From: a virus
DNA length: 32,385 nt
Reading direction: 5' to 3' (one strand)
IMG/VR virus record: IMGVR_UViG_3300020391_000009
Span: 1 to 32,385 of that record
Shown here: in pieces, positions 1 to 32,385 of the stretch
How positions within the stretch are numbered: position 1 is the first letter of the stretch
Layout of the letters: the number at the start of each line of letters is the position of its first letter
Notes under the pieces: model-generated
Told to the model about the DNA's origin: nothing
What the model saw: the letters and a program-made list of their open reading frames with translations, nothing else
Database searches by the model: none
Made by a program: the position numbers and the translations under genes

Positions 1-60
1 AGTCAAATCACAGAAAGCAAAACACCTAAGTCAGGCAGTGGACAACCTTGGAGCAGTTAA
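1..60 (+). CDS. C-terminus of DUF7936-like fibre-linked protein (partial)
   Basis: Only the last 19 codons and the stop are in the window. The encoded tail, ending in SGSGQPWSS, is identical to the end of the complete 109-residue protein at 31703-32032, so this is the truncated second copy (or the same gene seen from the other end of a circular map). The gene lies directly before a DUF6447-like gene, as does its full-length relative. Function is unknown. Family members that I recall sit just after tail-fibre genes in marine phages. Being cut by the window edge, it should not be read as a pseudogene. Confidence 0.75.
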   Translation, partial: SQITESKTPKSGSGQPWSS

Positions 61-62
61 CA

Positions 63-269
63 ATGCAAAACGTAATTCAAATCGATGGCAAAGAGTATCC
101 CACAGAAAGCTTTGACGATACGCAGAAATATATTGTTACGCAAATACGCAATCTACAAGCCAAGCAACTACAGGCAAAAATGGAGTTTGACCAAGTGCAA
201 GTTTCCTTAACAGTCTACACAAATCAATTAATTGCATCGCTTAAGCAAGAGGAGAATAGCAATGAGTAA
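63..269 (+). CDS. Small DUF6447-like phage protein
   Basis: This 68-residue protein starts with a short beta-like segment containing IDGKEYP, followed by one long polar helix (about residues 17-62) rich in Gln and Lys. That layout matches the DUF6447-type proteins that recur near phage fibre genes; the role is unknown. ATG at 63 is chosen over an in-frame TTG at 48, which would lie inside the previous gene. The stop overlaps the start of the next fibre gene by 8 bases, so the two are probably translationally coupled. A paralogue at 32035-32241 differs at about ten residues, mainly in the helix. A helper or chaperone role for the fibre is inference from position only. Confidence 0.75.
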   Translation: MQNVIQIDGKEYPTESFDDTQKYIVTQIRNLQAKQLQAKMEFDQVQVSLTVYTNQLIASLKQEENSNE

Positions 270-1200
270 CGCCCGAAACCTTGCCAATCTTCTAGGCACA
301 AAAACAAAAGTCAAAGATGTGGATGTTGATGGTACAGCGTTAATTCTTGATGCTGATGGGGATACGAGCATAGAAGCAAGTTCTGATGATATTATGGTGT
401 TTGATACGGCTGGGTCGGAGAGATTAAGGCTGGACGGAAGCGGAAATACCTTTGTTTCTAAGACTTCTGCGGCAAGAACAACAGTTGGACATGAACTTCA
501 TGCAGACGGATTTACTAGACATACAGTATCTGGTGACAAAGTTCTTGAAATTGTTAGAACTTCAAGCGATGGAGAAATTTTAGAGTTTTTTAAAGACACA
601 ACTCTAATAGGGCATGTTGGCTCAAGGGGTGGTGCAGACCTTTATGTGGGAAGTGGGGATACAAATTTAAAGTTTGCATCAGGGTCAGATGTTGTCGTCC
701 CTGCTAATACAGACGGAGCAGATAGAGACAATGCTGTTGATTTAGGAAATTCATCATCAAAGTTTAAAGACCTCTATCTATCAGGTGGACTATACGTTGG
801 TGGCACTGGGTCGGCAAATTATCTAACCGATTATGAAATTGGGACATGGACACCAGCATTTACTTCTTCTGGAGCAAGTTTTAGTTATAGTTCTCAATTT
901 GGAACATATGTAAAAGTAGGTGGACTTGTTCAGGTTCAATTTTATTTGTTAGCAACTGCAAGTGGAACAACAAGCAACGCAACAACAATAACAGGCTTGC
1001 CGTTCGCTGTGGCAAATATTAATCCGCTTCATCAGAGTGCTTGTGCTGTTTGGTTTACTGGAACTGTTGACCCAAGACCTTTGTTTAATAATAGTCAATC
1101 AGCAATTACTCTATGGAAAAAGGGAGCAGTATTAATATCTACAGCAGGAGAAGTAAATAATGCTTATTTAGTTGGGTCTGGAACATATAGAGCATCATAA
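262..1200 (+). CDS. Short tail-fibre protein
   Basis: This 312-residue protein is probably a receptor-binding fibre or fibre tip. Residues 1-60 carry the DGDTSIEASSDD module, which also appears around residue 575-600 of the long fibre at 28576-31701. The middle is beta-rich and repetitive (AVDLGNSSSKFKDLYLSGG). The C-terminal part, from YEIGTWTPAF on (about residue 193), resembles the Gly/Ser/Thr-rich trimeric tip domain common in phage fibres. No S74 self-cleavage domain is present, unlike in the long fibre. The ATG at 262 has GGAG 7 bases upstream; an upstream in-frame start at 232 has no such site. The right-hand copy of its first 50 codons begins at 32234. It lacks an N-terminal T7-type virion-anchoring domain, so it may attach to the long fibre. 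Confidence 0.75.
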   Translation: MSNARNLANLLGTKTKVKDVDVDGTALILDADGDTSIEASSDDIMVFDTAGSERLRLDGSGNTFVSKTSAARTTVGHELHADGFTRHTVSGDKVLEIVRTSSDGEILEFFKDTTLIGHVGSRGGADLYVGSGDTNLKFASGSDVVVPANTDGADRDNAVDLGNSSSKFKDLYLSGGLYVGGTGSANYLTDYEIGTWTPAFTSSGASFSYSSQFGTYVKVGGLVQVQFYLLATASGTTSNATTITGLPFAVANINPLHQSACAVWFTGTVDPRPLFNNSQSAITLWKKGAVLISTAGEVNNAYLVGSGTYRAS

Positions 1201-1213
1201 TAGGAGAAAAAAA

Positions 1214-1465
1214 ATGGCAATAACAAAAGAAATAATACAAGACAAAATAGAAGTCGTAGGTGACTTCAGGCACATACAAGTGCGAACCGCCCAAGTAATA
1301 AAAGAGGATGGTGTAGAAATATCACGCTCATTCTCTCGTCATGTTGTAGCACCAGATAGCGACAGTTCTAGTGAGAGTGCTGATGTAAAAGCAATGGTAA
1401 CACAGTTTCACACAGACGCAATCAAGACAGCCTATGCTGAACATTTGAAGAATAGCACACCCTAA
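1214..1465 (+). CDS. Conserved hypothetical protein after fibre gene
   Basis: This is an 83-residue, mostly beta-like protein with the segments DKIEVVGDFRHIQVRTA and VIKEDGVEISRSFSRH, then a Ser/Asp-rich linker and a C-terminal helix. I recall very similar small proteins in marine podoviruses and myoviruses next to fibre genes, without known function. ATG 1214 is preceded by AGGAG at 1202-1206 and is preferred over an in-frame upstream start inside the fibre gene. The stop TAA shares one base with the next ATG. Function is not assigned. Confidence 0.75.
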   Translation: MAITKEIIQDKIEVVGDFRHIQVRTAQVIKEDGVEISRSFSRHVVAPDSDSSSESADVKAMVTQFHTDAIKTAYAEHLKNSTP

Positions 1466-1644
1466 TGACTAAGGCAGATATAAACGCAATACTGATGGAA
1501 CTGAGTGTTCTAAAGAATGATATGTTTCATTTCCGGCAAGACATGGAAAGGAGAGTATCTCGGCTGGAAAGAATAGTGATATCTATTACTGCATTCTATG
1601 TCATCAGTTCTTTCGGTGTTATCTTTAACACCATAGTGTTATGA
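1465..1644 (+). CDS. Small membrane protein, XhlA-like layout
   Basis: A 59-residue protein. Residues 1-36 form a charged amphipathic, coiled-coil-like stretch; residues 37-57 (IVISITAFYVISSFGVIF) form one membrane segment close to the C-terminus. This layout recalls XhlA/hemolysin-type holin accessory proteins, but no sequence family is certain. The start overlaps the previous stop as TAATG, and the gene heads the lysis region, which supports it being real. Its last codons contain two hairpin sequences (1615-1632 and 1646-1666), so the 3' end doubles as a regulatory segment. Confidence 0.6.
   Translation: MTKADINAILMELSVLKNDMFHFRQDMERRVSRLERIVISITAFYVISSFGVIFNTIVL
1615..1632 (+). promoter_or_regulatory. 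Hairpin before the 1633-1667 element
   Basis: GGTGTTA (1615-1621), a 4-base loop, and TAACACC (1626-1632) form a perfect 7-bp stem inside the end of the 59-codon gene. It is followed 13 bases later by a second hairpin around the next start codon. No U-tract follows, so it is not an ordinary intrinsic terminator. It could be an RNA-processing or attenuation element. Confidence 0.45.
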
Positions 1645-1667
1645 AACCTAGAAGGAGCATCTAGGTG
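1633..1667 (+). promoter_or_regulatory. AAACCTAGA element with start-site hairpin
   Basis: Bases 1633-1658 match 28543-28568 at 24 of 26 positions. ACCTAG (1646-1651) and CTAGGT (1661-1666) can pair, leaving AAGGAGCAT in the loop. The Shine-Dalgarno AAGGAG is therefore looped out, and the GTG start at 1665 lies at the foot of the stem. This can be a translational control site, a phage promoter or a processing site; the sequence does not decide which. Confidence 0.55.
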
Positions 1668-2162
1668 TTTGACCCAGTTACAATAACAACGGCACTCAGT
1701 GTAGCCTCTTCAGCGATGGGTCAGATTAAGAAGATGTACGACCACGGAAAAGATTTGTCGGAGATGAGTGGTGCTTTGTCAAAGTGGATGGGAGCTTACG
1801 CTGAAGTAGATGCTCTTGAGAAGGAAGCAAAAAACCCTTCCCTCTTCAGAAAGATAACATCTGGAAAGTCTGTAGAGGAGGTAGCCCTTCAAGCTTTCGA
1901 AGGGCGTCGCAAGTTAGAGCAGGATCGCTATGACCTTAAGATGATGCTGTCTTTTAGGTATGGCAGTGCCAGTTGGAACGAGCTTCTTGAGATGGAAGGA
2001 AAGATCAGAAAACAAGTCAGAGATGAGAAGATTGCTCGGATGAAATTTAAGGAGAAGGTAATCAGTTATGTTGCACTCACTGCCGTCTTGGGTATTGGTC
2101 TTGCTGTTCTCGGTTGGCTTACTTATGGTCTTGTCCTCCTCGACAGAGGTGAACTCGGCTGA
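1665..2162 (+). CDS. Hypothetical protein with C-terminal membrane segment
   Basis: This 165-residue protein is mostly helical and charged, with a long likely coiled coil (residues 40-135). One strong membrane span lies at about residues 133-160 (YVALTAVLGIGLAVLGWLTYGLVLL). I do not recognise a named family with certainty; its place ahead of the holin-like genes suggests a lysis or membrane role. The start is GTG with AAGGAG 8 bases upstream, inside the hairpin element just before it. The last 95 bases overlap the signal-peptide region of the next gene, so the same DNA encodes hydrophobic segments in two frames. Confidence 0.65.
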   Translation: MFDPVTITTALSVASSAMGQIKKMYDHGKDLSEMSGALSKWMGAYAEVDALEKEAKNPSLFRKITSGKSVEEVALQAFEGRRKLEQDRYDLKMMLSFRYGSASWNELLEMEGKIRKQVRDEKIARMKFKEKVISYVALTAVLGIGLAVLGWLTYGLVLLDRGELG

Positions 2163-2448
2163 TCATTACAAAAGGAAAACCTATGATTATAAACTGGATA
2201 CGAAAAGGCTTAACAACGGTGGCCGGACTATTTGTCGGCTTGCCAAAAGGGTCCGAAACAAAAGCCCCGGAAGAAACTTACAAGAATATTTTTGCATCTA
2301 CCAAGGAGCCAACGGTACCACAGACACGATCATCGTTGACAACCCGAACCACTGCCAAAAACAAATCGTCTGCGACTACGACCCAAACAAAGAAAAGAGG
2401 CCGACCATCCAAGAAGTCATCGAAGGCATAAAAAAGGCAATGGAATGA
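2068..2448 (+). CDS. Secreted four-cysteine hypothetical protein
   Basis: This 126-residue protein has an N-terminal hydrophobic stretch (residues 5-25) and a plausible signal-peptidase site after VNSA (about residue 31). The mature part has four cysteines (56, 76, 96, 102), the segment FCIYQGANGTTDTIIV and a C-terminal helix. This fits a small disulfide-bonded periplasmic protein. The start overlaps the preceding gene by 95 bases; a GGAG lies 13 bases upstream. The stop overlaps the next ATG as ATGA, which supports translation through this frame. A second ORF (2183-2431) occupies another frame of the same DNA. A spanin-like role is possible from its position, but there is no lipobox and no family evidence. 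Confidence 0.6.
   Translation: MLHSLPSWVLVLLFSVGLLMVLSSSTEVNSADHYKRKTYDYKLDTKRLNNGGRTICRLAKRVRNKSPGRNLQEYFCIYQGANGTTDTIIVDNPNHCQKQIVCDYDPNKEKRPTIQEVIEGIKKAME
2183..2431 (+). CDS. Embedded Lys/Arg/Thr-rich ORF (uncertain)
   Basis: An 82-codon frame lies entirely inside the 126-codon gene, shifted by +1. It begins MIINWIRKGLTTVAGLFVG (one hydrophobic amphipathic helix), then becomes Thr/Ser/Lys-rich and ends in a basic KKRGRPSKKSSKA tail resembling an AT-hook. AAAGGA lies about 7 bases before the ATG, which is a reasonable ribosome site. Against it: low-complexity composition, and the other frame has a signal peptide, conserved-looking cysteines and an ATGA link to the next gene. It could be an embedded gene, as in Rz/Rz1 pairs, or a chance frame. 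Confidence 0.3.
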   Translation: MIINWIRKGLTTVAGLFVGLPKGSETKAPEETYKNIFASTKEPTVPQTRSSLTTRTTAKNKSSATTTQTKKRGRPSKKSSKA

Positions 2449-2663
2449 CACCGGAGACATTAGATAAATGGAAGATAGTTCCCCGGATAATGCTTTTTGT
2501 TATGACCGGTGTATACATCCGGTGCATTGAATACGCCATAAGTCTTGGTGGAGATATGACCACTCAGCAAGCAAGCTTAATATCGGTTGTCACTGGGGCC
2601 ATGACCGGGTCACTCGCTGTGTTCCTAAATGCCGAGGCAAAAAAAGGAGATACTAAAACATGA
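2445..2663 (+). CDS. Putative holin or holin partner (2 membrane segments)
   Basis: A 72-residue protein with two hydrophobic segments (about residues 13-34 and 44-63) separated by a short polar turn (GGDMTTQQ), and a charged C-terminal tail. This is the topology of small class II holins. I recall similar sequences beginning MTPETLDKWK next to lysis genes in marine phages. It overlaps the genes on both sides by ATGA junctions, so it is translated as part of a coupled lysis cluster. Two holin-like genes in a row suggest a holin/antiholin pair, which is inference. Confidence 0.6.
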   Translation: MTPETLDKWKIVPRIMLFVMTGVYIRCIEYAISLGGDMTTQQASLISVVTGAMTGSLAVFLNAEAKKGDTKT

Positions 2664-3058
2664 GTTTGATCAACACACTAACCGGCCCGGTGCTGGGCAT
2701 ACTAGATAAGTTCGTAGAGGATAAAGATCAGAAAGCTAAACTAGCCCACGAGATTGCCACTATAGCCGATAAACAAGCCCATGAGGTGGCCTTACAACAA
2801 ATAGAGCTAAATAAGATAGAGGCAAAAGGATCGTGGATACAGAGGTCTTGGAGGCCGTTGATTGGCTTAACGTGTGCGGTAGCTTTTATGTGGCACTTTG
2901 TACTCCACCCAGTTGCATTGTTTGTTATAGCAGTTGCCGGACTAGAAGCACCGGAGCTAGTTACTTTCGATATGAACTCACTACTAACTGTCCTCGGTGG
3001 ATTGCTAGGACTTGGTGGCCTCAGAACTTTTGAGAAGTACAAAGGCGTAAGTAAATGA
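2660..3058 (+). CDS. Holin, 3TM GTA-type
   Basis: This 132-residue protein has an N-terminal helix rich in charged residues (1-60). It then has the characteristic WIQRSWRPLIGLTCAVAF segment, a second membrane span (HPVALFVIAVAGL) and a Gly/Leu-rich third segment (SLLTVLGGLLGLGGLRTFEK). This matches the GTA_holin_3TM family (three-span holin first described in gene transfer agents). Holins permeabilise the inner membrane at the end of infection and release the endolysin. ATGA overlaps on both sides link it to the neighbouring lysis genes. The endolysin lies four genes downstream on the same strand. Confidence 0.85.
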   Translation: MSLINTLTGPVLGILDKFVEDKDQKAKLAHEIATIADKQAHEVALQQIELNKIEAKGSWIQRSWRPLIGLTCAVAFMWHFVLHPVALFVIAVAGLEAPELVTFDMNSLLTVLGGLLGLGGLRTFEKYKGVSK

Positions 3059-3336
3059 GAAAGGAACACAAAGATCCTAGAGGTGGGCTGACACAGAAAG
3101 GTCGTGACTACTTCAAAAGAAAGCAGGGATCTAATCTTAAGCCACCGGTCAAGAGTGGATCTTCCGGGAAGAGTGGACAACGCAGAATAAATTTTGCCCA
3201 CCGGTTTAAAGGAGTGAAGGGTCCACTCAAAGACGAGAAAGGTAGACCTACCCGGCTGAAACTAGCGATGTCACGGTGGGGCTTTGGGTCCAAGGAAGCT
3301 ATGAGAAATTTTTCAGAAAGGCATAAAAAAGCATGA
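3055..3336 (+). CDS. DUF6321-like small basic protein
   Basis: A 93-residue, strongly basic protein with KDPRGGLTQKGRDYFKRKQG near the N-terminus, a GSSGKSG linker and DEKGRPTRLKLAMSRWG near the C-terminus. These segments fit the DUF6321 family, found in marine phages and unassigned in function. Start and stop overlap neighbouring genes as ATGA. Its high Lys/Arg content would allow DNA or RNA binding, but that is inference. It is the first of four consecutive small basic proteins between holin and endolysin. Confidence 0.75.
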   Translation: MRKEHKDPRGGLTQKGRDYFKRKQGSNLKPPVKSGSSGKSGQRRINFAHRFKGVKGPLKDEKGRPTRLKLAMSRWGFGSKEAMRNFSERHKKA

Positions 3337-3512
3337 GAAAGTTTGCACCAGTATCTAAAACAAAAAAGGGAGTTCCCACAAAGTATCTGGCCGGGGTAAA
3401 GAATAAGTCTGCACGAGAGAAAGAGATACTTAGAACTCGTAGGCTGTACAAGCAGGGCAAGTTAACACCTCGCATGATGGATCTAATATCAAAGCAAAGG
3501 AGTAAATCATAA
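3333..3512 (+). CDS. Small basic hypothetical protein
   Basis: This 59-residue protein has an unstructured Lys-rich start (MRKFAPVSKTKKGVPTKYL) followed by a charged helix (SAREKEILRTRRLYKQG) and KLTPRMMDLISKQRSKS. No family is known to me. The ATG overlaps the previous TGA (ATGA) and the TAA overlaps the next ATG (TAATG). This makes a coupled gene much more likely than a chance frame. It is probably nucleic-acid-associated by charge, but there is no direct evidence. Confidence 0.65.
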   Translation: MRKFAPVSKTKKGVPTKYLAGVKNKSAREKEILRTRRLYKQGKLTPRMMDLISKQRSKS

Positions 3513-3748
3513 TGTCAGCACCAGAAAAATATCAAAAGATGTTTGGAGCAAAGAGAGCCAATGCCATTTATCGTCGAGGGCTTGGGGCCTTCTATTCGAG
3601 TGGGAGCAAACGAGGGATGTCTGCTCATGCTTGGGCTGTAGCTAGGCTCAAGGCTCATGCAAAAGGTAAGGCCACTGTTAAGAAAGCAGACGGTGATCTG
3701 TTCCGCAAAAAAACATCCATGTCAAAGATAGTAAAGAAGAAAGGATAA
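3512..3748 (+). CDS. Small basic conserved phage protein
   Basis: A 78-residue protein whose core, YRRGLGAFYSSGSKRGMSAHAWAVARL (residues 21-47), resembles a motif I have seen in many uncharacterised marine-phage proteins. It is followed by a Lys-rich tail (KIVKKKG). The start overlaps the preceding stop by one base and GGAG lies about 10 bases upstream. Highly basic; function unknown. Confidence 0.7.
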   Translation: MSAPEKYQKMFGAKRANAIYRRGLGAFYSSGSKRGMSAHAWAVARLKAHAKGKATVKKADGDLFRKKTSMSKIVKKKG

Positions 3749-3751
3749 GCT

Positions 3752-3907
3752 ATGCCATTCAAAAAATATTCTCCCAAACAAAAAAAACTAGCAATGGTTG
3801 CAGAGCCCAGAGATAAGATCACCGGGGCCGACTTCAAGAAACTACGCATGGGAAAGAAGAAGACAAAACCCAGCATGAAAAAGATGATGGAGGTCAAGAG
3901 TGCCTGA
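3752..3907 (+). CDS. Very small Lys-rich conserved protein
   Basis: A 51-residue protein with DKITGADFKKLRMGKKK in its centre (residues 21-37) and a Met/Lys-rich tail. The ITGADFKKLR motif recurs in short uncharacterised phage proteins I recall. AAGGAT lies just upstream of the ATG, and the gene overlaps the endolysin start by 8 bases. That close packing supports translation. No function can be assigned. Confidence 0.65.
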   Translation: MPFKKYSPKQKKLAMVAEPRDKITGADFKKLRMGKKKTKPSMKKMMEVKSA

Positions 3908-4421
3908 GACATTTGAGATAGCAATCAAGGAAGTCCTTCACCACGAAGGGGGCTATATCGACCATCCGGATGATCCCGGAGGGCGAACTGCAAGAGGTAT
4001 AACTCAACGAGTATATGAGAAGTGGTTGGGCCGAGAAGTGACAGAACAGGAGATGCGTGACCTCACAGAAGAGACAGCCATTGCTATTTATAAAAAGAAC
4101 TACTGGGATCGTAACCGGTGCGATATGGTAGAGGATGCAAGTTCTCCTGGTGTTGCCTACTTCCTTCTAGATTTTTGTGTTAATGCCGGGAGACAGGGTG
4201 CCAAGTGTTTACAGAAATCTATCGGAGCAAACCCTGACGGTGTCATCGGGCCTAAGACTATAGCCATACTCAAGAAGATGGACGCTGATTATGTATTGGA
4301 GCAGATGCATATGCACCGGCAAAAGTTCTATGAAAGCCTCAAAACATTTAAAACATTTGGCAGGGGCTGGACCAGACGCAACGATGAAGCATTATCCAAG
4401 GGTAAAAAAATGGCCGGATAG
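3900..4421 (+). CDS. Endolysin, GH108 lysozyme with peptidoglycan-binding domain
   Basis: This 173-residue protein cleaves peptidoglycan at the end of infection. The GH108 catalytic region covers about residues 5-90 and has the HHEGGYIDHPDDPGG signature; Glu16 is the expected catalytic acid. FCVNAGRQGAKCLQKSIG and NPDGVIGPKT (about residues 92-120) match the C-terminal PG_binding_3 domain that usually accompanies it. There is no signal peptide, so release depends on the holins upstream. The start is GTG at 3900 with GGAGG about 9 bases upstream, overlapping the previous gene. The last codons contain the leftward intrinsic terminator. Confidence 0.92.
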   Translation: MPETFEIAIKEVLHHEGGYIDHPDDPGGRTARGITQRVYEKWLGREVTEQEMRDLTEETAIAIYKKNYWDRNRCDMVEDASSPGVAYFLLDFCVNAGRQGAKCLQKSIGANPDGVIGPKTIAILKKMDADYVLEQMHMHRQKFYESLKTFKTFGRGWTRRNDEALSKGKKMAG

Positions 4422-4429
4422 ACCGGCCA
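4404..4429 (-). terminator. Intrinsic terminator of the leftward operon
   Basis: TGGCCGG (4411-4417) and CCGGCCA (4423-4429) form a perfect 7-bp GC-rich stem with a 5-base loop. Seven A residues at 4404-4410 become a U-tract on the minus strand directly after the stem. Leftward transcripts from the LexA-like gene would stop here. The element lies within the last codons of the + strand endolysin gene, so it serves as coding sequence as well. Confidence 0.85.
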
Positions 4430-4456
4430 AGTTTCGAAGGAAGATTGTAATGAAAA

Positions 4457-4711
4457 CTAAGTAACTCTATTAGTACCGTCTAGGTTTCGCAACAGTTTTA
4501 TTTGACGAGGCTTCCGATAATCTCTCTCTATATATCCCCGGTTCTCAAGGGCAGATAGATGATCATGTACTACAGAGTTTGACTTCACATTCATAGCTTT
4601 CTTGATCTCGTGGTAGGACGGCATAGTATAGTTAGCCTCAAAGTGATCAATCAACATTTTTAAAAACTCTAGGTTTCGTGGGGTCGGGGGAAAACTATTC
4701 ATCTTTTGCAT
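4457..4711 (-). CDS. LexA-like winged-helix DNA-binding protein without protease domain
   Basis: This 84-residue protein closely follows the LexA N-terminal domain. It has a TPRNLEFLKMLIDHF first helix, then MPSYHEIKKAMNVKSNSVVHDHLSALENRGYIERD (residues 30-64), as in LexA where PSYREI...KS.SSV.HL..LE..G.I is conserved. The S24 autoproteolytic domain is missing, so it cannot self-cleave by the usual SOS route. It may be a repressor, an anti-repressor or a competitor for host LexA sites. It is the last gene before the leftward terminator and overlaps the ERF gene by 17 bases. Its coding sequence contains two copies of AAACCTAGA (minus strand; 4479-4487 and 4668-4676). Confidence 0.85.
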   Translation of the reverse strand: MQKMNSFPPTPRNLEFLKMLIDHFEANYTMPSYHEIKKAMNVKSNSVVHDHLSALENRGYIERDYRKPRQIKLLRNLDGTNRVT

Positions 4712-5372
4712 TCTCCATTTCTTTAAGTTTCTGTTCTATCTGGTTGAACTGTTCGTTGATGCCGTTGTGTATAAAAGCTTTGTTGTTTTTGATTTGATCA
4801 AGTAACTCAGCGTTTTCTTTTCTAATAAACTCAGCCTCGCTCTTTAAATTAGAACCCTTGTCAATTATATTAAGCAGACCGTTATTAAGTATCATGACTG
4901 CACTTTCCACAGAGTTTGCTTTGCCTTCCTTACCAAGTGTCTTGATCTTTATGCTACTGATCTTTTTGGTCTTTCCAGAAGGATTAACATTTCCTGTGCC
5001 AGCACCTTTACCGTTATCGTCATCCTCGTGAGCAAGGCCCACAATCATAGAGATGCCATAGCGTTTTGCATAGGTAATAGCAGAACCCAGACCCTGCATA
5101 TCTCCTTTCTTATTGATTACCGGCAATCGTGTTTTGAAGGTACCTCCTGTCTCATGCATGAGCAAAGTCTCAACAAACTCACTACCGCCCTGATCTGTGA
5201 CCATAGAGTGAAAGTACGCAAAGCCCTGCTCAGTCAAAGGCTTCCTAATAGTTTCATATACTGTGGCTAAATCAGCGTATTTACCGAATGCTCCCTTCTC
5301 TGATTTAGATGCGTGTTTCAAAACCTTCTGCACTTTGCATAGTGCCTTTATATGATCCAACTTCTCTGTCAT
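4695..5372 (-). CDS. erf: ERF-family single-strand annealing protein
   Basis: This 225-residue recombinase of the ERF superfamily promotes single-strand annealing of phage DNA, for example in circularisation or concatemer formation. Diagnostic segments are KYADLATVYETIRKPL (31-46), DMQGLGSAITYAKRYGI (91-107) and the acidic DDDNG (117-121). The C-terminal third is a charged coiled coil (about 175-222). The start overlaps the upstream exonuclease-like gene by ATGA, so the pair resembles the exonuclease/annealase modules of lambda (exo/bet). Replaces a RecA-dependent step; acts in the cytoplasm. Confidence 0.92.
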   Translation of the reverse strand: MTEKLDHIKALCKVQKVLKHASKSEKGAFGKYADLATVYETIRKPLTEQGFAYFHSMVTDQGGSEFVETLLMHETGGTFKTRLPVINKKGDMQGLGSAITYAKRYGISMIVGLAHEDDDNGKGAGTGNVNPSGKTKKISSIKIKTLGKEGKANSVESAVMILNNGLLNIIDKGSNLKSEAEFIRKENAELLDQIKNNKAFIHNGINEQFNQIEQKLKEMENAKDE

Positions 5373-6346
5373 TGTATTTTTTCCTTGTTTAAACTTACGG
5401 TTAATTTTTCATATGTACTGCCGGGAGTAGCTGGCACTACTCGTTCTGGTTGGGGCTTACGCTCAACGGTTGTCAGGGATATCTTGTAGGGTCCAATAAA
5501 AGCTTTGCTTACCTCAAACTTTCTGAGAACATTTTTTAAACCCTCATCAATATCTTTTTTGTCCTGTTCAAACTGCTTCTTCATGATCTCAAAATCATCC
5601 CTCTTTTCAAGCAACTCAAGAATGGTGTCACTCTCATCCAAAGAATTAAGATCAGCAATGTAGTCGTTATCAATGGGCTCCGGGTATGGATCGTCTTCCT
5701 CTACCCTCCTCCAAAACTCTGCAACCTCCTTGAGGTAGTCCGATATCCACTCGTTGTCTCTGACTATAGGATAGACAGTAAGCTTTCCGGATTGACTGAG
5801 TACCGATATCAAACCGAACTCACCCTGAGTACAGATAAGCTGATGCTGTACCTGAGAGACATAGTTTCTCTTGCACTCACCATTGCCAAGCATTTGCGAT
5901 TTAAGTTCATTAACGACAGCACCCTGCATGGTAACGAACTCATCCTTTGTGCCGGGTACCGGGATATGTACAGGCTTCCTAAAATATATTTTATGATCTA
6001 CAGAAGACGCAATTTGTAAGGCATCATATACATCAGGCTCCATCACCGGGTAAGTCGATACAATGTTTTCGGGCTCAGTAAACTTACAGAGATACCTGAT
6101 AGTCATCATAATATTCGGAGCTTGGAATATCTGCCCACGAAAAAGAGCATCCTGATTTGCCATAGCTGATCCACCACTACCACCCTTGCCTAGTACAAAT
6201 TGTCTATGTTGTTCGGCAGTTTTGTTGGACAGCTCGTGCTTACCATAGGCTATAGTATCTGCTTCAGAAGACCCAGTATGTGAGTAAGTGTCGGTCATTT
6301 TACCCGGATCATCTTCAAACATTTCTAAGTATTTTAAAGCACTCAT
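5369..6346 (-). CDS. Putative YqaJ/lambda-exo-like exonuclease
   Basis: A 325-residue protein that pairs with the ERF annealase. Asp135, Glu147 and Lys149 in DEFVTMQGAVVNELKS give a PD-(D/E)XK-like arrangement. QVQHQL (165-170), the following beta segment and DNEWISDYLKEVAEFWRRV (197-215) resemble the C-terminal half of YqaJ viral recombinases. The N-terminal 80 residues do not show the usual YqaJ start (GASEIA-type) motif, so the assignment is tentative. Residues 225-285 are charged and coiled-coil-like. Predicted role: 5'-3' resection to give single strands for ERF. ATGA overlaps link it to both neighbours. Confidence 0.55.
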   Translation of the reverse strand: MSALKYLEMFEDDPGKMTDTYSHTGSSEADTIAYGKHELSNKTAEQHRQFVLGKGGSGGSAMANQDALFRGQIFQAPNIMMTIRYLCKFTEPENIVSTYPVMEPDVYDALQIASSVDHKIYFRKPVHIPVPGTKDEFVTMQGAVVNELKSQMLGNGECKRNYVSQVQHQLICTQGEFGLISVLSQSGKLTVYPIVRDNEWISDYLKEVAEFWRRVEEDDPYPEPIDNDYIADLNSLDESDTILELLEKRDDFEIMKKQFEQDKKDIDEGLKNVLRKFEVSKAFIGPYKISLTTVERKPQPERVVPATPGSTYEKLTVSLNKEKIQ

Positions 6347-6615
6347 TGTGAAATACCGTAGAACGTGTTATAACAATCATCATCTAGTAAGCAGGAGCCA
6401 ACCACCAAGTAGTAAAAGCTAACTGATATCATCAGCAAGACTAGGCAGTCGAGACTAACTAGACAGACTGACCTGACAAGTCTGGAATTTTTAAGTTGGC
6501 TGACCAGTGGGAGGCTAGTTGGATTTGAAACATCATATATATTATACGCCTTTTTCTGGTATAAAGAAGACGCAGTCTTTGGATACACCTTATTTGTATG
6601 ATCTTTTATAATCAT
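6343..6615 (-). CDS. Small membrane protein in the recombination operon
   Basis: This 90-residue protein has a polar N-terminal half and one strong membrane segment (about residues 48-74, SVCLVSLDCLVLLMISVSFYYLVVG), ending in a Cys-containing tail. The start has AGGAG about 9 bases upstream on the minus strand, and its stop overlaps the exonuclease start by ATGA, which supports a real gene. No family recognised. A membrane protein expressed with early recombination or lysogeny genes could act in superinfection exclusion, but this is inference from position. Confidence 0.5.
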   Translation of the reverse strand: MIIKDHTNKVYPKTASSLYQKKAYNIYDVSNPTSLPLVSQLKNSRLVRSVCLVSLDCLVLLMISVSFYYLVVGSCLLDDDCYNTFYGISQ

Positions 6616-6638
6616 GTCATTTTTCTCCTGTATGTTGT

Positions 6639-6696
6639 AAACCTAAAAGGTGGTGGTCGGATTTGTAACGATCCATAAAAGGTACCCTCTAGGTTT
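6639..6696. promoter_or_regulatory. Inverted pair of AAACCTA elements between leftward genes
   Basis: AAACCTAAAAGGT at 6639-6651 and ACCCTCTAGGTTT at 6684-6696 are inverted copies (11 of 13 positions pair). On the minus strand the second reads AAACCTAGAGGGT, the same core as at 1644 and 28554. It lies immediately after the stop of the 136-codon gene and before the membrane-protein gene. A local hairpin TAGAGG-GTAC-CTTTTA is also possible with two G-U pairs. It may be an internal promoter, operator or processing site splitting the leftward operon. Confidence 0.5.
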
Positions 6697-7106
6697 TATT
6701 TAATGCCACGATAACTCCCGGTCTTAGGATCAAACCCTACTGCGGATTGTTTCAGTTGGTGATTGGTTAGGCCAATATGAAACTGTGCCAAAATAATCCG
6801 GTCATCAACAGCGGTGCTATGGGTGCTGATCTCAGCAAGTTTTTTTGCCAAGGCACTCATCTCCCGTGATGCCCTCTTTAGTTCGGTAATGTTCGTCATA
6901 GGTATCGTAAGTCTGGAGGCATAGCTCCGGCCCTGACTAAAGGAGTTGTGATAGAAGTTGCGTTCTGCTTTCAGCCACCGCTCACGTTGGATAGCGTTCA
7001 TAGGCTCTACTTCCTGTGACAACACTTGCCGGGTCCGGTCTTCCCTTTCTTTACGACTATACACCATGATCCTCTCTTTCGGTTTTTTTACCATGTCTTC
7101 CCCCAT
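6696..7106 (-). CDS. Hypothetical helical protein
   Basis: This 136-residue protein is charged and helical throughout. It has a Lys/Arg-rich N-terminus (KKPKERIMVYSRKEREDRTRQ) and a long helix around residues 70-95 (ITELKRASREMSALAKKLAEI). I do not recognise the family. The ATG at 7106 has no close ribosome site. The ATG at 7094, preceded by GGGGGAAG, could be the true start and would give 132 residues. It sits between a winged-helix regulator and the inverted AAACCTA pair, and may be an operon-linked regulator or nucleic-acid binding protein by charge only. Confidence 0.6.
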   Translation of the reverse strand: MGEDMVKKPKERIMVYSRKEREDRTRQVLSQEVEPMNAIQRERWLKAERNFYHNSFSQGRSYASRLTIPMTNITELKRASREMSALAKKLAEISTHSTAVDDRIILAQFHIGLTNHQLKQSAVGFDPKTGSYRGIK

Positions 7107-7128
7107 GTTAGTCGGTTTCTATCCTTAA

Positions 7129-7665
7129 TCAACTGGTAGCCCCTCCCTTTTTATCGGAATTATACTTGGAAGGGTCTTCCATGTATTGTGCCCATTTTTT
7201 GAGCCGTTGGTACTCCAAAATGTTTTTAAGATATTCTTTTCGCATACGATTATGGACATCATACAGCCCCTTAACGTAGCGATAATACATCTTTAGACCT
7301 CTATCAGAGGCTTGTATTACAATACGATTGCCCTCTGTGCGGTTGTCTATCATTCCAAGATCTCGGCATTCGGCAAAAATATTGCGTACTGTTTTCTCAC
7401 TGGCTTCAATGTTGGAAGATATTTCCTGAAAGGTTTGCCATCTTCCCTGCACCCTTGCCAACAATGTTTCTCTAGAAAAGGGGCGATGAAATATACCACG
7501 ATTGAGAAACGCTACCCATGTTCTATCCACATCATCAATGACATGAACTTGTCTCTGAAAGTACTGTTTGTGTATCGCTATCTCCGTTAACAAACTGCCC
7601 TCAACAATTTTAGGAAGATAAAAATTGTCAGCCACATCACTGAAATTGTTCTGCATTGTATTCAT
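7129..7665 (-). CDS. Winged-helix (MarR-like) DNA-binding protein
   Basis: A 178-residue protein. Residues 76-106 (WQTFQEISSNIEASEKTVRNIFAECRDLGMI) form a helix-turn-helix, followed by a wing (DNRTEGNRIVIQASDRGL, 107-124). A long C-terminal helix likely mediates dimerisation. This is the MarR-type winged-helix arrangement used by transcription regulators. The start overlaps the serine recombinase stop as ATGA, so the two are co-translated; regulation of recombination or lysogeny is inferred from that. No ligand site is recognisable. Confidence 0.7.
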   Translation of the reverse strand: MNTMQNNFSDVADNFYLPKIVEGSLLTEIAIHKQYFQRQVHVIDDVDRTWVAFLNRGIFHRPFSRETLLARVQGRWQTFQEISSNIEASEKTVRNIFAECRDLGMIDNRTEGNRIVIQASDRGLKMYYRYVKGLYDVHNRMRKEYLKNILEYQRLKKWAQYMEDPSKYNSDKKGGATS

Positions 7666-8447
7666 TTGTCTCCCTCCACTCTCTTAACTATCTTTGATAT
7701 TGTAGAGGCATACCACGAGCCTCCCTGACGAGCGGTGCTGAACCCTCGTGTATTAAACTCCTCTGCTATGGACCTATAGCTATGGCCGGCATTGAGGCGG
7801 TACTGAATGTCTGGGTACCACATATTGGCAAACGCATCGGCATCGTTACTAACCCGGATACCAGCATTCTCTCTGGCAAGGTCCATATTGTCATGCATAC
7901 CCAGCTTATAGACTGTCTTACCATTCTTAGCGGTATGGAAGCCCTTACTGTTTATCTCTGCATTGATACGGCTCAAGCCCTGCTTAGTCGCACTGCTCAA
8001 TCGCTCTGCGGTGGCCTGAGAGATCATACTCTCCTGCCCCAAGATAGATATCAGAGCATCAGTATCGAGATTAGAGTAGGCTGGCTTGTCGCAGATTATA
8101 AGCTTGCACTTGTCCTTAGCTAGTGCCTCTTCAAAGAACTTCATAGCGTGCCATGCTTTTCGTGATAGTCGGGAGAAGTCTGCAATAATTATATGCCCCT
8201 TCCCTCCCTTCTTTTTAGACTTAACAGCATCTCTGAGACAGGCATTCAAACCGGGTCTATCGGCAAACGGCATTCTCCCGGAGTAACCCTCGTCTATATA
8301 CCATTTGACCTCATGCTTGCCACCATTGAGGTAGGTACGGATCATATGCTTCTGCCGTTCAATATCCTGCTTGTCGGTCGATACCCGGACGTAGGCATGA
8401 TATACACCCTTATGCGGTTTACCGGGCTCGTATATATTATGCGCCAT
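7662..8447 (-). CDS. Serine recombinase (resolvase/integrase family)
   Basis: This 261-residue enzyme breaks and rejoins DNA at paired sites through a phosphoserine link. YVRVSTDKQD (19-28) carries the nucleophile Ser23. DEGYSGR and DFSRLSR (Arg93, Arg96) complete the catalytic arginine set. AERLSSATKQGL begins the long helix. Residues 200-250 (AFANMWYPDIQYRLNAGHSYRSIAEEFNTRGF) form the DNA-binding helix-turn-helix. It is much shorter than the large serine integrases (450 residues or more), so it may be a resolvase, an invertase (for instance of fibre DNA) or a small integrase. TAATG overlap with the upstream gene and ATGA with the downstream one. Confidence 0.92.
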   Translation of the reverse strand: MAHNIYEPGKPHKGVYHAYVRVSTDKQDIERQKHMIRTYLNGGKHEVKWYIDEGYSGRMPFADRPGLNACLRDAVKSKKKGGKGHIIIADFSRLSRKAWHAMKFFEEALAKDKCKLIICDKPAYSNLDTDALISILGQESMISQATAERLSSATKQGLSRINAEINSKGFHTAKNGKTVYKLGMHDNMDLARENAGIRVSNDADAFANMWYPDIQYRLNAGHSYRSIAEEFNTRGFSTARQGGSWYASTISKIVKRVEGDK

Positions 8448-8809
8448 TAGCTTTGCTCCTGTGGTTTATTGGCATCAAGGTGGGCTTTGAGTTTACGAGA
8501 TACCTGGTCGAAGTATCTACCACCGTTGTAATAGTCCGGCTCTTCATAAGGGTCACAGTTGCCCTCCCGGTAGTCAACACTAGCTCTCTCGTCAACATCC
8601 TGCCAAAAGGTATACAGCACATCGTAATCAACTGGAGTGGATGGCACACACTTCTTGGCAAGGAACTCGTTCTGTAGGAAGTCTACATACCTAGTTCTCA
8701 GGTCTTCTGGCAACCCATCAGCCCTTTCAATAAAGCTAGCCATCTCATAGTGAGTGTACTTTTTCCACATCCCCTTGAAATGTACTCCAAAAGTAATTTT
8801 CTCTGTCAT
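8447..8809 (-). CDS. Hypothetical first gene of the leftward operon
   Basis: This 120-residue acidic protein has a Tyr/Asp-rich middle (YDVLYTFWQDVDERASVDYREG, then EEPDYYNGG) and helical ends. No family recognised. The start at 8809 is preferred over an upstream in-frame ATG (8851) because a perfect AAGGAGG lies 7 bases before it on the minus strand. The gene is directly downstream of the leftward promoter, so it is probably an immediate-early product. Small, acidic, early proteins of this kind are often host-takeover or anti-defence factors; that is only a suggestion. Confidence 0.7.
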   Translation of the reverse strand: MTEKITFGVHFKGMWKKYTHYEMASFIERADGLPEDLRTRYVDFLQNEFLAKKCVPSTPVDYDVLYTFWQDVDERASVDYREGNCDPYEEPDYYNGGRYFDQVSRKLKAHLDANKPQEQS

Positions 8810-8852
8810 TTCCCGTCCTCCTTTCTCACTTGTTCTGTTCGGGATATACATA

Positions 8853-8881
8853 GATATAGCACAATGGTACTATATGTACAA
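8853..8881 (-). promoter_or_regulatory. Leftward extended -10 promoter
   Basis: Read on the minus strand: TTGTAC (8881-8876) as -35, a 17-base spacer, and TGCTATATC with TATATC (8858-8853) as an extended -10 (TGn). It faces the leftward operon, whose first start codon is about 45 bases downstream. The -35 lies inside the left arm of the TATGTACAA operator, so a protein bound there would block it. Confidence 0.6.
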
Positions 8882-8918
8882 GACCTAAAAGCACCTTTTA
8901 GTAAATTAATTGTACATA
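8873..8918. promoter_or_regulatory. Operator-like inverted repeat in divergent control region
   Basis: TATGTACAA (8873-8881) and TTGTACATA (8910-8918) are perfect inverted copies separated by 28 bases; a further ATGTACAA lies at 8964-8971 inside the Arc-like gene. Each arm contains the palindrome TGTACA. The pair sits between divergent genes and overlaps the leftward -35. The likeliest binder is the adjacent Arc-like protein, with the winged-helix proteins as alternatives. Confidence 0.65.
8885..8901 (+). promoter_or_regulatory. CTAAAAG hairpin between operator arms
   Basis: CTAAAAG (8885-8891), loop CAC, and CTTTTAG (8895-8901) form a perfect 7-bp stem preceded by AC. It matches the hairpin at 28559-28575 (CTAGAAG-GGG-CTTTTAG), so it belongs to the recurring boundary element of this genome. 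No U-tract follows. Confidence 0.55.
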
Positions 8919-8932
8919 AATACAGGAATGCT

Positions 8933-9175
8933 ATGGAAAACAATGACTTAGACGGTACAGAAAATGTACAAATTCACCTACGTGTTGACACAAAATTGCG
9001 TGATAAGCTTGTGGAGCTGGCAAAACCAGCACAAAGATCACTCAACAAACAAATCATATTTATGCTGGAACAACAGATGGGTAAGCAGGGCTTACCACAC
9101 TACCGCCAGGATAGATTAAACACCGATCTAAACTCTGCTTTAGACAGCATGGTCGCTAGGGATTTCACCCGGTGA
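8933..9175 (+). CDS. Arc-like ribbon-helix-helix repressor
   Basis: This 80-residue protein contains a beta strand VQIHLRV (12-18) and two helices, TKLRDKLVELAKPAQRSLNKQIIFMLEQQM (20-49). This is the Arc/MetJ-type fold that binds operators as a dimer of dimers through the paired strands. The C-terminal 30 residues are polar. ATG 8933 has AGGA 5 bases upstream; an in-frame ATG at 8864 would run through the operator and has no ribosome site. The gene starts the rightward operon right beside the TATGTACAA operator, so autoregulation and control of the leftward promoter are likely. Confidence 0.85.
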   Translation: MENNDLDGTENVQIHLRVDTKLRDKLVELAKPAQRSLNKQIIFMLEQQMGKQGLPHYRQDRLNTDLNSALDSMVARDFTR

Positions 9176-9564
9176 AGTGGACCAACAATAAATATAAGGC
9201 CGTCAAGACTACAATCGATGGCATCACATTCGACAGCAAACGAGAGGCCAAGCGTTATACAGAGCTGAAGTTGCTGGAGAAAGCCGGGATGATTACTCAC
9301 CTAGAGTTACAGCCGGTATATCAAATCACAGTAAATGGGGTAGACATATGCAAATACAAGGCAGACTTTCAGTACTTCACCGTAAGAGCGGAAGGGAACG
9401 AGCAGTGCTACAATTCGAAAGGAGAGTGGCAGACACCAACGAAGACCGGTCAAAAGGAAGGTCAGATAGTGGAGGACGCAAAAGGCTTCAAGACACCTAT
9501 ATATCGTTTAAAGAAGAAGCTGGTAGAGGCTTGTTATCCCGGTACGCAGATCAAGGAAGTATAA
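9172..9564 (+). CDS. DUF1064 family PD-(D/E)XK nuclease-like protein
   Basis: This 130-residue protein matches DUF1064, which has a restriction-endonuclease-like fold and is common near phage replication genes. It has NKYKAVKTTIDGITFDSKREAKRY (6-29), LEKAGMITHLELQPVY (35-50), YKADFQYF (62-69) and VEDAKGFKTPIYRLKKKL (100-117). Asp65, Glu101 and Lys104 are candidate active-site residues. A Holliday-junction or flap endonuclease role has been suggested for relatives. The GTG start overlaps the Arc stop (GTGA), so it is coupled to the repressor gene. Confidence 0.85.
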   Translation: MKWTNNKYKAVKTTIDGITFDSKREAKRYTELKLLEKAGMITHLELQPVYQITVNGVDICKYKADFQYFTVRAEGNEQCYNSKGEWQTPTKTGQKEGQIVEDAKGFKTPIYRLKKKLVEACYPGTQIKEV

Positions 9565-9566
9565 CA

Positions 9567-9878
9567 ATGGGCCAGTTTATGCATCTCTTTGACAAGGCGA
9601 GCCCAATGCCACTGCATGACTTTGCTCACCACAAAAAAGCCAAGATAGTACAACTGAAATACCGTGCGTTATTTACAGCCGTAGCCCGGAGATTAGGCCG
9701 GTTCAGTCTTAATCAGATAGGCAATATATTTAACCGGGATCACTCATCGATTATGTACTACAGCAAACGCCATGATGATTTGGTCAATACGGACGATAAC
9801 TATTCTTTGCTCTACATGGACCTAGAGGACAACATCAAACAACTTATGGATCAGAAGCATGGAAATCGTGACGTATAG
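9567..9878 (+). CDS. DnaA domain IV-like DNA-binding protein
   Basis: This 103-residue protein carries AVARRLGRFSLNQIGNIFNRDHSSIMYYSKRHDDL (38-72). It mirrors the DnaA C-terminal signature (S..IG..F..RDHSTV..A...I), in which the RDHS segment contacts the DnaA box. There is no AAA+ ATPase, so it can bind DNA but cannot act as an initiator alone. ATG 9567 is chosen because longer upstream starts overlap most of the DUF1064 gene. The gene lies just upstream of a lambda-O-like initiator, so it may recruit or displace host DnaA at the phage origin. The family assignment is strong; the role is inferred. Confidence 0.8.
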   Translation: MGQFMHLFDKASPMPLHDFAHHKKAKIVQLKYRALFTAVARRLGRFSLNQIGNIFNRDHSSIMYYSKRHDDLVNTDDNYSLLYMDLEDNIKQLMDQKHGNRDV

Positions 9879-10050
9879 TTTGATCGTGATCCTACTTAGA
9901 GATGTTAACGTGCCGGACAGTACTCACATCCGGAGGCTAACCTTTACCAACTTAGATGACTGTAGACGTATGGCGATAGCTCTTGATCAAGAAAGAGATC
10001 CAGTGGTCCGTAAGAAACAATGCCGGTCGATGGTAACCTATGAGAGATAG
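9859..10050 (+). CDS. Small hypothetical protein
   Basis: A 63-residue protein with a hydrophobic first strand or helix (YSLIVILLRDVNV), then TFTNLDDCRRMAIALDQ and two Cys (39, 55). I recall short phage proteins with a similar beta-strand, 'tleaC..a' helix and final Cys layout, of unknown function. It overlaps the gene before by 20 bases and the gene after by 11, typical of this operon. ATG start with GGA 8-10 bases upstream. Confidence 0.55.
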   Translation: MEIVTYSLIVILLRDVNVPDSTHIRRLTFTNLDDCRRMAIALDQERDPVVRKKQCRSMVTYER

Positions 10051-10963
10051 CGAGAAGATTGCAGAGATTAAGGTGGCCCGGAAGGAGTTACTCCAGCCTC
10101 CCAAGAAGCATACGATGTCTGTAGATAATACAGTAGCTCCCTCCCCTTTTTCTGTCATGCCTAGCCGGGTCTTTGCTGATACACGCATACAGAATGCATC
10201 GATCCGGGTGCTGGGAACCCTGTGTTGCCATGCAAACAAATACTCCGGTATAGTCTTCACAAACCAGCTCACTATCGGTAATAGGCTGGGCATATCAAAA
10301 CAGGCTGTCAGTCGGCAGATGCGATTGCTGGAGAAGTGTGGCTATCTTAAGAAGATATATAAAGAGAACCCACTCCGAAAGAAAGGGAGGAAGGGTGCAA
10401 CATGGAGAGTTATCTATGATCCAAAGACTAAGGATGAAGATCTTATTGCTCATAACAAACCGGATTATGTCGAGGCTCAGGATGCTGAAGAGACGCTGAA
10501 GGTCATTGCTAAAAGTCAACCTGACGTTGACTTATCGACTAAACCTACTGATACAAAAGTCAACCTGGGAGTTGACCAACAGGCTAAAAAAGTAAACCCG
10601 GAGGTTGACCAGAACTATAGTACTATAACTAATAGTACTAGTATAAGGGAAATTAGTACAAAGATCTGTACAGTCTATGCAAAGGAACGAGAGACAAGGC
10701 TAGGATCGATGGCAGGATGGCAGAACGATGAGAGGCAGATAGCCATAGTCGAGAAGTACTTAGCCTCAGGTTATAGCAAGAACACAATACTTAAGACCTT
10801 CTTAACATCTTTGAACTACTACGCTAAGAGTGGTAAACGCCCACCCTTCTCTCTTGGTTACTACGATAGTTACTTTAATAAAAAGGACAAGCCGACTGTT
10901 CAAGATGTCATAAGAAAGACTGTGGGTCGTGCTAAATTTACCAGCCGTACAAAACATAGATGA
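10040..10963 (+). CDS. Replication initiator, winged-helix, lambda-O-like
   Basis: This 307-residue protein probably binds the phage origin and recruits host helicase. Residues 38-128 form a winged helix: PSRVFADTRIQNASIRVLGTL, then the recognition region LTIGNRLGISKQAVSRQMRLLEKCGYLKKI (77-106) and a wing. Residues 130-215 are a low-complexity, polar linker whose DNA contains inverted-repeat iterons. Residues 215-285 form a helical domain (YSKNTILKTFLTSLNYYAKSGKRPPFSLGYYDSYF) like the C-terminal partner-binding domains of DnaD/O-type proteins. This three-part plan, with the origin inside the linker, is that of lambda O. No primase or helicase gene is nearby, so host loading factors would be used. 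Start: ATG 10040, overlapping the previous gene. Confidence 0.8.
   Translation: MRDSEKIAEIKVARKELLQPPKKHTMSVDNTVAPSPFSVMPSRVFADTRIQNASIRVLGTLCCHANKYSGIVFTNQLTIGNRLGISKQAVSRQMRLLEKCGYLKKIYKENPLRKKGRKGATWRVIYDPKTKDEDLIAHNKPDYVEAQDAEETLKVIAKSQPDVDLSTKPTDTKVNLGVDQQAKKVNPEVDQNYSTITNSTSIREISTKICTVYAKERETRLGSMAGWQNDERQIAIVEKYLASGYSKNTILKTFLTSLNYYAKSGKRPPFSLGYYDSYFNKKDKPTVQDVIRKTVGRAKFTSRTKHR
10511..10645 (+). other. Putative replication origin (iterons plus AT-rich palindromes)
   Basis: Three inverted-repeat units: GTCAAC-5 nt-GTTGAC (unit 10511-10531), GTCAAC-6 nt-GTTGAC (10555-10576) and GTAAAC-6 nt-GTTGAC (10588-10609), each preceded by AAAA. Unit starts are 44 and 33 bases apart, multiples of a helical turn of about 11. 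An AT-rich stretch follows, with the palindromes TATAGTACTATA (10616-10627), TAGTACTA (10633-10640) and TACTAGTA (10636-10643). The order iterons then AT-rich segment, inside the initiator gene, is that of lambda ori. Confidence 0.7.
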
Positions 10964-11115
10964 ACCTCTAGGATTGCTACATATGCACTATGACGCTATA
11001 AAAAAAAGGTATGCCAGGTGGGCCACAGAAAAAAGGCACACTATGGGGGGGTGGGTGTCGTGTAGAGGTGCGGATGTCTCACAAAAATATTTTTCATTAT
11101 TCATAGGAGGTAAGG

Positions 11116-11361
11116 ATGAAAATGTATGACGTAGTATCAGGCCGTAAAGTTATCGGTCAAGACAAGAAACGCTGGACCAATGTCGGTATAGCTTTCGAAG
11201 ATGGTGACGGTAAGATCACCGGGATCAAATTGAATGCCCTTCCCTTACAAAACGAGAATGGCGAGATATGGCTGTCGTTGTTTGAGCAAAAGCAGAGAGA
11301 TAATGTACAGGCTTTCAACAGGGCGACAGAGGACATTTTAGATGACGAAATCCCGATCTAA
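11116..11361 (+). CDS. Conserved hypothetical early protein
   Basis: This 81-residue protein runs YDVVSGRKVIGQDKKRWTNVGIAFEDGDGKITGIKLNALPLQNENGEIWLSLFEQ. This beta-rich pattern (W..vG.af....G..i.i.LdalPl.ngei.L.lfe) I recall from many uncharacterised phage and plasmid proteins. A small OB-like or DNA-associated protein is possible. The ribosome site AGGAGG ends 8 bases before the ATG and is one of the strongest in the window. Its 3' end overlaps the small terminase by 20 bases. Confidence 0.75.
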   Translation: MKMYDVVSGRKVIGQDKKRWTNVGIAFEDGDGKITGIKLNALPLQNENGEIWLSLFEQKQRDNVQAFNRATEDILDDEIPI

Positions 11362-11764
11362 AAGACCAAAGATCCAGTTTCCTAATCTCAAAGAGCTGGG
11401 CTCAGTTCGTTCTGTAAAAAGAAAAGTAGGTGGTTCCGATGTCATCTTTGACAACCGGGATAAGTTAGCTCAGGAACTGATTAATCTTTCAACGGCAAAG
11501 ATATCGGATGTAATGTCCTGGGATGCTGAAGGGAATATAACGGTCAAGCCGAGTGCCGATATTCCGGATGCTGTCCTGACGGCTATCAAGAAAATTAGGA
11601 TTGTGCCGACACCGGACGGTCGTAATGCGATTGACATTGAGATGATTGATAAGGTCCGGGTGTTGCAGACATTAGCAAAGGCATCCGGGCTCTTGGATCA
11701 GGATAAGACCAGCGATAAACCGGCTGTCGTAGAAGTAAAGATGGTAGGCCCAAAGGATGGATGA
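11342..11764 (+). CDS. terS: Terminase small subunit
   Basis: This 140-residue protein has a basic N-terminus (KSRSKRPKIQF). Its C-terminal half is ISDVMSWDAEGNITVKPSADIPDAVLTAIKKIRI, then IEMIDKVRVLQTLAKASGLLDQD. The last part corresponds to the 'v.l.dKl.aL..Lgk..Glf' end of Terminase_2-type small subunits. It recognises phage DNA and directs the large subunit. No classic N-terminal helix-turn-helix is obvious, so the DNA-binding part is unusual. Position right before the large subunit supports the call. Confidence 0.75.
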   Translation: MTKSRSKRPKIQFPNLKELGSVRSVKRKVGGSDVIFDNRDKLAQELINLSTAKISDVMSWDAEGNITVKPSADIPDAVLTAIKKIRIVPTPDGRNAIDIEMIDKVRVLQTLAKASGLLDQDKTSDKPAVVEVKMVGPKDG

Positions 11765-11930
11765 AGACGAGGAGTTTGCTAAACGTTTTGCTCTGAAACC
11801 TATCAAGCCGGATGAGAGGCTGTATCAGATACGGTATCTCCGGCCAGAGCTGGTAGAGAAACTAAAAGCCTACCTTAGAAAGGAAAGAAGAAGATGGAAG
11901 AGAAAAAAATCACACCTGATGGAGGAATGA
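11757..11930 (+). CDS. Small ORF between terminase subunits
   Basis: A 57-residue protein, acidic at the start (MDEDEEF) and basic at the end (RKERRRWKRKKSHLMEE), with YQIRYLRPELVEKLKAYL between. It overlaps the small terminase gene by 8 bases and the large one by 37. It fills what would otherwise be a 129-base gap, which supports it being coding. It may be a packaging accessory protein; no family recognised. Confidence 0.5.
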   Translation: MDEDEEFAKRFALKPIKPDERLYQIRYLRPELVEKLKAYLRKERRRWKRKKSHLMEE

Positions 11931-13429
11931 ACCTCGACTTTTCTAAGTCACCAGTTCTGTGGAAATTTCTCAATGACGATAGTTTTATAAAATCGATCAT
12001 GGGTCCAGTGGGCTCCGGCAAATCCTATGCGTGTTGTGCTGAGTTATTTCGTAGAGCGGTAATGCAGAAACCCAGTCCTAGAGATGGCATAAAATACTCA
12101 CGATTTGCGGTAGTGCGTAACTCCTACCCTATGCTGAAGACCACCACCTTGAAGACTTGGCTGGAGTTGTTTCCAGAAGATGTATGGGGAAATGTGCATC
12201 ACGCTCCACCGATCAAACATCATATTCGTCTTCCCTCAAAAGAAGGAGCCTCCGGTATCGATATGGAGGTGTTGTTTCTGGCCCTTGATCAACCCAAAGA
12301 TGTACGAAAGTTGTTGTCTCTTGAATTAACCGGTGCCTTTGTCAATGAGAGTAAAGAGCTACCGAAAGCAGTGATTGATGGCCTGTCGCATCGTGTTGGC
12401 CGGTATCCTACAAAATCAGATGGTGGACCCACATGGAGAGGTATTATTATGGATAGTAACCCATGCGATGATGACCATTGGCTCTACAAGATGGCTGAGA
12501 AAGAAAAGCCTAGCGGAAAATTTAAGTGGGGCTTTTACAAACAACCGGGCGGTGTAAAGGAGGCTCATGCCGATGAAGTGCCAGCCGATATGCCAGAAGC
12601 TCAAGGGTTTATGTATCAAGCCGGACGATGGTGGCAGACCAATCCCAAAGCCGAAAACCTCGACAATTTGCCAGTTGGCTATTACGAACAGCTCGTTCCC
12701 GGTAAGACCTTGGATTGGATCAGGTGTTATGCTGAGGGTAAATATTCGTATGTTCAAGAAGGTAGACCGGTTTGGCCCGAATATGATGACCACTCTATGT
12801 CCGATGATCTCACCATTCAAGAAGGTATTCCGGTACAAGTGGGGCTCGATTTTGGATTAACACCGTCTGCCGTGTTTGGTCAGAAAATGCAGAATGGCCG
12901 GTGGCATATTCTCCGAGAGATAGTAACGTTTGACATGGGGCTTGAACGTTTTGCTCATCTTCTTAAATCAGAGCTAGAGACTTGGTTTCCAAAATTTGAG
13001 TGCATGATATGGGGTGACCCGGCAGGATCGGCCAGAGATATGATCTACGAGCAAACAGCGTTTGATCACCTCAAGACACATGGCCTCATGGCCCGGCCTA
13101 CCGCCACCAATGAGTTTAAAACCAGAAGAGAAGCAGGGGCAATCCCGATGACCCGGTTGATTGACGGCAAACCCGGCTTTCTGGTCCATAGAGAGTGTGT
13201 CCGGCTGAGAAAAGCTCTAGCTGGAGGCTATCACTTCAAGAGGGTTGCTATGGGCTCTGGTCATGAACGGTTCAAGGATGTACCGAACAAAGACCATAAC
13301 TCACACGTTGCCGATAGTCTGGGATACCTTTTATTGGGTGGTGGGGAACATCGCAACATGGTCCGGGGTAAATCCCCTCACTTCTATAAGACAGCAAATG
13401 CCTGGGGAGATTTTGATGTTTTCGCCTGA
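11894..13429 (+). CDS. terL: Terminase large subunit
   Basis: This 511-residue packaging motor and nuclease drives DNA into proheads. Walker A is GPVGSGKS (37-44), Walker B sits in LTGAFVNE, and the RNase-H-like nuclease acids are likely Asp319 (VGLDFGLTP), Asp375 (IWGDPAG) and Asp474 (DSLGYLL). Length and layout are typical of complete large terminases. ATG 11894 has AGGA about 9 bases upstream. A later ATG at 11927 would still keep both domains, but its GGAGG is too close. Whether packaging is headful or site-specific cannot be read from the sequence. Confidence 0.93.
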   Translation: MEEKKITPDGGMNLDFSKSPVLWKFLNDDSFIKSIMGPVGSGKSYACCAELFRRAVMQKPSPRDGIKYSRFAVVRNSYPMLKTTTLKTWLELFPEDVWGNVHHAPPIKHHIRLPSKEGASGIDMEVLFLALDQPKDVRKLLSLELTGAFVNESKELPKAVIDGLSHRVGRYPTKSDGGPTWRGIIMDSNPCDDDHWLYKMAEKEKPSGKFKWGFYKQPGGVKEAHADEVPADMPEAQGFMYQAGRWWQTNPKAENLDNLPVGYYEQLVPGKTLDWIRCYAEGKYSYVQEGRPVWPEYDDHSMSDDLTIQEGIPVQVGLDFGLTPSAVFGQKMQNGRWHILREIVTFDMGLERFAHLLKSELETWFPKFECMIWGDPAGSARDMIYEQTAFDHLKTHGLMARPTATNEFKTRREAGAIPMTRLIDGKPGFLVHRECVRLRKALAGGYHFKRVAMGSGHERFKDVPNKDHNSHVADSLGYLLLGGGEHRNMVRGKSPHFYKTANAWGDFDVFA

Positions 13430-13898
13430 GGAAATAACAGAAGTATCGAAGCTTGATGGTGTTCGTGCCAAGATTGTAGACTTTGAACCGCATCATATAG
13501 ATCAGATAACCTATAGATCAGCCGATGCAGTCTTTATTCACGAAAATAAAGAAAACCTTGTTGATAGATTGCCAAAGGGTTTTTCCTTTAGCGGAACGTA
13601 TGATGATCAAGTGTTTGCTATGTTTGGCCTCGTTCCTTATTGGAAAGGATGCTACGAGTGCTGGCTGATCCCGGCATCGGATCTTGATACACACATGATG
13701 AAGATGCACCGCACTTCTATACGGTTTTTTGAGTATACCGCCAAGGTTTTACGAGCAAAGCGGTACCAGTGTTATGTATTTTCGGGAAACGTTCGGGCTG
13801 TTCGCTGGATAGAAATGATGGTATTTAAAAGAGAGGGGCTCATGAAAAACTTTGGCCCCAATCAAGAAGACTTTTTTTTATATGCGAGGTATTTCTAA
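13416..13898 (+). CDS. T7 gp13-like internal virion / GNAT-fold protein
   Basis: A 160-residue protein. Segments such as AMFGLVPYWKGCYECWLIPASDLDTH (about 68-93), MMKMHRTSIRFFEYTAK and RAVRWIEMMVFKREG (about 126-140) follow the DUF2833 family, to which T7 gp13 belongs. These proteins adopt a GNAT acetyltransferase-like fold. In T7, gp13 is needed for morphogenesis. The start at 13416 overlaps the terminase end by 14 bases, with GGGGAG upstream. The catalytic residues for acetyl transfer are not evident, so a structural role is as likely as an enzymatic one. Confidence 0.75.
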   Translation: MFSPEEITEVSKLDGVRAKIVDFEPHHIDQITYRSADAVFIHENKENLVDRLPKGFSFSGTYDDQVFAMFGLVPYWKGCYECWLIPASDLDTHMMKMHRTSIRFFEYTAKVLRAKRYQCYVFSGNVRAVRWIEMMVFKREGLMKNFGPNQEDFFLYARYF

Positions 13899-14158
13899 TG
13901 GGATTTTTATTTGGAGGGGGAGGTTCTTCAGCACCGCCACCATCGGACCAACCTAGTCCACAAGAGAGCGTCAAGAAGCAAGAGCAAAAAGTACAAAAGG
14001 AAGAAATCAAAGAAAGACGCAAGATAAATCAGAGAATGCGGAAAATGAAAACTGGAGGTATGCGTCAGCTACTAACACAACAAGACCGAGAAACACCAGC
14101 GTTGGGTAATCCAATGAACGTACAGAGAACGCTAGGGCCAGACAGAAACCCACGATAA
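13898..14158 (+). CDS. Gly/Pro-rich small virion-region protein
   Basis: An 86-residue protein with a Gly/Pro-rich start (MGFLFGGGGSSAPPPSDQP), a charged helix and the basic RKINQRMRKMKTGGMRQLL. Similar short proteins sit beside the portal gene in many T7-like marine phages; function unknown. Start overlaps the previous stop as TAATG. The N-terminal MGFLFGG could be an acylation-like or flexible anchor, which is speculative. Confidence 0.7.
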   Translation: MGFLFGGGGSSAPPPSDQPSPQESVKKQEQKVQKEEIKERRKINQRMRKMKTGGMRQLLTQQDRETPALGNPMNVQRTLGPDRNPR

Positions 14159-14200
14159 TGAAGAAATATTTACGCAACCCAAGAAAAAAGGAGATGAGTG

Positions 14201-14338
14201 ATGCCTATGGTGAGTTACAAGACGAAGGACGGAACAAAGAAGAAGAAGTTCAAGTACAGCAAGAAGGGAGTAGCGGAGGCCAAAAAGATGGCGAAACAGA
14301 CCGGGGGGAAGATTAAGGTCAATAAAAGCTACGCATGA
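14201..14338 (+). CDS. Very small basic protein before the portal
   Basis: A 45-residue, Lys-rich protein (MPMVSYKTKDGTKKKKFKYS...AEAKKMAKQTGG). AAGGAG lies 7 bases before the ATG, and the stop overlaps the portal start (ATGA), so translation coupling to the portal is likely. Comparable 35-50 residue basic proteins sit at this place in other marine podoviruses I recall. An overlapping 52-codon frame (14158-14316) is less likely. Confidence 0.65.
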   Translation: MPMVSYKTKDGTKKKKFKYSKKGVAEAKKMAKQTGGKIKVNKSYA

Positions 14339-15897
14339 AACTTGACGTAACCACACTGAAAGGCCGGTTTGCAAAAGCTATGGCCCACAAAGACGAGTGG
14401 CGATCTATCTATGAGGATGCCTATCGGTATGTCTTGCCAAACCGCAATCTCTATGATGGTAACTACGAAACAACCTCTCCAAAAAATGATAAAATGAACA
14501 GGGTGTACGATAGTACAGCTATCCACTCTACGCAACGATTTGCCAATCGCCTACAGTCTGGAGTATTTCCCACACAGCGACATTGGTGTCGGTTGGTTCC
14601 TGGTGAAGAGATACCGCCAGAACGACAGATAGAAACCCAGCGTGTGCTGGATAATTATGCTGATAAAATGTTTGATGTTATGCGTCAGTCAAACTTTGAT
14701 ATGGCGATGGGTGAGTTCCTCCTTGAGTTAGCTATCGGAACGGCTGTAATGATTATTCAACCCGGTGACGAGTTGCAACCCATTCGCTATACAGCCGTTC
14801 CGTCTTTCTTGATTGCTTACGATGAGGGGCCGTTTGGTACAGTCGATAAGGTCTACAGAAATCATAGGATACCCTTCTCCGCAGTAGATCAGGAGTTCCC
14901 GGATGCAGAGATACCGCCACAGCTCCAGCAAAAGTTTGATGGTAGGGGTGATGAGAAGATCGATCTGTATGAGATAACGTGCTACGATAAAGACGAAGGT
15001 ATCTTTCACTATCATGTCATAACCAAAGAGGGAGATGACGAGATCGTCTATAGACGTATGAACTCTTTCCCTTGGGTAGTATCACGGTATATGAAAGCCA
15101 GTGGTGAGAAGTACGGACGAGGTCCAGTACTCACAGCCCTTCATGATATAAAGACCTTAAATAAATTAAAAGAGTATCATCTTAAGAATGCCTCGCTCTC
15201 TATAGCCGGTGTATACACTGCGATGGACGATGGTGTTCTAAACCCAAATGCGGTGCGACTAGTACCCGGTGCAATCATACCGGTTGCTCGCAACGGTGGA
15301 AACCAAGGAGAGAGTTTGAAGCCCTTGCCTCGGAGTGGAGATATTCAGCTATCGCAAATGTCACAACAAGACCTCGTAATGTCTATCAAGCAAATCCTCA
15401 TGGATGATATGTTGCCTCCTGATACATCGTCAGCCCGATCCGCTACCGAAATATCTGCGAAGATGTCCATATTATCAGAAAATTTAGGTAGTAGTTTTGG
15501 TAGGCTTATACAAGAAACAATGTATCCGGTAGTAAGACGAACCCTAGAGGTGATGGATGAGCTTGGTATGATAGTATTACCGTTGAAGATCAATGGCCTA
15601 CAAGTTAAAGTTCAACCAGTGGCACCGATTGCCATGTCGCAAAATATGGGTAAGGTAAACGAAATACTGCAATATATGCAGATTGCACAGAGTATGGGTC
15701 CGGCTGGACAACTAGCGGTGAAGCAGGACGTTCTCTTAGAGTACATTGCCGATCAGCTAGCTATCCCGGCAGAAGTCCGGATGACACCGGAAGAACGGCA
15801 ACAAATACAGCAAATGCTGATGGAACAAGCGATGCAAATGCAAAATCAACAAGGAATGGCAGAAGGTGGCGGAGAAGCAGAACAACCAGTTGGATGA
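14335..15897 (+). CDS. Portal / head-tail connector protein
   Basis: This 520-residue protein belongs to the T7 gp8-type head-to-tail connecting family (Head-tail_con). DEWRSIYEDAYRYVLPNRN near the N-terminus, QRFANRLQSGVFPTQRHWCRLVPG (about 64-87), a central beta region and YGRGPVLTALHDIKTLNKLKEYHL (about 257-280) fit the family. The Gln/Met-rich C-terminal tail (about 480-510) is likely the barrel or crown end. Dodecamers form the DNA channel at the capsid vertex. It is coupled to the small basic gene upstream by ATGA. Confidence 0.9.
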   Translation: MKLDVTTLKGRFAKAMAHKDEWRSIYEDAYRYVLPNRNLYDGNYETTSPKNDKMNRVYDSTAIHSTQRFANRLQSGVFPTQRHWCRLVPGEEIPPERQIETQRVLDNYADKMFDVMRQSNFDMAMGEFLLELAIGTAVMIIQPGDELQPIRYTAVPSFLIAYDEGPFGTVDKVYRNHRIPFSAVDQEFPDAEIPPQLQQKFDGRGDEKIDLYEITCYDKDEGIFHYHVITKEGDDEIVYRRMNSFPWVVSRYMKASGEKYGRGPVLTALHDIKTLNKLKEYHLKNASLSIAGVYTAMDDGVLNPNAVRLVPGAIIPVARNGGNQGESLKPLPRSGDIQLSQMSQQDLVMSIKQILMDDMLPPDTSSARSATEISAKMSILSENLGSSFGRLIQETMYPVVRRTLEVMDELGMIVLPLKINGLQVKVQPVAPIAMSQNMGKVNEILQYMQIAQSMGPAGQLAVKQDVLLEYIADQLAIPAEVRMTPEERQQIQQMLMEQAMQMQNQQGMAEGGGEAEQPVG

Positions 15898-16132
15898 TGA
15901 TCTATGGCCTGATTTGACGGAAGATCTGCAAATTTCGCACTTAGATTTGCTATTCGCTACCGTCTTCAATACACCGGACGGCATCAAGGTACTCAAGCAT
16001 TTAGAGAGTACAACGATAGATCAACCATGCTGGTTTCCGGGAAGTGATCCTAGTCAGGGATATTTCCGAGAAGGTCAGAACTCACTCATACGGCAGATCA
16101 ATAGTAGAATAAGGAGAGCTAAGAATGTCTGA
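15866..16132 (+). CDS. Bbp19-like small structural protein
   Basis: An 88-residue protein with LFATVFNTPDGIKVLKHLESTTIDQPCWFPGSDPSQGYFREGQNSLIRQINSRI. The 'F.t..G..vL..L......p.....d....yreGq..lir.I' pattern fits the phage Bbp19-like family found between portal and scaffold genes. The start is GTG at 15866; no in-frame ATG occurs early. It overlaps the portal by 32 bases and the scaffold by 8. Function in the virion is not established. Confidence 0.75.
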   Translation: MAEKQNNQLDDDLWPDLTEDLQISHLDLLFATVFNTPDGIKVLKHLESTTIDQPCWFPGSDPSQGYFREGQNSLIRQINSRIRRAKNV

Positions 16133-16910
16133 AGAACAGCAAGAAGACCAACAAGAAGAGCTACCTCTTCAAGAAAGCAATATGCAAAAGTTAGCAGGAG
16201 AAGATCTCAATGCCCCGACAGAAGAAGAAAACTCGCACCTCCAGACCGATGCTGAGCCGGAGGGTGTTGATCCGGACGAGATTGAGTTCGTCAAACCGGA
16301 GTTCCTCCCGGAGAAGTTCTGGGATCCGGAGAATGGCACGAACGTAGAGAAACTATCAAAAGCCTATTCTGAGTTAGAGAAGAAGTTCTCACGAGGCGAT
16401 CACAAAGCTCCAAAGGAATACGATACCTCGTTTTTAGGTGAGAATATTCCGGAGGATGATGAGATGCTGAATAGCTACTTAGACAAGGCAAAACGCTACG
16501 GTATGTCTCAGGATGACTTTCAAGAGCTGGCTATGCAGTTTGTAGGAGCTGTAGAGGATGAAGCTCAGAGTGAGCAAGAGTTTATTGAAGAGCAAAAAAG
16601 AATGCTGGGTAATAATGCTGTCGAGTTGGTCCGGTCAAACTATGATTGGGCTAACGGTCTTTTGAGCAAGGGAGTGATAACACAAACCGAGTTTGATGTA
16701 CTGGACCAGATGGGAGGCACGGCAGACGGTACCCGGTTACTCCGGAAGATACGTAATATTTCGAGCCCCAAAGAACTGCCCATACCCTCTTTCCAAGGAG
16801 AGAGAAAGACCAAGGAAGAGTTGGCCCAGTATGTCGCTGACCCTCGTTGGAAGTCGGACCCGGTGTGGCGAAAGCAGAAAGAAAAAGAGTTCTTTGATAA
16901 TATAGCGTAA
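16125..16910 (+). CDS. Capsid scaffolding protein
   Basis: This 261-residue, highly acidic protein (EEQQEDQQEELPLQES... start) has helical middle segments and a C-terminal basic helix (DPRWKSDPVWRKQKEKEFF). These are hallmarks of T7 gp9-type scaffolds that drive procapsid assembly and then leave. It sits between the portal/Bbp19 genes and the coat gene, the usual place. ATG overlaps the previous gene; AGGAG lies about 8 bases upstream. Confidence 0.85.
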   Translation: MSEEQQEDQQEELPLQESNMQKLAGEDLNAPTEEENSHLQTDAEPEGVDPDEIEFVKPEFLPEKFWDPENGTNVEKLSKAYSELEKKFSRGDHKAPKEYDTSFLGENIPEDDEMLNSYLDKAKRYGMSQDDFQELAMQFVGAVEDEAQSEQEFIEEQKRMLGNNAVELVRSNYDWANGLLSKGVITQTEFDVLDQMGGTADGTRLLRKIRNISSPKELPIPSFQGERKTKEELAQYVADPRWKSDPVWRKQKEKEFFDNIA

Positions 16911-16927
16911 CTAGAACCTACTTTTAG
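16911..16927 (+). promoter_or_regulatory. CTAGAA...TTTTAG hairpin after scaffold gene
   Basis: CTAGAA (16911-16916) pairs with TTTTAG (16922-16927) with one G-U, loop CCTAC. It starts right after the scaffold stop. Sequence and placement match the recurring boundary hairpins at 8885 and 28559. Confidence 0.45.
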
Positions 16928-16959
16928 CTTTACTACATTTTCAAGATATGGTATCGGTG

Positions 16960-16994
16960 GATTGAGCGATAACTACATCTGTAGCCGTTCAATC
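16960..16994 (+). promoter_or_regulatory. Long hairpin in the coat-gene leader
   Basis: GATTGAGCG (16960-16968) pairs with CGTTCAATC (16986-16994), one G-U, and encloses a second stem CTACA-TC-TGTAG (16973-16984). It lies in the 152-base gap before the coat gene, about 70 bases upstream of its start. An 8-T run at 17043-17050 follows but is not adjacent. Possible RNA-processing, stability or attenuation element raising coat expression relative to scaffold. Confidence 0.55.
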
Positions 16995-17062
16995 ACTTTG
17001 ATTGGCGGATTTATTCCATAACCAAGAAAAAACTAATGTTAATTTTTTTTATGGAGCGATAG

Positions 17063-17920
17063 ATGTCGAACAACAATATCAGTACAGCATTCGTCACTAT
17101 CTTTGAAAGCGAAGTTCACCAGGCTTATCAGTCTGAGGCTAAACTTGCCGGAACAGTCAGAACCCGAACTAATGTTGAGGGTAGTACTGTAAAGTTCCCG
17201 AAGTTAGCCAAAGGCCAAGCCTCTGTAAGGAACCCTGGAACTCAAGTGACCCCTGTAGGGGCGCAGTTCTCAAGCGTTACCGCATCAATGGTGGATTATT
17301 CTGCATCAGAGTACAGTGACATATTTAACCAGGCAAAAGTAAATTTTGACGAAAGATCAGAGCTTGCCGAAATGCTAGGAAAAGCCATAGCCAGACGCGA
17401 AGACCAAGTGGTTATTGATGCACTCATAAACGCATCAGCCGGGTCAACCGTTGCCAACACTGTGGTGACTTCTGGATCAGCAAGTGCCTCTGACCTAAAT
17501 GTCGGAAAGATTATTGAAGCTGGTAAGAAACTTAACGCTAAGAACGTACCATCAACCGAGAGATACCTCTTAGTTCATGCCAACTCAATGGCCTCCTTGC
17601 TTGGAGATGAAAGAGCCGTAAGCTCAGACTTTATACAACTTCAAGCGTTAGCCAGAGGTGAGCTTAATCAATTTGCCGGATTTAGTATAATTATGTTTGG
17701 CGATAGAGATGAGGGCGGTATTCCAATCGATGGATCAAGCGACAGAACGTGTGTGGCGTTTCACAAGTCAGCAATCGGTCTTGGCGTTGGTATGCCAGCT
17801 AAAACAGAAATCAATTATGTACCGGAAAGAACATCATTCCTCGTAACTGCCATGTATTCGGCAGGAGCGATAGCGGTCGATGTTGACGGCATAGTAGATG
17901 TAATATGTAGGGAGAGCTAA
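17063..17920 (+). CDS. Major capsid (coat) protein
   Basis: This 285-residue coat protein resembles the Phage_capsid_2 (HK97-fold) family: NNNISTAFVTIFESEVHQAYQSEAKL start, GTVRTRTNVEGSTVKFPKLAKG (30-51), SEYSDIFNQAKVNFDERSELAEMLGKAIARREDQVVIDAL (about 81-120) and the ALARGELNQFAGFSIIMF segment. Its place after the scaffold supports the call. GGAG lies 7 bases before the ATG. It has the longest leader in the structural region, with hairpins, which suggests separate control for high expression. Confidence 0.9.
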   Translation: MSNNNISTAFVTIFESEVHQAYQSEAKLAGTVRTRTNVEGSTVKFPKLAKGQASVRNPGTQVTPVGAQFSSVTASMVDYSASEYSDIFNQAKVNFDERSELAEMLGKAIARREDQVVIDALINASAGSTVANTVVTSGSASASDLNVGKIIEAGKKLNAKNVPSTERYLLVHANSMASLLGDERAVSSDFIQLQALARGELNQFAGFSIIMFGDRDEGGIPIDGSSDRTCVAFHKSAIGLGVGMPAKTEINYVPERTSFLVTAMYSAGAIAVDVDGIVDVICRES

Positions 17921-17921
17921 G

Positions 17922-18206
17922 ATGGCATTTGTTAGAAATGATTTTAATACCATCGGTGGACAGGCCAGAGCCGGAGTTACTCCAGCAATGTATGTCTATA
18001 CCACAACCGAGGCTCACACCGCAGTTGATGCGTCAGGATACTTCAACGATATATCCGACATTCTCAGCGTAGGTGACATGATCATCGTTCACGGTTCAAC
18101 CGGTGGCACACGAACAATCACGATGCACGTAGTCGTATCTAACGCCAGTTCGGTGGTAGATATAAGCAACGGCACGGTAATCGCAGTGGTTACTGATAGT
18201 GATTAA
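17922..18206 (+). CDS. Putative head decoration / minor structural protein
   Basis: A 94-residue, beta-rich protein: MAFVRNDFNTIGGQARAGVTP, YVYTTTEAHTAVDASGYFND, SVGDMIIVHGSTGG, then repeated Val/Thr strands. Proteins starting MAFVRND with this layout are common in marine phage structural regions and appear to be head-surface or fibre accessory proteins. It lies one base after the coat stop, so similar expression is expected. Confidence 0.65.
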   Translation: MAFVRNDFNTIGGQARAGVTPAMYVYTTTEAHTAVDASGYFNDISDILSVGDMIIVHGSTGGTRTITMHVVVSNASSVVDISNGTVIAVVTDSD

Positions 18207-18211
18207 TATTC

Positions 18212-18239
18212 TTGGGGGGTGGTTCCGACTGCCCTCCAA
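18212..18239 (+). promoter_or_regulatory. GC-rich hairpin after the decoration gene
   Basis: TTGGGGGG (18212-18219) pairs with CCCTCCAA (18232-18239) with one G-U; loop of 12 bases. No U-tract follows on the + strand, so this is not a classic terminator. It could protect the 3' end of the coat/decoration message or partly attenuate transcription into the tail genes. Confidence 0.5.
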
Positions 18240-18256
18240 ACCAATATGGGGTTTGA

Positions 18257-18871
18257 ATGGCAAGCACAGACACAGACGTATCTATTTGTTCTCAAGCCCT
18301 ATTACTGCTCGGATCAACGAGCATATCCTCTTTTTCTGATGGAACAGCCCCAGCCTCTATAGCTCAGGTTATCTATCCTAAAGTAAAAGCACAAACGCTA
18401 GGAATGTATCCTTGGAGCTTTTCTCTTACAAAAACACAGTTGGCCCAATCGGCCTCCACACCATTAAGCTATTGGCAGTATGCCTATGCCCTACCCTCCG
18501 ACATGGTCAATGGTGTACCTCGCAAAGTCTTTGTCTCTAATAATACCAATGCTCCTAATCTCACAGACTATGAGATCCAAGGAGCCGAGCTTCTATCTCA
18601 AGAACAAACAATATTTATAGATTATCAACGTGATGTGAACGAGCAGTCCATGCCGGCTTACTTTGTGCAGTTACTGATATATCAGGTAGCATGGCACTTA
18701 GCCGAGCCGGTGACGGATCAAACAACAAAGTCAGAGTATTGGAAGACTGTAGCCCTTGGTACTCCTCTGGAAAGTTTACGAGGTGGGTACTTTCGACAAG
18801 CGACTGCTATTGATGGATCAGGCCAATCGTCACAAGTTCTCGCTGATTATGTGCTGGTAGATGTACGATGA
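18257..18871 (+). CDS. Tail tubular protein A (T7 gp11-like)
   Basis: This 204-residue adaptor forms the upper ring of the short tail beneath the portal. DVSICSQALLLLGSTSISSFSDGT (7-30), LGMYPWSFSLTKTQLAQ (48-64), YALPSDMVNGVPRKVFV (75-91) and AWHLAEPVTDQTTKSEYW (about 143-160) follow the T7 gp11-type gatekeeper family. The stop overlaps the gp12-like gene as ATGA. Length is close to that of T7 gp11 (196 residues). Confidence 0.9.
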   Translation: MASTDTDVSICSQALLLLGSTSISSFSDGTAPASIAQVIYPKVKAQTLGMYPWSFSLTKTQLAQSASTPLSYWQYAYALPSDMVNGVPRKVFVSNNTNAPNLTDYEIQGAELLSQEQTIFIDYQRDVNEQSMPAYFVQLLIYQVAWHLAEPVTDQTTKSEYWKTVALGTPLESLRGGYFRQATAIDGSGQSSQVLADYVLVDVR

Positions 18872-20904
18872 GCCGGGTAACAATCTATCAATCAAACTTC
18901 ACGGTTGGGGAGCTTGATCCTCTCGTCAAAGGCCGGGTGGACCTCAATCAATACCCTTCTGCATTAGACAGAGCTAAGAATGTTACAGTGTTGCCACAGG
19001 GTGGCTTTGAACGTAGACCGGGTCTTGCTTTCCTGCAAGACTTGTCTAGTCATCTAGGGGGTTCGTTTACTGCTCAGAATGGCATAAGACTTATACCGTT
19101 TGAATTTAGCAATGAGCAAAGCTTCATGCTGGTGTTTGTTAAGCAATCCGCGACTGAAACCCGAATGTTTGTCTATGCCAATAAAGTACTTATAACAAAT
19201 ATAAACAGCACTGGTAATGACTATCTTGCTATAAATTTGGGCGATATCGATCTATCAAAGATATTTTTTACACAATCAGCCGATACACTTATCCTGGTCC
19301 AGGAAGATTTAGCCCCTAGAAAAATTGTTCGGGGTGCCTCTAACTCAACTTGGACAGAAAGCACTATATCCCTTACATCTCCCTTTCATGCGTTTACTAT
19401 CTCCACATCAAATCCTAGTGCTACTATTACACCGGATGCGGTTGATGGTACGGTGAAGATTACCGCCTCTTCTGGAATATTCTCCTCCGGCAACGTCAAT
19501 CAATTTATAAACGTCCTCAATGGGTTTGGTCGGGCTCGGATAATAGAGTTTGAAAGTTCGACAGTAGTGAAAACGGTAGTTGAGGTTCCTTTCTTTGAGG
19601 CATCCGTTGCCATAGCATCCGGATCATGGGAGCTTGAAACAGGCTATGAAGCTGTCTTTTCTTCATCAAAAGGCTTTCCAAGAACGTGTACTTTTCACGA
19701 AGGACGGTTGTTCTTTGGTGGCTCAAAGTCAATGCCCAACACATTATTTGGTTCTAAGGTTGCTGACTTCTTCAATTTTAAAACGGATGAGGCTTTAGAT
19801 GATGATGCGCTGTTTGTTACGATATCAAGTGACAGTCTTAATGCCATTAATGCTATTCGCTCTGGTCGTGACTTGCAGATCTTTACATCATCGGCTGAGT
19901 TCTTTATACCGCAATCAACCTTAGACCCAATCACACCATCAAACATAGTTATAAAAGTTGCTACCCGGAGGGGCTCTAAAGAGGGCATTAAGCCAGTGTC
20001 AGCGGAAACCGGCACCCTTTACATACAAAGATCCGGTAAAGCCCTCAGAGAGCTTGTATTTAGTGATACGGATCTTAACTACAACTCAGACAACGTGTCT
20101 CTTCTTTCCTCCCATTTGTTGAAGAACCCACAGAAGATGGCTCTCCGGGAAGCAACATCGACAGACGATGGTGACCTTCTCATGATTACAAACGGTACTG
20201 ATGGGTCTATGTGTGTGTATTCAATCCTTAAGCCACAGAATGTTATTGCGCCCTCAGAGTTTATCACAGACGGTATTTTTGAAGATGTAGGGGTTGATAT
20301 TGAGGATATCTATGTAATTGTAAAAAGAACTATTAATTCATCGACCAAACATTACCTTGAAATATTTGATGATGATCGTACAACCGATAGTGCCATACAA
20401 TACTTCTCAGGGGCTACGTCACCTGATCAGGCCAAACCTACTAATACTACAGCCGGAAGTCTTTCGCACCTAGAGGCCAAAACAGTCAATGTCGTGCGTG
20501 ATGACTTTGTGCTTCCTGATAAGACAGTATCGTCCGGACAAGTCACTCTAGATGCGGTACCCACCACCTATGTGGAAGTAGGATTACAGTATGACGTTGA
20601 GGTCAAAACTATGCCGGTAGAGCCAAGATTACCCAGTGGGGTCATTACAAGTCGCAAGAAACGCATACTAGAGGCAACGCCTATTCTTGACCGTACACAG
20701 AACTTATCAATCAATGGAAGCGAAATACCGTTTAGAGATTTACCGCATACACTTGATACAGCTATTTCGACCTTTACCGGGAGAAAACGTATGTCTCCCC
20801 TACTCGGATATTCTACCGAGGCACAAATTACATTTACTATGACAAAGCCTCTATTCGCTACCGTCCTAGCAGTAGAGTACAAACTTAGCACAGGAGGAGG
20901 ATAA
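18868..20904 (+). CDS. Tail tubular protein B (T7 gp12-like nozzle)
   Basis: This 678-residue protein forms the tail nozzle and carries the fibre-binding interface. Diagnostic N-terminus: YQSNFTVGELDPLVKGRVDLNQYPSALDRAKNVTVLPQGGFERRPGL. Also typical are FPRTCTFHEGRLFFGGS (about 270) and FNFKTDEALDDDALFVTISSDSLNAINAI (about 300-330). Slightly shorter than T7 gp12 (794 residues). It overlaps the gp11-like gene and is followed two bases later by the internal virion genes. Confidence 0.9.
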   Translation: MSRVTIYQSNFTVGELDPLVKGRVDLNQYPSALDRAKNVTVLPQGGFERRPGLAFLQDLSSHLGGSFTAQNGIRLIPFEFSNEQSFMLVFVKQSATETRMFVYANKVLITNINSTGNDYLAINLGDIDLSKIFFTQSADTLILVQEDLAPRKIVRGASNSTWTESTISLTSPFHAFTISTSNPSATITPDAVDGTVKITASSGIFSSGNVNQFINVLNGFGRARIIEFESSTVVKTVVEVPFFEASVAIASGSWELETGYEAVFSSSKGFPRTCTFHEGRLFFGGSKSMPNTLFGSKVADFFNFKTDEALDDDALFVTISSDSLNAINAIRSGRDLQIFTSSAEFFIPQSTLDPITPSNIVIKVATRRGSKEGIKPVSAETGTLYIQRSGKALRELVFSDTDLNYNSDNVSLLSSHLLKNPQKMALREATSTDDGDLLMITNGTDGSMCVYSILKPQNVIAPSEFITDGIFEDVGVDIEDIYVIVKRTINSSTKHYLEIFDDDRTTDSAIQYFSGATSPDQAKPTNTTAGSLSHLEAKTVNVVRDDFVLPDKTVSSGQVTLDAVPTTYVEVGLQYDVEVKTMPVEPRLPSGVITSRKKRILEATPILDRTQNLSINGSEIPFRDLPHTLDTAISTFTGRKRMSPLLGYSTEAQITFTMTKPLFATVLAVEYKLSTGGG

Positions 20905-20905
20905 C

Positions 20906-21388
20906 ATGGGTTTTCAAGCATTAGCGTTAGCAACATCTGCAATGAGTGCAATGGCACAAATGTCAGCCGGGGAAAAGGCAAAAGAGGCATATGAACAGAG
21001 AGCAAGAAACGAAGAACTCAGAGGACGAGTGGAGGCCGTAAATGCCAAGAAAAAAGGTGTCGAGGCTTTGAAAAGAACTAACGCAAGTCTTGCATCAATA
21101 TTAGCTGGTTCTTCACGGCAAGGTCTATCTCTTAGTTCCGGAACTGTTTTAGATAGAGGTGTGTTTCTTGTACAGCGTCCAGCGTCACAGGACTTTAGCG
21201 ATACGGCATTCAATGCGTCAATGGCTTTAGCTAATGCGAGTATGAGAGCTGAAGATTATAGAGGGGCTGGCGAACAAGCTCGACTACAAGGGCAAATAGG
21301 AGCGTTTTCAACTATGGCTACTGCTTTCGGTAACATGGCAAGTATTGGCGGTAACTCCGGCTTGAGCCAGTCAGGCAATATGATATAG
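20906..21388 (+). CDS. Internal virion protein, T7 gp14-like
   Basis: A 160-residue, Ala-rich, helical protein: MGFQALALATSAMSAMAQMSAGEKAKEAYEQRARNEELRGRVEAVNAKKKG, then the Gly/Ser segment LAGSSRQGLSLSSGTVLDRG. This fits the gp14-type ejection proteins that leave the head with the DNA and line the channel in the outer membrane. It starts after the nozzle gene with AGGAGG 6 bases upstream. The order gp12, gp14, gp15, gp16 is kept in this window. Confidence 0.75.
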   Translation: MGFQALALATSAMSAMAQMSAGEKAKEAYEQRARNEELRGRVEAVNAKKKGVEALKRTNASLASILAGSSRQGLSLSSGTVLDRGVFLVQRPASQDFSDTAFNASMALANASMRAEDYRGAGEQARLQGQIGAFSTMATAFGNMASIGGNSGLSQSGNMI

Positions 21389-21392
21389 AACT

Positions 21393-23186
21393 ATGGCACC
21401 AACCTTTCGACCATATCAATCAGTAGGTCAAGGGCTCAACCAGCTCAACCTACCAGAAGGAGCCGAGGCTAGAGAGGCATCTCGGACAATGACAGTGCTA
21501 TCCCGGTCTATAGACCAGATGTCTAATTTTTTCTTTAAACAAGCCGAAGATGAAGCAAGAATTGAGGGAGAGAAATTCGGTATAGAGTATATGTCTCTTG
21601 ACAAAGTGAGAGAGGCAAACAAAAACAATAAGGACATTTTTGATATACCAGAATTTGGTAATACTGTTTTTGGCAAAACGGCTAGGGCATCCGCTCTTAC
21701 TGTTCTTGAAAACGAAACATTGATAGAGGCCACTAAGACCCTTAATGATCTTGTCTTTAATGCTGAGACAAACAATACGAACCCTACTATTCTCCGCAAC
21801 CAGATAGATGCGTCTATCAAAGGGTATGTCGATGCCCTGCAACCATCTGCCCCGGTACTAGCAAAGAAAGTATCAGCACGGTTACAAGTCAATGGAGCCT
21901 CTGCGTTTGACAGCTATAGATCAGCTCATGCCAAAGCAACGACCGCATCACTGCAAGCTACCGCTCTCAAGGGATTGTTTACAAAGTTTGATCAATCCAA
22001 AGCGGATATGAATACAATGTTTTCTCAAGGAAAAATAGAGCAAACTGCTATTGATTTGCTTAGAGATGGCTATCTCAAGGAACTAGACAATTCTACCTAT
22101 GGCCTCAAAAGACAAGATAAGAAGGACTTTGCTAAATTGTTCGATGAGAACATAAAAAGTTTTATAAAAGAAAAAGCGTTTGAGTTTGCCTCTAATAGCC
22201 AAAAACCTTTCGATGCTATTAAAAAAATTAGAACCGCAACAACTGATGATCCAAATTTAAACAGATTATTGAAGTTACGTCTAAGTAACTTTGATTTTCG
22301 TAGAACCATGACCACAGAAATTAGAACGCTGTTTCGCCAGGAACAAGAAGAGCAAAACACTTTTGATACAAATAAAGAAAACGAACGCAAACAAAAGGTT
22401 GAGAACCGCAAAAAACAGTTCTTTAATGCTGTAGCTGGAAAGATAGACTATGACAAAGCTGATACTGCAATACGCTTGATGCTAGAGGTAGATGTTGATG
22501 AGGCGCAAAAACTCAAAGAAGAGTTAGCAAAGGCCGGAGGCGGTGTTCGTTTAGAGAGCGACCTATCGGATACACGAGTTGTAAAGATACTGACCGAACC
22601 AGATCTTGCAAACTATACAGATTTAAACACGCTAATCGCTGAGGGCAAACTGAGCAATGCCGATATCCTCAACCTTGATAAAACGATTGATGCAAATATT
22701 GATGATGATTACAAAGGTGCGTTAGCTATCGTCATGGAGGGTGTTAAGTATAACGAAACCGGTAAGCTTATCAAAGCACAAGACAAAACAAGTAAGCTCA
22801 GAGAGCAAGCCTACCTTACCATAAAGAAGAAACTTGTTTTAGCCAGGGATGAGGCACAAAGAAACAATACACCGGTTGATCTTGTAAGAATGGCCACCGA
22901 CCTTGTAGCAGATGTTGACAGTTCACTGAAGAACAATTTGACCGATTTGAAGAGAAACAAGCTTTCTAAAAAACTTGCAAGAATAAGACTATTAATGATT
23001 GGAGAAGGTGTAGAAAACATCCCACAAGGTGACGATGTTAGAGAAGTAACTAATTTTATTATTAACTACTATGACACAATAAAAGGCGATGAAAGAAAAC
23101 TCAAAAAGTTTGGATTAAACAAAGACAGTGTCTTGGTTTCTATGGAAACATTTAGAACACTTCTAAGGGAGCTTGATGATGAGTGA
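21393..23186 (+). CDS. Internal virion protein, gp15-like position
   Basis: This 597-residue, mostly helical protein has long charged coiled-coil stretches (for example QEEQNTFDTNKENERKQKVENRKKQ, about 315-340). The N-terminal YQSVGQGLNQLNLPEGAEAREASRT is typical of ejection proteins at this position in marine podoviruses. It probably forms part of the periplasmic ejection tube. No enzymatic domain is seen. It overlaps the next gene by 8 bases. Confidence 0.7.
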   Translation: MAPTFRPYQSVGQGLNQLNLPEGAEAREASRTMTVLSRSIDQMSNFFFKQAEDEARIEGEKFGIEYMSLDKVREANKNNKDIFDIPEFGNTVFGKTARASALTVLENETLIEATKTLNDLVFNAETNNTNPTILRNQIDASIKGYVDALQPSAPVLAKKVSARLQVNGASAFDSYRSAHAKATTASLQATALKGLFTKFDQSKADMNTMFSQGKIEQTAIDLLRDGYLKELDNSTYGLKRQDKKDFAKLFDENIKSFIKEKAFEFASNSQKPFDAIKKIRTATTDDPNLNRLLKLRLSNFDFRRTMTTEIRTLFRQEQEEQNTFDTNKENERKQKVENRKKQFFNAVAGKIDYDKADTAIRLMLEVDVDEAQKLKEELAKAGGGVRLESDLSDTRVVKILTEPDLANYTDLNTLIAEGKLSNADILNLDKTIDANIDDDYKGALAIVMEGVKYNETGKLIKAQDKTSKLREQAYLTIKKKLVLARDEAQRNNTPVDLVRMATDLVADVDSSLKNNLTDLKRNKLSKKLARIRLLMIGEGVENIPQGDDVREVTNFIINYYDTIKGDERKLKKFGLNKDSVLVSMETFRTLLRELDDE

Positions 23187-25623
23187 TAGTTTTATTTCTG
23201 AAGTCATTCGATCCAACCAACTCCGCATGGATGATGATTATTCTTTCAGTCTTGATAACGGCAACATGGTGCTTTCCCAGCCACAGCTTTACGGTGACCT
23301 TAATGAACGTATTGTTGAACAAGGACAAGGAGCAACTGAGGAACTAAAAGATCTTGCCGGCAAAGCAGAGTTTATTGATAAGCCTCCTGCATTTAGCAGA
23401 CAATCGGTACGAAGTAATATCTTTACCTTTCTTAACAACTTAGGCATCAACCCAGAAAACTCTGAGTTTGTTTCAACACTTATAGCCGGTGACCCTTCAT
23501 CAGAATTTGGAACGGCAGATATTATTGGAGCTATGGGTGTGCCGGAGATAGTGGAAGGTACAAGAGAGTTTAGAGGAGGTGTCAAAGAGGGTGACCTTAG
23601 TACGATGGGAATGGGAGCTTTGCGTACAGGCTTTGGTGTTCTTGAAACCATTCCAGGAGTTGCTGTTGCTAGTAAAGCTCTTAAAGAGCCAGTAAAGAAT
23701 ACTATCGGTCTACTAGCGAACAAGGCTAGAGAATACAAAGCTAATCAACCACCGGGAACAAAACTTCTGTCAACAGATCCTACCGACCCAACGGTAGATG
23801 CAATCATCAAGCTTGATGAGATGGTAAACCCGAAACAGACAATGCAAAAAGGCATACCGTTCCAAAAAGAAAAAACTGATAACAATTTACGCCTCCACAA
23901 AATGAGACTTGATAAGCTTGCCACAGAGGGAACGCCATATCCTGGAGGGCCAAAAAACGAGAGAACAGTGATCAAAGCACCAAATGAGAACCTACCCGAT
24001 TTTGTTGTTGGTAAAATTACTTTTGATGATTGGATTGCTAGAACAGAAAAACTTCTTACTCCCGAAGAAATCATGGCAGAAAAAGACTGGTATGATGATG
24101 TATTTAAAGAGTTTGATAAAGTTGCTGGTGATGAACCAAATATGCTTAGAAAGCTTGGGGAGGCTTGGTTGTCAGCCCAACAGAACGAAACACCTTCTTC
24201 TGCTTTAACAAATGTTTTAAGTATCTTTGAGCAATTTAAACGCGGTGTACCTTTTGAAGAAGTTAAAGGTAAAGGACTACCAGAGGCAAATAAGATTGCC
24301 TCATCAATAATATACGATAAAGAAATAACTGGGGGAGCTGGGCAAAAGATCTCAGATTTCATTGATAGTGGCTACAGCAAACCGGTAAGATCTATTATGG
24401 GTAACGAGCCTGGTGGGGGGATGCCGTTTGTTGTCGATATACATACCGCAAGAGATACCGGTCTTGTTGATAGAAAGCTCGTAAATCACCTCACAAGACT
24501 AGGATACAAAGTACCAAAGAATGTTGTGCTTGATGTTGGAGAGGGCGGTATCAAAGGGCCGATGTATGAAAATAGAGCTATCTTTGGGCGAGAGCTTACT
24601 GATCATCTCAACTCAATAAAGTGGCAAGGTAAAGATGATTGGAGGCCACAAGAAGTGCAAGCAGTAGGATGGATGGCCTTGTCAAATAAACTGACTGGCG
24701 AAGGTGGTCGGGGTGGCAATACGGCAACGGCTATGTCAAGAAACACAAGTCGCATAGCTATGGAAGTTGATCCAGGTGCCGGCTCTCCTTGGGCAGATAA
24801 GTACGGTGCTGATTATGGTGCGTTAGATGAAGTTGATCGAATAGCTATAAACAATACTGTTACGCAAAGAGCTATTGAAATGGTTGCCAAGTCTGAGGGT
24901 GCTGTACTTAATACTGTGGTGCATGGTCAAGGCGGTTGGAAACAATACACTAATCCTTCATCGGTTATGGAGGGGCTAGTTACTTTTGATACGGCAAAAA
25001 GGGTTGCCTCACGGCTTGGGTACCTTCTCAATCAGACTGAAGTGCTTGTCAACCAATCAAAACCTTTAACAGCAAATCCAGAAAACTTTGGCCTTATGAT
25101 TGTTGCAAAGGGTGGTGAGCTTTCTGATAAGAATAATCTAGATGCCTTAATGGAGAAAATGCTGTCTGATGATAAACTAGGTATAGTTACGCAAGGATAC
25201 CACCCAATAACTCTATCCGATGGCCGTGCTGGTATAAATATTGTTATTACAAAACAAACTCTCATAGATGCAAAAAAGGAAGGTGTTATTAAATCTCAGA
25301 AGGCAGGGAAAGAATACATTATGGACTTTGTGAACAATGAATTGTCAAAAATAACAGATGACTTGAATTTTGATGCAGAGGCAGATATATTAGAGAGTGT
25401 TGCTGAGTTTGTTGGCAATGATTGGACTAAGGACAAAGCTGGTGGCAATTACAAAATTAACTTTGGTGGAAAAGCCGGAACAGATGCGAAAGACCCTGGA
25501 GGGTCAGACATCGATATTGATGGGCAAGAACTTGAGGCACTCTTCTCAAGTGAAATCACCAAAGCCAAAGCGAAAAAAGGAAGTGGAGAAGTCACCTCAA
25601 GCGTAGGAGGTGATGATGGTTAA
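23179..25623 (+). CDS. Large virion/ejection-associated protein
   Basis: This 814-residue protein sits between the gp15-like and gp16-like genes. It contains an early hydrophobic segment (MGALRTGFGVLETIPGVAVASKALK, about 152-176). It also has the conserved-looking block MPFVVDIHTARDTGLVDRKLVNHLTRLGY (about 415-445) and a Gly/Asp-rich end. I recall relatives as 'large polyvalent'-type proteins of marine phages; no enzyme is proven. Starts possible at 23173 (TTG), 23176 and 23179. The last has AAGGGA 8 bases upstream and is used. It overlaps the next gene by 8 bases. Confidence 0.7.
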   Translation: MSDSFISEVIRSNQLRMDDDYSFSLDNGNMVLSQPQLYGDLNERIVEQGQGATEELKDLAGKAEFIDKPPAFSRQSVRSNIFTFLNNLGINPENSEFVSTLIAGDPSSEFGTADIIGAMGVPEIVEGTREFRGGVKEGDLSTMGMGALRTGFGVLETIPGVAVASKALKEPVKNTIGLLANKAREYKANQPPGTKLLSTDPTDPTVDAIIKLDEMVNPKQTMQKGIPFQKEKTDNNLRLHKMRLDKLATEGTPYPGGPKNERTVIKAPNENLPDFVVGKITFDDWIARTEKLLTPEEIMAEKDWYDDVFKEFDKVAGDEPNMLRKLGEAWLSAQQNETPSSALTNVLSIFEQFKRGVPFEEVKGKGLPEANKIASSIIYDKEITGGAGQKISDFIDSGYSKPVRSIMGNEPGGGMPFVVDIHTARDTGLVDRKLVNHLTRLGYKVPKNVVLDVGEGGIKGPMYENRAIFGRELTDHLNSIKWQGKDDWRPQEVQAVGWMALSNKLTGEGGRGGNTATAMSRNTSRIAMEVDPGAGSPWADKYGADYGALDEVDRIAINNTVTQRAIEMVAKSEGAVLNTVVHGQGGWKQYTNPSSVMEGLVTFDTAKRVASRLGYLLNQTEVLVNQSKPLTANPENFGLMIVAKGGELSDKNNLDALMEKMLSDDKLGIVTQGYHPITLSDGRAGINIVITKQTLIDAKKEGVIKSQKAGKEYIMDFVNNELSKITDDLNFDAEADILESVAEFVGNDWTKDKAGGNYKINFGGKAGTDAKDPGGSDIDIDGQELEALFSSEITKAKAKKGSGEVTSSVGGDDG

Positions 25624-28546
25624 ATCCAAAGTATTCGATTTTCTAGAGGCTCTCAACAAGTTTGGTGACAAATCGGAGACTAGAATTTACGGTGGCGATC
25701 TTCCAGAAAAAATTACTGAAATTGGTGGCAAGGTAGTTGTACCCGAAAGCAAAGATAAGCTTGAGGATGTTGCTAAGGTATTTGTAAAAGATCACAAAGG
25801 CCCAGGTACTAACCTTGGTCGTATTGGTGAGATATTCGACAGAAACTTTGACGAGATGGAACTGAACCTAGCCAAGATGGTTGGTGGTCCGGGTGACATT
25901 CTCCAAAACCTCAAAGACCTAAACAAAGAATTATTTGAAGAGGCAAGACGAGGAACTAAGACTTTGCAAGAAATGGCAGAGGATGCCGGCAAAATTGGTT
26001 TCGATACAATATCTAAAAACCTTATGACCAGAAATCCCGGTGATATGCTGAAACCAGAGGAGGTCTTAGGTGGGTTTCTTCTCTTACAAAAGCTTAATCA
26101 AGAGATTGCCTACGGTGCCAGAAAGATGACCCAGCTACAAGGTGCAGACTTTATAGCTAGCAAAGAGATGCTTGAGGACTATGCCAAAATTCAAAGACTT
26201 ATTGAAATGTCAAAGACAGTATCGGCTCAGTTGTCTGGCGGTGTCAGTGAGTTCGGTAGAGGGTTGGGTCTTGTTTCTAAATTAGAGCAAGTGCTAGACG
26301 TTGACTTTAGAATGATCGATGAAAAGTTTGATAACATTGCACAAACACAGATTGATGAGATCATAGGACAGAACGAAAAGAATGTTATACGTTACGAGCT
26401 AGAGGCTTTGTCAGCGTTAGATTTTAGACAACGACAAGAGTACACAACCGGGGTTCCTATAAAGAAATCTATTGATGTTATGATGGAGATGTACATCAAT
26501 GCCCTACTCTCTTCACCGGTAACACATACCGTTAATGTGGCTGGTAACGGTGTCTTTCAAGCTACACGATTTCTAGAAACTGGCTTGTCTGGTGTTATAG
26601 GAAATATTCGACAGGGTGTTCGTGGTGGCCTTGGTATGAAGGTAAAACCCGAAGATCAAGCTATGCTCGTAGAAGCTCATGCTTTTATGCATGGTTCTCT
26701 CATGGCGCAGAAAGATGCATTTACTCTTATGCTGAAAACAGCAATTACCGGGGAAAGCGGTGATGTAACAGCAAAGATGGGAAAGATAGACCTTGATAGA
26801 CTTGGTATCGGCAACACAAATAATGTTGTTGATGTTATGGATCAAGTATCAAGGGGTGAATTTGGTAGTGCGTTTATAAATACTATGGGTATTGCTACCC
26901 GACTTCCTGGTCGCTTTCTTGCAATGGAAGATGAGTACTTTAAGGTTATGATAAAAAGACGAGTGCAGTATCAAGAGGCATATCGGGCATCATCAATAGA
27001 AGTACAGAAAAGAATAAAGGCTGGTTTCTCAGTAGATGAGGCACAGCAATACGGTACTGCAAAATATCACGAGGTGTTGACGAACCCATCGAAAGACATC
27101 AGGGAAAAGATGACCCAGACAGCTCTCAAAGAAACATTTCAAGCTCCTACCGGGGATAGGTTTGCAAGCTTATTTAGTCACCCGGCTGTTAAGTTTCTCG
27201 GTGTGCCATTCTATAGAACACCAACAAATATATTTAAGGAGATAGGTGATAGGACAATTAACATATATCCTACTGCCAAAGCCCTCGCTCTAGGACAAGG
27301 GAGAGAGTTTGATGAGGCATTAGCCAAGCTGGTTACCGGTTGGGGTATAATGACCACAATGACCGCCTTAGTCGGTGGTTACTACGGTGATGACATAATC
27401 GTAACCGGTACAGGACCAGGAAACCAAAAAGCTAGAGATATCATAAACAAAGGGGCTAATATCCCTCCGGCAAGTATTGGTGTTAAGCAGGATGATGGAT
27501 CGTATAAGTTTACGTCCTTCAATAGATTTGATCCTCTATCAATGCTTTTACTTGCTACCGCTGACTATGTGAACTTTGCTGAGTACAATACCGATGCGGA
27601 TGCTCTAGAGAAAATGACCAATGTGCTTATGTTAGCTACCACAGAGTATGCTCAAACCATTCCCTTTCTCCAAGGTGTTGCTGAATTTCAAAACATAGTT
27701 GGGGATCGGTTTGCCTCCGGTGAAACAAGGGGAGCAAGAATACTCAAATGGTTAGGTACTCGTACAGCCGGTGTAGCCTCAAACATAGGTGGACAAGCAG
27801 AAACATTTACGACTTTGGGCGGTGGAACCCTTATGAGAAACCTTGGAGTTGATTATCCTTTCATAGGCGCAAACAGCTTTATGGCAACAATGGAGCGTAT
27901 ATCTGATCCCTACAAATCCAATACTATGCTTGCACCCGATCAGATATCAGGCATTCGTGTAGAAGATATCAACCCATTCTGGCGAGGCTTTTACGAAACG
28001 CTGAACCGCTACAGAGCAAGACATCCTCTCTTTGCCAAAGATCTTCCGGATGATGTAAACTTCTGGGGCGAACCGGTAATGCAGTTAGATCCAGATCAAC
28101 TTAAGCAATACGGTCAGTTTGGTATGTCTTTCAATCCTATGCGTATACAGACCGGACAATACTCTGATCTAGATAGAGAGTTACTAAGGCTTTCAGTGGG
28201 TGGGGCTGGAACCTTTAGTCTTCATAATAGGACACAAGGTGGCTACAAGTTATTGAATGACGAGTACTTACGCTATGTCCAGATGGTTAATAACATAGAT
28301 GATAACGGCAATATGCCGGAGGACGATGGCTACGATCCAAGTGAGAACTTTATATCAAAACTAAACTTATACCTTGATCCCAGCACTCCAGAAGGTGATG
28401 AGTACTTTCTTGCTGAGAGCGATGAAGAGAAGTATGACTTACTCAGTGACGAGCTATCAAACAAAAGAACGTTATCAAGGGACAAATTATTTAAAACTAG
28501 CAACAGATTGCTCACCTTAAAAGAAATAGACGAGACAATCCAATAG
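25616..28546 (+). CDS. Large internal virion protein, gp16-like position
   Basis: This 976-residue protein is probably the major ejection protein that crosses the inner membrane. INALLSSPVTHTVNVAGNGVF (about 302-322), MEDEYFKVMIKRRVQYQEAYRAS (about 440-462) and VPFYRTPTNIF resemble a recurring C-terminal domain of large polyvalent phage proteins. Hydrophobic stretches near GWGIMTTMTALVGGYY may insert in membranes. No lytic transglycosylase motif like that at the T7 gp16 N-terminus is seen. ATG 25616 is used because AGGAGG ends 5 bases before it; in-frame GTG 25610 and ATG 25613 overlap that site. Confidence 0.75.
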   Translation: MVKSKVFDFLEALNKFGDKSETRIYGGDLPEKITEIGGKVVVPESKDKLEDVAKVFVKDHKGPGTNLGRIGEIFDRNFDEMELNLAKMVGGPGDILQNLKDLNKELFEEARRGTKTLQEMAEDAGKIGFDTISKNLMTRNPGDMLKPEEVLGGFLLLQKLNQEIAYGARKMTQLQGADFIASKEMLEDYAKIQRLIEMSKTVSAQLSGGVSEFGRGLGLVSKLEQVLDVDFRMIDEKFDNIAQTQIDEIIGQNEKNVIRYELEALSALDFRQRQEYTTGVPIKKSIDVMMEMYINALLSSPVTHTVNVAGNGVFQATRFLETGLSGVIGNIRQGVRGGLGMKVKPEDQAMLVEAHAFMHGSLMAQKDAFTLMLKTAITGESGDVTAKMGKIDLDRLGIGNTNNVVDVMDQVSRGEFGSAFINTMGIATRLPGRFLAMEDEYFKVMIKRRVQYQEAYRASSIEVQKRIKAGFSVDEAQQYGTAKYHEVLTNPSKDIREKMTQTALKETFQAPTGDRFASLFSHPAVKFLGVPFYRTPTNIFKEIGDRTINIYPTAKALALGQGREFDEALAKLVTGWGIMTTMTALVGGYYGDDIIVTGTGPGNQKARDIINKGANIPPASIGVKQDDGSYKFTSFNRFDPLSMLLLATADYVNFAEYNTDADALEKMTNVLMLATTEYAQTIPFLQGVAEFQNIVGDRFASGETRGARILKWLGTRTAGVASNIGGQAETFTTLGGGTLMRNLGVDYPFIGANSFMATMERISDPYKSNTMLAPDQISGIRVEDINPFWRGFYETLNRYRARHPLFAKDLPDDVNFWGEPVMQLDPDQLKQYGQFGMSFNPMRIQTGQYSDLDRELLRLSVGGAGTFSLHNRTQGGYKLLNDEYLRYVQMVNNIDDNGNMPEDDGYDPSENFISKLNLYLDPSTPEGDEYFLAESDEEKYDLLSDELSNKRTLSRDKLFKTSNRLLTLKEIDETIQ

Positions 28547-28575
28547 TGTTATAAAACCTAGAAGGGGCTTTTAGA
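28543..28575 (+). promoter_or_regulatory. AAACCTAGA element with hairpin before long fibre
   Basis: 28543-28568 repeats 1633-1658 with two differences in 26 bases. CTAGAAG (28559-28565), GGG loop and CTTTTAG (28569-28575) form a 7-bp stem with one G-U. It ends directly before the fibre ATG at 28576, so the AAGGGG ribosome site lies in the stem and loop. Candidate translational switch or promoter for fibre expression. Confidence 0.6.
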
Positions 28576-31500
28576 ATGGTAAACATAAATGCACAAGATA
28601 GACGGATACAATACACCGGTAACGGATCTGCCGGACCGTTTAGTTTTTCCTTTCAAGTCAACGCAACCTCAGAGATTAAAGTATATGTAGACACAACTGT
28701 TAAGACCCTCACTACACACTATACAGTCTCCTTAAGTTCTGATGGGTCGGGCTCTATAAGTTTTACTACCGGGAACCACCCGACTAGCAGTCAGACAATT
28801 ACGATTATGTCGAATATTGCGATTTCACGGACCTCGCAGTTTACCACTGGAGGTACGCTTACGGCATCGGCCCTGGAGACGGAGTTCAACAATCAGTTCA
28901 TGCACCACCAGCAACACGATCAGAGACTGGATAGAGCTTTACTTGTGCCTGAGCATGATACCATTTCGGGGGCTAACCTCATACTGCCAGCCAAAAGCTC
29001 CCGACTTGGTAAAATTCTTTCCTTCAACTCCTCTACCGGAAATCCAGAAATGACTTTCACGGTTGCCGATGGTCAGACGTTGAGTGGTGTAGCAACTGAT
29101 ATTGCTTTGTTAGCCGATATACAAGACGGAACGTCTGCCACAAACACACTCACAAATTTATCAAGCATCTCAAGTAATGTTACAACGGTTGCTGGTATAA
29201 GTGCGAATGTCACTACAGTAGCAGGAATATCGTCTAATGTGACAACGGTTGCTGGCAAAGCCTCGCTAATTACTTCTGATTTTGCATCGGACATGGCTCT
29301 GATAAATAGTAGCTTTGTCACTCAAATGAACTTAGTCACGAGCGACTTTGTATCGGATGTAAATACCCTTGCAACCAGTGACATTGTTTCTGATATAAAT
29401 CTTCTGGCTACGACTGATGTCATAAGTGATTTAAATACCCTAGCGACAAGCGATATAGTTTCTGATCTAAACACTCTAGCGACCAGCGATATTGTAAGTG
29501 ACATAAACACTTTGGCTACTTCAGACATTGTCAGTGATCTCAATACACTCGCAACATCAGATATCGTTTCCGATATAAATACACTTGCAACCTCAGACAT
29601 TGTTACTGACCTAGCCCTTCTAGCAACAAGTGATTTTGTTTCCGATTTAAATACGATGGCTACCTCATCGAATGTAAGCAATCTGAATACTGTGGCTGGT
29701 GCTGTAACAAACGTAAATAATGTCGGTGGGTCTATTTCCAATGTAAATACAGTGGCATCAAACATATCTGGAGTGAACTCATTTGCAGAACGATACAGAG
29801 TAGCATCATCTGCACCGACAAGCTCCCTTGATGTAGGTGATTTATATTTTGATACTACTGCTAACGAAGTAAAGGTCTATAAGTCAAGTGGTTGGGCAAA
29901 CGTAGGATCGACAGTAAACGGAACCTCTGCACGATTTACGTATAATATATCTGGAACGCCCACTAGCGTTACTGGTGCTGATGCTAATGGTAATACACTA
30001 GCATATGAAGCCGGATTTTGTGATGTGTATTTGAATGGGGTCAGATTGTCTGGTGCTGACATAACGATTACATCTGGCGATACTGTGACCTTTGCGTCTG
30101 CTCTAGCCAATGGTGACTTAGTTGATATTGTAGCATTTGGTACGTTCAGTGTGGCAAACATTGTCTCAACTGGTGCGTTGAACTCTGGGTCTATTACCAG
30201 CGGATTTGGCAACATTGATACTGGTTCTTCTACAATCACAACCACTGGTGCAATATCAGGTGGAGCGTTGTCAGGCACATCACTCGACTTGAATGGTGGC
30301 GAGTTAATTCTTGATAGTGATAATGATACGTCCATTACTTCTGACACTGATGACCGCGTGGATATTAAAGTTGCTGGGTCTGATGTAGTCCATGTTACAT
30401 CTACCGGATTGGGCGTAGGTACAACCTCTATTGGTGCAAGACTTCACGTAGACACGGCAGTAGCTGGGTATGCTGGAAAGTTTGTAAATGACAATACCGC
30501 AACTGATGCAAACGGACTATTAATACAGGCGGGATCAGCTTCTACAGAATATGCTTTAAACGTTGCAAATACTGCTGGCTCAACAAACTTTTTGGTTGTT
30601 AAAGGAGATGGCAAGGTGGGTGTAGGCAAAAACTTACCTGATGGTAATCTTGATATTACAGGGTCAGGAAACACTGACGTTTATATAAACACAGGGAATA
30701 ATTCTGGCGATAACTCTAGGATATTTTTTGGTGATACTGCCGACATTGATGTAGGTTTTGTGTCTTATGACCACGGTACAAATGCAATGTTATTTGGCGT
30801 AAATGCTGTTGAAGCACTAAGAATTGATACCAGTCAAAGATTGCTTGTAGGTTCTAGTTCTGTAACAGCAGTTCCAGTAGCCACTACTGCTCGAAATCCA
30901 CAAGCAGAAATAGTAGGGTCTTTATCAGGTTCAAATCATCATGGAAGTTTAAGTCTCAGATGCACCAATGATGGTGCTGTCTTGTATTTATCTAGTGCTT
31001 TAACAAGTGGTAATAGGACAGCCGGGTCATTATGTTTTCTTCTTAATGATGGGACTGATTATCATGCAGGGGCAAAAATAGAATGTCAGAATGATGCCAC
31101 AACTGGAAATAATGATACACCAGGAAGATTAGTATTTAGCACAACAGATGGTGGTGCATCTTCTCCTACTGAACGTGCTAGAATTAGTCGAGGAGGTACG
31201 TTTCTTGTGGGATCTACCTCTGGGACTATAAGTCAATCAGCTTTTGGCTTTAGAGTAGACCAAGATGGGTTTACTACCCTTTCTAAAAATGCTGCATCTG
31301 GGACTTCTGTGACTGAATTCTTTGGTGCAAGTGGTAAGTTTCAGACTATGGGTGACGGAGATGCTGAAAACAGTAGTGGCAGATTTTCTTCTATTTCAGA
31401 TGAGCGTTATAAAGAAAACATTGTGGATGCAAATAGCCAATGGGATGACATAAAAGCGATAAAGGTAAGAAATTACAACTTCAAAGAAGAGAAAGGATGG

Positions 31501-31701
31501 GGAACACATAAACAAATAGGTGTAGTTGCACAAGAACTTGAAGCATCTGGCATGACAGGTGGTTTAGTAAAAACAAAAGATGATGGCTATAAGTCTGTTG
31601 CAACCTCTGTACTTTATATGAAAGCAGTCAAAGCACTACAAGAAGCTATGACACGCATCGAAACGTTAGAAGCCGAAGTTAAAACATTAAAAGGAGAATA
31701 G
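28576..31701 (+). CDS. Long tail fibre, T7-type N-terminus and S74 chaperone
   Basis: This 1041-residue host-recognition fibre has several parts. Residues 1-120 follow the T7 gp17 N-terminal domain that attaches to the nozzle (QDRRIQYTGNGSAGPFSFSF... EFNNQFMHHQQHDQRLDRAL). Residues 195-230 have NVTTVAGIS repeats. Residues 255-374 contain ten 12-residue repeats (TSDIVSDLNTLA). Beta-rich shaft and head regions follow. The C-terminal 100 residues are the S74 intramolecular chaperone, SDERYKENI, with Ser941 and Lys946 as the likely self-cleavage pair, plus VAQELEA and a final coiled coil. The chaperone helps trimer folding and is then released. The ATG directly follows a hairpin element. Confidence 0.93.
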   Translation: MVNINAQDRRIQYTGNGSAGPFSFSFQVNATSEIKVYVDTTVKTLTTHYTVSLSSDGSGSISFTTGNHPTSSQTITIMSNIAISRTSQFTTGGTLTASALETEFNNQFMHHQQHDQRLDRALLVPEHDTISGANLILPAKSSRLGKILSFNSSTGNPEMTFTVADGQTLSGVATDIALLADIQDGTSATNTLTNLSSISSNVTTVAGISANVTTVAGISSNVTTVAGKASLITSDFASDMALINSSFVTQMNLVTSDFVSDVNTLATSDIVSDINLLATTDVISDLNTLATSDIVSDLNTLATSDIVSDINTLATSDIVSDLNTLATSDIVSDINTLATSDIVTDLALLATSDFVSDLNTMATSSNVSNLNTVAGAVTNVNNVGGSISNVNTVASNISGVNSFAERYRVASSAPTSSLDVGDLYFDTTANEVKVYKSSGWANVGSTVNGTSARFTYNISGTPTSVTGADANGNTLAYEAGFCDVYLNGVRLSGADITITSGDTVTFASALANGDLVDIVAFGTFSVANIVSTGALNSGSITSGFGNIDTGSSTITTTGAISGGALSGTSLDLNGGELILDSDNDTSITSDTDDRVDIKVAGSDVVHVTSTGLGVGTTSIGARLHVDTAVAGYAGKFVNDNTATDANGLLIQAGSASTEYALNVANTAGSTNFLVVKGDGKVGVGKNLPDGNLDITGSGNTDVYINTGNNSGDNSRIFFGDTADIDVGFVSYDHGTNAMLFGVNAVEALRIDTSQRLLVGSSSVTAVPVATTARNPQAEIVGSLSGSNHHGSLSLRCTNDGAVLYLSSALTSGNRTAGSLCFLLNDGTDYHAGAKIECQNDATTGNNDTPGRLVFSTTDGGASSPTERARISRGGTFLVGSTSGTISQSAFGFRVDQDGFTTLSKNAASGTSVTEFFGASGKFQTMGDGDAENSSGRFSSISDERYKENIVDANSQWDDIKAIKVRNYNFKEEKGWGTHKQIGVVAQELEASGMTGGLVKTKDDGYKSVATSVLYMKAVKALQEAMTRIETLEAEVKTLKGE
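29338..29697 (+). repeat. Ten 36-bp coding repeats in the long fibre
   Basis: Ten consecutive 12-codon units encode TSD(I/F)VSD(L/I)NTLA and variants (residues 255-374). The first and last units are the most diverged. Codon choice varies between units although the peptide is nearly constant, so the repeat is kept at protein level. It probably forms a triple-stranded beta or coiled fibre shaft whose length depends on unit number. Confidence 0.9.
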
Positions 31702-31702
31702 A

Positions 31703-32032
31703 ATGGCAGTAGCATGGAAAATAGTAAACACTGATTACACCGTAACTGGTACAAAAGGTACAAATCAAATACATCAATTACACTGGACTTGTGGTGATGC
31801 AGAAAAAGTAGGTGATGTTACGCACACTGGTCATATGTATGGTAGCGTTGGATGCCCAGACCCATCTGGCTCATTCATCGAATACGCAAAAGTGACAGAA
31901 GCAAACTGTATTACTTGGGCAAAAGCTTTGCTGGGTTCCGATGAAGTAACCAGAATTGAAGCATCCGTTGCTAGTCAAATCACAGAAAGCAAAACACCTA
32001 AGTCAGGCAGTGGACAACCTTGGAGCAGTTAA
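31703..32032 (+). CDS. DUF7936-like fibre-linked protein
   Basis: This 109-residue protein has WKIVNTDYTVTG, HQLHWTCGDAEKVGDVTHTGHMYGSVGCPDPSGSFIEYAKVTEANCITWAKALLG and a C-terminal helix with ASQITESKTPK and a final GQPWSS. The pattern (W.v...d.......a.W.....g......G..g......f......t......W......) fits DUF7936, found after phage fibre genes. Role unknown; Cys are at four sites. AGGAG lies 9 bases upstream of the ATG, two bases after the fibre stop. The last 20 codons match the fragment at 1-60. Confidence 0.75.
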   Translation: MAVAWKIVNTDYTVTGTKGTNQIHQLHWTCGDAEKVGDVTHTGHMYGSVGCPDPSGSFIEYAKVTEANCITWAKALLGSDEVTRIEASVASQITESKTPKSGSGQPWSS

Positions 32033-32034
32033 CA

Positions 32035-32241
32035 ATGCAAAACGTAATTAATATTGATGGCAAAGAGTATCCCACAGAAGCATTTGACGATACGCAGAAA
32101 TATATTGTTACACAAATACGGCATCTACAAGCCAAGCAACTTCAAGCGAAAATGGAGCTAGACCAGGTGCAAGTAGCGTTACAAGTATATACAAATCAAC
32201 TAATAGCGTCTGTAAAGAAAGAGGAGAATAGCAATGAGTAA
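32035..32241 (+). CDS. DUF6447-like protein, second copy
   Basis: A 68-residue paralogue of the protein at 63-269, with the same INIDGKEYP start and a long Gln-rich helix. It differs mainly in the helix (KMELDQVQVALQVYTNQLIASVKKEE). ATG 32035 is used for the same reason as in the other copy. It overlaps the following fibre gene by 8 bases. The differences are mostly conservative, so both copies appear functional. Confidence 0.75.
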   Translation: MQNVINIDGKEYPTEAFDDTQKYIVTQIRHLQAKQLQAKMELDQVQVALQVYTNQLIASVKKEENSNE

Positions 32242-32385
32242 CGCACGTAACCTTGCCAATCTTCTTGGCACAAAAACAAAAGTCAAAGATGTTGACGTTG
32301 ATGGCACGGAGCTTGTTCTTGATAGTGATGGGGATACGAGCATAGAAGCAAGTTCTGATGATATCATGGTATTTGATACGGCTGG
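32234..32385 (+). CDS. Tail-fibre gene, second copy (partial, cut by window end)
   Basis: The first 50 codons match the fibre at 262-1200 (MSNARNLANLLGTKTKVKDVDVDGT..LDxDGDTSIEASSDDIMVFDTA). Most changes are synonymous or conservative. The gene continues beyond the window, so its tip domain is unknown. GGAG lies 7 bases before the ATG. It may be a second fibre with a different tip, or the same gene from another strain. Confidence 0.75.
   Translation, partial: MSNARNLANLLGTKTKVKDVDVDGTELVLDSDGDTSIEASSDDIMVFDTA

Follow-up and report, generated by a model that had tools for sequence, protein, structure and literature searches.

The stretch of DNA analysed here (the window) is a virus contig of 32,385 bases. 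It comes from a podovirus, as the PHROG matches of its portal, major head protein, tail tubular proteins and terminase indicate; the large terminase shares 63% identity with its counterpart in Methylophilales phage MEP301. A scan of window ORFs and proteins revealed no phage DNA polymerase, and MEP301 has been reported without one (PMC8024684).

The product of the gene at 10040-10963 has an HTH_36 match above cut-off and PHROG matches to replication-initiation families, those to the PHROG 'O-like' families being weak. Upstream, 9552-9878 encodes a small protein resembling DnaA domain IV (PF08299, E 4e-6, below cut-off). Downstream, 11116-11361 matches a PHROG of unknown function and 11342-11764 matches the terminase small subunit. 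Elsewhere, at 4457-4711, lies the gene for a protein that consists of a LexA DNA-binding domain alone; its neighbours encode an Erf-type annealing protein and a RecE-like exonuclease.

An iteron array inside the initiator gene

The features of the locus, with the evidence on which each is assigned, are as follows.

10040..10963, + strand: initiator gene, 307 aa, with winged-helix DNA-binding domain, disordered linker with iterons, and helical C-terminal domain (HTH_36, PHROG, AlphaFold model)
10298..10339, + strand: recognition-helix codons, residues 87-100, starting with K87 and containing Q88 and R92 (AlphaFold model helix; top covarying columns)
10514..10630, + strand: disordered-linker codons, residues 159-197, coinciding with the iteron array (pLDDT under 50)
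10515..10531, no strand assigned: iteron 1, GTCAAC-CTGAC-GTTGAC, 5-nt spacer (sequence, relatives, codon nulls)
10559..10576, no strand assigned: iteron 2, GTCAAC-CTGGGA-GTTGAC, 6-nt spacer (sequence, relatives, codon nulls)
10592..10609, no strand assigned: iteron 3, GTAAAC-CCGGAG-GTTGAC, 6-nt spacer (sequence, relatives, codon nulls)
10610..10670, no strand assigned: AT-rich tract adjoining the iterons, presumed strand-opening element (AT content, family pattern)
10631..10939, + strand: helical C-terminal domain codons, residues 198-300, presumed replisome-recruiting part (AlphaFold model, fold search)

The initial annotation, made from the sequence, had described three units of the form GT(C/A)AAC-5/6 nt-GTTGAC in the low-complexity linker codons of a winged-helix initiator. 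All three are present, each after at least AAAA, with starts 44 and 33 bp apart. The linker also lies where it had been placed: residues 159-197 are the sole stretch of at least three residues with pLDDT under 50 in the AlphaFold model, the rest of which is ordered. Base composition predicts about 0.008 units per 32 kb, and a search of both strands found only these three in the window (the contig may be incomplete). When codons were resampled with the peptide held fixed, three units arose in 1 of 20,000 draws; when synonymous codons were shuffled within the gene, no draw of 20,000 produced them. As described, unit 1 has its left half-site in a different codon frame from those of units 2 and 3, while the right half-sites all share one frame.

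The spacings fit helical phasing approximately; across the family described below, they cluster at 24-26, 32-36 and 43-48 bp. The AT-rich DNA with AGTACT palindromes at about 10610-10665 is present, and the palindromes are kept only in close relatives. The first 60 bp after the array are 72% AT, compared with 56% for the gene and 66% after synonymous shuffling. Cumulative GC skew, proposed as a check on an origin near 10.5 kb, has its minimum at 9241, 1.3 kb away, and gives no independent support; it is uninformative because this minimum coincides with a switch in gene direction.

Thirteen IMG/VR loci encode proteins 67-89% identical to the window initiator, and all carry an array of 2-4 units. 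At unit positions 1 and 2 the spacer varies among relatives between 5 nt (read as KSQPDVD or QSKRDVD) and 6 nt (KVNPQVD or KVNLGVD), so the frame of the left half-site moves from one relative to another. Among the codons for invariant residues in eight relatives, all six that touch half-sites are identical, versus 40 of 165 elsewhere (Fisher p 0.0003). The expectation that half-sites would be conserved while codons drift was thus borne out, and because half-sites stay, frames move and invariant codons are fixed, we conclude that the array is kept as DNA and not as peptide. Units 2 and 3 do encode similar peptides (KVNLGVDQ and KVNPEVDQ), as would be expected if a repeated peptide in the low-complexity linker had given rise to the DNA repeats incidentally. 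That explanation is contradicted by the codon-shuffle nulls, by frame switching between and within genes, by the six invariant codons and by the covariation reported below, and we regard it as exceedingly improbable.

A profile search of the genome contigs with the close-relative alignment returned no relatives. A DNA pattern search found ten contigs, unrelated to the window, that have GTCAAC-type palindromes and no initiator (L029, L032, L033, L036, L041, L043, L045, L046, L048 and L049); these were set aside as chance occurrences or other operators. In two of them, with no initiator on the contig, GT(C/A)AAC-N6-GTTGAC palindromes occur in pairs at a distance of 32 bp (L029:8077-8114 and L046:1538-1575), the L046 pair in non-coding DNA immediately before a gene. 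These pairs are possibly operators or origins of other systems.

Intragenic iterons across the initiator family

A terminase search fetched at least 80 loci, and a winged-helix profile found the initiator in 52 loci of this first set. Three further scans brought the total to at least 316 homologous initiator loci, with 97 representatives below 85% identity. Most family members carry 2-4 palindromic iterons in the disordered linker, followed by AT-rich DNA. The same part of the gene holds other iteron sequences in other members, with differences from subclade to subclade, including ACAAGC-N4-GCTTGT, ACAACC-N4/6-GGTTGT, GACAAC-N6-GTTGTC and TATAAC-N7-GTTATA. In an unbiased dyad search, 36 of 52 initiator genes had at least two copies of a palindrome, compared with 2.8 expected (maximum 7) under a codon-shuffle null. 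After dereplication, repeated palindromes were found in 32 of 47 initiator genes versus 6 of 294 control pieces from other genes of the same loci. Neighbouring spacing clusters differ by roughly one helical turn (mean resultant 0.57 at 10.5 bp, the loci being non-independent), and in 36 of 61 genes the half-sites are distributed over at least two codon frames.

The AT-rich flank recurs as well. The 80 bp after the last iteron average 70% AT against 53% for the gene, and are higher in 60 of 60 genes. The first 60 bp average 73% AT against a synonymous-shuffle expectation of 63%, with 61 of 62 genes above it (Wilcoxon p 9e-12).

The intragenic architecture is not universal in the family. Members with short proteins (about 200-267 aa with the isolate MEP301 included, 239-267 aa without it) lack intragenic iterons and also lack the linker (short-initiator loci L085, L091, L096, L098, L099, L104, L128, L129 and L015); their origins must therefore lie elsewhere. 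Loss of the half-sites with retention of the protein, which the initial annotation had named as evidence against its reading, was found only among these short proteins. Linker-bearing members retain iterons, often with a different sequence that follows the recognition helix of the member's own protein.

Covariation of iteron bases with the recognition helix

For 63 genes with NNNAA(C/G) iterons, we ranked every winged-helix column by its mutual information with each half-site position, no columns being chosen in advance. The top columns for half-site positions 1, 2, 3 and 6 were residues 87, 87, 88 and 92, respectively, all within the recognition helix; at position 6, residue 61 scored nearly as high as residue 92, the measure being uncorrected for kinship. 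Residue 92 is Arg or Lys with C6 in 42 genes and Gln, Glu, His or Leu with G6 in 20; one gene pairs Asn with C6. The rule for this residue was fixed before new loci were read, and its 'Gln' class was later widened to 'non-basic' for four genes; with that widening, it was correct in 40 of 40 held-out genes (Arg/Lys with C6 in 25/25; non-basic with G6 in 15/15, comprising 11 Q, 2 E, 1 H and 1 L). At residue 88, Gln occurs with C3 or A3 and Pro with T3 (4/4).

Residue 87 proved less simple. A first rule, set before the hold-out, in which Lys or Arg goes with G at position 1, was correct in only 4 of 10 held-out Lys/Arg genes when scored literally; it missed in part because weak extra dyads had entered the groups and in part because Arg pairs with G at position 2. 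Lys or Arg accompanies G at position 1 or 2 in 17 of 17 genes, and Gln occurs without such a G in 44 of 46, under a rule revised after the hold-out ('G at 1 or 2', dyads being defined more strictly) that is not a clean prediction.

Close contrasts on a tree built without the recognition helix all agree with the residue-base pattern, and none opposes it. For residue 87 they are the window clade (K, GTCAAC) versus L053/L334 (Q, CACAAC), L237 (K, GTCAAC) versus L229 (Q, CACAAC), and L268 (R, CGCAAC) versus L120 (Q, TACAAC). For residue 88 they are the L087 group (P, TATAAC) versus L301 (Q, CACAAC), and L180 (P, TATAAC) versus L200 (Q, AACAAC). For residue 92 the contrast is L067/L133 (R, C6) versus L142/L143 (Q, G6). 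Three independent switches on well-supported branches were counted for residue 87 and two to three for residue 92. Formal sign and independent-pair tests lack the power to reach significance because the family shares ancestry and offers few independent switches.

One further gene has iterons with a 33-bp period and half-sites GTTAAG/GTTTAG (L062:4588-4710). Its K87 and Q92 predict G1 and G6, as observed; it was not counted in the statistics, as the AA core is missing from one arm.

Read from the sequences, this covariation strongly suggests that the initiator binds the iterons within its own gene. It also bears on three other accounts of the repeats. Sites for a different phage protein, either the DnaA-domain-IV-like product of 9552-9878 or the LexA-like one, would be consistent with the occurrence of DnaA-like homologues in about 20 family loci; iterons also occur in members in which no DnaA-like gene was found (several loci are truncated), the window has fewer perfect or near DnaA boxes than chance would give, and the covarying residues belong to the initiator. 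We consider such a binder very unlikely. The same low standing applies to a packaging site (pac or cos-type) recognised by the small terminase subunit. Repeated sites are possible targets of terminases, and the small subunit gene lies 0.3-3.8 kb downstream of the initiator in 47 loci, but the array remains inside the initiator gene however far away the terminase gene lies, is gone when the initiator has no linker, and has bases that covary with the initiator's recognition helix.

The third account accepts the initiator as the binder and assigns the sites to autoregulation, as an intragenic operator or roadblock, instead of to an origin. Covariation indicates binding and not its purpose, and the winged-helix fold is common to many transcription repressors. 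Against autoregulation, the array lies on average near 61% of the gene length, far from the promoter; the AT-rich tract beyond codon expectation would be needless for a roadblock; and the PHROG matches of the protein are to replication initiators. We judge this account unlikely, though less so than the other two.

A more specific proposal, to which we give a little under even credence, is that recognition approaches one residue to one base (residue 87 Q, K or R reading A2, G1 or G2; residue 88 Q or P reading C3 or T3; residue 92 basic or non-basic reading C6 or G6) and that single changes would switch specificity. Because the iterons sit in the initiator gene, protein and target would always be inherited together. 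If this is true, related phages that share a host could avoid cross-triggered or titrated replication.

The predicted origin and its relation to known systems

Taken as a whole, the sequence of the locus combines intragenic iterons selected as DNA, an AT-rich flank, and covariation between iteron bases and the recognition helix. We consider it very probable that the array segment is the phage replication origin, bound by the initiator, which would open the AT-rich tract and recruit host machinery. The repeats that were first observed are confirmed, and their interpretation as an origin is supported in its architecture and strengthened by the covariation. In the mechanism that we envisage, the winged-helix protein would bind each of the three palindromic iterons, presumably as a dimer, and the bound initiators would align on one face of the DNA and strain it. 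This strain would open the AT-rich stretch (10610-10670), after which host helicase and polymerase would be brought in by the helical C-terminal domain, the helicase being loaded for theta replication. Dependence on the host is proposed because the scanned proteins included no recognisable phage polymerase. Dimerisation, opening and recruitment are modelled by analogy on lambda and SPP1 (PMC7466680, PMC6316719).

In lambda (ori/O) and the Stx phages P27 and 933W, the origin likewise lies in the middle of the initiator gene, with iterons bound by initiator dimers and an AT-rich tract on one side; these phages need the host replisome, and extra iterons lengthen their initiator protein (PMC7466680). 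The window resembles them in the position of its predicted origin, in having several iterons and an AT-rich tract on one side, and in its presumed dependence on the host replisome. The imperfect palindromy of its iterons (GTMAAC-N5/6-GTTGAC) suits binding by a dimer, and dyads occur in most family genes. The description of the locus as lambda-O-like therefore stands for its architecture and presumed mechanism, but not for membership of the protein family: the window protein has no match to Pfam Phage_rep_O at E up to 1, and this family is absent from those listed for 56 relatives. Unlike in lambda, family iterons here are 24-48 bp apart, the spacer within the iteron can be one base longer or shorter, with a shift of codon frame, and the iteron sequence differs widely between members. 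No helicase loader of the lambda P type was identified among the ORFs scanned. The Bacillus phage SPP1 (oriL and the gp38 replisome organizer) possesses two origins, oriR lying about 13 kb from oriL, whereas the units of the window form a single set; SPP1 also supplies a loader (gp39) and a helicase (gp40) of its own, for which no counterparts were recognised in the window.

Covariation between an initiator DNA-binding domain and semi-palindromic iterons is known among PLE satellites, whose RepA (RepA_N) proteins have exchanged specificity modules between elements (PMC8263062). The phage family shares this relationship, and RepA_N-type structures (4pt7 and 4pql, Z about 7.8) are among the fold neighbours of the window initiator, tied with many unrelated winged helices. 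The model shows a winged helix of a common type, and its fold neighbours have no diagnostic value. The RepA_N profile has no match in the window protein at E up to 1, and by Pfam the initiator is neither a lambda O protein nor RepA_N. A fold search with its C-terminal domain matched no known fold, a result that does not in itself show a new one. The PLE origin is intergenic whereas the phage array is intragenic, and PLE covariation involves whole-domain blocks among five elements, not single residues. Closer to the window is MEP301 gp55, annotated as hypothetical, with a homologous winged helix (41% identity over 101 aa) and the same place upstream of the terminase genes in a phage reported without a polymerase (PMC8024684); it differs in its length of 201 aa and in having neither a linker nor intragenic iterons.

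As intragenic origins are already known, the predicted origin is ordinary in kind. What is unusual is the breadth of the family, the diversity of its iterons and a residue-to-base pattern that can be read. How replication starts in short-tailed phages without a DNA polymerase was left open for MEP301 (PMC8024684) and for the cyanopodoviruses of clade MPP-C, a separate lineage (PMC9860041). Judged from its genes, a large, unstudied family of such phages appears to start replication inside the gene for the protein that recognises the start. A predicted origin and initiator are now available for dozens of uncultured relatives. Pairing of initiator and site can be read from sequence, since site bases change with the amino acids that read the DNA; the pattern predicts which initiator should fire which origin, and the family offers a natural series for studying how the specificities of initiator and origin change together.

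Two other features of the window were observed. The contig ends (1-413 and 31973-32385) form a 413-bp direct repeat, 89.7% identical and within similar genes, which reflects either duplication of a gene or mixed strains whose ends overlap imperfectly. The gene at 7662-8447 encodes a serine recombinase with both Resolvase and Recombinase domains, whereas only the N-terminal domain is reported for that of MEP301 (PMC8024684); this suggests that the phage may integrate.
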